Below are positions 1 to 50,653 of a DNA stretch of 50,653 bases, piece by piece. Position 1 is the stretch's first letter. Every line of letters begins with the position of its first letter. The notes under the pieces were generated by a model, which made no database searches, had not been told where the DNA came from, and was given only the letters and a program-made list of their open reading frames with translations. Both the position numbers and the translations under genes were made by a program. The stretch is from the NCBI GenBank assembly GCA_024637095.1, contig JAGXFV010000004.1:1-50653 (forward strand), given 5' to 3'. The DNA is from Actinomycetes bacterium. GTDB lineage: Bacteria; Actinomycetota; Thermoleophilia; RBG-16-64-13.

Positions 1-1
1 C

Positions 2-1639
2 GACTGGTGGCTCGCGCTCACGGGGCTGCTGCTTGGCGCTCTGGTGCTTTCGCATCTGGTGACCACTCTGGCGCTCATCTTCATCACCCCCAGTCTCCTG
101 GTGCTGCACCGCAACCTGCGGTCGTTCTTTTGGCTGGCAGCCGTCTTCCTCCTCGGCTTCTGCCTGCAGGCCTTCTGGGGCCTCCCTTTCCTGGACAAAC
201 TGGAATGGACAGCGCACATGAGCTGGAACCAGCTCACCGCCTTCGATGATTTGTTGCCTCAGGAGATCCGCATCGTGGCCGCCCTCGGCGTGGTGGGCAT
301 GGCCTATGCCCTGGCCAAGCGGGATCTTCGGACCTTCCCCATGTTCTGGACCGTGCTGGTATTGGTGGTTCTCTTCTACGCCCTGCCCGACGGCCGCCTC
401 TGGAATGCGCGTCTCTTGCCGTTCTTCTACTTCACCGTGCATCTGTGGGCGGCCTACGGCGTGGCCTGGTTACTCCGCCCCTTCCTAGTGATTGCGGACG
501 ACCTGTTGAGCCTTCCGGACCGCGTATCGGCACGGGCCTACGCCCCGCTGGTGGGTATCCTGGTGGTCGTTATCGCGGTGGCCACCAGCACGACCGCGGC
601 GGGTTGGATCCGCTGGAACTACTCGGGCTACGAAGGCAAGGACGGCTGGCCGCAGTATCAGGAGATCCTGGACTTCATCGACGAGCAGCCGCCCGGTCGG
701 GTCATGGTTGAGCACAATCAGAAGATCGACCGATTCGGGACACCTCGGGCGTTCGAGATCATCCCCTACTGGGCCGAGGGTCACGACACCATGGAGGGTA
801 CGCTGATGGAGGCGGCCTTCACGGCCCCGTATCACTTCATCAACCAGGCCGAACTCTCGGTGGAACCGAGTCACGCCATCGTCGGTGTGGAGTATCCGCC
901 GAGGAACACGGGCAGGGGGATATCCCACCTGCAATTGATGAACATCCCCTATCTGATCACGGTGTCCCCCGAGGTAACCGGCGAAGTGAACGCCGACCCC
1001 CGCGCCGATCTGCTGACCAAGATCGACGAGTTCAGCATCTTCAAGATCGCGGGCACCGGAGGCTACGTCGAGGTCGCGGCCAATCAGCCGCAGCGGCTGG
1101 TGACCGGGGACTGGCGGACTCCGGTGGTCGATTGGTATACCACCGATCCCGCGCTCGATGTTCCCCTCGTGTGGGATAGGGGAGAGGCAGGCGTGGAGCA
1201 GTTCCCGGAGATTGCGGCCGACGCGGTGACCAATCCTCCGCGCGAGCCTCTATCGGCCGATGGCGCTGTGATCTCGGAGCAATTCGAGGAAGAGAAGCTC
1301 ACCTTCGAGACCAGCGCCATCGGCGTTCCGCATCTGATCAAGATCTCCTACTTCCCCAACTGGCAGGTGGAGGGGGCCGAGGGTCCCTACGTGGCCTCAC
1401 CCTCTTTCATGATGGTGGTTCCCACCCAGCGCGAGGTCACTTTGAGCTACGGTTCCACCGCCTCGAACACGGTCGGCCAGACGCTGACGGGGTTGGGACT
1501 GCTGGCGATCCTCGGCATTCTGGCCTTCTCGCTCTGGCGGAGGAATCGCGGCCCTCGGCCTGAGACCGACAACGGGTTCGCTCCCGACAAGGTCCCGGGA
1601 GAAGACGCTCAGCCGATTGTCGGCCAGACGGTTCTCTAG
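2..1639 (+). CDS. Large polytopic membrane protein, 5' end missing (PTPS-related / GT-C-like)
   Basis: The reading frame is open to the left edge, so the true start lies outside the window; the first GTG at 44 is internal. The visible 545 residues begin with several hydrophobic helices, then a soluble extracytoplasmic stretch of roughly 280 residues, one last membrane helix close to the C-terminus and a short charged tail. This layout resembles the multi-spanning '6-pyruvoyl-tetrahydropterin synthase-related' membrane proteins and GT-C-like glycosyltransferases that work on envelope polysaccharides. I see no diagnostic catalytic motif, so the family call is tentative. The gene converges on the leftward gene below, and the two share a palindromic CTAG in their stop codons. 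Confidence 0.6.
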   Translation, partial: DWWLALTGLLLGALVLSHLVTTLALIFITPSLLVLHRNLRSFFWLAAVFLLGFCLQAFWGLPFLDKLEWTAHMSWNQLTAFDDLLPQEIRIVAALGVVGMAYALAKRDLRTFPMFWTVLVLVVLFYALPDGRLWNARLLPFFYFTVHLWAAYGVAWLLRPFLVIADDLLSLPDRVSARAYAPLVGILVVVIAVATSTTAAGWIRWNYSGYEGKDGWPQYQEILDFIDEQPPGRVMVEHNQKIDRFGTPRAFEIIPYWAEGHDTMEGTLMEAAFTAPYHFINQAELSVEPSHAIVGVEYPPRNTGRGISHLQLMNIPYLITVSPEVTGEVNADPRADLLTKIDEFSIFKIAGTGGYVEVAANQPQRLVTGDWRTPVVDWYTTDPALDVPLVWDRGEAGVEQFPEIAADAVTNPPREPLSADGAVISEQFEEEKLTFETSAIGVPHLIKISYFPNWQVEGAEGPYVASPSFMMVVPTQREVTLSYGSTASNTVGQTLTGLGLLAILGILAFSLWRRNRGPRPETDNGFAPDKVPGEDAQPIVGQTVL

Positions 1640-2391
1640 CCTGTCTTACTCAACCCCTCGATTAGGGGTGCCAAACGCTCTTGCGGCAGCGCGGTGAACA
1701 TCAAGATGGTGCTCCCGCCCTCCAACCAGCCGGCCAGGAACTGGTTCTCGCCCATTGAAGCGGTCTGCACCTGGGTTCCTCGAGCCTGCATGATCTCGCC
1801 GGTCGGCAGTTGCTGGGCCTGCGCCCCGTTCTGCTGATTGAGGCTGATGAAGTAGGTTCCGCCGGTGTGGGTGTAGGTGGAGACGATCAGGTGGCTACCC
1901 TGCTGGTCTTTCCCGGCCTCCAGGCTGGTCAGTTGCCATTCAGGATCGTCCAGAAAAAGCAAGGCGTAGGGGAACTGCCGGGCGAGTTGGGAGAAACGTT
2001 CGGCGATGGTGCCGCTGGTGGGCACGACCGGCTGTCCGCTGGGATCGGGTGCGGGCTCCTCGCCGGAGACGTCGCCCCCGGTGGCTGCTGAAAAGCCGGG
2101 AATAAGTGTGGTCGAAGTATTGGCCGCACCGGAGGAGGGCCTGGTGGTCGAGAGACCCGGCGAGGTCGTGACTGTGGGCGCCGACTCTCCCTCGCCTTCG
2201 TCCCAAACGGTGGAGGTCGGAGCTTCTTTGCTCTCATCGTCGAGAACAATCTGTTCGAGGCCGGAGGTCGTGTCTGCCGACAGTGGCGCTCCTGCATCGT
2301 TGTCGCTCGTGGCGTAGGCGACCCCGACCAAGGCGATCCCGAGCAGCGCCAGTAGCAGTCCGCCGAAGCGGAGGGTCGATTTGCGTATCAC
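1636..2391 (-). CDS. Secreted or membrane-anchored protein with Ser/Thr-rich linker
   Basis: This 251-residue protein has an N-terminal hydrophobic helix (about residues 9-28, after MIRKSTLRFG) that can act as a signal or anchor. A low-complexity linker rich in Thr, Ser, Pro and Glu spans about 35-130, and a compact C-terminal domain of about 120 residues follows. The end of that domain loosely resembles DUF4367-type domains of sporulation and lipoprotein-like proteins, but I cannot assign it. The GTG start overlaps the TGA of yjbQ by four bases (GTGA), so the pair is translationally coupled. The function is unknown; an extracytoplasmic location is likely. Confidence 0.6.
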   Translation of the reverse strand: MIRKSTLRFGGLLLALLGIALVGVAYATSDNDAGAPLSADTTSGLEQIVLDDESKEAPTSTVWDEGEGESAPTVTTSPGLSTTRPSSGAANTSTTLIPGFSAATGGDVSGEEPAPDPSGQPVVPTSGTIAERFSQLARQFPYALLFLDDPEWQLTSLEAGKDQQGSHLIVSTYTHTGGTYFISLNQQNGAQAQQLPTGEIMQARGTQVQTASMGENQFLAGWLEGGSTILMFTALPQERLAPLIEGLSKTG

Positions 2392-2780
2392 CCCAACTCA
2401 ACCCAGACGCGGCGGTTGCGGGGCCCGTCGAATTCGGCCAGATAGATGCTCTGCCAGGTTCCCAGCTTCAAGCTCCCTTTGGCGACGGGGACGGTCAGAT
2501 GCGTGCCGACCAGGCTGGTCTTGGAGTGGGCGTCGGAGTTGCCCTCGGCGTGACGGTAGCCGCCTTCGCGAGGAATCAGCCGGGCGAGGATATCTATCAG
2601 GTCCGTCGCCACCGAGGGATCGGCGCCCTCGTTGATGGTAACCCCCGCCGTGGTGTGGGGCACGAATACGTGAACCATGCCCGAATGAGAGGAATCAAGC
2701 TCGGCCAAGGCGGCGTCGACTTCGGAGGTGATGTCTACCAGGACCTCGCGCCGGGGGGTCCTCACCGAGAACTCAAGCAC
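2388..2780 (-). CDS. yjbQ: YjbQ/UPF0047 family protein
   Basis: At 130 residues this is the full length for the YjbQ (UPF0047) family, small trimeric proteins with weak thiamine-phosphate synthase activity in some members. Family hallmarks are visible: PHTTAGVTINE near residues 41-51 with its conserved His, GYRHAEGNSDAH near 74-85, and the C-terminal LGTWQSIYLAEFDGPR. It is the first gene of a leftward pair with the secreted protein downstream and starts about 30 bases from the tRNA-Ala gene. Family assignment is firm, but the physiological role in this organism is open. Confidence 0.9.
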   Translation of the reverse strand: MLEFSVRTPRREVLVDITSEVDAALAELDSSHSGMVHVFVPHTTAGVTINEGADPSVATDLIDILARLIPREGGYRHAEGNSDAHSKTSLVGTHLTVPVAKGSLKLGTWQSIYLAEFDGPRNRRVWVELG

Positions 2781-2810
2781 GAGCCGGACGTTCCGCTGCG
2801 GTGATCGAGG

Positions 2811-2883
2811 TGGAGGTAAGGGGATTCGAACCCCTGACCTTCGCGATGCGAACGCGATGCTCTCCCAACTGAGCTATACCCCC
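2811..2883 (-). tRNA. tRNA-Ala (CGC)
   Basis: A complete cloverleaf on the minus strand. The acceptor stem is GGGGGTA with TACCTCC (one G-U pair), the D-arm contains AGCTCAGTTGGGAGAGC, and the anticodon stem TCGCG/CGCGA encloses the loop TTCGCAT with anticodon CGC. The T-arm is AGGGGTTCGAATCCCCT. The discriminator base is A and the 3' CCA is not encoded. It reads codon GCG. Confidence 0.95.
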
Positions 2884-2913
2884 ACGGGCGGCGAAATCCA
2901 GAGGTCAGGGCAC

Positions 2914-2994
2914 CTAGATCAGACCGAAGGCTCGGAGTATGACCAGCACCAGGATCAGCAGGATAACCCCGAGCACAACATCTCTCACGCTCAC
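2914..2994 (-). CDS. 26-residue single-span membrane peptide
   Basis: A very short frame just upstream of tRNA-Ala on the same strand. GTG start at 2994 is preceded, with a five-base gap, by a strong ribosome-binding site AGGAGGT (3000-3006). The product begins MSVRDVVLGVILLILVLV and ends ILRAFGLI: a charged start, one strongly hydrophobic helix and a basic residue near the end. The nearby ATG at 2999 is followed at once by a stop, so GTG is the only workable start. No named family is recognised. The strong SD and clean transmembrane helix support a real small protein, but conservation has not been tested. Confidence 0.45.
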   Translation of the reverse strand: MSVRDVVLGVILLILVLVILRAFGLI

Positions 2995-3135
2995 GACATA
3001 CCTCCTATGAGTTTCCATCTAGCGGGGTAAGCGGTCGGGCCCGCGAAGCCCTATTTAAGCCTAAACCCAGGGCGCCTACAAGCGGGTGCGCGGACGGGCC
3101 CCTCTCCCGGCCGGCCGCCCGAGCGGGCAAACTGA

Positions 3136-3888
3136 TCAAGCCGAGCCGGACGAGAAAAAGAGCAGGACCAGGAAGGAACTGCCGTTTATGGTGGCGTGAA
3201 CGGCTATAGGGGCCCAGAGGCTCCCGGTGCGCCAGAACAGCCACGCGAAGGCCACACCGAGCACGAAGATGGCGGGGAAGAGTTGCAGAGAGGCGTGGGC
3301 GAAGGCGAAGAGGGCGCCGCTGACGAGCGCGGCCGGCCAAAAGCCGAGGTGATGCGCCGCCCCCTGCAGCAGGAACCCGCGGAAGAACAACTCCTCGCCC
3401 ACCGGCGCCGCGAGGATCACCGTGAAGGCCATCATCGCCACCTGGAGCGGTTCTCTCCCGAAAAGGAAGATGTCCCGGGGGGCAGGCAGGTTGATCACCA
3501 GCCCGCCCAGCAGGTTAACCGCGATGATCACCGAAGCGAGAAAGGCAAGCAGGCCGGCCAGGCTGCGCACGTCGATGGGCCGAAAGCCCAGTCTCTGCCA
3601 TCGCTGCTTCTCGCCGCGCAGGCCGACGAGCACCACCAATCCCGCCAAGAACAGGTATGTGGTCACCACCTGTACCGTGAAGACGAGCGCCGCACTCGTG
3701 GCACCTGGGAACGCGGAATAGAGACCTATAGGCATCAACAGCGCGCCGCCGAACGAGGCCAACAGGGTGATGGCGAGCACTCTTCGCCCACTCCATTCCA
3801 CCTGCGCGAAACCGCGCCGTTCCCCCAGACTGCGGCCACTCCCGGTCGGCTCGAGGAGTTGACGGACCAGAGAGGGTTCTTCGATCAA
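3136..3888 (-). CDS. CPBP family intramembrane metalloprotease
   Basis: A 250-residue polytopic protein with about seven hydrophobic helices. The three motifs of the CPBP (CAAX protease and bacteriocin-processing, Abi) family are present: EELFFRG with E165, E166 and R170, FAFAH with H198, and HATIN with H231 and N235. These form the intramembrane metal site that cleaves or modifies membrane peptides. The start overlaps the end of hypC by four bases (ATGA), placing it last in the nfeD-slipin-hypC-CPBP leftward operon. The substrate is unknown. Confidence 0.88.
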   Translation of the reverse strand: MIEEPSLVRQLLEPTGSGRSLGERRGFAQVEWSGRRVLAITLLASFGGALLMPIGLYSAFPGATSAALVFTVQVVTTYLFLAGLVVLVGLRGEKQRWQRLGFRPIDVRSLAGLLAFLASVIIAVNLLGGLVINLPAPRDIFLFGREPLQVAMMAFTVILAAPVGEELFFRGFLLQGAAHHLGFWPAALVSGALFAFAHASLQLFPAIFVLGVAFAWLFWRTGSLWAPIAVHATINGSSFLVLLFFSSGSA

Positions 3889-4184
3889 GTCTCTTCCTCT
3901 CCCCCCAGGTCACCGGGCGGCGGAGGAAAAGCCGGGCCGGGAGACCCTCTCATGCCGCCTGCGTCCGCGATCAGCTTTCGCATCTCTTCCCAGGGCTCCA
4001 GGGCGGCCTGGGCCTGCTCCTCATCGATGACGGAGATGGCAAAACCGGCGTGGACCAGGGCGTATTCGCCCACCTGTGCCTCGGGGCAGAGGAGGAGGGA
4101 GATCCGGCGGCGGACCCCCTCCAGGTTGATCACGGCGTTCAGGCCGTCGATCTGCTCGATGCGCGCAGGAATGGCCAAACACAT
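3885..4184 (-). CDS. hypC: HypC/HupF-family hydrogenase maturation chaperone
   Basis: The protein starts MCLAIPARI. The Cys immediately after the initiator Met is the invariant ligand-transfer residue of HypC, which works with HypD to build the Fe(CN)2CO group of [NiFe]-hydrogenases. The first 75 residues cover the usual HypC fold and a Pro/Gly-rich tail of about 25 residues extends it to 99. Its start lies two bases from the slipin stop. It stands alone here, without hypDEF or hydrogenase subunits in the window, which is unusual for hypC. Hydrogenase genes should be sought elsewhere in the genome. Confidence 0.88.
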   Translation of the reverse strand: MCLAIPARIEQIDGLNAVINLEGVRRRISLLLCPEAQVGEYALVHAGFAISVIDEEQAQAALEPWEEMRKLIADAGGMRGSPGPAFPPPPGDLGGEEET

Positions 4185-4185
4185 G

Positions 4186-5052
4186 CTAGCCCTCGTCCTC
4201 CGTGGGCTCCGGTGCGGCCACCTGTTCCGGCGCGGCCGGGTGCGATTTTGCGGGCGTGGGCTCCGGCGGGGGCGCGGGCGCCGGTGGGCTCTGGAGGTCG
4301 TTTCCGTTCCTCTTCAGGAAGGGGGTCAGCAGATCGATGGGGATCGGGAAGATCGTGGTCGAGTTCTTCTCGGAAGCGACCTCGATCAGGGTCTGTAGGT
4401 AGCGCAGTTGGATGGCGGTGGGAGTGCGGTCCAGGACAACGGCGGCCTGGGCCAGCTTCTCCGAAGCCTGGAACTCGCCCTCGGCCGCGATGACCTTGGC
4501 TCGGCGCTCTCGCTCGGCCTCGGCCTGGCGAGCCATCGCCCGCTGCATGCCTTGAGGAATCTCTACGTCCTTGATTTCGACCATGGAGACCTTGACCCCC
4601 CAGGGGTCGGTCTGCTCGTCGATGATCCCCTGCAGCCGGGCGTTGATCTGTTCCCTGGCGGTGAGCAGATGATCCAAATCGCTCTGGCCGAGCACGCTGC
4701 GCAGCGTGGTCTGGGCGATCTGGGAAGTGGCAAGTATGAAGTTCTCCACCTCGATGACTGAGTTGTTCGGGTCTACCACGCGGAAGTACACCACGGCGTT
4801 CACCCGGATGGGAACGTTGTCCATGGTGATGGCTTCCTGGGGCGGCACGTCCATGGTCACGGTGCGCAGGTCGACCTTGATCATGCGATCGACGATAGGG
4901 ATGAGGAAGAAGAGACCCGGTCCCTTCGCCCCGATGATCCGGCCCAGCCGGAAGATAACGCCCCGCTGGTACTCCGGCACGATCCGGACCGACGCGGAGA
5001 TCAGCAGGACCGCCAGGGCGACGATCACCGCACCCGAGGTCAGCAATTCCAT
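4186..5052 (-). CDS. Slipin / stomatin-like SPFH (band 7) protein
   Basis: A 288-residue member of the prokaryotic slipin group. An N-terminal membrane helix (about 5-22) is followed by the SPFH core ([15 protein letters not shown], then [20 protein letters not shown]), an Ala/Glu-rich helix ([18 protein letters not shown]) typical of oligomer formation, and a Pro/Ala/Glu-rich tail of about 40 residues. Slipins assemble on the membrane and are partners and substrates of NfeD-type proteases. Here the ATG overlaps the nfeD stop (TAATG), the classical nfeD-slipin operon. The role is probably membrane quality control. Confidence 0.9.
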
Positions 5053-6464
5053 TACTCCTCCTTATCCGCCCTCTGCGGGGCTTGCTCACGCCCGTCTGCC
5101 GGGCTTTTGTCTTCATCCGTCGTCTGTTCGACGATCAGGGTGAGGCCCTGGACGGCTGTGACCGTGACCGCTGAGCCTACGCTGATCGCGCTGCCCGCCT
5201 GAGCCCTCCATAGCTCGCCGTGGACCATGACCTGTCCCACTGGGTCGATAATCTGGCGCACATGACCCTGAGCGCCGACCATGGCCTCCAGACCCCCGCC
5301 CGACGTTTGGCGCCGCGCCCGAGCAACGGCGCGGGTCACGAACGCGAAGAAGGCCAGCGTGGCCAGTGAGGTCACAATGATCACCGACCAGTCTACCCTC
5401 AAAAAGCCCTCCGGGGCGTCGAACAGAAACACCCCGCCCAGGATCATAGCGGCCACTGCTCCAATGGCCAGAATACCGCCCGAAACCACGAAAACTTCGG
5501 CCACGAAGAGTATAGCCGCCAGAATCAGCAGGGCGACGCCCACCAGATTCACCGGCAGCACCGACAATGCGTAAAGGCCCAAGAGAAGCGAAATCCCCCC
5601 GACGATCCCCCCGACGCCGATGCCCGGGGACTGCAGTTCCAGCACGATTCCGAGAACCCCGACCATCAGGAAGATGTAGGCGAAGTTGGGGTTCACCACG
5701 AGGTGGAGAAAACGCTCCGCCCAGTTCATCTCCACCCGGTGGACGGGCGCGTCCGCGGTCTGCAGGGTGAAGCCCTTAGGCACGGTTTCGAAGCCGTCGA
5801 GCGCTTGTAGAAGGGTGTCCAGGTCCTCGGCCACGAACTCGATGACGCCGATTTCCTCGGCCTCAGTGGCCGGGAGGGATTCCGCATCGCGCACGGCCTG
5901 TTCCGCCCAGTCGGCGTTACGACCATGCTCCTCGGCCAGTGCGCGGATGTAGGCGACGGAATCGTTGATCACCTTGCGAGTTAGGGTCTCACCCATCTCG
6001 CCGCTCAGCGAGACCGGGGTGGCGGCGCCCAGGTTGGTCTGGGGCGCCATGGCTGTGACGTCGGCGCCCATCATTATGTAAACTCCGGCTGATGCCGCGC
6101 GGGCTCCGTTCGGATATACGTAGACGACCACCGGGATGTCGGCGTCGAGTTCGGCTTGGATTATCTGCCGCATGGACGAATCCAGGCCGCCGGGCGTATC
6201 CATCAAGATGACGAGGGCCTCGGCCTGAGCATCGTCGGCGCGCCCGATCGTCTTCCCGAGATAGTCGGCAAGCGGAGGATCGATGATGCCGTCGGCTTCG
6301 GTCACCCAGACCGCGCCCTGGGGTTGGGCCAGAGCGTCAACGGAGGGGAATCCCGAGATTCCCGCAGCGAGCGCAGCGAGTCCCAGGATCAGGGCGGCGA
6401 CAAGCCTCGTTCTTCGCCGGCGCCGGAGTAAAGGCCGCAGCCTCGTGAGCGCTTTGCGTGGCAT
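5052..6464 (-). CDS. NfeD1-type membrane serine protease
   Basis: At 470 residues this is the long form of NfeD. An Arg-rich N-terminus precedes a signal or anchor helix (about 21-37). A ClpP-class protease domain covers about 50-240: LMDTPGG near 88, candidate nucleophile S125 in [10 protein letters not shown], and K164 a plausible Ser/Lys-dyad partner. Four or five membrane helices (about 255-390) and a C-terminal OB-fold NfeD domain with [17 protein letters not shown] follow. The family cleaves the hydrophobic tail of partner stomatins, and the partner slipin gene follows directly downstream. Confidence 0.9.
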
Positions 6465-6504
6465 TGGTTCCGCCTAGCTTACGGGCGTTTTCGCACGATC
6501 GATC

Positions 6505-7686
6505 CTAGAAGCGGCGGGCCCCGACGAAGTCAGAACGGGTGAAGGGCGAGTAACGCACCACCTCACCGGTGTAGGGGGCATGGATGAACTGCTCCCCGCC
6601 CGCAAAGATACCCACATGATGCACCGGATCGCCGAAGAAGACCAGGTCGCCAGGGAGCAGGTGCTCACGCGAAACGGGAGTGCCCAGCATGAATTGGAGC
6701 CGCGAAGAGTGAGGGACGTCGACGCTGACTTTGGCCAGGACGTACTGAGTGAGTCCGGAGCAATCAAAGCCCGAGGGCGACGCGCCCGCCCATACGTAGG
6801 GCACTCCCAGATACCGGTGGGCCACCTCGACGATGCGGCCTCCGCGACTGGACGCGGCGGGCGGCGAGGAGGGTGAGGGCGGCTTCTCTTCGGGACTCTC
6901 CTTGGGCGCCATCCTCTTGCCTTCAGTCGCGGGGGTCGAGCCCTGGTTCGGATTGCCGGCGGGGGCGACCACGGCTTCACGATCGCCGGAAGATCCGGAC
7001 GCCTCTCTCGTAGTCGATGCGTCGGTCTGCCGTTGCGCCTCCTCTTCGGCGGCAAGCCGAGCCTTCTCCTCGGCTGCGCGCCGGGCCTGCTCTTCGGCTC
7101 TTCGTTTGGCGGCTTCCTCGGCAGCCTTGCGGGCGAGTTCCTCCTCCCGCACTCGTTCCTCTTCCACGAGCCGGAGGATGTCGCTTTCCACCGACGCCAA
7201 CAACTCGGCCCGTTTGTCCAGCTGGGCTTCGACCGCCTTCCGGCTCTTCTCGAGCTCGCCGGCGATGACGGCGCGACGTTCCCGCTCTCGCTCCAGTTCC
7301 GCGAGTTCCCGCTCCAGTGCTTGGCGCAGACGGCGGGCTTCGCTCAAATGGTGACGATCGCCCTCGAGTACGTTGCCCAGGTACCGAACCCGATCGACCA
7401 GTTGCCGCAGAGTGGAACTCCCTGTCAACAGCTCGAGCGGTTGAAGGCTCCCGTGCTTGTAGACGGCGGGAAGGCGCTGCATCAGCTGTTCCTCGACAGC
7501 CTCCAGAGCCTCACTCGCCGCATTGACCCGCTCCTCAGCGCGCCCCTCGTCCGCCTGTGCCCTTTCCAGAAAGTAGCGTGCCTGGTCGTAATCCTCCACC
7601 AGTATTGCGATCTCGCGGTCGAGTGTTTCGGTCTCGCTCCTCAGGCTCTCTGCCTGGGAGCGCTGGTTCTCGAGCCGGTCCCGCAA
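6505..7686 (-). CDS. NlpC/P60 peptidoglycan endopeptidase with N-terminal coiled coil
   Basis: A secreted cell-wall hydrolase of the RipA/CwlO type. Residues 1-120 and the Arg/Glu-rich stretch around 120-225 form a long coiled coil, a Pro/Ser-rich linker follows, and the last 110 residues are an NlpC/P60 domain with catalytic Cys309 (FDCSGL), His357 (HHVGIFAG) and His369. Such enzymes cut D-Glu to diamino-acid bonds. The first standard start codon in frame is TTG at 7686, but the same frame continues upstream as a good signal peptide (LPLLIAVWFSLFVLPAVAA) to about 7779 without any ATG, GTG or TTG. The true start is therefore unresolved: either a CTG (7770), another non-standard codon or a sequence error. 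Confidence 0.85.
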   Translation of the reverse strand: MRDRLENQRSQAESLRSETETLDREIAILVEDYDQARYFLERAQADEGRAEERVNAASEALEAVEEQLMQRLPAVYKHGSLQPLELLTGSSTLRQLVDRVRYLGNVLEGDRHHLSEARRLRQALERELAELERERERRAVIAGELEKSRKAVEAQLDKRAELLASVESDILRLVEEERVREEELARKAAEEAAKRRAEEQARRAAEEKARLAAEEEAQRQTDASTTREASGSSGDREAVVAPAGNPNQGSTPATEGKRMAPKESPEEKPPSPSSPPAASSRGGRIVEVAHRYLGVPYVWAGASPSGFDCSGLTQYVLAKVSVDVPHSSRLQFMLGTPVSREHLLPGDLVFFGDPVHHVGIFAGGEQFIHAPYTGEVVRYSPFTRSDFVGARRF

Positions 7687-7807
7687 CCCGGCCAGCTCCT
7701 GATCTTGGGAGTTCGGCGGGGGCGCAGCGACCGCGGGAAGGACGAAGAGCGAGAACCAGACCGCGATCAGGAGCGGTAGGGTGGCCCACCTCCTACTCCG
7801 GTCTCGG

Positions 7808-7861
7808 AAGATCCTGCTGGCTCCGAAGGTTCTCCTGGCTCTGAAGATTCTGTTCGTGGCG
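7808..7861. repeat. Three imperfect 18-bp tandem repeats
   Basis: Three consecutive 18-base units start with AAGATCCTG (7808), AAGGTTCTC (7826) and AAGATTCTG (7844). The first two units continue with the shared core CTGGCTC. They lie in the gap between the NlpC/P60 gene and the GNAT gene. The remaining 190 bases of this gap show no convincing gene on either strand. A short leftward frame through the repeats encodes Gln-rich hexamers but has no other support. Confidence 0.45.
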
Positions 7862-7983
7862 CTCGGTTTGAAGATGCCTCCACCCGGATCGGCTTGCCTG
7901 TTGAATGAATTTTATTCGTCCGCGGCGCGACGAATCCTGCCCTGGGCTTCGTGGGCCACGGCCTCCAAATTGAACGGTCGAAC

Positions 7984-8595
7984 TCAGTTTCGGGTGCGGC
8001 TCCACATGGCGGGGCTGGGGGCGGTCCAGGGGCGAGGCTCCGGGAGGAGGCTGCGCAGCTCTTTGAGCGCGGGTATGAGCCCCACGAGTTCCGCTTTGAC
8101 CAGGAAGACTTGGCCGTTTCCGGAAACCACAGTGAACCCCTGCCGCTGGAGAAACTCAAGTCCGCAGAGGTTGCGCAGCCCGCAGAGATTCTCGTCTTCC
8201 AGCGGGCGGCAGTAGGCGAAGACGCGGCGCACTCCGCGGCGCCGGAGTTGGAACATGCTGCGGTGGAGCAGCCTCACCGGATCATGGGCGCGGCAGCCGA
8301 GGCGACCCCTGAGGCAGAAGAGAAGCACTTCGTCATCCGGCGGCGGATTAAGCGGCAGAATCTGGGTTCTCGGGAGTTTGCCAACAGGGGCATACTGCAC
8401 CGCGGCCAGCGTTTCCCCATCATCCTCCAGCATCAACCCCGGCGGACCCCACTCCCGTTCCACACGGCGCATCCACTCCAGGCGAGAGGTTTGTCTGGTG
8501 GCATCCTGCTTGGCCGTCTGCCACCAGAGGCAATCCGGGCAGGGAGCGGGCAGGCGGTGCTGCGTGGAGCTGATGACCTCGATGAAGCCCGACAT
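7984..8595 (-). CDS. GNAT-like acetyltransferase family protein
   Basis: A 203-residue protein that starts MSGFIEVISS and has a CPDC pair (about residues 19-22, CPDCLWWQ) likely to bind a metal or structure the N-terminus. The central part, LAAVQYAPVGKLPRTQ and VLLFCLRGR, matches the strand pattern of a group of GNAT-like proteins in actinobacteria and clostridia that act on unknown substrates. The GNAT acetyl-CoA-binding loop itself is not clearly readable, so the enzyme activity is an inference. It lies 10 bases after the Asp23-family gene in one leftward operon. Confidence 0.6.
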   Translation of the reverse strand: MSGFIEVISSTQHRLPAPCPDCLWWQTAKQDATRQTSRLEWMRRVEREWGPPGLMLEDDGETLAAVQYAPVGKLPRTQILPLNPPPDDEVLLFCLRGRLGCRAHDPVRLLHRSMFQLRRRGVRRVFAYCRPLEDENLCGLRNLCGLEFLQRQGFTVVSGNGQVFLVKAELVGLIPALKELRSLLPEPRPWTAPSPAMWSRTRN

Positions 8596-8605
8596 GCGGC
8601 GGCGT

Positions 8606-9007
8606 CTACTCTTGGTCTTCGGCGGGCGGTCCCACCTCTTCGACGAAGAGAGTGACCCGCTCCACGCTGAGGTCCAGGAGGGATTCCACCGTCCGGGCGA
8701 CCTCCTGGCGAAGACTGCGGGCCAGATCAGGAATGATCACGCCCCAGCAGACCCGCACGTGGATGTCGATCTCCACGGAATCGGCGGTGGGTTCGTGCAC
8801 GACGATGCCCTTGGCCGGTCCCCCCATGCCCACGATATGCGTTAGTCCTTCCAGGGCAGAGCCGTGGAGTTGCTCGATTCCCGGCATGCGGCGCACGGTT
8901 TCGGCAACGTAGCGGGCCACGACATCTGCGGCCACGAGAGGCCGGTCGTCCTCGATGTGTTCCGGGCGAACCGGCATGTCTCCCCGGACCGCGTCGTGCT
9001 CAGGCAC
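8606..9007 (-). CDS. Asp23/Gls24 family envelope stress protein
   Basis: A 133-residue protein covering one Asp23/Gls24 domain: VAADVVARYVAETVRRMPGI near 26-45, then a strand-rich middle (VEIDIHVRVCWGVIIPDLAR) and the terminal SVERVTLFVEEV. Proteins of this family sit at the membrane and respond to alkaline or envelope stress in Gram-positive bacteria; they lack catalytic motifs. The start overlaps the end of the metallophosphoesterase gene by eight bases, consistent with an operon MFS, YtxH-like, phosphoesterase, Asp23, GNAT. Confidence 0.85.
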   Translation of the reverse strand: MPEHDAVRGDMPVRPEHIEDDRPLVAADVVARYVAETVRRMPGIEQLHGSALEGLTHIVGMGGPAKGIVVHEPTADSVEIDIHVRVCWGVIIPDLARSLRQEVARTVESLLDLSVERVTLFVEEVGPPAEDQE

Positions 9008-9902
9008 TCCGCCCCCTTTCGCTCAGACTGATGTCGTTGTCCCTATTCATACCACGCTCCACCCCAGCCGAGCGGAGACGATATATCGTCGCCTGGGGTC
9101 GGGTCAGCAGCCGCAGGGGCAGGAAGGTCGTGCCAATGCCCCGGCTGACCACAACGAAGCCGCTCCCCCAGGGTTGAATGCCCTCGAGGTAAGGCAGTCC
9201 CTCGCGATGCGGGGCCCAGAGCCCCCAGGGAGAGGGCAGCCGGATCTGGCCGCCGTGCGTATGGCCCGCGAAGGCCAGCCGGAAATGCTCCTGGAGAGAG
9301 TTGTCGGCCTCGGGTGGGCGATGGATGAGGAGCACGGGGAAGAAACCTTCTTTGTCGGGAGGCTTGAGCCCATGTCCCCCGGTGAGGTAATCGGCCCCGC
9401 AAAGAGCCAGACCGGTCCCCTCTCCGTCGGCATCCGGGTGGGGCACGAGCACGCACTGATCTTCCAACTGGATGATGCCCGCCTCACGCCAGGCGAACTC
9501 AAGCGGGCGGTGGGCCAGGGGGTTCTTGCTCAGACCGTACTCGTGATTGCCCTTGACGGCAAAGGAGCCCAGGCGCGGCTGTAATCGGGAGAGTAGGGCT
9601 AGACCTTTCCGGCCGCCGCGCCGCCCGCCCAGAATGTCCCCCGTGAGAAAGACCAGGTCCGGCTTCCGCTCCTCTGCCCATTCCACGGCTTTGCGCAGAG
9701 ATCTCAGGTTGAGGCCGGGTTGACCGGCGTGAACGTCGGAGAGGTGAAGTACCGTGAGGCCCTCCAGGGCCGGCGGCAGGCCGGGGACAGTGAGCTCGCG
9801 CTCGCGTCGTTCGAGCCACTGCGACTCCCAAAGCATGTATGCCGTTCCCGTGCCCGCGGAGAGCACGAGCCCCAGGGCGGCCCCAGCGAGCTTCCTACGC
9901 AT
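9000..9902 (-). CDS. Membrane-anchored calcineurin-like metallophosphoesterase (YkuE-like)
   Basis: A 300-residue protein with an N-terminal hydrophobic segment (about 5-24) acting as signal or anchor, followed by a complete calcineurin-like phosphoesterase domain: D56 and H58 in LSDVHAG, D89 in LTGDILGG, N119-H120 in KGNHEYG, a His in LLIHRPP and the paired histidines of AGHTHGGQIRLP. These bind two metal ions and hydrolyse phosphoester or pyrophosphate bonds. The best-known relatives act on UDP-diacylglucosamine-type lipids or unknown envelope substrates. The start overlaps the upstream YtxH-like gene by eight bases. Confidence 0.9.
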   Translation of the reverse strand: MRRKLAGAALGLVLSAGTGTAYMLWESQWLERRERELTVPGLPPALEGLTVLHLSDVHAGQPGLNLRSLRKAVEWAEERKPDLVFLTGDILGGRRGGRKGLALLSRLQPRLGSFAVKGNHEYGLSKNPLAHRPLEFAWREAGIIQLEDQCVLVPHPDADGEGTGLALCGADYLTGGHGLKPPDKEGFFPVLLIHRPPEADNSLQEHFRLAFAGHTHGGQIRLPSPWGLWAPHREGLPYLEGIQPWGSGFVVVSRGIGTTFLPLRLLTRPQATIYRLRSAGVERGMNRDNDISLSERGRSA

Positions 9903-10173
9903 CCTGCTCCGTGGCCTCGTCCCCGTTGCCGTTGCCTTCGTTCATGCGCGAGCGAATCTCGGAGATCTTCTGCTGAACCGCGTCCTCGACCTCGTCCGGG
10001 GACGCCCCGGAGTGCGTCAGCTCGGTTTTGATCCAACCACCGCTCTCTTTGAGGTGAGGCAGCACTTTGGTCTCAGCCTGATCGCGCCAACGTCTGCCTC
10101 TGTCGGTGAAGAAGAACACGGCAAACGCGGCCCCGGCGACCGCTCCCAACACTGCCCGCAGCGTGCGGCTCAT
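9895..10173 (-). CDS. YtxH-like small membrane protein
   Basis: A 92-residue protein: one N-terminal hydrophobic helix with Gly/Ala-rich spacing (AVLGAVAGAAFAVFFF) ends in a basic TDRGRRWR stop, then an amphipathic helix and an acidic tail. This is the YtxH/general-stress small membrane protein pattern of Gram-positive bacteria. It starts directly after the MFS gene and overlaps the phosphoesterase gene. No catalytic residues are apparent. The function is unknown, but a structural or stress role at the membrane is likely. Confidence 0.65.
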   Translation of the reverse strand: MSRTLRAVLGAVAGAAFAVFFFTDRGRRWRDQAETKVLPHLKESGGWIKTELTHSGASPDEVEDAVQQKISEIRSRMNEGNGNGDEATEQDA

Positions 10174-10174
10174 C

Positions 10175-11392
10175 TCAAACCTCCATGCCTGTGGTTGCCT
10201 CCATACCCGGTGCCTTCGGCCTCATCCGCGTCACCAGCACCACTCCGGCCGCCACAGCGGGGAGTGCGGCCAGCCCGAGTCCGACGAACACGCCGTGCAG
10301 TCCCACCTGGTCGGCCACGTAGCCCATGGCTCCCGCGGCGAGAGAGCCCACCCCAAATGAAAGGGTGAAGCTCAAGCCAAAGGTGATCCCGCGCCTTCCG
10401 GGTGGGGTCAGGCGCGCCAGCAGCGCGTTGCCCATCGGTTGCCCGCTGAAGAGCAGGATGCTGGCAAGGATGCCCGCCAGGACCATTGTCCAACCGCCGG
10501 TGCTGCCCATCACCGAAAGCCCGAAGGCGACCACCACTGCCGCCGCGAGGTAGGACTCGCGCAGACGGGAGGTCTCGGCCGCGAGACCTCCCCCGTACTG
10601 GCCCAGCACGCCAAAGAACAGCACCAGCGTGCTCAGGGCGCCGCCGGCGAGCACACCGGACACCGCCCCCGGCGAGCGTTCGGTCAGATAGGCGGGGAGG
10701 TAGGCGATGAAGCCGTTGTAAACGAAACCCAGCGTCAGGATTATCAGATAGGTTGCGATCAGTTCGGGCAGCCGAGAACGGAAGGGAGCCAGCCGCTCCT
10801 CCTCGTGGGCGGCAGCGTGTTGGTGTTGGTGAGGAGCCTTCGCCTGAGGCAACCGCCAAGCAGCAAGTGCAGAGTAGCCGAGTCCCAGAGCGCCCATCAG
10901 CAGGAAGGCCCCATGCCAGTTGGTGAGCGAAGCGAAGATGCCCAGGCCCAGCGGGGCAATGGCTATGCCCACGTTGCCGCCCACCCCGTGCATGCCGAGT
11001 GCGCGGCCGCTCTTGGGCAGGTGCGTGGTGATAAGCGCGAGCGCCGGCGGATGGTAGAAGCCGCCAAAAGCGCCGAGCGCCACCAGGGAGAGGCCAAGCG
11101 TGAGCAGGCCGGTGCTGAGCCCCGCGGCGATGCAGGCGAGCGCAGAGCCGGTCAATGAGAGCAGCAGGACCCGCCGTGCCCCGAAGCGATCTGTGAGGTA
11201 ACCGGCGGGCAGCCCCAGCACTCCGAAAGCCATCGCGCTCGCGGTGGCGAGCGCGCCCAGCACGAACCAGGAATCGTACTCACGCTTGAGCAGCACCAAC
11301 ACGGAGGGATAGGCCAGGGTGTTCGCGTGAATCAGGCCATGGGCTCCATAGACCCAGGTGATGTCCGAAGGTCGCTTCAGGCGGATCTCCAA
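10175..11392 (-). CDS. Major facilitator superfamily transporter
   Basis: A 405-residue, 12-helix MFS permease. The cytoplasmic loop 2-3 signature GYLTDRFGARRVL lies at about residues 62-74, and a His-rich central loop (PHQHQHAAAHEEE, about 183-195) connects the two six-helix halves. Substrate is not evident; the shape resembles sugar/drug efflux and fosmidomycin-resistance-like MFS proteins. The first start in frame is a TTG with a weak ribosome site, and no ATG or GTG lies close by. It heads the leftward envelope operon and is divergent from the inositol-phosphatase-like gene. Confidence 0.85.
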   Translation of the reverse strand: MEIRLKRPSDITWVYGAHGLIHANTLAYPSVLVLLKREYDSWFVLGALATASAMAFGVLGLPAGYLTDRFGARRVLLLSLTGSALACIAAGLSTGLLTLGLSLVALGAFGGFYHPPALALITTHLPKSGRALGMHGVGGNVGIAIAPLGLGIFASLTNWHGAFLLMGALGLGYSALAAWRLPQAKAPHQHQHAAAHEEERLAPFRSRLPELIATYLIILTLGFVYNGFIAYLPAYLTERSPGAVSGVLAGGALSTLVLFFGVLGQYGGGLAAETSRLRESYLAAAVVVAFGLSVMGSTGGWTMVLAGILASILLFSGQPMGNALLARLTPPGRRGITFGLSFTLSFGVGSLAAGAMGYVADQVGLHGVFVGLGLAALPAVAAGVVLVTRMRPKAPGMEATTGMEV

Positions 11393-11448
11393 GTTTGGGC
11401 GACGGGGTGCTCGACGGTATGGTACCGACGCGGCGGGGAAGCGACCTG

Positions 11449-11496
11449 CGTCGAAGAGAGTTCCGATTGCACCGTCGAAGAGAGTGACGATAGAAA
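11449..11496 (+). promoter_or_regulatory. Paired 13-bp direct repeats and candidate promoter in a divergent intergenic region
   Basis: CGTCGAAGAGAGT occurs exactly twice, at 11449-11461 and 11473-11485, with a 24-bp period that puts both copies on nearly the same face of the helix. The second copy begins right after a possible -35 (TTGCAC, 11467-11472) and ends before possible -10s (GATAGA 11489 or TAGAAA 11491). A regulator bound there would sit inside the promoter. The site is between the MFS operon and the inositol-phosphatase-like gene. Confidence 0.45.
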
Positions 11497-11502
11497 CGAA
11501 TC

Positions 11503-12384
11503 ATGAATGTGTCAAGAGATAGCATGGCGTCGGCGTCGGCGCCGGAACCGGATTTCGAGAGGGCTTGGCTGGACTGTGCCCGAGCGATGAGTGCGGCGGC
11601 CGCCGAGGGGGTTATGGCGCTCGTCGGAACCGCCGCCGGGAGGGCCATCGTGGGCGTGGGCAAGGGCGGCGATCAGACCCTCGAGCTGGATCGTGTTGCT
11701 GAGGAAGCGATGCTGCGGATTCTCGAGGAAAGAGCTCCGGAGCGGTACCGCGTCGTGTCGGAAGAGATCGGCGCCGTGGGTTCGGAGGACGCCCCCCGAT
11801 TGGTTCTGGTCGATCCCGTGGACGGGAGCCTCAATGCCAAACGGGGCCTGCCCACGTTCTCAACCGTGGTTGCCGTGGCCGCGGGCCCTTTGATGGACGA
11901 TGTCTTTGTGGGCTACATAGAGGACCTGCCCACGCGGGCCTGGTACGCCGCCGGCCGAGCCGAGGGCTTCACCATGTCCAGATTGGTCGAACCGGCATCG
12001 GTCGGCGAGCAGATCGAGCTGATTCTATTGGAGGCGAGTCAGCCCGAGCGGCACGAATTCTCGCTTGCGGACGTGGCCCGATTGGTGGACGAGCCGGCTC
12101 GAGCCGGCGTGCGCGTTCGCAGCCTGGGCTCGTTGGCTCTGGCCATCAGTCAGGTCGCTTCGGGGGTGGCGGACCTGTTGCTGGCGCCTGTTCCCTCCCG
12201 CGCAGTGGACATCGCCGCTGGACTGCATATGGTCAGGCGGAGCGGAGGGGGCGCGGTCGCTCTCGACGGAACCGAGCTTTGGGAGCAGCCCCTGGACCTG
12301 GAGCGACGCGCCCCATTCATCGCGTGGAGAGCCGGCCTGGACGGTGACCGCCTGCTCCGGCGGGCGCGGCGTCTGCTCGGTTAG
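11503..12384 (+). CDS. Inositol monophosphatase / fructose-1,6-bisphosphatase family enzyme
   Basis: A 293-residue member of the metal-dependent IMPase superfamily. The metal-binding elements appear in order: KGGDQTLELDRVAEE (about 47-61), SEEIG (about 86-90) and DPVDGSLNAKRG (about 105-116), the last being the family signature DPxDGT with Ser for Thr. This points to dephosphorylation of an inositol phosphate, fructose-1,6-bisphosphate or a similar sugar phosphate; the substrate cannot be told from sequence. Two starts are possible: ATG 11503, which would be nearly leaderless if the TAGAAA -10 is used, and ATG 11524. It converges on the HEAT-repeat gene. Confidence 0.85.
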   Translation: MNVSRDSMASASAPEPDFERAWLDCARAMSAAAAEGVMALVGTAAGRAIVGVGKGGDQTLELDRVAEEAMLRILEERAPERYRVVSEEIGAVGSEDAPRLVLVDPVDGSLNAKRGLPTFSTVVAVAAGPLMDDVFVGYIEDLPTRAWYAAGRAEGFTMSRLVEPASVGEQIELILLEASQPERHEFSLADVARLVDEPARAGVRVRSLGSLALAISQVASGVADLLLAPVPSRAVDIAAGLHMVRRSGGGAVALDGTELWEQPLDLERRAPFIAWRAGLDGDRLLRRARRLLG

Positions 12385-12394
12385 CGCCGCAAAT

Positions 12395-13816
12395 CTACTC
12401 CGCGGCGGATTTGGCGAGCAGCCTCTCCGCGGCCTCCAGGGCGTGCAGTTGGATCTCGGGGTCGGGGTCCTCCAGGCACTGATAGAGGGCCTGTAGTCCC
12501 TCTGGGCTCGGTTGCTCCACCAGCTGGTCGATCGCCGCCACGCGGATAGATTTGTCCTCGGTGGAAGCGAGTATGCCGGCGAGCTCTTCGGTGGTGAGGC
12601 CCGCCAGAGCCCCAGCCTCCTCGTCCTGCGCCGCCTCCTCTGCCGGCGCTGCCTCCTCGCCAACCACCCACTCCTCTGCCGGCGCTGCCTCCTCGCCAAC
12701 CACCCACTCTTCGGCCGGCGCGAATGCCTCGGCGGCCGGTTCGGCGGCCGACTCCTCAGCCACGGGTTCGGCGGGCGACTCCTCGGCCGTTCGCGAGGCG
12801 CCGCCGAATTCGATCTGGGGTGCAGGAGCCGGCGTGGAGGTGTCTTCGGCGGGGGTCTCGAACGCCCAGGCGGCTTCTTCCTCGCTGACCACCAGAGGTG
12901 GGTAGGCGATCTCTTCGTCGGTTTCTTCCTCGAGGTAGACCGGTGCCCCGTCGTTTTCGGAGGGGAGTTCGGTCTCCCGGGTCAGTTCGCCCTCATCCTC
13001 CGACGACTCCCAAATGGGCTCGGATTCGATGACCGGATTGGTTATCGTCCTGTCGGTATCGCGGAGTTCGGCCGGCTCGGGTTCTGCCATTTCGGGGTCT
13101 GCTGCTGCCTGTTCGGATTCGTCATCGACGGGAGGTTCGGGAGGGACCGGCGCTGTGGTCAGCGCCTCGGCGGAGGGAACTTCTCTGGTTTCGGCCTCTT
13201 CCCACTCTTCGGGCCCCTGCTGCAGGGTCTCGGCGTGCTGACGTAGGCGCTGCAGACGCTTGCGTTTGTTCTCGTTCTTCCTTCCTCCGAACTCCTCTTC
13301 GAGGGCGTTAATAGCCGCGAACAGTCTGTCTGCGCGGTAGAGTTCCATTCGGTGCAATTCGTTTCCGGTCAGCGAGCCTTGACCCTCCACCAGGTTGCGC
13401 ACCAGAGAGGCTGCGGGGTCGGCGGAGCGGCGGATCGGATGTCCCCAGGCGGGCCCGGCGTCGGAGGGGACCTTTGGGGGAGCATCGAATGCGGCTTCGA
13501 ATGCGGCGTCCTCACTGAGGTCGGATCGTCCGGTATCCGAGGCTGTCGCCTCCGCATGCTGGTGCGCCTCTTCGGGCGTTTCCTCCACCCCATCCTCTTT
13601 GAGGCTCGGATATGCGGCAGGGGAGGGAGATGCCGGCGAGGTTTCCGCGAGCGGTTCTTGGCTGAAGAAGTTCTCCCTTTGTATCCCGCTTTCGAAAGCG
13701 GGGAAGGTCTCAGTCTCTCTGTATTTGACGGCACGGCGGTTGAGATGAATCAGCAGCAGCACCACGACCAAGAGGGCGAGCGCTAGGGCCCCCGCGGTGA
13801 TAAGAGTTGCGTCCAT
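12395..13816 (-). CDS. Membrane-anchored acidic protein with C-terminal HEAT-like repeats
   Basis: A 473-residue protein: an N-terminal membrane helix (about 5-24), a short basic segment, then a long Glu/Ala/Pro-rich low-complexity region and a globular C-terminus (about 415-473) with HEAT-like pattern (DKSIRVAAIDQLVEQ, then DPEIQLHALEAAERLL). A basic helical patch (KNENKRKRLQRLRQH) interrupts the acidic region near 205. The anchored, extended layout suggests a cytoplasmic-face scaffold. The linker contains a perfect 36-bp tandem duplication. I cannot name a family; lineage-restricted composition is likely. Confidence 0.65.
   Translation of the reverse strand: MDATLITAGALALALLVVVLLLIHLNRRAVKYRETETFPAFESGIQRENFFSQEPLAETSPASPSPAAYPSLKEDGVEETPEEAHQHAEATASDTGRSDLSEDAAFEAAFDAPPKVPSDAGPAWGHPIRRSADPAASLVRNLVEGQGSLTGNELHRMELYRADRLFAAINALEEEFGGRKNENKRKRLQRLRQHAETLQQGPEEWEEAETREVPSAEALTTAPVPPEPPVDDESEQAAADPEMAEPEPAELRDTDRTITNPVIESEPIWESSEDEGELTRETELPSENDGAPVYLEEETDEEIAYPPLVVSEEEAAWAFETPAEDTSTPAPAPQIEFGGASRTAEESPAEPVAEESAAEPAAEAFAPAEEWVVGEEAAPAEEWVVGEEAAPAEEAAQDEEAGALAGLTTEELAGILASTEDKSIRVAAIDQLVEQPSPEGLQALYQCLEDPDPEIQLHALEAAERLLAKSAAE
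12635..12706. repeat. Perfect 36-bp tandem duplication inside the HEAT-repeat protein gene
   Basis: Two identical 36-base units (12635-12670 and 12671-12706) are followed by the start of a third, diverged unit. Each unit encodes a 12-residue EEWVVGEEAAPA-type block on the minus strand. The copies are in frame, so the repeat number can vary without breaking the protein. Confidence 0.85.
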
Positions 13817-13876
13817 TGGCTCGGCCTTCCCTCATTCCGTTGTCTGTCGCTTGGTGGCCCGGGTATGTGGCCCCGT

Positions 13877-13914
13877 ATACAGTTAACGCGCGCCGGGGGC
13901 CGCGGTTACTGTAT
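13877..13914. promoter_or_regulatory. Inverted repeat between divergent genes
   Basis: ATACAGT (13877-13883) and ACTGTAT (13908-13914) form perfect outer arms; the inner bases (TAACGCG against CGCGGT) extend the pairing imperfectly. It sits between the leftward HEAT-repeat gene and the rightward CpsB-like gene and could be an operator or a cruciform/hairpin. No matching regulator can be named. Confidence 0.3.
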
Positions 13915-13995
13915 CGCGCGCACGGTTTGGCCGGCCCAGGGCTTCCTCGAAGTGTACTAGGATTCACCTGGTAATCCTGCCCGATAGAGGAATCA

Positions 13996-14775
13996 ATGAT
14001 TGACACACACTTGCACCTGATCCCAGGAGTCGATGACGGGGCACGCGACTTTGCCGAGAGCCTCCAGATGGCCAGAGCCATGTCCGCCTCGGGCGTGACG
14101 GCCGCGATCTGCACGCCTCACGGGGATGACGGAGTGGGACCTTCCCCGAAGGAGGCCCGGCGAGAGCTCGACCGATTGGCGGAGATGTTGGAGGAGGAAG
14201 GCATCCTGATCGACCTTTACCTGGGGTACGAACTCACGTTTGATTTCGCCGCGGCGAGGGCTCCCGAGTCCTTGCGCGATTATGCGCTCGGCCCGTCGGG
14301 ACGCTACGTGCTGTTGGAGGCACCCTACCGGGGGTGGCCCTCCTATGCCGAAGACCTGGTCTATCGCCTGAGGCTAAATGGCCTCACCCCGGTGATAGGT
14401 CATCCTGAGCGCAACGAGCGCCTTTCGCGCAATCCCGAACTGCTCTCGGCCCTCCTGCGCTTGGGCGCGGTTTCACAGGGAACGGCCGCGAGCCTGCGTG
14501 GCCTGTTTGGGTCGGGGGCCCGTCGCGCTCTCCTTGGGATGCTGTCGCGGGGAGAGCTGGACATCCTCGCCACCGACGCGCACTTTGCCCGGCCTGAGGT
14601 ATGGCGTCTAGACGAGGCGGCGGCCGAGTTGGAGCGGGAGTTCCCCGGGGCGGACCTGGACCGCCTCACGCGGCGCAATCCCCTCAGCATCCTCGAAGGA
14701 AGACCTGTCGAGCCGGGCGTCCCTCTGCAGCGGCCCCGTACCCTCGGGGGGTACCTCCGCCGGTTGGTGGGGTAG
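13996..14775 (+). CDS. CpsB/YwqE-type PHP-family protein-tyrosine phosphatase
   Basis: A 259-residue PHP-superfamily metallophosphatase. It opens MIDTHLHLIPGVDDGA, with H5 and H7 as metal ligands. CTPHGDD, YLGYELTFD, GHPERN and LATDAHF complete the set of ligands found in CpsB, CapC and YwqE. These enzymes dephosphorylate the Tyr-rich tails of BY-kinases and control capsule or exopolysaccharide length. No BY-kinase gene is nearby. The sortase gene follows 10 bases later, suggesting one surface-related transcript. Confidence 0.9.
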   Translation: MIDTHLHLIPGVDDGARDFAESLQMARAMSASGVTAAICTPHGDDGVGPSPKEARRELDRLAEMLEEEGILIDLYLGYELTFDFAAARAPESLRDYALGPSGRYVLLEAPYRGWPSYAEDLVYRLRLNGLTPVIGHPERNERLSRNPELLSALLRLGAVSQGTAASLRGLFGSGARRALLGMLSRGELDILATDAHFARPEVWRLDEAAAELEREFPGADLDRLTRRNPLSILEGRPVEPGVPLQRPRTLGGYLRRLVG

Positions 14776-14785
14776 ACTGTCTTAC

Positions 14786-15604
14786 ATGTTTTCCCGAGGG
14801 CGTAACAACACAGTCGCTGAAGAAACGGCCCCGATCGAGGGGAAAAGCGCGGCGCGCCGCAAAGGAGCCTGGCGGAGGCGAATCGCCAATCTCCTCATTC
14901 TCGCAGGCTTGGCGGTGCTGCTCTATCCGGTGGGGACCTGGGTCTATACCTGGTACGAGCAGGCTGAGCTCGAGAAGGAACTCAATCAGGCCCACCCGGA
15001 TTTGGCGGGGGACTCCGAGGAGCTATTCGCCGACGGGATGGTGACGTTCACCCGAGACCTGAACGAAGATCTCGCCAGCCTGCGCGCCGAAAGGGCCGAC
15101 CTCCGGCAGGCCGCCGAAGTCGCCCGGGACGGGGCCGAGGCCCAGCAGCTATTCGAACGCGCCAAGGAATTCGCCAAAGAAGTCCGCGACCAGGGTGGTC
15201 TGCCGATCGGCAAGTTGATCGTCCCGAGCATTGGTCTTGAATCGGTACTGATCCAGGGCGCCGACACCTCAGATCTGCGTGAGGGGCCTGGTCACTGGCC
15301 GGAAACTCCCCTGCCGGGGCTCGGCGGCAACTTTGTGGTCTCGGGACACCGCACCACGTACGGCGCTCCCTTCTTCAAGCTGGACAAGGTGGTCGAGGGC
15401 GATGAAATTCAGGTACTCATGCCATACGTCGCCGCCCAGTATCGGGTGACAAGAACCATGATCGTGGCCCCGGATGAGGTCGAAGTGGTCTCTCAGCGCG
15501 GCCTGGAGGAGATTTCCCTGGCCACGTGCCACCCGATCTACAGCGCGCGTCAGCGGCTCGTGGTACAGGCGGAACTGGTCGGCTTCAAGCTTCTGGGCTC
15601 CTAA
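14786..15604 (+). CDS. Sortase (class D-like transpeptidase)
   Basis: A 272-residue type II membrane protein: a basic N-terminus, one helix (about 34-55), a helical stalk to about 130, then a sortase barrel. The catalytic triad is visible: His in VVSGHRTTYG, Cys in LATCHPIYS and Arg in SARQRLVV. The TLxTC-like motif and short C-terminus fit class D/E sortases, which attach surface proteins or pilins to the cell wall. No LPXTG-type substrate is obvious in the window. ATG at 14786 follows the cpsB-like stop closely. Confidence 0.9.
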   Translation: MFSRGRNNTVAEETAPIEGKSAARRKGAWRRRIANLLILAGLAVLLYPVGTWVYTWYEQAELEKELNQAHPDLAGDSEELFADGMVTFTRDLNEDLASLRAERADLRQAAEVARDGAEAQQLFERAKEFAKEVRDQGGLPIGKLIVPSIGLESVLIQGADTSDLREGPGHWPETPLPGLGGNFVVSGHRTTYGAPFFKLDKVVEGDEIQVLMPYVAAQYRVTRTMIVAPDEVEVVSQRGLEEISLATCHPIYSARQRLVVQAELVGFKLLGS

Positions 15605-15699
15605 GCCGGACCCTCCCCTTGGGGCCGTAACCCCGGGCCCCGGTCTCCTGGCGTACGCTCTCGTTCCCCCTCTGAATTTCGCCACGATAGGTAATAAGC

Positions 15700-15787
15700 C
15701 CTTACAAAAGTAAGGTTTCAGAGGCTTTGCTCCTTCGGCCCTCTCTGGCTCCTGTCAACTAGACGGGAGGTTTGGACTTACAAAAGT
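15700..15787. promoter_or_regulatory. CTTACAAAAGT motif pair upstream of the XRE-TPR regulator
   Basis: The 379-base gap between the sortase and the regulator holds two copies of CTTACAAAAGT. The first lies in a perfect dyad CCTTACAAAAGTAAGG (15700-15715), the second at 15777-15787. This looks like an operator pair, possibly for the downstream HTH protein itself. Weak promoter-like hexamers follow: TTGTAT (15906) and TAGACT (15929), spaced by 17 bases. Nothing else in the gap suggests a gene. Confidence 0.4.
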
Positions 15788-15983
15788 GCTGTTTGTTGCG
15801 TATGGTGAACCACATTCACCGTTTGGCCAAGCACGGTGGAACGTCCCTGCCCTAAGGCGGAGTCAAGTAGGAATGGTCAAGTGAAATTCAGGGTCAAACA
15901 GGGAGTTGTATAGACTGGGCTCTTGTTCTAGACTGCCTTTCGAGGAGCCTGAATTTTGCGACCCGAGACGAAGGGGTACCAGA

Positions 15984-17282
15984 ATGTCGACCGTGGGCAA
16001 GCGGCTGCGAAAGCTGCGCAAGGATAAGGGCCTCACTCAAACTGAGGTGACCGGCGGGCAGTACTCCAAGGAGTACGTGAGCCAGGTTGAGTTGGGCAAG
16101 ACCAAACCGTCGCGGCGGGCCGTGAAGCTGTTCGCGAAATACCTCGATGTAGACGAGTCGTACTTTGAGACCGGTGTCGATCTGGCGGGCAGCGAGCGCT
16201 TTGAGAACCTGATGGCCAACGGTGAGGTGCTGACCGAGCGGCGGGAGTACTCAGAAGCTATGAAGTGCTTCGACGAGGCCCGGAGCATCGGCGAGAAGGC
16301 CGAGAATCAGGATTTCATCTGGAGATCCGAGGTTGCCCGGGCATGGGTGATGCACTTCTCAGGAAAGCGGCGCGAAGCCCTGATCATTCTTGCCGAAGCC
16401 CGAGCCTACTACGAGGATCGTCGCCCCAACAGCGTGGAACTGGCCGGCGTCTTCTACCGAGTCGCTTCCATTCGGGAGGCGCTGGGTGACCTCAAGCTCT
16501 CGCTACTGATTCTGGATGAGGCCCTCAAGATCATCGACCGCGCCGCTCTGCCGGCCGACCACCTGCGTATCCGCATTTACCGCCTCATGGCCTCGATTCA
16601 TACGAAGCGCCACGACCTGCAGGCCGGCCGCGAGGCAGCCGAGTCCGCCCTGGAACTGGCCAAGAGGTTGGACGATCGCAAGGCGCTGGCCGAGGCGTAT
16701 TGGGAGTCCGCCGTCCTGGAGGAGCGCCGCCGCGAGTTCATGAAGGCCACGGAGTACGCTTTGCGCGCGCGGGACATCCTCACGGAACTCGGCGACCAGC
16801 AGGATATGGCCCGTTTGATGTGCGACCTGGGCAAACTGAAGCAGGACATGGGTCGGCACGACGAAGCGGTGCAGCACTTCGAAACCGGCCTCGAGTTACT
16901 GCACTCGGTGGACGATCCAATTACCCGGGCCTCGCTCCTGAACGGTCTGGCCGAGTCCAAACTGGCCTTGGGCGACATAGAGACCTCGTTGGACAACACC
17001 AGCAAGAGTCTGGCCATTTTGGAGGGGCGCGAGTACGAGCCCTCTCTGCAGGGAGCGGGACATCTGTTGCGGGCCAAGTCCTATCTGGCCCGCAAGGATT
17101 TGGGCGCAGCCCGGAGAGAACTGGAAGCTGCTAAGACTCACTTCGAGGCACTCGAGACCAGCATGCATCTCGGGGGTGCGCTCAAGCTAGAGGGAGACCT
17201 ATTGTTGGTCGAAGGGCGCACCGAAGAGGCGGCCGGCACCTTCCGGCGGGCGCTGGAACTAATCGAGATGAACCCTTGTTGA
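15984..17282 (+). CDS. XRE-type HTH regulator with TPR domain
   Basis: Starting at ATG 15984 (MSTVGKRLRKLRKDKGLTQT), the protein has 432 residues. Residues 5-60 form a Cro/C1-type helix-turn-helix, and the rest is an array of tetratricopeptide repeats from about 75 onward. This is the layout of RRNPP-like or Rgg-like sensors and of many actinobacterial HTH-TPR regulators, in which the TPR array binds a peptide or protein ligand. The frame extends to 15906, but those codons lack a ribosome site and overlap promoter-like sequence. No adjacent signal-peptide gene was found. The CTTACAAAAGT pair upstream is its likely target. Confidence 0.85.
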   Translation: MSTVGKRLRKLRKDKGLTQTEVTGGQYSKEYVSQVELGKTKPSRRAVKLFAKYLDVDESYFETGVDLAGSERFENLMANGEVLTERREYSEAMKCFDEARSIGEKAENQDFIWRSEVARAWVMHFSGKRREALIILAEARAYYEDRRPNSVELAGVFYRVASIREALGDLKLSLLILDEALKIIDRAALPADHLRIRIYRLMASIHTKRHDLQAGREAAESALELAKRLDDRKALAEAYWESAVLEERRREFMKATEYALRARDILTELGDQQDMARLMCDLGKLKQDMGRHDEAVQHFETGLELLHSVDDPITRASLLNGLAESKLALGDIETSLDNTSKSLAILEGREYEPSLQGAGHLLRAKSYLARKDLGAARRELEAAKTHFEALETSMHLGGALKLEGDLLLVEGRTEEAAGTFRRALELIEMNPC

Positions 17283-17333
17283 TCCCCGCGCTGCTCGGCA
17301 TTCCCGTCCGATCCGGCAACCTTCGACGTGCCG

Positions 17334-17383
17334 TTTGCGGGGTCGGGTCGGAGACCTATACTATAGACACGCTGTAAACAGTG
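17334..17383 (+). promoter_or_regulatory. Promoter and palindrome upstream of the MarR regulator
   Basis: TTTGCG (17334-17339) and TATACT (17357-17362) are separated by 17 bases and make a plausible sigma-70 promoter. Just downstream lies CACGCTGTAAACAGTG (17368-17383), with the perfect core CTGTAAACAG. A dyad right at the expected transcription start is the usual place for MarR autorepression. Confidence 0.4.
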
Positions 17384-17433
17384 GAAATTACTCTTGGTCT
17401 CGGCGGAGCCGTCGGGACAGGGGGCGGAAATAC

Positions 17434-17910
17434 ATGGCAGTTCCAACCCAGGGTGCAGACCTCGAGCATCACGTTGTAGAAGCGTTGAAGCTTCTGCCTG
17501 CTCTAATGCGCTCACTTGACCGGAGAACGCCGAATCATGCACGTAAGCTTGGCGCCTCTGCCGCCCAGATGCGGGCGATCGTCCATCTCGCCGAGTACGG
17601 TCCCCAGACCATGGGGGAGCTTGCCCGGGGGCTCGCGATCACGACGCCATCGGCCACGGGACTGGTCGGACCACTGGTGGAGAAGGGCTTTTTGCAGCGC
17701 GAACGCGACGTCACCGATCGCCGGGTGGTCAGGGTCGATCTGACGCCGTCGGCAAGAGTCGAAGCGGAACGTCTGCTTGCCGAGAGACGGGAAGAGATGG
17801 CCACTGCACTCGTAGGGATGAGCGAGCAGGAGCGTGCGCATTTCGTGGAAGGCTTGCGCCGTCTGACGGACGTCTACGAATCCAGGGCCAGAAGGGCGAG
17901 AGGGGCTTGA
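17434..17910 (+). CDS. MarR family transcriptional regulator
   Basis: Using ATG 17434 (MAVPTQGADLEHHV) the product has 158 residues, the normal MarR length. It contains the winged-helix core: SAAQMRAIVHLAEYGPQTMGELA, the recognition helix TTPSATGLVGPLVEKGF, and the wing RDVTDRRVVRVDLTP. Helices before and after it mediate dimerisation. The frame can extend to 17335, but that part covers the promoter and dyad, so the inner start is preferred. The polyprenyl synthase gene follows about 75 bases later and may be its target. Confidence 0.9.
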   Translation: MAVPTQGADLEHHVVEALKLLPALMRSLDRRTPNHARKLGASAAQMRAIVHLAEYGPQTMGELARGLAITTPSATGLVGPLVEKGFLQRERDVTDRRVVRVDLTPSARVEAERLLAERREEMATALVGMSEQERAHFVEGLRRLTDVYESRARRARGA

Positions 17911-17986
17911 GGCACGGGCTGCCCCGAGGCGCTCCGTGCTATGCTTCCGCGGTCGACGTAAGGCCTACTTCACCAATACGGAGTCG

Positions 17987-19009
17987 ATGGGCGTAGAACG
18001 CTTTCTCGCATACCTGGCCGCAGCCCGGCCGGTGATCGATCGCAGTCTCCACGAGTACCTCGACGTAGTGGAGGCAAGCTCTTCCCTCCACACCTACCTC
18101 TACGGCATCCTTGACGAATTCGTGGCGCGGGGAGGCAAGCGTGTGCGCCCGGCGATGGCGATGATGGCCTGCGAGGCGGTCGGGGGCGAGCCGAAGAGGG
18201 CCCTACCGAGCGGGTGCGCGGTTGAGTTCTTTCACGCCGCCGCCCTCATCCACGACGACATCATGGATGGCAGCGAACTTCGCCGCGATGCGGCCACGGC
18301 CCACATCGTTCACGGGGTCCCCCTGGCGATTAACACCGGGGATTTCGCTCTCGGCCTGGTGTGCACGATCGTAGTGCGGGATAAGGGCCTCGACGACCGG
18401 ACGAAGATCTCGGTTCTGGACGCGATCGGGGAGATGAGCGCGCGTACCATCGAGGGCCAGGCTCTGGACGTGGGTTGGGTGCGAGACGACGTGTACGACC
18501 TGACCCCGGATGACTACCTATACATGGCGCTTGGCAAGACCGGCTATTACTCTGGCATCTCGCCGCTCAAGATCGGGGCGCTGGTTGGCGGAGCAAGTCC
18601 AGAGCAGCAGGCGGCCCTCGAGCACTTCGGCAAGAACGCAGCCATCGCCTTCCAGATTCAAGACGACCTTTTGAACCTAACCGGCGATGAGCAGTCCACG
18701 GGCAAGGACTACCTCAACGACATTCTCGAGAGCAAGCGGACGCTGATGGTGATCCACGCTCTGGAATCAACCCAGGGTGCTCAGCGCGAGAGAATGGTGT
18801 CTCTCTTGCGCAGAGGCACGCAAAAGACCGACGCCGAAGTCCGCGAGGTAGTCGAGTTGCTGCAGGATGTGGGATCGATCGATTTCGCCAGGCAAACGGC
18901 CCGCACACTGATTCTCGAAGCCCGTTCCTATCTGATACCGCTGCCAGAGTCCTCCGCGCGTGACGCGCTCGCCTCCATGGCGGACTTCTTCCTCGAACGC
19001 GAGCGCTAG
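17987..19009 (+). CDS. Polyprenyl diphosphate synthase (trans-isoprenyl type)
   Basis: From ATG 17987 (MGVERFLAYL) the protein has 340 residues, the usual trans-prenyltransferase length. The first Asp-rich motif is HDDIMDGSELRR, the second is FQIQDDLLN, and GGKRVRPAM provides the allylic substrate-binding basic residues. These enzymes add isopentenyl diphosphate to allylic primers to make side chains of quinones, lipids or carotenoids. Residues before the first Asp motif are not bulky aromatics, suggesting a chain of C20 or longer. The frame could start at 17936, but the inner ATG fits better. The next gene begins five bases after its stop. Confidence 0.9.
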   Translation: MGVERFLAYLAAARPVIDRSLHEYLDVVEASSSLHTYLYGILDEFVARGGKRVRPAMAMMACEAVGGEPKRALPSGCAVEFFHAAALIHDDIMDGSELRRDAATAHIVHGVPLAINTGDFALGLVCTIVVRDKGLDDRTKISVLDAIGEMSARTIEGQALDVGWVRDDVYDLTPDDYLYMALGKTGYYSGISPLKIGALVGGASPEQQAALEHFGKNAAIAFQIQDDLLNLTGDEQSTGKDYLNDILESKRTLMVIHALESTQGAQRERMVSLLRRGTQKTDAEVREVVELLQDVGSIDFARQTARTLILEARSYLIPLPESSARDALASMADFFLERER

Positions 19010-19013
19010 CCCG

Positions 19014-20111
19014 GTGCGGGCGGTCGCGACCGACGGGCGCGGTGGTCTCGAGGTGCTGACCGTGCCCCGACCGCGGCCTGGGGAGCACGGGGCTCTCCTC
19101 AAAGTGGACGCCTGCGGATTCTGCGGCAGCGATCTGGACAAGGTGCGAGATCATGCGCTGCCGGCGGGCAGGGTGCTCGGCCACGAGGTGGTCGGCCATC
19201 TCCTCGAAGACGGATCCCTCGGGCATCGGGTGGCGGTGGCGCACCACGTGCCTTGCGGCCGCTGCCTGCGCTGCCGCTCCGGTCACTCCTCTCTTTGCGG
19301 GCAGTTCGTCAACTCCGAGCTCGACCCAGGCGGCTTTTCCGAGTTCGTCGCCGTCTCGCGGGTTCACCTGGACAACGCCGCGTTTGCCCTGCCCGCAAGG
19401 ATCGGCGATCTCGAAGGAACCCTGGTTGAGCCGATCTCGTGCGTTCTGCGAGCGCTGGATACGGCCGCTGGCCTTCTCGGTGCCTATCCGCTCCCGGGTG
19501 TGCTGGGGGCGGGGGCTCCGGACGGGGGGCCGGACGAATGGCGCGGTGCGGAAACCGCGATTTTCGGGGGTGGTCGTTCGGGTCGGGTGGGGGAACTGGA
19601 GGACAGGGACGTCCTCGTGGCGGGGTGCGGTTCGGTAGGATTGCTCTTTCTCAGCCTGCTGCGCGCGGCCGCCCACCTCCCCGCCGCCGGATCCCTGCAT
19701 CCCGGCCGGCTCTTCTATCTGGAGCCCGACCCTGAGCGGGCGGCGCTGGCCGAATCGCTGGGGGCCCGCCCCTGGTCGCCGGACCAACCGGTTGGGGTTG
19801 CTTTCCTGACGGCTCCGCCGGCATTCCCCCAACTTGTCGCGGCCTTGCCGGAAGGCGCCGTTTTGCTGGTATTCGCGGCAGCCGCGGAAGAGGTCTCCCT
19901 GCCGTTGGAACGCCTTTACCGCAGGGAACTCGCCATCGCCGGAGTGCGCTCTGGTTCGCCGCAGCACCTTCGGCGTGCGGTTGAGCTCCTGGGTTCGGGC
20001 CGGCTCGACCTGAGTTGGTTCAGGCCTCTGGAGGTGGACTTCACGGAGTTGCCGGCAGCTGTCGCAAGGTACGCCCGCGGCGACGTGCTCAAGGTGGTCG
20101 CGCGCCCATGA
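19014..20111 (+). CDS. Zinc-type medium-chain dehydrogenase (MDR), divergent
   Basis: From GTG 19014 the protein has 365 residues. It keeps the catalytic zinc residues (CGFCGSD, GHEVVG) and the structural-zinc cysteines CGRCLRCRSGHSSLC. The Rossmann region VLVAGCGSVGLLFL keeps a GxGxxG-like turn, and a Gly-rich insertion of about 40 residues precedes it. The identity of its substrate is unknown. It ends by overlapping the next MDR gene (ATGA), so the two are coupled and may form a heteromeric or sequential pair. Confidence 0.8.
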   Translation: MRAVATDGRGGLEVLTVPRPRPGEHGALLKVDACGFCGSDLDKVRDHALPAGRVLGHEVVGHLLEDGSLGHRVAVAHHVPCGRCLRCRSGHSSLCGQFVNSELDPGGFSEFVAVSRVHLDNAAFALPARIGDLEGTLVEPISCVLRALDTAAGLLGAYPLPGVLGAGAPDGGPDEWRGAETAIFGGGRSGRVGELEDRDVLVAGCGSVGLLFLSLLRAAAHLPAAGSLHPGRLFYLEPDPERAALAESLGARPWSPDQPVGVAFLTAPPAFPQLVAALPEGAVLLVFAAAAEEVSLPLERLYRRELAIAGVRSGSPQHLRRAVELLGSGRLDLSWFRPLEVDFTELPAAVARYARGDVLKVVARP

Positions 20112-21154
20112 GGCAGGCGCTGTTTCACGGACCCGGCGATGTGCGGCTGGCCGAGGTTCCCGTGCCCTCTCCCGGTGCGGGCGAGGTGCTGGTCAAGGTC
20201 GAGGTCACTTTGGTCTGCGGGACGGATGCCAAGACCTACCGCAGAGGACATCCGGTGCTGCTGGCGGAAGCGCCCGCCCCCTTCGGTCATGAGTATTCGG
20301 GGACCATAGTCGAGACCGGGGAGGGCGTCTCCAATTTTCGATTGGGCGACCGCGTTACCAGCGCGAACTCCGCGCCCTGCGGTCACTGTTTCTTCTGCCG
20401 GCGGGATCAATTCTCGTTGTGCGAGCATCTCCAGCCTCTGCTGAACGGAGCCTACGCGGATTACCTGCTGGTGCCCGCGCCAATCGTCGCCGTGAATATG
20501 TTCCGGGTACCGGAGGGAATGCCCGCGGAGCGCGCGGCCCTGCTGGAACCCCTGGCCTGCGTACTCAAGGGACTCGAGGTGGGCAATCCCGGCCCGGGAG
20601 TCAGCGTGGCCATCATCGGCCTCGGCCCGATCGGTCTGATGCTGGTGTACGGGGCGGCGGCGCGGGGGGCGCGGGTTATTGCGGTGGGCAGGGGCGAGCA
20701 CAAGTTAGAGGCCGCCAGGCGCATGGGCGCCGAGCACGTGATCGACTCCGATGGTTCGGACGATCCCTTGGCCGCGGTCCTTGCCCTGACGGAAGAGGAG
20801 CGGGGTGTAGATCTGGCCGTGGAGGCGGTGGGCCTTCCCGAGGTGTGGGACTTCACCATCTCGGCCGCGAGAAAGGGGGGTATGGTGAACTTCTTTGGGG
20901 GCTGTGAAGAGGGTAGCCTCGCGACCGTGGACACCTACCGGCTGCACTACGAAGAGCTGACGCTCGCGGCCGCATTCCATCACACTCCGCGGCACGTGCG
21001 GCTGGCGATGGACCTGCTGCAGCGCCCCGACTTCCCTCACGAGGTGCTGATCACGCACCGCTATCCGCTCGAAGAACTGGTGCTGCCCCTGCGAATGATG
21101 AGCAAGGAACTGCCGCGCGATCCCGCCTTTATCAAGGCGGCGGTCGTCCCCTGA
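20108..21154 (+). CDS. Zinc-dependent alcohol/polyol dehydrogenase (MDR)
   Basis: From ATG 20108 (MRQALFHGPGDVRLA) the protein has 348 residues. Catalytic zinc ligands are in LVCGTDAKTY and FGHEYSG, the structural zinc loop is CGHCFFCRRDQFSLC, and the NAD(P)-binding turn is IIGLGPIGLM. This is the sorbitol/threonine dehydrogenase branch of the MDR family. It is the second of a coupled pair and is followed 20 bases later by selA, in the same direction. Substrate cannot be deduced. Confidence 0.88.
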   Translation: MRQALFHGPGDVRLAEVPVPSPGAGEVLVKVEVTLVCGTDAKTYRRGHPVLLAEAPAPFGHEYSGTIVETGEGVSNFRLGDRVTSANSAPCGHCFFCRRDQFSLCEHLQPLLNGAYADYLLVPAPIVAVNMFRVPEGMPAERAALLEPLACVLKGLEVGNPGPGVSVAIIGLGPIGLMLVYGAAARGARVIAVGRGEHKLEAARRMGAEHVIDSDGSDDPLAAVLALTEEERGVDLAVEAVGLPEVWDFTISAARKGGMVNFFGGCEEGSLATVDTYRLHYEELTLAAAFHHTPRHVRLAMDLLQRPDFPHEVLITHRYPLEELVLPLRMMSKELPRDPAFIKAAVVP

Positions 21155-21174
21155 GCGCGTGGTACGGTAGCGGA

Positions 21175-22623
21175 ATGCCGGATGAGCGCGTCAGACGACT
21201 GCTGCGTGAGCTCCCCTCGATCGAGGAGCTGCTGCAGGCCGCCGAGTCCCGTGGTCTTCTCGGGGAATATCCGCGAGAACGCATAGCCGACGCCCTGCGG
21301 ATCGTCGTCGAGCAGAGCCGCGACAGGTTGCTGCGGATCGCTCCTGCGGAAGCGACCGAGGAGCTGGTGGCGGGCGAATCCCTTCTGCGGGAGGCGGCCA
21401 ACCGGCTGAAAGTCGAGTCTCAGCCTCGGCTCCGCCGGGTCCTCAACGCCTCGGGAGTCGTGATTCATACAAACCTCGGCCGCTCCAGGCTGGCGCCTTC
21501 CGCGTTCGCGAGGGTGGAGCAGGCTGCTCTCCATTACAGCAATCTGGAGTACGATCTCGCGGCCGGCGCCCGCGGATCGCGGCACGATCACGTGGAGGGC
21601 CTCCTCCGGGGCCTGACCGGGGCCGCCGGAGCCATGGTGGTCAACAACAACGCCGCCGCGGTGCTGCTGATGCTGGCCGCGCTGGCTGAGGGCCGTGAAG
21701 TGGTCGTCAGCCGGGGTCAACTGGTGGAAATCGGCGGTTCTTTCCGCATTCCCGACATCATGCGGCTGAGCGGCGCCCGGCTCGTCGAGGTCGGCACCAC
21801 TAACAAGACGCACTTCTCTGACTACGAGCGGTCGCTCACCGACGATACGGCGCTGTTGCTACGGGTGCATACCTCCAACTTCAAGGTGGTTGGTTTTGCC
21901 GAGGAGGTCCCAGTTGAAAGGCTGGTCGAGCTGGGCCGGAATCATCAGGTCTTAGTGGCCGACGATCTGGGCAGTGGGGCGCTCCTCGATCTCCCGGCCT
22001 CCTGGAAAGAGCCGTCCGTCGCCTCCTCGCTGCAGGCAGGAGTGGACGTAGTCAGCTTCAGCGGAGACAAGCTTCTGGGCGGACCGCAGGCCGGCATCCT
22101 CCTGGGCACGGCCGAGGTGATCGAGCGCTTGAAGCGTCATCCCTTCGCCCGCGCAGTCCGCGTGGACAAGATGACCTTGGCCGCCCTTGAGGGAACGCTG
22201 CTGCTCTATCAGGACCCGGCAAGTGCGCGGCGGGAAATCCCCACGCTTCGCTACCTCGAGCGCGGCCCTCAGGAGACGCTGCGGCTCGCCGAAAGGCTGG
22301 CGGAATTACTGGGGGAGTTGGGGGAGTCGGCGGGGATCAAGGATGCGGCCGTCTGCGTCCGCGAAAGTGTCGGCAAGGCGGGAGGCGGGTCTTTGCCGCT
22401 GCTGGAGATCCCGAGCCATGCGGTGGCGTTGCGGAGTGGCGTGGAGGCCTCTCGACTGGAGGCCGCGTTGCGTCGGGCTCCTTTACCGCTGATCGGCCGC
22501 GTAACTCAGGATGAACTGTGGCTCGACGTGCTTGCCCTGGACGAGGAGGAACTGGAAGAGGTGGCCAACACGCTGGTCTGGGCGCTGAGGCAGGGGCCGG
22601 CGGAGGACCTGGCTGGTGATTAG
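21175..22623 (+). CDS. selA: L-seryl-tRNA(Sec) selenium transferase
   Basis: SelA converts Ser-tRNA(Sec) to Sec-tRNA(Sec) using selenophosphate, with pyridoxal phosphate. The 482-residue length is right for the bacterial decameric enzyme. The N-terminal tRNA-binding helices occupy about 1-80. Conserved segments are NASGVVIHTNLGRS (91-104), VNNNAAAVLL (156-165) and the PLP lysine K299 in SFSGDKLLGGPQAG. Its stop overlaps the GTG of selB by eight bases. The substrate tRNA gene is at 45047-45143 of the same window. Confidence 0.97.
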   Translation: MPDERVRRLLRELPSIEELLQAAESRGLLGEYPRERIADALRIVVEQSRDRLLRIAPAEATEELVAGESLLREAANRLKVESQPRLRRVLNASGVVIHTNLGRSRLAPSAFARVEQAALHYSNLEYDLAAGARGSRHDHVEGLLRGLTGAAGAMVVNNNAAAVLLMLAALAEGREVVVSRGQLVEIGGSFRIPDIMRLSGARLVEVGTTNKTHFSDYERSLTDDTALLLRVHTSNFKVVGFAEEVPVERLVELGRNHQVLVADDLGSGALLDLPASWKEPSVASSLQAGVDVVSFSGDKLLGGPQAGILLGTAEVIERLKRHPFARAVRVDKMTLAALEGTLLLYQDPASARREIPTLRYLERGPQETLRLAERLAELLGELGESAGIKDAAVCVRESVGKAGGGSLPLLEIPSHAVALRSGVEASRLEAALRRAPLPLIGRVTQDELWLDVLALDEEELEEVANTLVWALRQGPAEDLAGD

Positions 22624-24544
22624 GCGCGGGCTTACTCTGGGCACGGCGGGTCATATCGACCACGGGAAGACCACCCTGGTCAAGGCGCTCACCGGCAAGG
22701 ACACCGACCGCCTGCAGGAAGAGAAGGAACGGGGGATCAGCATCCAGCTGGGCTACGCCGAACTGACTCTTCCGGGAGGCGCCCACCTATCGATCGTCGA
22801 CGTTCCCGGCCACGAGCGCTTTGTCAAGAACATGGTGTCCGGCGCGACCGGCATAGATCTCTTCTTACTCGTCGTCGCCGCAGACGACGGGGTGATGCCC
22901 CAGACGCGCGAGCACCTGCGCATCATCGAGCTCCTGGAGATCCCTCGCGGGGTGGTCGCTCTGACCAAGATCGACATGGTTGACCCCGAGATGATCGAAT
23001 TGGCGACCGCCGACATCGAGGATTTTCTGGCCGAGACGCGTTACGTGGACGCGCCTGTGATCCCGGTGAGCGGGGTCACGGGCAGGGGGCTAGAACAGCT
23101 GCTCGAGGTGCTCGCCGAGGTGGCGCAGGGGGTGCCAGAGCGGGGAACCTATCCTGCCACGCGAATGCCCGTGGACCGAGTCTTCAGCCTGAAAGGGATC
23201 GGCACCATTGTCACCGGGACCCTCTGGTCGGGGGAACTCGGCACCGAGGATACGGTTACCGTACTCCCGTCGCGGGAGGCCCAGGAGCTGAGCGAAATCC
23301 GGGTTCGCTCCATTCAGGTGCACGACCAAGGAGTGGAGCGGGCCCTGGGAGGACAGCGGGTGGCGCTCAACCTGACGGGCATCGACAAAGAGGAGGTCGA
23401 CCGTGGGCAGTGGATCGTGCTGGATCCTGCGGTGCGCCCCACCTATCTGGCCGACGTGCATCTGATCTTGCTGGCCGATGCGCCCGAGCCCTTGACCCGG
23501 GTTTCCCGCGTGCGGGTGGATCACGGCACCCAGGAGGTCATCGCCAAACTGGTGCTCGCGGATCGGGAGGAGTTGCGCCCCGGCGAGGACGCCTATGCCC
23601 AGCTTCGCTTTGAGGAGCAGGCCCTGGTCTACCCCGGAGATCACTTCATTTTGCGATCGCTGACGCCGGTTTCGACGATCGGAGGAGGCCGCGTCTTCGA
23701 TCCTCACCCGCGCAAGCACGGCACGGATCCTCGGTGGCGCGACCGGCTTCGAGTATTGGAAGAAGGCAGCGGCGAGGAGATCGCCAAGCTGCTGTTACAC
23801 GAGGCTTTTCCGCAGGGGATTCGGCGCCGCCGTCTGGACGAGAGCCCTTATCTCTGGCGGCACGAGGGATCCAAGGTGGTCAACCGTCTGCTTCACCAGG
23901 AGCTGGCGCACGAAGGGCCGCAGAGCGCGCTCTTCCTTTCCGAGGAACTGTGGGGGTTGGCGGAGCGGGTGATGGACGCGCTGAAGACCCGGGCGCGGGA
24001 GGAAGCGCTCGACCCCTACCTGACCGTCGGAGGCATACGCCGGCTCGTGAGCGGGGGTCAGGAATGGCCCGCGCTCGACGCGGCGCTCGAACTGCTGCAA
24101 AGGCAAGAAGCCATCGTGCGCACGGAGCATGGTTACCGCTGGGCGGAGGCCGCCGGAGGCCTGGAGGGTCGGGACGCCGAGACCGCCGAGCAGCTCTACC
24201 GGGCGTTTGCGGAAGTCGAAGTAGAGACGCCCACGGTGGCTGCGGCCGCTGCGAAGGCCGGCCTCACCCCGAGCGAGGGGTTACGCTTGGTGCAGGCGCT
24301 GGAACGGCACGGCCGGATGGTCAAGGTGGGCGAGGACCTCTACTACGCGGAACCCGTCCTCTCGGCTCTCATCGCGCGGATCAGCGCGGCGATGGAGGAG
24401 CGCGGAGAGATCACCCTCGCGCAGGTCCGCGACCTCCTGGACACCTCGCGCAAGTATGCTCAGGCGTTGCTGGAGCACATGGATTCGGAAGGGTTCACCC
24501 TGCGAGTGGGAGACGCCCGCCGCCTGCGCAAGCGCCGGCGCTAA
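22616..24544 (+). CDS. selB: Selenocysteine-specific elongation factor SelB
   Basis: This GTPase delivers Sec-tRNA(Sec) to UGA codons followed by a SECIS hairpin. The 642-residue protein has GHIDHGKT (12-19), DVPGHE and TKID for nucleotide binding, EF-Tu-like domains II and III, and C-terminal winged helices (from about residue 375) that bind the SECIS RNA. The GTG start overlaps selA. The stop overlaps that of the convergent M20 gene. Together with selA and tRNA-Sec it shows that the organism makes selenoproteins; selD must lie elsewhere. Confidence 0.97.
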
Positions 24545-25830
24545 CCCCGGCCGCACCAGCGCAAGAGCATGAGGGCGATGACTTCCGCTGCGGTCATCAC
24601 GTCCTCGAGCAGGACGTATTCGTCGGGCTGATGGGCCGTGGCGACGACCCCGGGGCCGAAGACCACGGTGGGCACGCCTGCGGCTGCACCGAGCAGGCCG
24701 GCGTCCGTCCCCCAGGGTGCGGCCACCATCGCCGGGCTTTCTCCCCGGACCTCCTCGACGACCTCGACCAGCATCCGAACCAGTTCGGACTCCGGATCCA
24801 AGCTGCAGGGCAGCCAGCGCGCACCGAACCATTCCAACTCGACCGGGTGCTCCGCCAGCCAGCCGTCCTTTTGGCCGAGCTTCGATATGGCTCTGCTCAT
24901 CTGGGCCTGAGCATTCTGGATGGTTTCGTCGGGGGCTACGCCCATACGCCCCTCAAGCGCCACCCGGTCGGGTACGCTTGAGGGCCACTCCCCGCCTCCA
25001 ATAACTCCCAAGTTGATGGGCACCGGTATGGGCGTAGCCGCGTACAGGGGATCGGTGATGCGGGAATTGCGCTCCTTTTCCAATTCCAGGACCGCGGCGA
25101 CCACTCCCATGGCCTTCTCGATGGCGCTGACGCCTTCGTAGCGTGACCCTCCGTGCGCCCCGCGCCCATGCACGGTGAGGCGGAACCACAGGGAGCCCTG
25201 CTGCTTAGGAAACACGGCCAGGCCGGTGGGTTCGGGAATCAACCCTGCGTCGGCCCGGTAGCCGCGAAGGGAGGCGGCGAGGGTCCCGGCCCCGCCGGAT
25301 TCCTCCTCCATCACCGACTCGAAGATCACGTCCCCGGCCAGGCGAATTCCACATCCCTGGAGTGCCTGCAGCGCCAGAAGAGAGGCGGCCACCCCGCCCT
25401 TCATGTCGCTGGCGCCGCGGCCGTACAATCTGCCCTCAACGAGGTTTCCGCCCCAAGGGTCCTGCGTCCACTGTTCAGGATCGCCCACCGGGACGACATC
25501 GATATGGCCGTTCAGCAGGAAGGAGCGCCCTCCGCCGCTGCCGGGCAGCTTGGCTGCCAGATTCGGGCTACCGGCGAAATCGGTTCGGGGCGACGCGAAT
25601 AGAGGATGGGAGGAAAGTTCCTCGCCGTCGGGCTCCCAGAGGTCTACTTCCATACCCAGGCGCTCCAGTTGCGCGGCCAGCAATTGCTGGATCTCGGTCT
25701 CCTGGCCCTGGACGCTGCGGCAGCGGGTCATCTGCGCGAGCAGCTGCGCGGCCTGATGCTCGCGCTCTGCGAGCCACTGATGGATCGCCGCGAGGGCGTT
25801 CGGCTCACGCGTTTTCTCGCTCATCTCCAA
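24541..25830 (-). CDS. M20 family metallohydrolase (ArgE/DapE-like deacylase)
   Basis: A 429-residue dizinc amidohydrolase. Metal ligands: His in [10 protein letters not shown], bridging Asp in [10 protein letters not shown], catalytic and ligand Glu in SVMEEESGG, and the distal His in [10 protein letters not shown]. Family members hydrolyse N-acyl amino acids, succinyl-diaminopimelate or dipeptides. It follows the thiolase gene by 44 bases in the leftward operon. A plausible job there is to release a free amino acid from an N-acyl precursor before transamination, but this is inferred from context. Confidence 0.88.
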
Positions 25831-25874
25831 CCTCCATTGGCGATGGGCTCATGGCCCGCGCGTAGGGTCATTCT

Positions 25875-27050
25875 CTAGAGCTTCTCGTAGATGGTGGCGA
25901 TTCCCAGACCCCCAGCCATGCAAAGCGTCACGAGGCCGTAGCGCACGTCTCGCCGGTGCATTTCGTTGAGCAGAGTCGTGGTGAGCTTTGCCCCGGTGGC
26001 GCCCACCGGGTGTCCGAGGGCGATGGCTCCTCCGTTCACATTGACCCGTTCCGAGTCCAGTTCGAGCTCCCGGATGACCGCCAGGCTCTGGGCGGCGAAG
26101 GCTTCGTTCAGCTCAACCAGACCGATGTCGTTCAGTGTGAGCCCCGCGCGATCGAGGGCCTTGCGGGTGGCAGGCACGGGACCGATGCCCATGATCGCCG
26201 GATCGACGCCGACCGACGCGAAGGACTTGACCCGGGCAAGGGGCTCGAGCCCGAGTTCGTGGGCCTTTGCCCTCGAGGTGACGACAACGGCGGCCGCGCC
26301 ATCATTCATGGGACATGAATTCCCAGGCGTGACCGTTCCTCCAGCGAGGAAGACCGGGCGTAACTTTCGGAGGTCTTCCATCGTCGCCTCCGGCCGGACC
26401 GACTCGTCGCGGTCGAAGATGCGCTCCGAGTGTCGCTCCTTGACCGTGACCGGGACGATTTCCGCGGCGAAACGGCCTTTCCGCTGGGCTTCGGCCGCGC
26501 GGCGGTGGCTCTCCAGGGCGAAGGCGTCCTGCTCCTCGCGGGTGATACCGTGCCTTTCGGCCAGGTTCTCGGCGGTTACGCCCATGTGGACACCCTCGAG
26601 CGAACAGATCAGTCCGTCGCCAAAAAGGGCGTCCACCATGAGATCGTCGCCCATGCGCTTGCCCCAGCGATGTTGCACAAGGTGCGGCACGAGGCTCATG
26701 TTCTCCACCCCGCCGGCGACCACGCAGTCCGCCTGGCCGCTCATGATCGATTGTGCGGCCAGGTCGATGGCTTTGAGCGACGATCCGCAGGCTTTGATGA
26801 CGATGAACGCCGGGGTCTGCCGGGGAAAACCCGCGCGCTGGGAGGAGATTCGGGCCGAGTTGAGGCCGCCCCCATGCACGTAGCCATGGCCGAAGATGAC
26901 CTCGTCCACCGCTTCCCGCGGAACCCCGCTGCCGTCCATCAGATCGTCCAGGACCAGTCGGCCCAACTCTGCCGCGGGAAGATCCTTCAGAGAGCCGCCG
27001 AAAGCCCCCACGGCGGTGCGGCGGGCGGCTACTATTACGGCTTCCTGCAT
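25875..27050 (-). CDS. Acetyl-CoA C-acyltransferase (thiolase)
   Basis: A 391-residue thiolase of normal length. The acyl-enzyme Cys88 lies in [10 protein letters not shown], the catalytic His347 in [11 protein letters not shown] and the second Cys377 in TLCMAGGLG. In a degradative setting it splits 3-ketoacyl-CoA (for example acetoacetyl-CoA) with CoA to acetyl-CoA. Its place behind CoA-transferase genes supports the degradative direction. The gap to CoA-transferase subunit B is 41 bases, so the genes are probably co-transcribed. Confidence 0.93.
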
Positions 27051-27091
27051 GGTTCTCCTCTCGGTAGGTCCACTCGGTGGACCTTAGGGAT

Positions 27092-27751
27092 TCAGAAGGA
27101 TCCCGGGTCCCGGTCCACGGCCAGCCTGGCGGAGGTGGCGGACAGCACCTGCTCGACCGAGACTCCCTCCGCCACTTCCTTGAGAAGCAGGCCGCCGGGG
27201 GTCACCTCGATTACCGCCAGGTCGGTGATTATCAGATCCACGGCTTCGCGCGCGGTCAGGGGAAAGGTGCACTCCGGAAGGATCTTGGGTGAGCCATCCT
27301 TGGCCGTGTGCAGCGTGAGCGCGATCACCTTTCGGGCCTTCTGCGCGAGTTCCATCGCTCCGCCCATCCCAGGGACCCGCTGTCCCGGTACGAGCCAATT
27401 CGCCAGGTCCCCGCGCTCGCCGACCTGCAGGGCGCCGAGCACGGTCAGGTCCAGACGGCCGCGGCGGATCATCCCAAAAGCAATCGTGCTATCGAAATAG
27501 GAAGCGCCCGCCTCCTCGGTGACAGGCAACCCGCCGGCATTGATCAGATTGGGATCCTCGCGACCTCTCTCAGGGGTTCGTCCATAGCCCAGCATGCCGT
27601 TCTCGGCCTGAAAGGTGACCCGGCGTCCCTCGGGGACGTGGTCGGCAACCAGGGTGGGCAGGCCGATACCCAGGTTGACGACCATGCCGTCGGAGATCTC
27701 CTGGGCGGCTCGAGCAGCCATCCGCTGCTTTACTCCCAGCCCCACTTCCAC
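27092..27751 (-). CDS. 3-oxoacid CoA-transferase, subunit B
   Basis: A 219-residue beta subunit of a class I CoA-transferase. The catalytic glutamate E50 sits in FQAENGMLGYG, and YFDSTIAFGMIRRGRLDL matches the conserved C-terminal half. With subunit A it moves CoA between succinyl- or acetyl-CoA and a 3-oxoacid such as acetoacetate. The start overlaps the 3' end of the subunit A gene by 22 bases, so the two are coupled. No subunit fusion is seen. Confidence 0.92.
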   Translation of the reverse strand: MEVGLGVKQRMAARAAQEISDGMVVNLGIGLPTLVADHVPEGRRVTFQAENGMLGYGRTPERGREDPNLINAGGLPVTEEAGASYFDSTIAFGMIRRGRLDLTVLGALQVGERGDLANWLVPGQRVPGMGGAMELAQKARKVIALTLHTAKDGSPKILPECTFPLTAREAVDLIITDLAVIEVTPGGLLLKEVAEGVSVEQVLSATSARLAVDRDPGSF

Positions 27752-28509
27752 TCCACCCCCTCGCTCTGCACGACCATGTCGACGAAGATTCCCGGGGTGA
27801 CGATCTCCTCCGGTTCCAGTTCTCCCACGGGGACGATCTCGTCGGCCTCGGCAATAGTGAAATCTCCGGCCATGGCCACAAAGGGATTGAAATTGCGCGC
27901 CGTCTTGTCGAACAGTAGATTCCCCGAGAGGTCGGCCTTTCGGGCGTGAACGATGGCAACCTCCGCAGTAAGCGCGGACTCCACCAGATACGTCACGCCG
28001 TCCCCGAGGACCAGCGTCTGCTTGCCCTCCCCGGCGATCGTATCCAGTCCCACGTCTACGAGGATGCCGCCGAGCCCTACGCCCCCTGCCCTGATTCGCT
28101 CGGCCAGGGTGCCCTGCGGGCAGAACTCCACGCGCAGTTCTCCGTCGGTCATCTGCTTTCCCGCGACGGGGTTGGAGCCGATGTGGGAAACGATCAGCCG
28201 ACTGACCCGCCGATTGACAATCAGCGGGCCGACACCCACTTCGGGAAAGCCGGAGTCGTTGCCGATGAGGATCAGGTCGCGGACCCCCGACTCGAGCACT
28301 GCCCGTATCAGTGTTGGCGGGGTGCCCACCCCTCCGAAGCCACCGTACATCAGGGTCATGCCGTCGTGGAAGACTTCGAGCGCGCGGCTGAGTGGCACCA
28401 CCTTGCCGTGTTCGCCGGTGACGGTCGACGCCACCTTGCCCTGCTCGGCATCGGCATCGGCAACGGTACGGGACCCCGCCGTCTTGGCCGCATCATCGGG
28501 GCGGCTCAT
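27730..28509 (-). CDS. 3-oxoacid CoA-transferase, subunit A
   Basis: From ATG 28509 the protein has 259 residues. The core begins near residue 35 with KVVPLSRALEVFHDGMTLMYG and carries the CoA-binding Gly-rich loop GGFGGVGTP. The first 35 residues are an Ala/Asp-rich extension that normal alpha subunits lack, so a later start cannot be excluded. The longer frame to 28542 would overlap the aminotransferase more deeply; the chosen ATG gives a four-base ATGA overlap. Confidence 0.9.
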   Translation of the reverse strand: MSRPDDAAKTAGSRTVADADAEQGKVASTVTGEHGKVVPLSRALEVFHDGMTLMYGGFGGVGTPPTLIRAVLESGVRDLILIGNDSGFPEVGVGPLIVNRRVSRLIVSHIGSNPVAGKQMTDGELRVEFCPQGTLAERIRAGGVGLGGILVDVGLDTIAGEGKQTLVLGDGVTYLVESALTAEVAIVHARKADLSGNLLFDKTARNFNPFVAMAGDFTIAEADEIVPVGELEPEEIVTPGIFVDMVVQSEGVEWKWGWE

Positions 28510-29873
28510 ACCCCGGTGATCTCGGCGCCGTGTACCATCCACATATCCGATTGCAGTTGCTCTTCGACGTCATAAAGGGCGTCGTCGAGGATGGCGATCA
28601 GCCGGTCGAGGTCGGTCTCCGAGATATTGAGAGGAGGAGCGATAATGACCGCGTCTCCGGGGCGCGAATCCGCGCCCGCGAGCGCCGGATAGAGCAGGAG
28701 GCCGCGGTCCTGGGCCGCCTCCACCAATCGCGCCGTGGCCTGGCAGGATGACGGGAATGGCGTTCGCGTCAAGCGGTCGGCGATCAGTTCGACGCCCCAG
28801 AGCATCCCCATGCCGCGCACGTTACCGACGGCGGGGTGCCGTTCTTCGAGCTCTCCCAGCCTGCGCGCGAGCACCGCTTCCAGGGAGCGGGACCGCTCCA
28901 CGAGTTTGTGTTCGGCCATGTAGCGGCAGACGGCGAGAACCACGGCACAGGAGAGCGGGTTCCCCGAGAAGGTGTGGCCGCTCATGATGGCCCCCGAGCC
29001 GTCGCGGATGGTCTGCACCACCGCATCGCTTACCAAGGTAGTGGCCAGCGGGGTGTACCCTCCGGTCAGCCCTTTGCCGAGCGCGACCAGATCGGCCTGC
29101 ACGTGCCAGTGATCAAGGGCATGCGCATACCCGGTTCGGCCGCAACCCGTCATCACTTCGTCGGCGATCAAGAGAATGTGATGGCGCTCGCAGATCTCTT
29201 TGATCCGGGGGAAATACTCCGGTGGGGGAGGAATCGCACCTCCGGCCGCGCCAATCACCGGTTCCACGGCGAACCCGGCGATGGAGTGGGCGCCGATGGA
29301 GGTCACCTTCTCCTCCAGGTCATCGGCACAGGCGATACCGCAGGACGGGTAGCACCTACCCAGCGGGCAGCGGTAGCAGTAAGGGGGAGCGACCACGGGA
29401 AAACCGTGGAGCAGTGGGGCGAAGAGCCTCCGTCGCACTACGTGGCCGGACATGCTCAGCGCCCCCAGTGTGATGCCGTGGTAGCCGAGAGAACGGCCCA
29501 GCACGATGGTCTTGGTCGGCATCAGCCGTTCCCGCCAGTACTGCACGGCGATCTTCTGCGCTGTCTCCATAGCTTCGGAACCGCTATTGACGAAGAAGAC
29601 CCAGTCCAGATCTCCGGGAGCCTGGCTCCTCAGCTCCTCGGCCAGCATTTCGGCGGGGGGGTTGGAGAACTGACCGCGGTAGGAGAAGGAGATGCGCGCC
29701 GCCTGCTCGGTCATCGCCTCGACGATCTCATCCACGCCGTGACCGATAGCAGCGGTAACGGCGCCGGAGCAGCCGTCCAGGTAGGCGGTACCTTCGGCAT
29801 CGTAGATGTAGCTGCCCTCTCCCCGTACTGCGACCGGGTAGGCGCGATCGAGGAACGGCGTGATTAAAGGCAT
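28506..29873 (-). CDS. Class III PLP-dependent aminotransferase
   Basis: From ATG 29873 (MPLITPFLDRAYPV) the protein has 455 residues. PLP-binding features are NSGSEAMETA (96-105), YHG (131-133), D238 in LLIADEVMTG and the Schiff-base lysine K267 in LGKGLTGGY. A Cys-rich insert, C166-x2-C169-x4-C174-x3-C178-x3-C182, is typical of an omega/beta-amino-acid aminotransferase subgroup. The upstream part of the open frame (to 30212) is antisense to the PucR gene and is not part of this protein. First gene of the five-gene leftward operon. Confidence 0.9.
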   Translation of the reverse strand: MPLITPFLDRAYPVAVRGEGSYIYDAEGTAYLDGCSGAVTAAIGHGVDEIVEAMTEQAARISFSYRGQFSNPPAEMLAEELRSQAPGDLDWVFFVNSGSEAMETAQKIAVQYWRERLMPTKTIVLGRSLGYHGITLGALSMSGHVVRRRLFAPLLHGFPVVAPPYCYRCPLGRCYPSCGIACADDLEEKVTSIGAHSIAGFAVEPVIGAAGGAIPPPPEYFPRIKEICERHHILLIADEVMTGCGRTGYAHALDHWHVQADLVALGKGLTGGYTPLATTLVSDAVVQTIRDGSGAIMSGHTFSGNPLSCAVVLAVCRYMAEHKLVERSRSLEAVLARRLGELEERHPAVGNVRGMGMLWGVELIADRLTRTPFPSSCQATARLVEAAQDRGLLLYPALAGADSRPGDAVIIAPPLNISETDLDRLIAILDDALYDVEEQLQSDMWMVHGAEITGV

Positions 29874-29927
29874 GAAGATCTTCCCCCAACGTGGCGCGTC
29901 CAGCCACTTATAGCAGCAGGCGCGGCG

Positions 29928-30030
29928 TTGTACTATGCGCGGGCTGGTACACAAATATACGCAGCCAATAGGCCCACTTGTACAAGCCGGGTCGGCCGCC
30001 CATACTTGCAGGACTGCGAATGCTGTACAG
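29928..30030. promoter_or_regulatory. Cluster of GTAC dyads between the aminotransferase operon and pucR-like gene
   Basis: The divergent gap holds four elements centred on GTAC: TTGTAC (29928-29933), GGTACACAA (29946-29954), the perfect dyad CTTGTACAAG (29977-29986) and CTGTACAG (30023-30030). A further TTGTACAC lies at 34164, upstream of the ABC importer operon. The best reading is a set of operators for the PucR-family protein encoded alongside. Confidence 0.45.
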
Positions 30031-30051
30031 GACGGAGAAGAGGACGAGTCT

Positions 30052-31689
30052 GTGCCGTTGACCATGAGAGAGATTCTCGAACTGGACCCGCTGGGTCGAG
30101 GGCGATTGGTCGCCGGCGCCAACGGCCTGGACAACGAGGTCCGTTGGGTGACGATAGTCGAAGTACTTGAGGACGTCGGCCGTTTGGAGCCGGGTGAGCT
30201 CCTGGTGACCACGGCCTATCAGCTGAGTGAAGAACCCTTGCGGCAGCGCGAATATGTGGCAGGTCTGGCGGAGAGGGGCCTCGCCGGGCTGGCCGTGATC
30301 ACCGGTTTCTATGTTGACGAGATTCCTGCCGGAATGCGTGAAGCGGCAGACGAGGCCCGCCTTCCTCTGATCGACTTGCCGCCCACGATCAACTTTTCCG
30401 ATATCACCCATGCCGTGCTGGAGAGATTGGTGAACCGCCAGTACGAGCTACTTGACGCCTCGGAGCAGGTCCACTCCGAGTTGACCCGCCTGGCGCTGGA
30501 GGATGCGGAACTTGCCGAGCTCATCGAGATGATGGGCCGCTGGACCACGGGAGAGGTCGTCTTGTGGAACGCTTTCGGCCACCCGGTAGAGGGGCGACTG
30601 GATGACGCCGTCCAAGAGGTCCTCGCCGGCCTGATCGAGACCTCGTCCGCGGGACACCCGTCCGCGGGGGTTCCGCTTCCTACTCTGCGCTTTCTCCTGG
30701 ACGACGGAGAGTGTCTGGTGGTTCCGGTGCACGCCGGGCCGAATCTCTACGGCTACGTCACCCTCACGCACAGAGGAGGGCGCATCCGGGAACTCGAGGC
30801 GGTGGCCCTCGGGCACGCTGCAACGGTTGCTGCTCTGCTGTTGTCGCGCAGGGAAGCGGTTGATGCCGAAACCGCCCGACTGCAGGGTGAGTTCATGGAC
30901 GCTGTTCTGCAGGCCGGGGAGCGCGACCGCAGCGGTGTCATTGCCCGCGCCGCAGATTTTGGCTGTCACCTCGATCGGCCGCACGCTGCACTGATCTTGG
31001 GTGGCGGCTGCGACTCCGAATCGCTGAGTCAGGGGGAGTCGCCCTGGCAGAGGTGGAATGGAGGCCGGGCTAGGATCACGAGTCTGGCCTCCGACGTGCT
31101 TTGCTCACGGGTCGAGGGCTTTCTGCTCAGGCCACGCAAGGAGCAGCTGGTCATCCTAGCTGAGGTCACTTCGGCCGAGGAGGCCAAAACCGTCGGCGAG
31201 GCCTTACTCTCCCTGGCCGACAGCCTCGGGGAGCCCTTGCGCGTGGGAGTGGGCATGGTCGCGCATGACCTGATGGATTTCGAGCGAAGCGTGCGTGAAG
31301 CCGAGGTTGCTTACCGCTTGGGACCTCTTATTGACTTTGAGCAAGGGGTGGTTCCCTACGAAAGATTGGGCCTCTTCCGCACGGCAGTAGAACTCGAGCA
31401 GAAGGGGGTATCGCTGGACGAGCTCTGCCGCACCTCCCTCGGCGGCTTGGTCGCGGACGACCAGCGTATCCGGCGGCTCCGGGGGACCGTGGACGCCTTC
31501 TTCCGCAACCACGGGAACCTCCAGGCGACCGCCGATTCGCTGTACGTGCACCGACACACGCTCCGTTATCGCCTGAAGCGGGTGGAGAGCATCACCGGTC
31601 GCGACCTCAAGGACCCGATGGATCGCCTTAGCCTTCACTTCGGCATCGTACTCTTTCGATACCTCGAGGCGACCAACGACGGCATCTGA
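30052..31689 (+). CDS. PucR family transcriptional regulator
   Basis: From GTG 30052 (preceded by GAGGA) the protein has 545 residues. The N-terminal PucR domain begins MREILELDPLGRGRLVAG and contains GELLVTTAY and a Gly-rich helix pair. The middle part is GGDEF/GAF-like and the C-terminal HTH_30 domain (FFRNHGNLQATADSLYVHRHTLRYRL) binds DNA. PucR proteins sense purine or amino-acid degradation intermediates. ATG 30064 is an alternative start. It is divergent from the aminotransferase operon and convergent with the ABC importer, both plausible targets. Confidence 0.9.
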   Translation: MPLTMREILELDPLGRGRLVAGANGLDNEVRWVTIVEVLEDVGRLEPGELLVTTAYQLSEEPLRQREYVAGLAERGLAGLAVITGFYVDEIPAGMREAADEARLPLIDLPPTINFSDITHAVLERLVNRQYELLDASEQVHSELTRLALEDAELAELIEMMGRWTTGEVVLWNAFGHPVEGRLDDAVQEVLAGLIETSSAGHPSAGVPLPTLRFLLDDGECLVVPVHAGPNLYGYVTLTHRGGRIRELEAVALGHAATVAALLLSRREAVDAETARLQGEFMDAVLQAGERDRSGVIARAADFGCHLDRPHAALILGGGCDSESLSQGESPWQRWNGGRARITSLASDVLCSRVEGFLLRPRKEQLVILAEVTSAEEAKTVGEALLSLADSLGEPLRVGVGMVAHDLMDFERSVREAEVAYRLGPLIDFEQGVVPYERLGLFRTAVELEQKGVSLDELCRTSLGGLVADDQRIRRLRGTVDAFFRNHGNLQATADSLYVHRHTLRYRLKRVESITGRDLKDPMDRLSLHFGIVLFRYLEATNDGI

Positions 31690-31722
31690 GCCAGGCCGTC
31701 TGGGAAGGATGAACCCGCGGCG

Positions 31723-32463
31723 CTACAGAACCTGGCGCAAAAATCTGCTGGTGCGCTCCTCTTTGGGTGAGTCGAACATTCGCTCGGGCGAGGCGTCCTC
31801 GATGATCAGCCCCTCGTCCATCATGACCACGCGGTCCGCGACTTCTCGGGCGAAGCCCATCTCGTGGCTTACCACCAGCATGGTCATGCCTTCCGCGGCT
31901 AGATCCTGCATCACCTGCAGCACCTCCCCCACGAGTTCGGGGTCGAGCGCCGAGGTCGCCTCGTCGAAGAGCATGATGTCGGGTTCCATCGCGAGGGCCC
32001 GGGCGATGGCCACTCTCTGCTTCTGTCCGCCGGAAAGTTGAGAGGGATAGGCTCGATCTTTGTCCTCGAGGCCGACCTGGGACAGCAACTCCCGGGCCTT
32101 TTCTCGAGCTACCTTCTTCTTCTGCTTGCGCACATTCATGGGGGCCATGGTGATGTTCTCCAGCACGTTCTTGTGCGGGAATAGGTTGAAGTGCTGGAAC
32201 ACCATGCCGACCCGCGCCCGGACCTGATCCAGGTTCGTCGAATCCGGGTCGACCAGATGGCCGTCGATGTAGATCGAGCCTTTCTGGGCGAGCTCGAGAA
32301 AGTTAAGGCAGCGGAGCAGCGTGCTCTTGCCTGAACCGCTGGGGCCGATCAGCACCACCACTTCGCTGCGATCGACCTCGAGATCGATTCCTCGCAGAAC
32401 GTGCAGTTTGCCGAAGTACTTGTGCACGTCCTCGAGCTTGATCATGTGGTCCGTAGTACTCAT
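31723..32463 (-). CDS. Polar amino acid ABC transporter, ATP-binding subunit
   Basis: A 246-residue GlnQ/HisP-type ATPase: Walker [11 protein letters not shown]-loop FQHFNLFPH, signature LSGGQKQR, Walker [14 protein letters not shown] and switch His in VVSHEM are all intact. The ATG overlaps the permease stop by four bases (ATGA). It energises import of amino acids (glutamine, histidine, arginine or cystine family) with the permease and the binding protein encoded upstream. Confidence 0.95.
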
Positions 32464-33149
32464 GGCGTCGCGTACTCCAGTTGCGGGGCCTCCGGTTCGT
32501 TGCGTTGCTTCTCCACATCAAGGCGAGCTTCCAGCCGGTTGACCAGCAGGGTGAAGATCAGCACCAGTATCAGGTAGTACATCCCGGCAACGATATAGGT
32601 CTCGAAGGGCTGGAAGTTCTCCGCCTGAATGCTCAGGGCGGTTCCGTAGAGCTCGGGCACGCCCAGATAGGCGACCAGGGAAGAATCCTTTAGCCCGATG
32701 ATGAACTGGTTGCCCAGAGGGGGTACCGCGCGCCGAAAGGCCTGAGGTAGGACGACCAGACGCATGGAATGCCAGTAGGGAACCCCCAGCGAACGTGAGG
32801 CTTCCATCTGGCCCTTGTCGACAGACTGTATGGCTCCGCGGAAAATCTCGGCGACGTAGGCTCCGGAGTGAATGGCCAGGGCCAGGGCTCCCGCCCAGAA
32901 GGAGCTCAGCACGATCAGGCGGGAGATGCCGAAGTACAAAAACATCAGTTGCACGATCAGCGGTGTTCCGCGAATGACCGTGATATAGACGTTGGCCGCC
33001 GCGTTGAGCAGTCGGTTTGGCGAGAGCTTGAGGAAGGCGATTACCAACCCGATCACGACCGCCAGCAGCAGCGATACCGCCGTCAGACGGAGGGTGACCA
33101 GTGTCGCTTCTAGGAAACCGACGTAGTGGTCCTGGAAGATGGAGAGCAC
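32460..33149 (-). CDS. Polar amino acid ABC transporter, permease
   Basis: A 229-residue HisM/GlnP-type permease with about five membrane helices. The EAA loop reads [20 protein letters not shown], followed by the conserved [14 protein letters not shown] segment that contacts the ATPase. A single permease gene is present, so the complex is probably a homodimer. Start ATG 33149 lies about 60 bases after the binding-protein gene; both belong to one leftward operon. Confidence 0.93.
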
Positions 33150-33211
33150 GGTATTCCCCCTTGAGTGGTGGGCGGCCCGCCCGTGCGACGGGCCGCCCCT
33201 CTGCTACTCGG

Positions 33212-34066
33212 TTACTCGCCCAGGATGTTCCGGCCGAGCCACTTGTTACTGATCTCTTCGTAGGTGCCGTCGGCAATCATCTCTTCGAGGGCCGAGTTGA
33301 TGTCCTCGAGGAGTTGGGTGTCGTCCAGACGGATGGCGATTCCCATCTCGTCGATGTAAAGCGGTTCTCCGACATCTTTGATCGGCATGCCGTTCTCGTT
33401 GATAGCGGAGAAACCGACGACCTGGTCAGTGATCACAGCGTCCACCCGCCCGGTGGGCAGATCCTGCAGGGCGATGACGTCGCTGTCGTAGCCGACCACG
33501 TTGTCTTCATCGGTCAACTCGATGGCGATGTCTCGGAACGTCGAGGCTTTGACCACGCCGATCTTCTTGCCTTCCAGGTCCGCTTCGCTCGTGATGTCTT
33601 CATTGTCCTCGGAGACGAAGATCTGCGCGCCCGAGCGGTAGTAGGGCCGCGAGAAGTTGACCTGCCCAAGGCGTTCCTCGGTAATGGCCATAGAGCCTAC
33701 GATCGCGTCGTACTTCGAAGACTTGAGGCCCTCGATGATGGTCTCCCACGGGTTGGTCACCGGATTGGCGTCCATGCCCATGCGGTTGGCAATCTCTTTG
33801 CCGATCTCGACGTCGAAGCCGACCAGCTCGCCGCTGTCGCTGTAGTTGAAGGGCTTATACAGGCCGGACATGGCATAGTTGAAGCTGCCCGACGTCTCGG
33901 TGGCCTCTTCGGTGGTCCCGCTTCCGTCTTCTGTAGTTTCGGTGGCTTCTTCGGTCGCTTCTGTCGAGTCACCACTATCCTCGTTGTCATCCCCGCCGCA
34001 GCCGACGGCGGCGAAAGTGGCCACCATCATTAGCAGAAGCAGCATGATGCCGAGCTTCTTGGTCAT
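33212..34066 (-). CDS. Amino acid ABC transporter substrate-binding lipoprotein
   Basis: From ATG 34066 (MTKKLGIMLLLLMMV) the protein has 284 residues. A signal helix ends at the lipobox FAAVGC, so the mature Cys is lipidated. An acidic Thr/Glu-rich tether of about 45 residues follows, then a family 3 solute-binding fold: PFNYSDSGELVGFDVEIGKEIA, a DAIVGSMAIT motif and the hinge segments. The tether is long, as in Gram-positive lipoproteins. The extended frame to 34270 runs into non-coding leader and is rejected. Ligand is unclear: polar amino acid. Confidence 0.92.
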   Translation of the reverse strand: MTKKLGIMLLLLMMVATFAAVGCGGDDNEDSGDSTEATEEATETTEDGSGTTEEATETSGSFNYAMSGLYKPFNYSDSGELVGFDVEIGKEIANRMGMDANPVTNPWETIIEGLKSSKYDAIVGSMAITEERLGQVNFSRPYYRSGAQIFVSEDNEDITSEADLEGKKIGVVKASTFRDIAIELTDEDNVVGYDSDVIALQDLPTGRVDAVITDQVVGFSAINENGMPIKDVGEPLYIDEMGIAIRLDDTQLLEDINSALEEMIADGTYEEISNKWLGRNILGE

Positions 34067-34340
34067 TCTTCCCCCTCTATTGGAGTATCCGCGGAAGGGC
34101 AATGATACCGAGCCGTTCTTGCTACCGATATCAGCCCCTCTGGCCAAAGACGGGGACAGACTGTTGTACACATAGTCCAAATGCCGGAGCGCGTCTCCTG
34201 GCTGCACGGCGTTTGTCACCGCTGGTTTCCTCCGTTTTTCCTTGCTGAGCGAGCTATTCGGTTTACGCATGCTTTTTTATCAAGTATAAGTACCTTACTT
34301 CTTTAGAAGATTCACATTTATTCTGTAGACAAAGAATGGC
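34067..34340. other. Divergent intergenic region with TTGTACAC and a short dyad
   Basis: This 274-base stretch upstream of the amino acid ABC operon has no convincing gene. It holds TTGTACAC at 34164-34171, matching the GTAC elements near the PucR gene, and the short dyad AAGTACCTTACTT (34288-34300) in an AT-rich patch. No clear -35/-10 pair for the leftward operon could be chosen. Confidence 0.4.
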
Positions 34341-34369
34341 TTGACGATTGTGCGGATGCATAGTAGAAC
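34341..34369 (+). promoter_or_regulatory. Candidate promoter of the mtaBCA operon
   Basis: TTGACG (34341-34346) and TAGAAC (34364-34369) are separated by exactly 17 bases in front of mtaB. If used, the transcript would carry a GC-rich leader of about 245 bases before the mtaB start, with several short complementary segments. I looked for a cobalamin riboswitch (B12 box) there and did not recognise one. Confidence 0.45.
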
Positions 34370-34621
34370 CATACTCACGGGGGAAAGCTTCTGCAGGTCG
34401 GACCGCGGGGTTACGGCTCCAAGCTATCTGCGACCGGGTCACTTGTCCCTTTTGGCGACGCGGTGATCGGGCGTAGCGTCCCCTCCGACAGATTGATCCG
34501 CTGGATGGAAATGGGGGTGGTGCCTTTTGGATTGGCGGTGAGCGACGCGGAGTGATGTTCCACTCGTGGTCGCGTCGGCTTTCAAGTTCTCACTCATGTC
34601 GCTCCAAACGGAGGGATCCCT

Positions 34622-35995
34622 ATGGCGAAGTACACGTCGATGGCATACAACAGCTGGGACGAGATGATCTTCGGCACCACGAAGAACCCAGTCTCGATCG
34701 GTCTCGGCCCGGTAGAATTGGGGAAGGGTTGGGTCGTTCCTCAGATCGTGCCGCATCCCCGCCCCGGTAGCACCGACACCAAGGAAAAGCTGCTCCGCGA
34801 GTACCAGCGGATGACCGATGACGCCCTGGGCAGATGTGTCGCCCTTGGTTTCCCCGCGCTCGTCATCGAGTTCGAGCACATCTATCAGATGACCAGCCAG
34901 CCCGATTGGGCCGCGGCCATCTTCAAGCAGGCCAAAGCCCAGATGCAGGACTACTACGACAAGTACGGTCTCAAGTCTGCTCTGATCTCGACCGTGGCCG
35001 ACCTGCGCAAGCCCGACATGGTGCACATGCGGAAATCGCAGGAACTGGACTGGATGCTGGAAACCTTTGCCTCCACGGCAGAGAACGGGGCCGACGTTCT
35101 TTCGATCGAGACCATGGGCGGCAAAGAGGTATTCGACTGGGCCGTCCAGCGTCAGGATATCCGTGGCGTGATCTTCGGCATAGGCGTCCTGTCGAGCCGC
35201 GACATGGCATGGCTCTGGCCGCAGATCGTGGACACGGCTAAGAAGAACAACATCACCGCGGGCGGCGACACCGACTGCGCCCGTGGCAACACCGCCATGT
35301 TCCTTGCCGGCGGATATACAGCCACCGACCTGCCGCACACTTTCGCGGCGCTGGCCCGTGCTTGCTCCGCGGCACGCTCCCTGGTGGCGTACGAGCAGGG
35401 CGCGACCGGTCCCACCAAGGACTGCGCGTACGAAGATCCCATCATCAAGGCCATCACCGGCGTTCCCATCACGATGGAAGGTGTCGCCTCGGCCTGCGCC
35501 CACTCCGAGATGCAATCCAACATCGTCGCGGCCGTGGTCGACCTCTGGAGCAACGAAGCGGTCGAGTACCACGACATGTTCGGCGGCTCGAGCGTCGAGG
35601 TCTTTACCGAGATCCTTGGCTACAACGTGGCTCAAATGAACGCTTCCATAGCGCTCGGTCAGGAGAAAGTGCTGCGCGACATCAACATCGCGAGCGACAA
35701 GTACCGCGACGTCCACGGCTTCATGCTCTCGCCGGACAACTCGTATGAGATCGGCAAGGCCATCGTGGAGAATATCGACAGTTACTACGGCCGGTCCAAA
35801 GCGGCAGTCCTCAAGACGGCCGAGCTGATCTCAGGCGACAGCAAGATGCAACTGACCGAATTCGAAAAAGACGCTCTAGACAAGGCCCGCCGCGAAGTCG
35901 AGGCACTGCCCGACAGCGAGGACGAGTTCATCGATCAGTGCCTGAGCGACTACAAGAAGGTCGCCGGTTTCGACCCGAGTGCATACGGCTTCTAG
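34622..35995 (+). CDS. mtaB: Methanol:corrinoid methyltransferase MtaB
   Basis: MtaB activates methanol on zinc and passes the methyl group to Co(I) of the corrinoid protein MtaC. The 457-residue length equals the methanogen enzyme, and the zinc ligands known in Methanosarcina barkeri (E164, C220, C269) are matched here one position earlier: E163 in SIETMGGKE, C219 in DTDCARGN and C268 in TKDCAYED. The C-terminus ends in the family's NYGF-like AYGF. ATG 34622 follows the ribosome site GGAGGG. mtaC lies 46 bases downstream. In an acetogen-type bacterium this feeds methyl groups to a folate carrier. Confidence 0.95.
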   Translation: MAKYTSMAYNSWDEMIFGTTKNPVSIGLGPVELGKGWVVPQIVPHPRPGSTDTKEKLLREYQRMTDDALGRCVALGFPALVIEFEHIYQMTSQPDWAAAIFKQAKAQMQDYYDKYGLKSALISTVADLRKPDMVHMRKSQELDWMLETFASTAENGADVLSIETMGGKEVFDWAVQRQDIRGVIFGIGVLSSRDMAWLWPQIVDTAKKNNITAGGDTDCARGNTAMFLAGGYTATDLPHTFAALARACSAARSLVAYEQGATGPTKDCAYEDPIIKAITGVPITMEGVASACAHSEMQSNIVAAVVDLWSNEAVEYHDMFGGSSVEVFTEILGYNVAQMNASIALGQEKVLRDINIASDKYRDVHGFMLSPDNSYEIGKAIVENIDSYYGRSKAAVLKTAELISGDSKMQLTEFEKDALDKARREVEALPDSEDEFIDQCLSDYKKVAGFDPSAYGF

Positions 35996-36041
35996 AGCCA
36001 GCAGCTCCAAGAGCAGGCGTTCTTTTTAACAAGGAGGCACG

Positions 36042-36806
36042 ATGCCAAAGAGTCTGAACGAAGTGAGCGACTTCAGCAATATTTTCACCCGGTACGACAT
36101 TGGCGCGGCGGTGCAGAAGCGGGGCGCCGAAGACGTCAGCACGGACAAGGTCCTCCAGGCGATCGCCACCGGAGTGGTAGACGGCGATGAGGATGTGGTG
36201 CTCGAAAACACCAACAAGGCGCTCGAGAACAACGAGCCCACCAAGGTCATCGACACCCTCATAGCGGGGATGCGTGAGGTCAGCAAGTTGTGGGATGACG
36301 GGGTGTACTACCTGCCCCAGGTGATCCTCTCCTCCGACGCACTGATGGTCGGTCTGGAGAAGGCCGAGGACGCGATGGGCGGCAAGGCCGTGAAGAAGGG
36401 CACCGTGGTCATGCACTGCGCCCACGGTGACATCCACGACATCGGCAAGAACATCGCCGCGGCGCTCATCCGGGCCAATGGGTTCAAGGTCATCGACCTG
36501 GGCTCCGACGTCCCCGAGGACGAAGTGGTCAAGGCGGTCAAGGACAACAATGCGAACCTGGTGACGGGTACGGCCCTGATGACCACCACCATGTCGGCCT
36601 TCGCCAAGATCGCCAAGATGATGAAGGACGAGGGAATGACCACTCCCTTCGTCTGCGGCGGCGGCGCTGTGTCCGAGGAGTACGTGACCAGCTTCGATCT
36701 GGGTGTCTACGCTGATCAGGCCAAGCAGGGCGTGGAGATGGCGACCGACGCCTCTTCCGGTATGTCCTGGGAGGATATGCGCAGCAAGTACAACCTGGTG
36801 ATGTAG
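36042..36806 (+). CDS. mtaC: Methanol-specific corrinoid protein MtaC
   Basis: A 254-residue B12-binding protein, carrier of the methyl group between MtaB and MtaA. The N-terminal helical cap covers about 1-110. The Rossmann-like domain then opens with the signature D130-x-H132-x-x-G135 (HGDIHDIGKN), where H132 is the lower axial cobalt ligand, followed by GSDVPEDEVV, LVTGTALMTTTM and VCGGGAV. Ribosome site AGGAGG precedes the ATG. MtaB directly upstream in the same transcript gives the methanol specificity. Confidence 0.95.
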   Translation: MPKSLNEVSDFSNIFTRYDIGAAVQKRGAEDVSTDKVLQAIATGVVDGDEDVVLENTNKALENNEPTKVIDTLIAGMREVSKLWDDGVYYLPQVILSSDALMVGLEKAEDAMGGKAVKKGTVVMHCAHGDIHDIGKNIAAALIRANGFKVIDLGSDVPEDEVVKAVKDNNANLVTGTALMTTTMSAFAKIAKMMKDEGMTTPFVCGGGAVSEEYVTSFDLGVYADQAKQGVEMATDASSGMSWEDMRSKYNLVM

Positions 36807-36870
36807 CCCTCTACCCGGGCCTTTGGGCGGCTCTCCTTTGCTCTCGCCCTAAAGGTCCAACTTCGCTCTG

Positions 36871-36903
36871 CGGGGCGGCGCGCCATTCTGGCGCGCCGCC
36901 CCG
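36871..36903 (+). terminator. Perfect 14-bp GC-rich hairpin between mtaC and mtaA
   Basis: CGGGGCGGCGCGCC (36871-36884) pairs base for base with GGCGCGCCGCCCCG (36890-36903) across a five-base loop ATTCT. No T-run follows, so it may slow but not end transcription, or protect the 3' end of the mtaBC message. It would then set unequal amounts of MtaBC and MtaA. Confidence 0.5.
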
Positions 36904-36989
36904 TGCATGTCCGGAGAGGCCCGTGCGAAATACGCGGGAGCGGGTAACAAGACCACGACAGGACGGATTCGATCAGTGGGAGATCTGAC

Positions 36990-38015
36990 GTGAACCACAA
37001 AGAGCGCTTCATGGCAGCTATCAGAGGTGAAGAGACGGATAGGCCCTCGGTCTTTTCGGCGAACCAGACCGCTACTTACGATCAGATGGAAGCTTCGGGA
37101 GCGTCTTGGCCGGAGGCGCACCAGGAAGCCAAGGCCATGGCCGACCTTGCGGCTGCCGCTTACACCGAGGCCGGGTTCGATGCCGTCCGCGTTCCCTACT
37201 GCCAGACCATGGAGGCAGAAGCCCTGGGATCGACCGTCAAGTACTCGGGGAGGGAAGGTGTGCCCCGGATTCTCGATCACGGGTACAACCCCGGAGATTC
37301 CATCGAGTTACCCGACGACTTCCTCGAGCGCGGCCGGATCCCCGAGGTACTGAAGGCCATCAGGCTGCTCAAGGAACGCTTTGGCGATGAAGTGGCGGTG
37401 GGCGGCAACGTCGTGGGTCCCTTCTCCATCGTCGCCAATCTGCTGGGCATCACCCCGGTTCTCAAGACCAGCTTCAAGAAGCCCGACGATCTCCAGCCTT
37501 TCTTGAAGGTAGCCGAGCAGGCCGGTACCGAACTCGGCAAGGCCATGGTCGACGCCGGCGCCGACTTCCTGATCATCGAGGACATGATGGCTTCGATCGA
37601 CGTAATCAGCCCGCCGATCTATAAAGCCGTGGCGCAGCCCTGGGAGAAGCGGCAGATCGAGAATCTGCCCGACGTCCCCACCATCATCCATATCTGCGGA
37701 GCCGTGAATCCCATCGGCAAGGACATCGCCGAAACCGGTGCGACTGCCCTCAGCGTGGAGCCGAGCGTGGACGCGCCCGCCCTGAAGAAGGACCTGGAGG
37801 GCTTCGGCCGGCCGATCCCGCTGATCGGTGGTGTGGATGCGGTGGACACGCTTTTCTCCAAAGGAGAAGAAGCGGTAAAGGCCGACGTTCGCAAGGCGCT
37901 CGATCAAGGCTACGACATGATCGCCCCGGGCTGTTCCATTCCCCCGCAGGCCACCATTGGAAAGTTGAAGGCCATGGTAGAGGCGGCGGAGGAGTATGCG
38001 GACAGCTCCGCCTAG
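36990..38015 (+). CDS. mtaA: MtaA/UroD-family methylcorrinoid methyltransferase
   Basis: A 341-residue member of the uroporphyrinogen decarboxylase-like methyltransferase family. Zinc ligands H234 and C236 (TIIHICGAVN) and C315 (APGCSIPP) match the His-x-Cys-xn-Cys site of MtaA/MtbA. In methanogens the acceptor is coenzyme M; in the acetogen Moorella an MtaA-type protein passes the methyl to tetrahydrofolate, which is more likely here. GTG 36990 has a GGGAG ribosome site. The start of the AAA+ gene overlaps its 3' end by 20 bases. Confidence 0.88.
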   Translation: MNHKERFMAAIRGEETDRPSVFSANQTATYDQMEASGASWPEAHQEAKAMADLAAAAYTEAGFDAVRVPYCQTMEAEALGSTVKYSGREGVPRILDHGYNPGDSIELPDDFLERGRIPEVLKAIRLLKERFGDEVAVGGNVVGPFSIVANLLGITPVLKTSFKKPDDLQPFLKVAEQAGTELGKAMVDAGADFLIIEDMMASIDVISPPIYKAVAQPWEKRQIENLPDVPTIIHICGAVNPIGKDIAETGATALSVEPSVDAPALKKDLEGFGRPIPLIGGVDAVDTLFSKGEEAVKADVRKALDQGYDMIAPGCSIPPQATIGKLKAMVEAAEEYADSSA

Positions 38016-39081
38016 CTCTTTTCAGGCCTCGGATCTGGCAGAACTGCGCGCGCAGGTAAGCGCGCGCAGTGGACTGCCCGTCCGCGAACGCGAGGCCACC
38101 GCGTATGACGGGGTGTGGGCGGTCGGGGATGAGTCCCTGCTGTTTGGCGCCTTGGTGGCGGGCGAGCGCCCGGGCGAGCAGCTGGCGCGCGGAGTAGTGC
38201 TCGACAAGTGGGACGATGCCGCGCGCGCGGGACGGGACGATTTGGTTCCGCGGGTTGAGCCCTATCAAGACCACGACGGTCTGCTTTACCGGACCGCCCT
38301 CGCCTACCACCTCGACATCCCGGTGGCCTTTCACGGGCACACCGGCGTGGGGAAGACCGAACTGGTGCGGTACCTGGCCTGCCTGCTGCAGGCTCCCCTC
38401 TACCGGCTGAACCTGCACGGGCTGTCCACCACCGACGACATCATCGGCAAGTTGCTGCCGGCAGGCGCGGGAGAGGTTAGATTCCAGGACGGCCTGGTCA
38501 CCACCGCCGTGCGCCACGGAGGGGTGCTGCTGCTCGAGGAGCTGAATGCGACGGGGCAGGAGGTCTGGTTCTCGCTTCACGGCCTCCTGGATCAGTCGCG
38601 TGCCCTCGTTCTGGTGGAGAAGGACAACGAGGTGGTGAGGCAGCATTCGAACTGCCGCATCTTTTCGACCTTCAACCCGCCTGAGTTTCTCACCCTCTAC
38701 CCCGGCACCAAGGAGCTCTCCACGGCCTACCTGCGCCGCTGGGCGTCCATACGGATAGGTTTCCTCGACCGGGAGGCGGAACACGCCCTCCTGCTGCGAC
38801 GCTTCCCCGAGCTGGCGGGCGAGGAGTGCAGCGCGGATGTGGAGGCCATGCTCGAGGTCGCCGCCCTCGCGCAAGTCATGCTGGAGCAGAGTGCGAGTTC
38901 CTTCCCCTTCGTCTTCGCCACCGGAGTGCTGCATGCCTGGGCGCGTTTGGTGCCCTATCTGGGACCGTTGCCGGCGGCGCGGATGACGTTCTACGACGTG
39001 CTTGACGAACGGCTCAAGGCGGTCTTTCGAGAGCAGGTCTTTGCCTACTCCACGCCTTGGGATCTGAGCGCACTGGGGTAA
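37996..39081 (+). CDS. MoxR/CbbQ/NorQ-type AAA+ ATPase
   Basis: A 361-residue AAA+ ATPase. Walker A GHTGVGKT is residues 114-121, Walker B VLLLEE 177-182, sensor-1 Asn227 in STFNPPE and an arginine-finger pair RRW at 248-250. The MoxR clade, including CbbQ, NorQ and CobS, works with VWA-domain partners to insert or free metals or inhibitors from enzymes. The ATG overlaps mtaA by 20 bases, so it is translated from the methanol operon. Its likely VWA partner is the next gene, on the opposite strand. The first 90 residues are not recognised. Confidence 0.85.
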   Translation: MRTAPPSSFQASDLAELRAQVSARSGLPVREREATAYDGVWAVGDESLLFGALVAGERPGEQLARGVVLDKWDDAARAGRDDLVPRVEPYQDHDGLLYRTALAYHLDIPVAFHGHTGVGKTELVRYLACLLQAPLYRLNLHGLSTTDDIIGKLLPAGAGEVRFQDGLVTTAVRHGGVLLLEELNATGQEVWFSLHGLLDQSRALVLVEKDNEVVRQHSNCRIFSTFNPPEFLTLYPGTKELSTAYLRRWASIRIGFLDREAEHALLLRRFPELAGEECSADVEAMLEVAALAQVMLEQSASSFPFVFATGVLHAWARLVPYLGPLPAARMTFYDVLDERLKAVFREQVFAYSTPWDLSALG

Positions 39082-39142
39082 ACCCGGGGGTGTTCGCGAC
39101 TCTACGCGACCCTACGTGGGCCTCCCCGACCCTATCTGATCC

Positions 39143-40924
39143 TCAAGACCAGAGGGCCAGCGAGGCTGCCCGGGCCTCGGCCACGATCTCGTCCAGCAGT
39201 TCGAGAAATACCGGCAGGGTCTCCCACCCCTCGGTCAGGCAGAGCGACCGGGGATGGTAATCCGGGCAGATGCCGAGCCCAAGTCCCAGGAGGTCGATAT
39301 TGGCCCGCTTTAGCCAGGGAACCAGGGTTTCGCTGTAGTAGGGAGCAAGCTCCGAGCCCCCGAGCAGGGGGAGCACGTCTCTAACCGGCGTGCCGTCGGT
39401 CAAGACCACGATCATACGGTGGTCGGCAGTCACGGACTGAGCCTGCGCGGCCGCCCAAGCCACCGCTTCGACCTCCTTGGTTCCCGAAATCAGGTAGCCG
39501 AAGTCGCCGCCAAAATCGGTGGAGAAAGTTCCGGTGCGGTGATCGTGCACCCGGGTGAGCTCAGAGGCGTATAGGGTCACGTCGACCGGGACGCGAATAG
39601 TCTGGAGGACCTCGGTGAAGGCGGCCGCCACGGCCAACGCTTTGGAGGCGTTGTCGTTCTGCAGCATGCTGTAGGAGGCATCGACCAGGAGATGGAAGTA
39701 GTAGCTGGTCTTCTGAGGCGTTTCCAGCCTCTGGAACAGGCGAAGGTCGCCCTGGATGACATAGCGGCGCAGATTCGAGGTGCCGATGTGCTTGCCTGCC
39801 CGGTAGCGCCCGCGGTGCCGCCGCTCCCAGTTGGCGCGCAAAGCGCGCCGCAAAGCCGGCACTTCCTGCGCGAAGGCTTCTCGGGCGCGTGGCCCGTAGT
39901 CTGCAGCCAGCCGCTCGAGAACCTTGCGGTTGATCTCCGTGGGTTCCAGTTCGCTTCCTTTGGCCACCTCGACCCGCAGCAGCACCTCGCCCCCGTCGAC
40001 GTGCGGCAGAGGAACGATCTCGCCCCAGATGGGCTGGGCGGTCCCGCGGGCATTCAACTCCAGGTCCGCGGCCAAAGGCTCGAGTTCTCGACGCAGGGCT
40101 TCGGGATCGCCGGCAAAACTCTCGGGGCTGCTGTCCGTCCGGTCCCCTGCGAGCATCTCGGCGGCCAGCATCTGGGGCAGCAAATCCCAGAGCAGGAACT
40201 CGGCGAGCGCATAGGCTCCGGCCAGGTCCCCGGCCGAGAGCACCCGATTGAGCGGAGCGCGCAGGCGGCCCGAAAGCCGTGATGGAGCGTGTTCCTGCCG
40301 TCGTAGGAGCAGGCCGGCCTCCCCCAAGAGCGCCATATCGGCTCCCGCCGATTGCGCCCACGCCTCGGCCCGCGCGTCCCCGCCCTGCAGCAGGTACGTG
40401 GCGTGGGGGAAGCGCAGGCGGAGAAGGCCGTCGCAGCGGTCCGCCTCCAGCCGCTCGAGCAGCCCCAGGATGGCGTCACTTCCCCGCTCGGTGGCGACCA
40501 GCTTGCGAAGCAAACGGGAATGGCGGCGGGGGCGGGGATCGTTCAGAGCGATAGCCACGGGGTCGGGATCTTCGGGTCCAGGAGAAAAGAGCAGACGTCC
40601 CAAACCATGGAGCACCCCCGAGCGGAGGGCCTTGCGATAGTCGTCCGCGACCGCCCTCTCTGGCGCCGCCGGCAGACACTCCGGCGAGAGCAGGCCGACT
40701 ATGAGGCGGACGGCAAAACTCCCGTTACGGCGCCGCATCCAGGTGAGCGAAAGCCGCTCGCTCAGGGAGAACTCCACGCTGAGGTCGACCTTGGCCACCG
40801 AGCCCGCGAAGACCTCAGCCGATCGCGCCGCCGCCTCCAGCTTCTCGACCAGATGGCCCGACTCCTCGAGCGAGAAGCCGGGGAAGATCAGGTGTGCGGG
40901 TTGCTCGAACCTCGCGTTGGCCAT
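39143..40924 (-). CDS. VWA-domain protein, partner of a MoxR-type ATPase (CobT/CbbO/NorD-like)
   Basis: A 593-residue protein. The C-terminal von Willebrand A domain starts near 405 and has an intact metal-ion site: D415-A-S417-Y-S419 and TDG near 509. A basic stretch just before it (RRHRGRYRAGKH) resembles the linker of CobT/NorD-type proteins. The first 400 residues are helical and not recognised. It is the third gene of the leftward set after the CobW-type GTPase and the RamA-like gene (six bases between), and is tail-to-tail with the AAA+ gene. The pairing with the AAA+ protein is an inference. Confidence 0.82.
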   Translation of the reverse strand: MANARFEQPAHLIFPGFSLEESGHLVEKLEAAARSAEVFAGSVAKVDLSVEFSLSERLSLTWMRRRNGSFAVRLIVGLLSPECLPAAPERAVADDYRKALRSGVLHGLGRLLFSPGPEDPDPVAIALNDPRPRRHSRLLRKLVATERGSDAILGLLERLEADRCDGLLRLRFPHATYLLQGGDARAEAWAQSAGADMALLGEAGLLLRRQEHAPSRLSGRLRAPLNRVLSAGDLAGAYALAEFLLWDLLPQMLAAEMLAGDRTDSSPESFAGDPEALRRELEPLAADLELNARGTAQPIWGEIVPLPHVDGGEVLLRVEVAKGSELEPTEINRKVLERLAADYGPRAREAFAQEVPALRRALRANWERRHRGRYRAGKHIGTSNLRRYVIQGDLRLFQRLETPQKTSYYFHLLVDASYSMLQNDNASKALAVAAAFTEVLQTIRVPVDVTLYASELTRVHDHRTGTFSTDFGGDFGYLISGTKEVEAVAWAAAQAQSVTADHRMIVVLTDGTPVRDVLPLLGGSELAPYYSETLVPWLKRANIDLLGLGLGICPDYHPRSLCLTEGWETLPVFLELLDEIVAEARAASLALWS

Positions 40925-40930
40925 CGGCCG

Positions 40931-42574
40931 CTAGCGCGCCCGGATGAACTGACTGAAGCTGAAGCACTTGTCGGGGCAGGATATCTGGCAGCGCAGGCAA
41001 CTGAGGCCCAGGCAACTCGCAGAATCCACCCGCACCTCGGCCCGGCCCTCCTCGTCGTAGTCCAGACTGATGGCGTTCTCGGGGCACACGTCCTCGCAGG
41101 TGCCGCACGAGGTGCAGCCTTCGAAGCAGGCCACCATCTGCATGCCGACGTCGGTGACCACTTTGAGGCCGCGGCTTCCCAGATCGGGGATGTCCCGGTC
41201 CACCAACCGGATGACCTCCGCGTTGTCGGGGAATTCGCGCGGTGCGGGCAGTCCCTGGCGCTTCATGAACTTGAGGTACATCTCCCAGGGCATGCCCTCG
41301 GTCCAGTAGGCCAGTTCCAGAATGTACACTTCCTTGAACACCTTGGCTTCGGCGAACATGGAGTGACTGGCGCGCAGGTTCTTGGCGATCTCCTCGATCT
41401 CCCAGACGTGGTCCGGGTCGATCACCAGGTCGCGCGCCAGCATCAGGGAGGTATTCCCGATCTGGTACATGCGCTCTACCGAGGCCGGCACCATCCCGAT
41501 CATCTGCGCCTTGCGGGCGTCGACGTACGTGCCCGAGGCGCCCGCCATGTAGGCGACCTTGACTTCCTCCAGGTCGATACCAAGTTCCTGAGTCAGGGTG
41601 ACGTGGCCGGCGCGGGCGGCCCCGACCGCCTTGCCCACCTCGATGACGTCTTCCTTACCGAGGACCACCCCGTTGGCCAGATGCATCTTGCCGTCCGGCG
41701 AGTCCAGCCCGGGCAGTTTGACGAAGCCGTCCTGCAGCCCGAGGCCGATGGCGCCCATTACCCCGGTTCCCGTGATACCGCGGGCGATGGCCTCGCCCTC
41801 CTCCAGGATCTCGCCGGTGCGGGGATCGACCACTCCCGCCCCGGCGGCGAACATCTCTTCGTTCAGAACCAAATTGCGATACCCGCCGTCGGCAGCCTGC
41901 AGATCGGAGATGGCCCCGGGGGCCGCCAGCATGCCGTAGGCTATGGCCTGGCCCTCGAAGGCCGGGCCGCACGCGGCGGAACCGGTCACTACTTGATCGC
42001 CCACCTTGAGCGCCATCTCGGCGTTGGTGCCGTAGTCGGTGGCCAGGGATATCTCGTCCCGGTCCAGCATGCCCGACTTGACCATCATCGCCAGGGCGTC
42101 CGCGCCCACTTCGTGCCGGATCGCCGGGGGCACGATCAGCTGGGCGTCGTCGGGAAGGCCTAGCCCTGAGATTTCGCCCACCAGGCCGATACGGGCTTCG
42201 CGTGACTGAAGTTCGACGCCCAAAGATTCCCGCTTGCGCTCGCCGGCGTAGGCCAGATCGCGGATCTCCATGCCCTGGAAGAGGGATAGTTGGATGGGGT
42301 TACCGCAGATGCCCAGGCGCACCACTTTGTCCCGGGGAATACCGAGCGCCTCGATCACCTTGTTCGCCGAATCGGCCAACAGATGACGGGCTATCGAATC
42401 GGGCCCGGCCTCCACGCTCTCGACGGCAAAGTGGAGGTGGTCCATCACGTTACCGCCGGGCAGCGGATGCTGGCTGGTGATCGCCGTAGAGACGATCTCG
42501 CCGCTGTCCAGGTCGATGGCCTGTCCCCGAATCCCGCTGGTGCCCAGGTCGAGCGCTATGCCGTATCGTTCCAT
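40931..42574 (-). CDS. RamA-type ATP-dependent reductive activase of corrinoid proteins
   Basis: A 547-residue protein with an ASKHA-type ATPase core (COG3894/DUF4445): GIALDLGTSGIRGQAID at the start and ATDYGTNAEMAL in the middle. A C-terminal ferredoxin-like domain holds two Cys sets, C487/C490/C493/C497 and C521/C526/C529/C533, with an additional C537. It returns the inactive Co(II) of MtaC to Co(I) using ATP and low-potential electrons. This matches methanogen RamA; the bacterial RACo instead has an N-terminal [2Fe-2S] domain, which is absent here. Confidence 0.88.
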   Translation of the reverse strand: MERYGIALDLGTSGIRGQAIDLDSGEIVSTAITSQHPLPGGNVMDHLHFAVESVEAGPDSIARHLLADSANKVIEALGIPRDKVVRLGICGNPIQLSLFQGMEIRDLAYAGERKRESLGVELQSREARIGLVGEISGLGLPDDAQLIVPPAIRHEVGADALAMMVKSGMLDRDEISLATDYGTNAEMALKVGDQVVTGSAACGPAFEGQAIAYGMLAAPGAISDLQAADGGYRNLVLNEEMFAAGAGVVDPRTGEILEEGEAIARGITGTGVMGAIGLGLQDGFVKLPGLDSPDGKMHLANGVVLGKEDVIEVGKAVGAARAGHVTLTQELGIDLEEVKVAYMAGASGTYVDARKAQMIGMVPASVERMYQIGNTSLMLARDLVIDPDHVWEIEEIAKNLRASHSMFAEAKVFKEVYILELAYWTEGMPWEMYLKFMKRQGLPAPREFPDNAEVIRLVDRDIPDLGSRGLKVVTDVGMQMVACFEGCTSCGTCEDVCPENAISLDYDEEGRAEVRVDSASCLGLSCLRCQISCPDKCFSFSQFIRAR

Positions 42575-42583
42575 GCCTCTCCC

Positions 42584-43513
42584 CTACTGTTGGTTGGTGG
42601 CTCGAGCCGCTTTCGTTGATCCGGCGGCGCACAATCTTTCGAACGCCTGGTCGAGTTTCTCGCGCTCGAGGTTCTGGCCGATCACGACCAGGCGGCCTTC
42701 GGGAAGGGGTCCGGAGGGTTGCTCCTCGAGGGTATCTCCTGCCAGATCCAACCTCAGCCAACCTTTCTCGGTTTCGGCCAAGGCCTTGGCGCGCTCGATC
42801 TGCCCATAGCCGCCGCCGCGCAGATCCTGGAAGAGTTCGGTCAATGCTTCCCCGGCGACGGGGAGGAGCAGTTTGCGGCTGACCGAAGCAAAACCCTGCA
42901 GGGCTTCGCTCTCCGGAGCTTCCCTGGGCGGTCGATAGGGGGGCAACTCGATGGCTTCGCTCACCTGACCCCGCACGGAGGGAACGATCCAGGCCCCGGG
43001 CGAGATGCTCTCGAGCGCACCGCGGACCATCGTCACCCGTGAATTGGGAACCAGATCAGTCTTGTTTAGGATGATCAGGTCGGCGGTCTTGACCTGCGAG
43101 GTGAAGAAGGCCGGGCTCTCCCTCAGGCGTTCGGCGAAGGTGGTTGCGTCGACCAGCACGAAGACGCGCACCCCGTCGATGATGCCGGCCAGAGAGCCGT
43201 GCTCGAGTGCCTTGAGCACCTGGCCGGTGGTGGCGATGCCGGTTGGCTCGATCAGGAGGCGCTCGGGTTTCAGATCGCGGGAGATCTCGAGGATCTGCGT
43301 GCGAAAGTCCATACGCAGGGTGCAGCAGATACAACCGCTCGAAAGCTCGACCACCCCCTCGGCGCCGGAAAGGAGCAGCCCATCGATGCCCAACTCTCCG
43401 AACTCATTGACGAGCACGACCAAGCGGGAAGGGTCCGGATCGGTCTCGATCAGCCGGCTGATGAAGGTGGTCTTTCCGGCTCCTAAGTAACCGGAAACGA
43501 TGTCGACCTGCAT
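42584..43513 (-). CDS. CobW/G3E-family GTPase (metal chaperone)
   Basis: From ATG 43513 (MQVDIVSGYLGAGKTT) the protein has 309 residues. The G1 loop GYLGAGKTT is 8-16, the metal-binding CxCC motif is C61-I-C63-C64 (SSGCICCTL), and LNKTDL is the guanine-specificity motif. The C-terminal CobW domain follows after about 215. G3E GTPases deliver zinc, nickel or cobalt to client enzymes. Being first in the leftward operon with the RamA-like activase, zinc delivery to MtaB or MtaA is a reasonable idea. The longer frame (to 43579) lacks support. Confidence 0.85.
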   Translation of the reverse strand: MQVDIVSGYLGAGKTTFISRLIETDPDPSRLVVLVNEFGELGIDGLLLSGAEGVVELSSGCICCTLRMDFRTQILEISRDLKPERLLIEPTGIATTGQVLKALEHGSLAGIIDGVRVFVLVDATTFAERLRESPAFFTSQVKTADLIILNKTDLVPNSRVTMVRGALESISPGAWIVPSVRGQVSEAIELPPYRPPREAPESEALQGFASVSRKLLLPVAGEALTELFQDLRGGGYGQIERAKALAETEKGWLRLDLAGDTLEEQPSGPLPEGRLVVIGQNLEREKLDQAFERLCAAGSTKAARATNQQ

Positions 43514-43621
43514 GGTCCCCCCAGACTTCGCGTCGACTACGGGATAGGTGCTAACCGCGATTCTCAGTAGTCGCGCCACTCAGCATTCTATCTCACCAGA
43601 GGCGGCCCAGCTTACGCCGCG

Positions 43622-43649
43622 TTGATAAACTGGTGAATGCTGGTATAGG
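43622..43649 (+). promoter_or_regulatory. Candidate promoter of the orphan small-protein gene
   Basis: TTGATA (43622-43627), 16-base spacer and TATAGG (43644-43649) give a good sigma-70-like promoter about 90 bases before the ATG at 43741. On the other strand TAGAAT (43585-43590) could be a -10 for the CobW operon, but no convincing -35 accompanies it. Confidence 0.45.
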
Positions 43650-43740
43650 CCCCATTAGCGGGGAGTTTGTCCGGTTCGCCGGGTGGGCGGGCCGGAAGGG
43701 GACCGCGGGGGATGGTTGTAATCGCAGGGGAAAGGTCAGG

Positions 43741-44061
43741 ATGTCCCTCAGCAAAGAATTCCATCGTCCACCTCCAGCCCGGAAGGTGGACCTTCACAAG
43801 GTATGGGCCGCGATACGCTTCGAGGCCGCGCGCCAGTACGAGCTATTCCACGACACGACTCAGACGGACACCCGCGAGCGCCAGATTACCTCGATGGAGC
43901 ACGGCATCGTCAACATGGTGATGAGAGGCGCGGCCCGCGTCGAGGACGACGGGACCGTGCTCTTCTGGAATCCTCGCGACGGCGAGTTCGTCGAGTACGA
44001 CGAGGATTACAATGAGTTGATGCTCGACTTCATGCGAGGCTTCGCCGGCGCCGCGGGCTAG
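43741..44061 (+). CDS. Conserved-looking hypothetical protein, 106 residues
   Basis: I do not recognise this protein. ATG 43741 (MSLSKEFHRPPPARK) has AAAGGTCAGG upstream; the frame extends to 43633, but that part lies over the promoter. The sequence is soluble and acidic toward the C-terminus, with VWAAIRFEAARQYELFHDTT, SMEHGIVNMVMRGAARV and an acidic end rich in Asp, Glu and Tyr. No transmembrane helix, signal or Cys is present. It stands alone, divergent from the CobW operon and convergent with an ABC permease, so context does not reveal a role. Confidence 0.6.
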   Translation: MSLSKEFHRPPPARKVDLHKVWAAIRFEAARQYELFHDTTQTDTRERQITSMEHGIVNMVMRGAARVEDDGTVLFWNPRDGEFVEYDEDYNELMLDFMRGFAGAAG

Positions 44062-44086
44062 GTCTCGACCGGCGTCTCGGCGCCGG

Positions 44087-44866
44087 CTAGTCGCTTAGAT
44101 CCTGGCGGCGCAGGACCGCGGTGGCCGCGCCAAGCAGGATCACCGTGTAGACCGCGATCAGCGCGGCCGCGGGTGCCGGGTCCAGTGGCGCCACGGTCAT
44201 CTCGCTCTCCATGCGCATGACTCCTTGGGCGAGCATGTTGGGCAGGTAGGGGAGTATCTGGGTGGCTCCGTCCCCGAGCAGGTTGGCCAGCTGCACGAAC
44301 AGGTTCTCAACCAGCAGGGTGATCACCAGCCCGCCGCCGATGGCCACGAGCATGGAGCGCCCGACCACCGCCAGCAGCAGCGCGAGCGCCGTGTAGGGCA
44401 GCACGGCGTAGACTCCGGCGGCCACGGTCAGAATGATTTCCCCCCAATCGAGAGCGATCTCTCCGTCGACCAGCAGGGCGGAGGCGGGCAGGGTGACCAG
44501 CGCGGCAGCCACGAAGAAGAGCAGGATGGGGCCAAGCATGGACAGGAATTTGGTCCATAGGAAGGTGCTGCGCGCGACTCCCTTGCTCAGCCACAGGTGA
44601 AGGCTCCGCCAGCCGTACTCCTGAGCCATGAGTGCGCCCGCGAGCACCACGGCGAGCATGCCGCCCATGGTGGCGGTGCCCGTGGTCTGCAGGACATCCA
44701 ACAGCTGACCGCCCACGGTCTCGGTCGAATCTGTACCGAGTTCAGTCGTGACGTTGCGGAGCACCGTTATGAGCAGGGCGAACGCTGCCAAGAGGCCGAC
44801 CTCGACCCAGAGCACGCTGCTCCTAAAGACCTTTGACTGCTGTGCTTTCAATACGCGGGCGAACAT
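44087..44866 (-). CDS. ABC-2 type transporter permease
   Basis: A 259-residue membrane protein with six hydrophobic helices in the ABC-2 permease pattern: the start MFARVLKAQQSKVFRSS, a first helix near 25-40, a YGWRSLHLWLSKG loop between helices 2 and 3, and further helices to the end. Such permeases pair with a separate ATPase for export of drugs, lipids or lantibiotics. The expected ATPase gene upstream is reduced to a 3' fragment next to tRNA-Sec, so this permease may be orphaned. Confidence 0.85.
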   Translation of the reverse strand: MFARVLKAQQSKVFRSSVLWVEVGLLAAFALLITVLRNVTTELGTDSTETVGGQLLDVLQTTGTATMGGMLAVVLAGALMAQEYGWRSLHLWLSKGVARSTFLWTKFLSMLGPILLFFVAAALVTLPASALLVDGEIALDWGEIILTVAAGVYAVLPYTALALLLAVVGRSMLVAIGGGLVITLLVENLFVQLANLLGDGATQILPYLPNMLAQGVMRMESEMTVAPLDPAPAAALIAVYTVILLGAATAVLRRQDLSD

Positions 44867-44933
44867 GTCGGCTCCTTTGACTCTTGGTTGTGCGCGGCGC
44901 CTGCCGCGGGATTTTGCGATCGTCTTCTTTCCG

Positions 44934-45046
44934 CTACTCCGTCAAGGTGAGGAACACACTCTCGAGGTCCGCCGACGTGTTCGGCGAGGTCGTGTCAGGC
45001 GAGGTCGAGTCGGCGGGGGACGATGCTAAACTAAGACCCTCCTCGG
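44934..45046 (-). pseudogene. C-terminal remnant of an ABC transporter ATPase
   Basis: Directly upstream of the ABC-2 permease, on its strand, a short frame ends at TAG 44934-44936. The end of the frame reads SADLESVFLTLTE, which closely matches the usual C-terminus of ABC-2-associated ATPases (..LEDVFLxLT..). The next 25 residues upstream are Ser/Thr/Pro-rich, and the frame then runs into the tRNA-Sec gene. No Walker motifs are present. The most likely history is that the ATPase lost its 5' part during a rearrangement next to the tRNA. Confidence 0.5.
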
Positions 45047-45143
45047 GGAGCGGCATCCGGCCTGGTGGTCGGCTCGGTCTTCAAAACCGCTGTTGGGCGG
45101 TGGTCCCGTCCAGGGTGGGTTCGACTCCCACGCCGCTCCGCCA
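45047..45143 (+). tRNA. selC: tRNA-Sec (UCA)
   Basis: A 97-base selenocysteine tRNA. The acceptor stem is the long bacterial form, 8 bp (GGAGCGGC, 45047-45054, with GCCGCTCC, 45132-45139), plus G discriminator and an encoded CCA (45141-45143). The anticodon loop CTTCAAA gives TCA at 45081-45083. A long variable arm (about 45090-45110) and the T-arm GGTGGGTTCGACTCCCACG follow. It serves selA and selB. Confidence 0.97.
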
Positions 45144-45565
45144 TATTCCTTCTTGCACCAGTTTTCGTCCAACTGGGCGGTTTCTAAGACAGCCCACCCT
45201 TGGATCATCTAGCTCGCGACAGAAAACCTCCTGCAGCCCCGGAAACAGGTCAGATCGTCCACCCACTCCGAGCCCGTCCACCCACTCGGAGTCGGCGTAC
45301 TCGCTTCGTAACCGGCGTGGCCCGCTCCCAAGCGCCGACGGGGCCGGCGAAGTGTCCTGAGCCTCACCTTGGCTTTCACGCTCCATCCGCAGCTTGAATC
45401 TATTGATTAAGCGAAGCTGCTAATTAATCTGAGCTAGGTCTCTAATTCACTTTGGGCGGCAGAACCTCCACCGGTTTGGTCTGTCCATTCTTACAGTCGT
45501 GAGTTTTCCTCATTGTTCTGAGCAAATAGCAAATAATTGTCTCACACCACTTCGATGATCAATTG
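45144..45565. other. Gene-poor intergenic region with a 13-bp direct repeat
   Basis: Composition shifts from GC-rich to AT-rich and no reading frame looks coding on either strand. The only structures seen are the direct repeat CGTCCACCCACTC at 45256-45268 and 45275-45287 (19-bp period), and an AT-rich dyad GATTAA/TTAATC (45405-45429). Confidence 0.5.
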
Positions 45566-45594
45566 TTGCATTGTTCAATAACTTGAACTAAAGT
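45566..45594 (+). promoter_or_regulatory. Candidate promoter of the SLH-cytochrome gene
   Basis: TTGCAT (45566-45571) and TAAAGT (45589-45594) are spaced by 17 bases in an AT-rich stretch. They lie at the start of a leader of roughly 235 bases preceding the cytochrome start codon. Confidence 0.4.
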
Positions 45595-45836
45595 GGGTTG
45601 CGGGCCGAAGTTTACTGCCATACTTTCGGTCACTGAAGCTGGTTAACTCTGAGCCCAACGGGATTCACTCTATCCCGATAGGAGGGAGTCTCACTGCCCT
45701 CCCAGGTCCTCAGACTTGGATCGCCGTCAATCTGCAGTTGTCCGACGGCGACCGTACCGACCGCGAAAGGAGGTGAACGGGCCAGCTATCACTCGTAGGG
45801 GGGTCCCTGTAGAGGGGGCGACTACTAGGAGGTAGC
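45595..45836 (+). ncRNA. Structured 5' leader of the SLH-cytochrome gene
   Basis: Three clean hairpins are lined up before the gene: CGGGAT/ATCCCG (45659-45677, 7-base loop), GGAGGG/CCCTCC (45681-45702) and the 8-bp TCGCCGTC/GACGGCGA (45721-45751). They are followed by a strong SD-like AAAGGAGGTGA (about 45767-45777) that has no usable start right after it, and then the real AGGAGGT before the ATG. I did not find the sequence boxes of the c-di-GMP or cobalamin riboswitches. It could be an unknown riboswitch, a protein-binding leader or a stability element. Confidence 0.4.
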
Positions 45837-48410
45837 ATGCAGCATCGGTTACGACTGTTGGTCCTCCTCACGCTGGTCGGCCTGATCAGCCTGGGAGCGG
45901 CGGGCAGCGCTTTGGCGGCTCCCACCACCAACGCCTTTGGCCAGACCTTTGCCGGTCAGGACAGGTGCGTTACCTGCCACTCGATGCCGATCTTTGGCGA
46001 GGGTCTGGATGTGGCACCCGCGTATCTAGAATCGCGTCACGGCGCCTTCATGGCGGACGTGCTCGCAAATCCCGAACTGCTCATTCCGGGCATCAATTCC
46101 GGTCTCTGGCCGTCCCCACTGGGTGACGGCGTCGGCGGCCTCCAGTTCGGGCCGGACGATGTCTGGCTTCAGGTCGGGGCACCCGGCCGGGCCAAGGAGT
46201 ACATCGCCAAGTACCAAGGCGGCGACGCCACCAACAGCCTGGGGCAGTACATCCCCGCCATCAATCCGGCGGATGACTACCCGATCTTCGACCCCATGGG
46301 CTTCAGCGAAGAGCACATGGAGTGGGAAGGCGAAGGCGACGCGGTGGGCGTGGCGGCCTACTTCCAGCGTTGCGGCGGCTGCCACAACCTGGGCCTCACC
46401 CGTCCGGCCAATGCCGAGATGACCCTGCCGAACGGCGCAGTCATCGGCCCGGACACCCCGACCGAATGGGCCGGTCTCGGCATTCAGTGCGAGAACTGCC
46501 ACGGCACGGGTTCTACCGACAGCCCACACGAAACCACCGGCGTGGGTGTAGTGGGGATGCCGCGGATCCTCTCCTCGGAAGTCTGCGGCCAGTGCCACGT
46601 CAACGCGGCGACCACCGAGAAGCGGCTGGGCTCGGGCAGCAGCTTCAGCAATCCGAACGCCTACACCACCGATCAGGTCCTGGCCGAGTTCATCACCGTC
46701 TACGGTTATGAGACCCCCGGCAAGGTCTATCCTTCCGGCCACAACCAGGGCATGCACCACAGCTACTACAACGAGTGGCTGCTGTCCGGCCACGCGGACT
46801 CGCGTTCGGTGCTCAAGGATGGGGAAGGCAAAGCCATCGCCCACGCCAGTGGTGAGTGCATGAGCTGCCACTCTGCCGAAGGCTACATGAAGGCCAACGG
46901 CTACGAGTCGAGCTTCTTCGAGACGTATGAGCCCTCTGTCGAAGGCGACACCCTCGACGTCGAGTGCGCCGTCTGCCACACGGTCCACAACCCCACCGGC
47001 GAAGCCCTAGGCCTGCGCGTGGAGCGCGACGAGGTGTGCTCGCAGTGCCATAACGGCGACATCGAAGAAGGCGGCAAGCTGGACCCGGCCGCCGGTGTGC
47101 ATCATCCGCAGAAGGAGATGCTGGAAGGTTACGGCCTGATCGGCGTCGCGGATGCGGAACCCTACATGGGTTACGCCACTTGCGTCGACTGCCACATGCC
47201 GAAGACCAACGCGGAGCGGGTTAGCCACCGGATGACCCCCATGCTTCCTGGCGAAGCCGAGGAGTGGGGCGTCCAGGAGGAGGGCGACTCCTGCAGTTCC
47301 TGCCACAGCCTGACCCGCGCCAGCCTGCAGAATCAGATCGACAGCTGGGCAGGGAAGATCGACGCCGGCATTGCTGACGCGAATGCGGCTATCACCGCGG
47401 CCCAAGACGGTCTTGCCGACAGCGACACCTTTGGCGCGGCGCTGATCGCGGCCGCCAAGGGCAATGTGCAGTTCGTCGACGGCGACATGAGCCAGGGCGT
47501 CCACAACCCGCCGTACGCGGTCGCCGGCCTGAAGAAGGCCGAGGAGTTCGCCGCTCTGGTGGGTTCGGCACTCGACCTCACGCTCCCGGCGACGGCCAAC
47601 CCCGGTGACCTAGTGATGGCCAGCGGCAAGCTGATGGACGGCTCTGACGCCGCCCTTTCCGGTCAAGCCATCACGATCAAGGTCGGCGGCGAGACCGTGG
47701 CCCAGGCGAAGACCGACGCCGGCGGTGCCTTCTCGGTTCACTTCGCTGCCCGTAAGAGCGGCGCTTACGTTGCGGTTTGGGCGCCGGTTCCCGGCGGCGA
47801 GTTGGCTTCCGCCCCGGTCACCCTGAACGTCCAAGGTGTGCCCATGGCTCACTTCAGCGACGTCCCCATGACCCACCAGTTCTTCGCGCATATCGAAGGC
47901 CTGTACGGTGAGGGGATCATCGACGGTATCGGCAGCGGTATGTTCGGTCCTGCGGAACTCGTCAAACGGGCCCAGATCGCCAAGATGGTGGTGGGCGCGA
48001 TGGGCATGCACGACGATGCCTGGACCAACTGGGGCACTCCCAGCTTCGAGGACGTGCCAATGCCGGCCGTCCAGAACGAAGCCGATCGCTATCCCTTCGA
48101 CTACGTCGAGGAAGCGAAGATGAACGGTGTGGTCAAGGGTGTGACGGCGGACACGTTCGAACCCTGGGCCAATATCACCCGGGTGCAACTCGCGCTGATG
48201 GTGGCCCGCGCCAGCGGAGCCGACCTGAGCGCAGCCCCCGCCTCGTCCTTCACCGACATCACCGGCCTGAGTGAAGAAGCTCAGGAGGCGATCAACTGGT
48301 GCAAGGCGAACGGCATCATCGACGGCAAGACCGCGACCACGTTCGACCCCTACGGGTCGGCGACCCGCGGCCACGCCGCCAAGATGATCTGGAACCTGAT
48401 GCAGATGTAG
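45837..48410 (+). CDS. SLH-anchored nonaheme c-type cytochrome
   Basis: An 857-residue secreted cytochrome. Signal peptide residues 1-27 (cleavage after SALA). Nine CXXCH heme sites lie between about residues 44 and 490: CVTCH, CGGCH, CENCH, CGQCH, CMSCH, CAVCH, CSQCH, CVDCH and CSSCH. A helical segment with GVHNPPYA (about 557) recalls nitrite-reductase and octaheme-type cytochromes. A beta-sandwich, Ig-like region follows (about 580-667), then three SLH domains (about 672-723, 737-792, 805-857). The SLH repeats should bind the protein to cell-wall polymers, leaving the hemes near the surface. Transport of electrons across the wall is likely. Confidence 0.93.
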   Translation: MQHRLRLLVLLTLVGLISLGAAGSALAAPTTNAFGQTFAGQDRCVTCHSMPIFGEGLDVAPAYLESRHGAFMADVLANPELLIPGINSGLWPSPLGDGVGGLQFGPDDVWLQVGAPGRAKEYIAKYQGGDATNSLGQYIPAINPADDYPIFDPMGFSEEHMEWEGEGDAVGVAAYFQRCGGCHNLGLTRPANAEMTLPNGAVIGPDTPTEWAGLGIQCENCHGTGSTDSPHETTGVGVVGMPRILSSEVCGQCHVNAATTEKRLGSGSSFSNPNAYTTDQVLAEFITVYGYETPGKVYPSGHNQGMHHSYYNEWLLSGHADSRSVLKDGEGKAIAHASGECMSCHSAEGYMKANGYESSFFETYEPSVEGDTLDVECAVCHTVHNPTGEALGLRVERDEVCSQCHNGDIEEGGKLDPAAGVHHPQKEMLEGYGLIGVADAEPYMGYATCVDCHMPKTNAERVSHRMTPMLPGEAEEWGVQEEGDSCSSCHSLTRASLQNQIDSWAGKIDAGIADANAAITAAQDGLADSDTFGAALIAAAKGNVQFVDGDMSQGVHNPPYAVAGLKKAEEFAALVGSALDLTLPATANPGDLVMASGKLMDGSDAALSGQAITIKVGGETVAQAKTDAGGAFSVHFAARKSGAYVAVWAPVPGGELASAPVTLNVQGVPMAHFSDVPMTHQFFAHIEGLYGEGIIDGIGSGMFGPAELVKRAQIAKMVVGAMGMHDDAWTNWGTPSFEDVPMPAVQNEADRYPFDYVEEAKMNGVVKGVTADTFEPWANITRVQLALMVARASGADLSAAPASSFTDITGLSEEAQEAINWCKANGIIDGKTATTFDPYGSATRGHAAKMIWNLMQM

Positions 48411-48461
48411 AGCAGCAGCTAGCCGGCTGCTCTGGAGAGCGGTAAGTGAAGCCCTCCCGGT

Positions 48462-48493
48462 GAGGAGGTCCCTTTTGAGGGGCCTCCTCTCTT
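48462..48493 (+). terminator. Terminator-like hairpin after the cytochrome gene
   Basis: GAGGAGGTCCC (48462-48472) pairs with GGGGCCTCCTC (48479-48489) across loop TTTTGA, with one G-U pair, and is followed by the short pyrimidine run TCTT. It lies about 50 bases after the cytochrome stop codon. Confidence 0.65.
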
Positions 48494-48497
48494 GTCT

Positions 48498-48607
48498 GGA
48501 AGCTACCGATGTGGCACTTGCCCGCGGGCACAAGGGTTCAATTCCGTCTCCCCCAGCTGGCGCACGCGAACGCCTACACCACCGACCAGATCCTGGCCGA
48601 GGGTCAC
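48498..48607 (+). pseudogene. Frameshifted remnant of a second multiheme cytochrome
   Basis: TGTGGCACTTGC (48510-48521) encodes CGTC; adding one base after 48522 would give a heme motif CGTCH and the continuation AGTRVQFRLPQLAHANAY, TTDQILAEGH. The stretch 48567-48601 agrees with 46654-46688 of the intact cytochrome at 33 of 35 bases, and both encode NAYTTDQ[VI]LAE. No start and no C-terminal part exist; the fragment ends in the 3' end of the convergent permease gene. It is a decayed relic of a paralogous cytochrome. Confidence 0.7.
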
Positions 48608-50653
48608 ATGGCGCGCTCGCGCACCACCTTGGCCACGTCCAGCCGCTGCACCACCCGAAGGATGGGCCACTGCGACAACAGGGCTACCAGCAGGATGCCG
48701 GCCGCGGAGAAGACGAAGGTCAGGGGGCGTACGTGCAGATCGAAGCGGAAGAGGTCGCTGCTGTAACTGCCCATGAAGTACCAGGCCGCCAGGTAGCCCA
48801 GGGCCAGGCCGGGCACGATGGCCAGCACCGTCAGCAGGAGGTTCTCCGCGGTGATCAGGCCGGTGATCGTGCGCCGGCCCACGCCCGCGGCCTTCAGCGT
48901 GGCTATCTCGGTGGCCCGTTCGGAGATGTTGGCGGACATGGTGTTGAAGATCAGGGCAAAGGCCATCACTCCGCCGAAGGCGAGCATCACCCCGACGAAG
49001 ACGTAGAAGAGGCCCATGAAGGACTGGATGGTATCCACCAGTGCCCGCGAATCGACGAAGGCGGCCACGCTCGGGAGTGCGGTGAGGCGAGAGCGCATCG
49101 CTGAACGGTCCGCTCCCTCCGCGTAGCGCACGACCGCAGAATTGGCCAGGGCCTGAGGAGAGCTGCCCGCCCTGTCGGCGAGATAGGCCAGGTTGGCGTA
49201 GGCCAGGGTGCCCAGCGGTTCCTCGACGAAGCCGGCGATGGTGTCGGCGAAGCTGATCCCGGCCTCGGGCAGGCGTACCGTCACCTGGTCCCCCACGGCG
49301 AAGCCCAACTGATCGCGGAGGGCCACGCCGACGTAGAGCCCCTGTTCGGGCAGTTGCGCCTTCCCGCCGCTGCTGAGCAGGAAGTCGTGCATCTGAGTGT
49401 CGCGCTCGAAGGCTTTGAGGCTGGTGGTGTAGCGCTGTTCCGCCGTCTCCAGCACTACCGGAGTTTCCAGCACGGGCTCCACCCGCCCGACCCCTTGAAC
49501 GGCCCTAATCTGCTCCAGGGGTAGGCCGCCTTGGGCGGAAGGGGGGGCTTGGGGCGAAGCGGGGGCCTCTGCCGAAGGCGGCGCGAAGTAGAGCTGAGCA
49601 TCCTGCTGCTGAATTTGCTCGAACTGGCGGTCGAGCAGCACCTGGATGGTGTCGAGCATCCCCCAGGAGACCAGGATGAGCACCAGCGCGAGGATTACCC
49701 CGAGCATGGTGGATAAGCTGCGGCGCTTGTTCCGGCCGATGCCGCGGAGCACCATTTTTGCCCATGCGGGAAGCCGGCCCAGAGGGGGAAGCAGACGCTC
49801 GAGCAGGCTGGGCCCACCCTGCGATCCGGCCGCCGTGCCCCGCATGGCGGTTCCCGGGGGCATGCGTGTCGCCCGGAATGCGGGAGCCAGAGCGGATAAG
49901 CTCCCCGCGAGCAGGCCGAAGATCGGTCCCAGGATCAGCGTCAGCGGGTGAAAGTCGATGACGGTCACCGGCACCGCGATGGCGTCCGTGTAGAAGCCGG
50001 CGATCAGCCGCCCCGCCAGGATGCCCACGGCGATCCCCGGAATCGATCCCAGCACCCCCACCACGAGGCCGTAGACCAGGTAGTGGCGGAAGACCCGCCG
50101 CCTACTGAAGCCGCTCGCCCGCAGGAGCCCGATGATGCCCTGCTGCGAGTAGACCAGCCGGGTGAGAAGTACGTAGGTGGCCATTCCCGCCGCTCCCAGG
50201 AAGAGCAGGGGGAACATGAAGGAGAGTTCGCTAAAGCCCTGCACGTCCTCCTGCAGCGCGGCGTTTGAGGCCTGCTCGGCCCGAGTGAAGGCCGCCCCCG
50301 CCGGTTGCTCCCGGGCGAGGCCGGTGAGCCTGGCGTCGAGGGCTCCGCGGTCGGCCCCGGGCGAGTAGAAGAAGAGGGCCTGTTGGGTTACCTCGGAGGA
50401 AGGCAGGCCGGAGAGGAACTCCTCGGGAGCGAAGGCGACGCCGAAGTCATCCGCCGAGGTGAGGATCTCCTGGCGGTCCCGCGCCGGCCATAGGTACTCC
50501 GGACTGGCCACCACTCCCGCCACCTCTAGCTCCCGCCAGCCGTCCCCGGCGAGTACCTCCAGACTGTCTCCCGGGGCCAGACCGAAGTGGTCGGCCATGT
50601 GCTGCTCCAAGAGAACTTCCGGCGGCGCTCCCGCGTTCAGATAGCGCCCCTCG
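48604..50653 (-). CDS. MacB/FtsX-like ABC transporter permease, 5' end missing
   Basis: The frame stays open to the right edge, beyond the first TTG at 50610, so the N-terminus lies outside the window. At least 683 residues are present. Two FtsX domains are seen, each with three or four membrane helices (around LSFMFPLLFLGAAGMATYVL, and the pair near the C-terminus), separated by large extracytoplasmic MacB-like domains with a Gln/Pro-rich linker. These proteins export or extract lipids or peptides with an ATPase partner, expected just upstream of the gene and thus outside the window. Confidence 0.88.
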   Translation of the reverse strand, partial: EGRYLNAGAPPEVLLEQHMADHFGLAPGDSLEVLAGDGWRELEVAGVVASPEYLWPARDRQEILTSADDFGVAFAPEEFLSGLPSSEVTQQALFFYSPGADRGALDARLTGLAREQPAGAAFTRAEQASNAALQEDVQGFSELSFMFPLLFLGAAGMATYVLLTRLVYSQQGIIGLLRASGFSRRRVFRHYLVYGLVVGVLGSIPGIAVGILAGRLIAGFYTDAIAVPVTVIDFHPLTLILGPIFGLLAGSLSALAPAFRATRMPPGTAMRGTAAGSQGGPSLLERLLPPLGRLPAWAKMVLRGIGRNKRRSLSTMLGVILALVLILVSWGMLDTIQVLLDRQFEQIQQQDAQLYFAPPSAEAPASPQAPPSAQGGLPLEQIRAVQGVGRVEPVLETPVVLETAEQRYTTSLKAFERDTQMHDFLLSSGGKAQLPEQGLYVGVALRDQLGFAVGDQVTVRLPEAGISFADTIAGFVEEPLGTLAYANLAYLADRAGSSPQALANSAVVRYAEGADRSAMRSRLTALPSVAAFVDSRALVDTIQSFMGLFYVFVGVMLAFGGVMAFALIFNTMSANISERATEIATLKAAGVGRRTITGLITAENLLLTVLAIVPGLALGYLAAWYFMGSYSSDLFRFDLHVRPLTFVFSAAGILLVALLSQWPILRVVQRLDVAKVVRERAM

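Follow-up and report, generated by a model that had tools for sequence, protein, structure and literature searches.

A conserved AAA+/VWA protein pair encoded beside the methanol methyltransferase genes of an actinobacterium is probably a loading or repair device

AAA+ ATPases paired with von Willebrand factor A (VWA) proteins are a known kind of machine serving metal sites (CobST, CbbQO, NorQD, and CoxDE). The locus analyzed here encodes such a pair next to the genes of a corrinoid-dependent methanol methyltransferase, which raises the question of whether the pair belongs there and, if so, which protein it serves.

The window (the whole stretch of DNA that was analyzed, 50,653 nucleotides) carries the order mtaB-mtaC-mtaA-AAA+ on the plus strand, facing VWA-ramA-cobW on the minus strand. 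The presumed clients are encoded by mtaB (34622..35995), for the methanol--corrinoid protein methyltransferase (PF12176, 650 bits), and mtaC (36042..36806), for the methanol corrinoid protein (B12-binding domains PF02310 and PF02607; MtaC models as best NCBIfam matches). Against NF040651, MtaB scored 653 bits; the strict NCBIfam cut-off is 720, and a bacterial relative would be expected to fall below it. An mtaA-like methylcobamide methyltransferase gene follows (36990..38015, plus strand; PF01208, URO-D; PRK06252, 310 bits, above its cut-off). On the minus strand lie a gene for a ramA-type corrinoid protein reductive activase (40931..42574; TIGR04270, 723 bits, above its cut-off) and one for a CobW/COG0523 metal GTPase (42584..43579; PF02492, 140 bits; PF07683). 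From these profile matches we are confident in assigning MtaB, MtaC, RamA, and CobW, and the simultaneous presence of the first three identifies this as an mtaBC locus. The host is an anaerobic actinobacterium, and the genes of the locus are those for methanol use. Between the two groups of genes, the AAA+ gene (37996..39081, plus strand) and the VWA gene (39143..40924, minus strand) converge, with stop codons 61 bp apart. The coordinates and tail-to-tail placing in the preliminary description were thus borne out, and so was its grouping of the VWA gene on one strand with the activase and metal GTPase genes.

The 361-amino acid ATPase matches Pfam AAA_5 (61 bits), and its solved-structure matches, midasin aside, are CobS (E 3e-18), CbbQ (3e-16), and NorQ (7e-15). 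Its Walker A (HGHTGVGKT), Walker B (LLLEELN), and sensor 1 (STFNP) motifs are intact, with HGHTG, LLLEE, and TFNP invariant across nine relatives. It had been called a MoxR-type ATPase, a name that these matches justify in the broad sense and that fails in the narrow one, since the score against PF07726 (AAA_3, MoxR) was 17.3 bits for a cut-off of 27. The CbbQ_C domain (PF08406) is absent from this protein, which sets it apart from CbbQ and NorQ proper, and its best NCBIfam match, CobS, reached only 64 bits against an equivalog cut-off of 558.

The VWA partner (593 amino acids) consists of an N-terminal helical/beta domain, a linker, and a C-terminal VWA domain with a metal ion-dependent adhesion site (MIDAS) made up of D415xS417xS419 (DASYS) and T509-D510 (TDG). 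These residues are invariant among the relatives, as is W592. No Pfam family matched the protein above cut-off, CobT_C remaining below its own. A profile built from eight relatives found CobT as the best solved-structure match (E 1e-7), and the NorD VWA domain was the second fold match (E 7e-3) of a structure model whose low confidence (pLDDT 61) makes such fold matches only suggestive. The protein is distantly CobT/NorD-like. The two genes are adjacent in all nine copies found (see below), one with an IS-like insert, so that each ATPase has a MIDAS-bearing partner encoded alongside. Both genes are under purifying selection (dN/dS ~0.06 for the AAA gene and ~0.12 for the VWA gene). With its ATPase motifs intact and its MIDAS partner at hand, the pair is a genuine one of the CobST/NorQD kind, as had been proposed.

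To determine the distribution of the pair, one genome of each species in GTDB 220 was scanned for two conserved peptides, a pattern-based approach that may miss remote orthologues. The close AAA subfamily was present in six species beyond that of the window, all labelled Actinomycetota, Actinomycetes, Thermoleophilia, or Gaiellales; a ninth match was excluded from the subfamily at 32% identity. The same picture came from searching 199 genomes of the class and 396 genomes from the phylum, in which members scored ~650 bits and the next relatives ~107. In these searches the subfamily was confined to one family of Thermoleophilia-like Actinomycetota, with nine copies in seven genomes. Those next relatives are VWA-AAA pairs in tandem, with ABC transporter-like genes nearby; inspection by eye showed no corrinoid genes there.

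Four of the nine copies (G000, G001, G004, and G013a, from two genera) share the block mtaB-mtaC-(mtaA)-AAA facing VWA-ramA-cobW, with mtaA present only in the genus of the window and missing from the blocks of the second genus (g4). Since the flanks differ between the two genera, the block itself is the conserved unit, and its conservation, together with the purifying selection on both genes, indicates that the arrangement is not due to chance. A fifth convergent copy, G006a, belongs to a third genus and is separated by ~95 kb from the mtaBC genes of its genome; here an IS110-like element (identified by eye) separates the AAA and VWA genes, the reading frame of the VWA gene changes, either genuinely or through a sequencing error, and ~6 kb away lies a molybdenum hydroxylase gene. 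The remaining four copies are tandem: three (G006b, G012, and G009) adjoin molybdenum hydroxylase genes, and G013b is near a gene for a tungsten-containing aldehyde:ferredoxin oxidoreductase (AOR). Over the whole subfamily, therefore, five of nine pairs are not at mtaBC, and four of these five adjoin molybdenum or tungsten enzymes. This distribution goes halfway to refuting the proposed association with corrinoid methyltransferases, which holds at the level of linkage for the other four pairs.

A tree of the AAA protein plus the VWA C-terminal domain split the convergent from the tandem copies with support of 100/98.8; a tree of the AAA protein by itself had too little signal to unite the mta copies, and resolution came only with addition of the VWA domain. 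A grouping of the four mta-linked copies to the exclusion of G006a was neither favored nor rejected (AU p 0.15). The VWA N-terminal domain was not part of the tree input and thus provides a separate mark of the clades. In each of the four tandem VWA proteins this domain contains the HExxH motif HELGH and, after it, LEDAR(V/I)ER; each of the five convergent proteins has LHxLGR and LE(G/A)xR(T/C)D at these places (a degenerate LHGLGR in the window). A presumed metal site would thus be intact in the clade linked to molybdenum and tungsten enzymes and missing in the mta-linked clade. The opposite orientation of the partners, which had been singled out as unusual, is real and marks the convergent clade. 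Both proteins of the pair are intact and conserved, and they are inherited together.

We then compared the occurrence of each clade with that of MtaB, which in the class sample was present in six genomes, all of this one family, and was not found in plasmid and viral scans. When the comparison was restricted to genomes of the family with a completeness of at least 90%, the convergent clade was present in 5/5 with MtaB and 0/9 without it (Fisher p 0.0005), and the tandem clade showed no link (p 0.5). Counted by genus, the convergent clade occurred in 3/3 with MtaB and 0/7 without (~p 0.008 by simple arithmetic). This co-occurrence is suggestive, not conclusive, since all genomes come from one family, only three genera of which support it. 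Of eight genomes tested, those with MtaB, and no others, had close RamA orthologues (at least 72% identity). The co-occurrence of the pair with mtaBC expected in the preliminary description therefore stands for the convergent clade within this family, and it does not extend to the subfamily as a whole. One genome also departs from it: G014, which is 64% complete, has mtaBC, ramA, and cobW with no pair between them, ramA lying on the opposite strand directly after the mtaC hairpin, in what looks like a locus without the pair.

Expression signals in the locus were also inspected. The AAA start codon (ATG) and the mtaA stop overlap over 20 nt, with GGAGGAG a short way ahead of the ATG; the sister species shares this overlap, which makes the suggested translational coupling of the two genes plausible in the genus of the window. 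Immediately 3' of mtaC lies a perfect 13-bp GC hairpin (36872..36902, plus strand), terminator-like without a long T run, and a strong hairpin occupies this position in all six mtaBC genomes regardless of which gene follows. This makes simple co-expression of the AAA gene with mtaBC doubtful. The AAA gene looks as if it lies beyond the mtaBC terminator, a placement that fits a helper made in smaller amounts. The idea of separate dosage control thus fits, with the mtaC hairpin as a better basis for it than the orientation of the partners on which it had been founded.

The evolutionary history of the pair follows the methanol enzyme, which makes a role in loading or repairing that enzyme probable. 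The best explanation, to which we give about an even chance, is that MtaBC has recruited a remodelling machine of AAA+/VWA type, similar in kind to CobST and NorQD, for loading or rescue of its cofactor. The ATPase would form a hexameric ring on which the VWA protein docks, using its MIDAS and its N-terminal domain to grip MtaC or MtaB; the client would be strained by ATP hydrolysis so that a cofactor could enter or a dead one leave. Most likely the pair would load MtaC with its corrinoid or exchange the one already there, leaving RamA to reduce it to Co(I). Small amounts of the pair would suffice, consistent with a gene placed past the mtaC hairpin. In our judgement the corrinoid of MtaC is favored over the zinc of MtaB, because the sister clade is associated, by gene context, with bulky organometallic cofactors and because the VWA gene adjoins ramA, whose product acts on the corrinoid protein. 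Stated in full, the proposal of a dedicated activase that loads or exchanges the MtaC corrinoid (or the MtaB zinc), akin to a pair maturing molybdenum or tungsten enzymes and distinguished from it by a change of client, loss of HExxH, and a new gene order, is held tentatively, at somewhat under an even chance. Several observations count against MtaBC as the client: the co-occurrence is backed by only three genera of one family, G006a is unlinked, has a frame change, and lies near a molybdenum hydroxylase gene, G014 has no adjoining pair, and AORs are present in every genome tested. No need for such a pair is known for mtaBC of other organisms.

The position of cobW next to VWA-ramA keeps alive the possibility that the substrate is zinc and not the corrinoid, with the CobW GTPase supplying the metal and the pair inserting it into MtaB (or MtaA). 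Both of these enzymes contain zinc, COG0523 subfamily 13 is known alongside them (PMC2770081), and a plain metal ion is what NorQD inserts. However, in G014 and in Methanosarcina the pair is missing where cobW and ramA accompany mtaBC, so that zinc supply need not involve it, and the sister clade is associated with bulky pterin cofactors. We consider the zinc reading unlikely, if worth keeping in mind.

Alternatively, the pair might be merely parked by mtaBC while acting in trans on some other metalloenzyme, such as a tungsten AOR. A tandem relative adjoins an AOR gene, and AORs were present in all eight genomes tested, including four on another contig of the genome of the window and one ~5-9 kb from the block in both g4 genomes; the five copies away from mtaBC point the same way. 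Against this, there is no AOR within the 50-kb window, AORs also occur in G009 and G012, which lack the convergent clade, and the linkage to mtaBC has been kept while the flanks changed. A client elsewhere therefore appears rather improbable. Molybdenum hydroxylases, the usual neighbors of the sister clade, could be rejected as clients in the genus of the window: PF02738 was absent from G000 and G001 and present in 1-14 copies in the other 16 family genomes, yet the pair was kept there under the purifying selection reported above. PF00115 proteins (haem-copper/NO reductase) are encoded on other contigs of the genome of the window, and they are not favored as clients because that genome has its own, separate CbbQ-type/VWA pair, with CbbQ_C. 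Finally, it is very improbable that the pair forms the CobST part of an aerobic-type cobaltochelatase, making corrinoid rather than loading it: CobS and CobT are among its best characterized relatives, but CobN (PF02514) was absent from all eight genomes tested and detected in the control genomes, which refutes the canonical CobNST enzyme and would demand a substitute for CobN, and the CobS score is far too low.

RamA is known to deal with the redox state of the corrinoid only. To our knowledge, insertion of corrinoid into the corrinoid proteins of methyltransferases, and removal of damaged corrinoid, are poorly understood. If the pair does load or repair the corrinoid, AAA+/VWA machines gain a class of client, and a small soluble one suited to mechanistic study, while sister clades with different presumed clients offer a natural comparison for target choice.

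Several known systems resemble the locus in part. Gene clusters of Methanosarcina and some Clostridia, in which mtaABC, ramM/ramA, and COG0523 lie together, share with it the methyltransferase, the reductive activase, and the CobW-family GTPase, so that association of COG0523/CobW with mtaABC and ramM has already been described (PMC2770081). The AAA+/VWA pair is an addition without description in the papers found, and the open-access literature searched likewise held no description of such a pair with a corrinoid methyltransferase, as the preliminary description had supposed; the pair is conserved and real, and its client is probably new. The ATPase has CobS as its best NCBIfam match, and CobT ranks first among solved structures for the VWA profile; the window differs from both in the distance of the ATPase from the CobS equivalog cut-off, in a CobT_C match below its cut-off, and in a genome without CobN. 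With CoxD and CoxE, which assemble the CuSMoO2 cluster of CO dehydrogenase (PMC3471820, PMC4240915), the likeness is one of gene context, as the tandem clade adjoins genes of the CO dehydrogenase/xanthine dehydrogenase family, while no such enzyme occurs in the genus of the window. NorQ and NorD, which insert non-haem iron into NO reductase, offer the same architecture: an AAA+ ring ATPase and a partner with an N-terminal domain, a linker, and a C-terminal VWA domain with a MIDAS. The published mechanism of NorQD has the VWA partner extending into the ring, a MIDAS that client activation requires, and a linker strained by ATP hydrolysis (PMC9976466, PMC13036017). The helix-2 insert of the window ATPase (GKLL...DGLVTTAV) resembles the GRxLL motif described for NorQ; the window pair differs from NorQD in an ATPase without CbbQ_C, in its presumed client, and in sharing its genome with a separate CbbQ-type pair.

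Each of the six genomes carrying mtaBC has a strong perfect GC hairpin immediately 3' of mtaC, at positions 36872-36902 in the window and in loci L016, L025, L026, L049, and L050 from the other genomes. The position of the hairpin is constant among the six, and its sequence varies. Two small membrane-protein genes, not assigned to any family, are located upstream of mtaB in genomes G004, G013, G006, and G014 (L025:6341-7236, L026:6199-7091, L049:11558-12538, and L050:486-1274); this gene couple is absent upstream of mtaB in the window.

The VWA partners of the tandem clade, whose genes adjoin those of Mo/W enzymes (L028:4926-7007, L029:6730-8652, L030:11016-12899, and L031:11159-13249), carry an HELGH (HExxH) motif in their N-terminal domain. 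This could be a zinc-peptidase-like or metal site. In the convergent copy of G006, an IS110-like transposase with frame breaks separates the AAA and VWA genes (L018:10422-12196), and a frame change is also present in the VWA gene. The same genome contains a bacterial microcompartment locus (L101:4053-12195) including two BMC-domain proteins, EutN/CcmL, an aldehyde dehydrogenase, a RamA-type activase, a corrinoid protein, and a URO-D methyltransferase, and it is flanked on either side by transposase-like ORFs identical to each other.

The window also codes for a large multihaem cytochrome bearing S-layer homology domains (45837-48410), which is a candidate for carrying electrons through the cell envelope. 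Since selA adjoins selB (21175-24544), the organism probably makes selenoproteins. Elsewhere in its genome, gene content judged by eye revealed an apparent CODH/ACS operon that also includes folD and the gene for a second corrinoid activation protein (L102; contig C15:28000-47900), which suggests the Wood-Ljungdahl pathway and methanol-based acetogenesis or a similar metabolism. A second, canonical AAA+/VWA pair is located on contig C24 (L085:7771-11337), consisting of an AAA_5 protein and a VWA protein of 885 aa; it differs from the pair in the window in that its AAA_5 protein carries a CbbQ_C domain.
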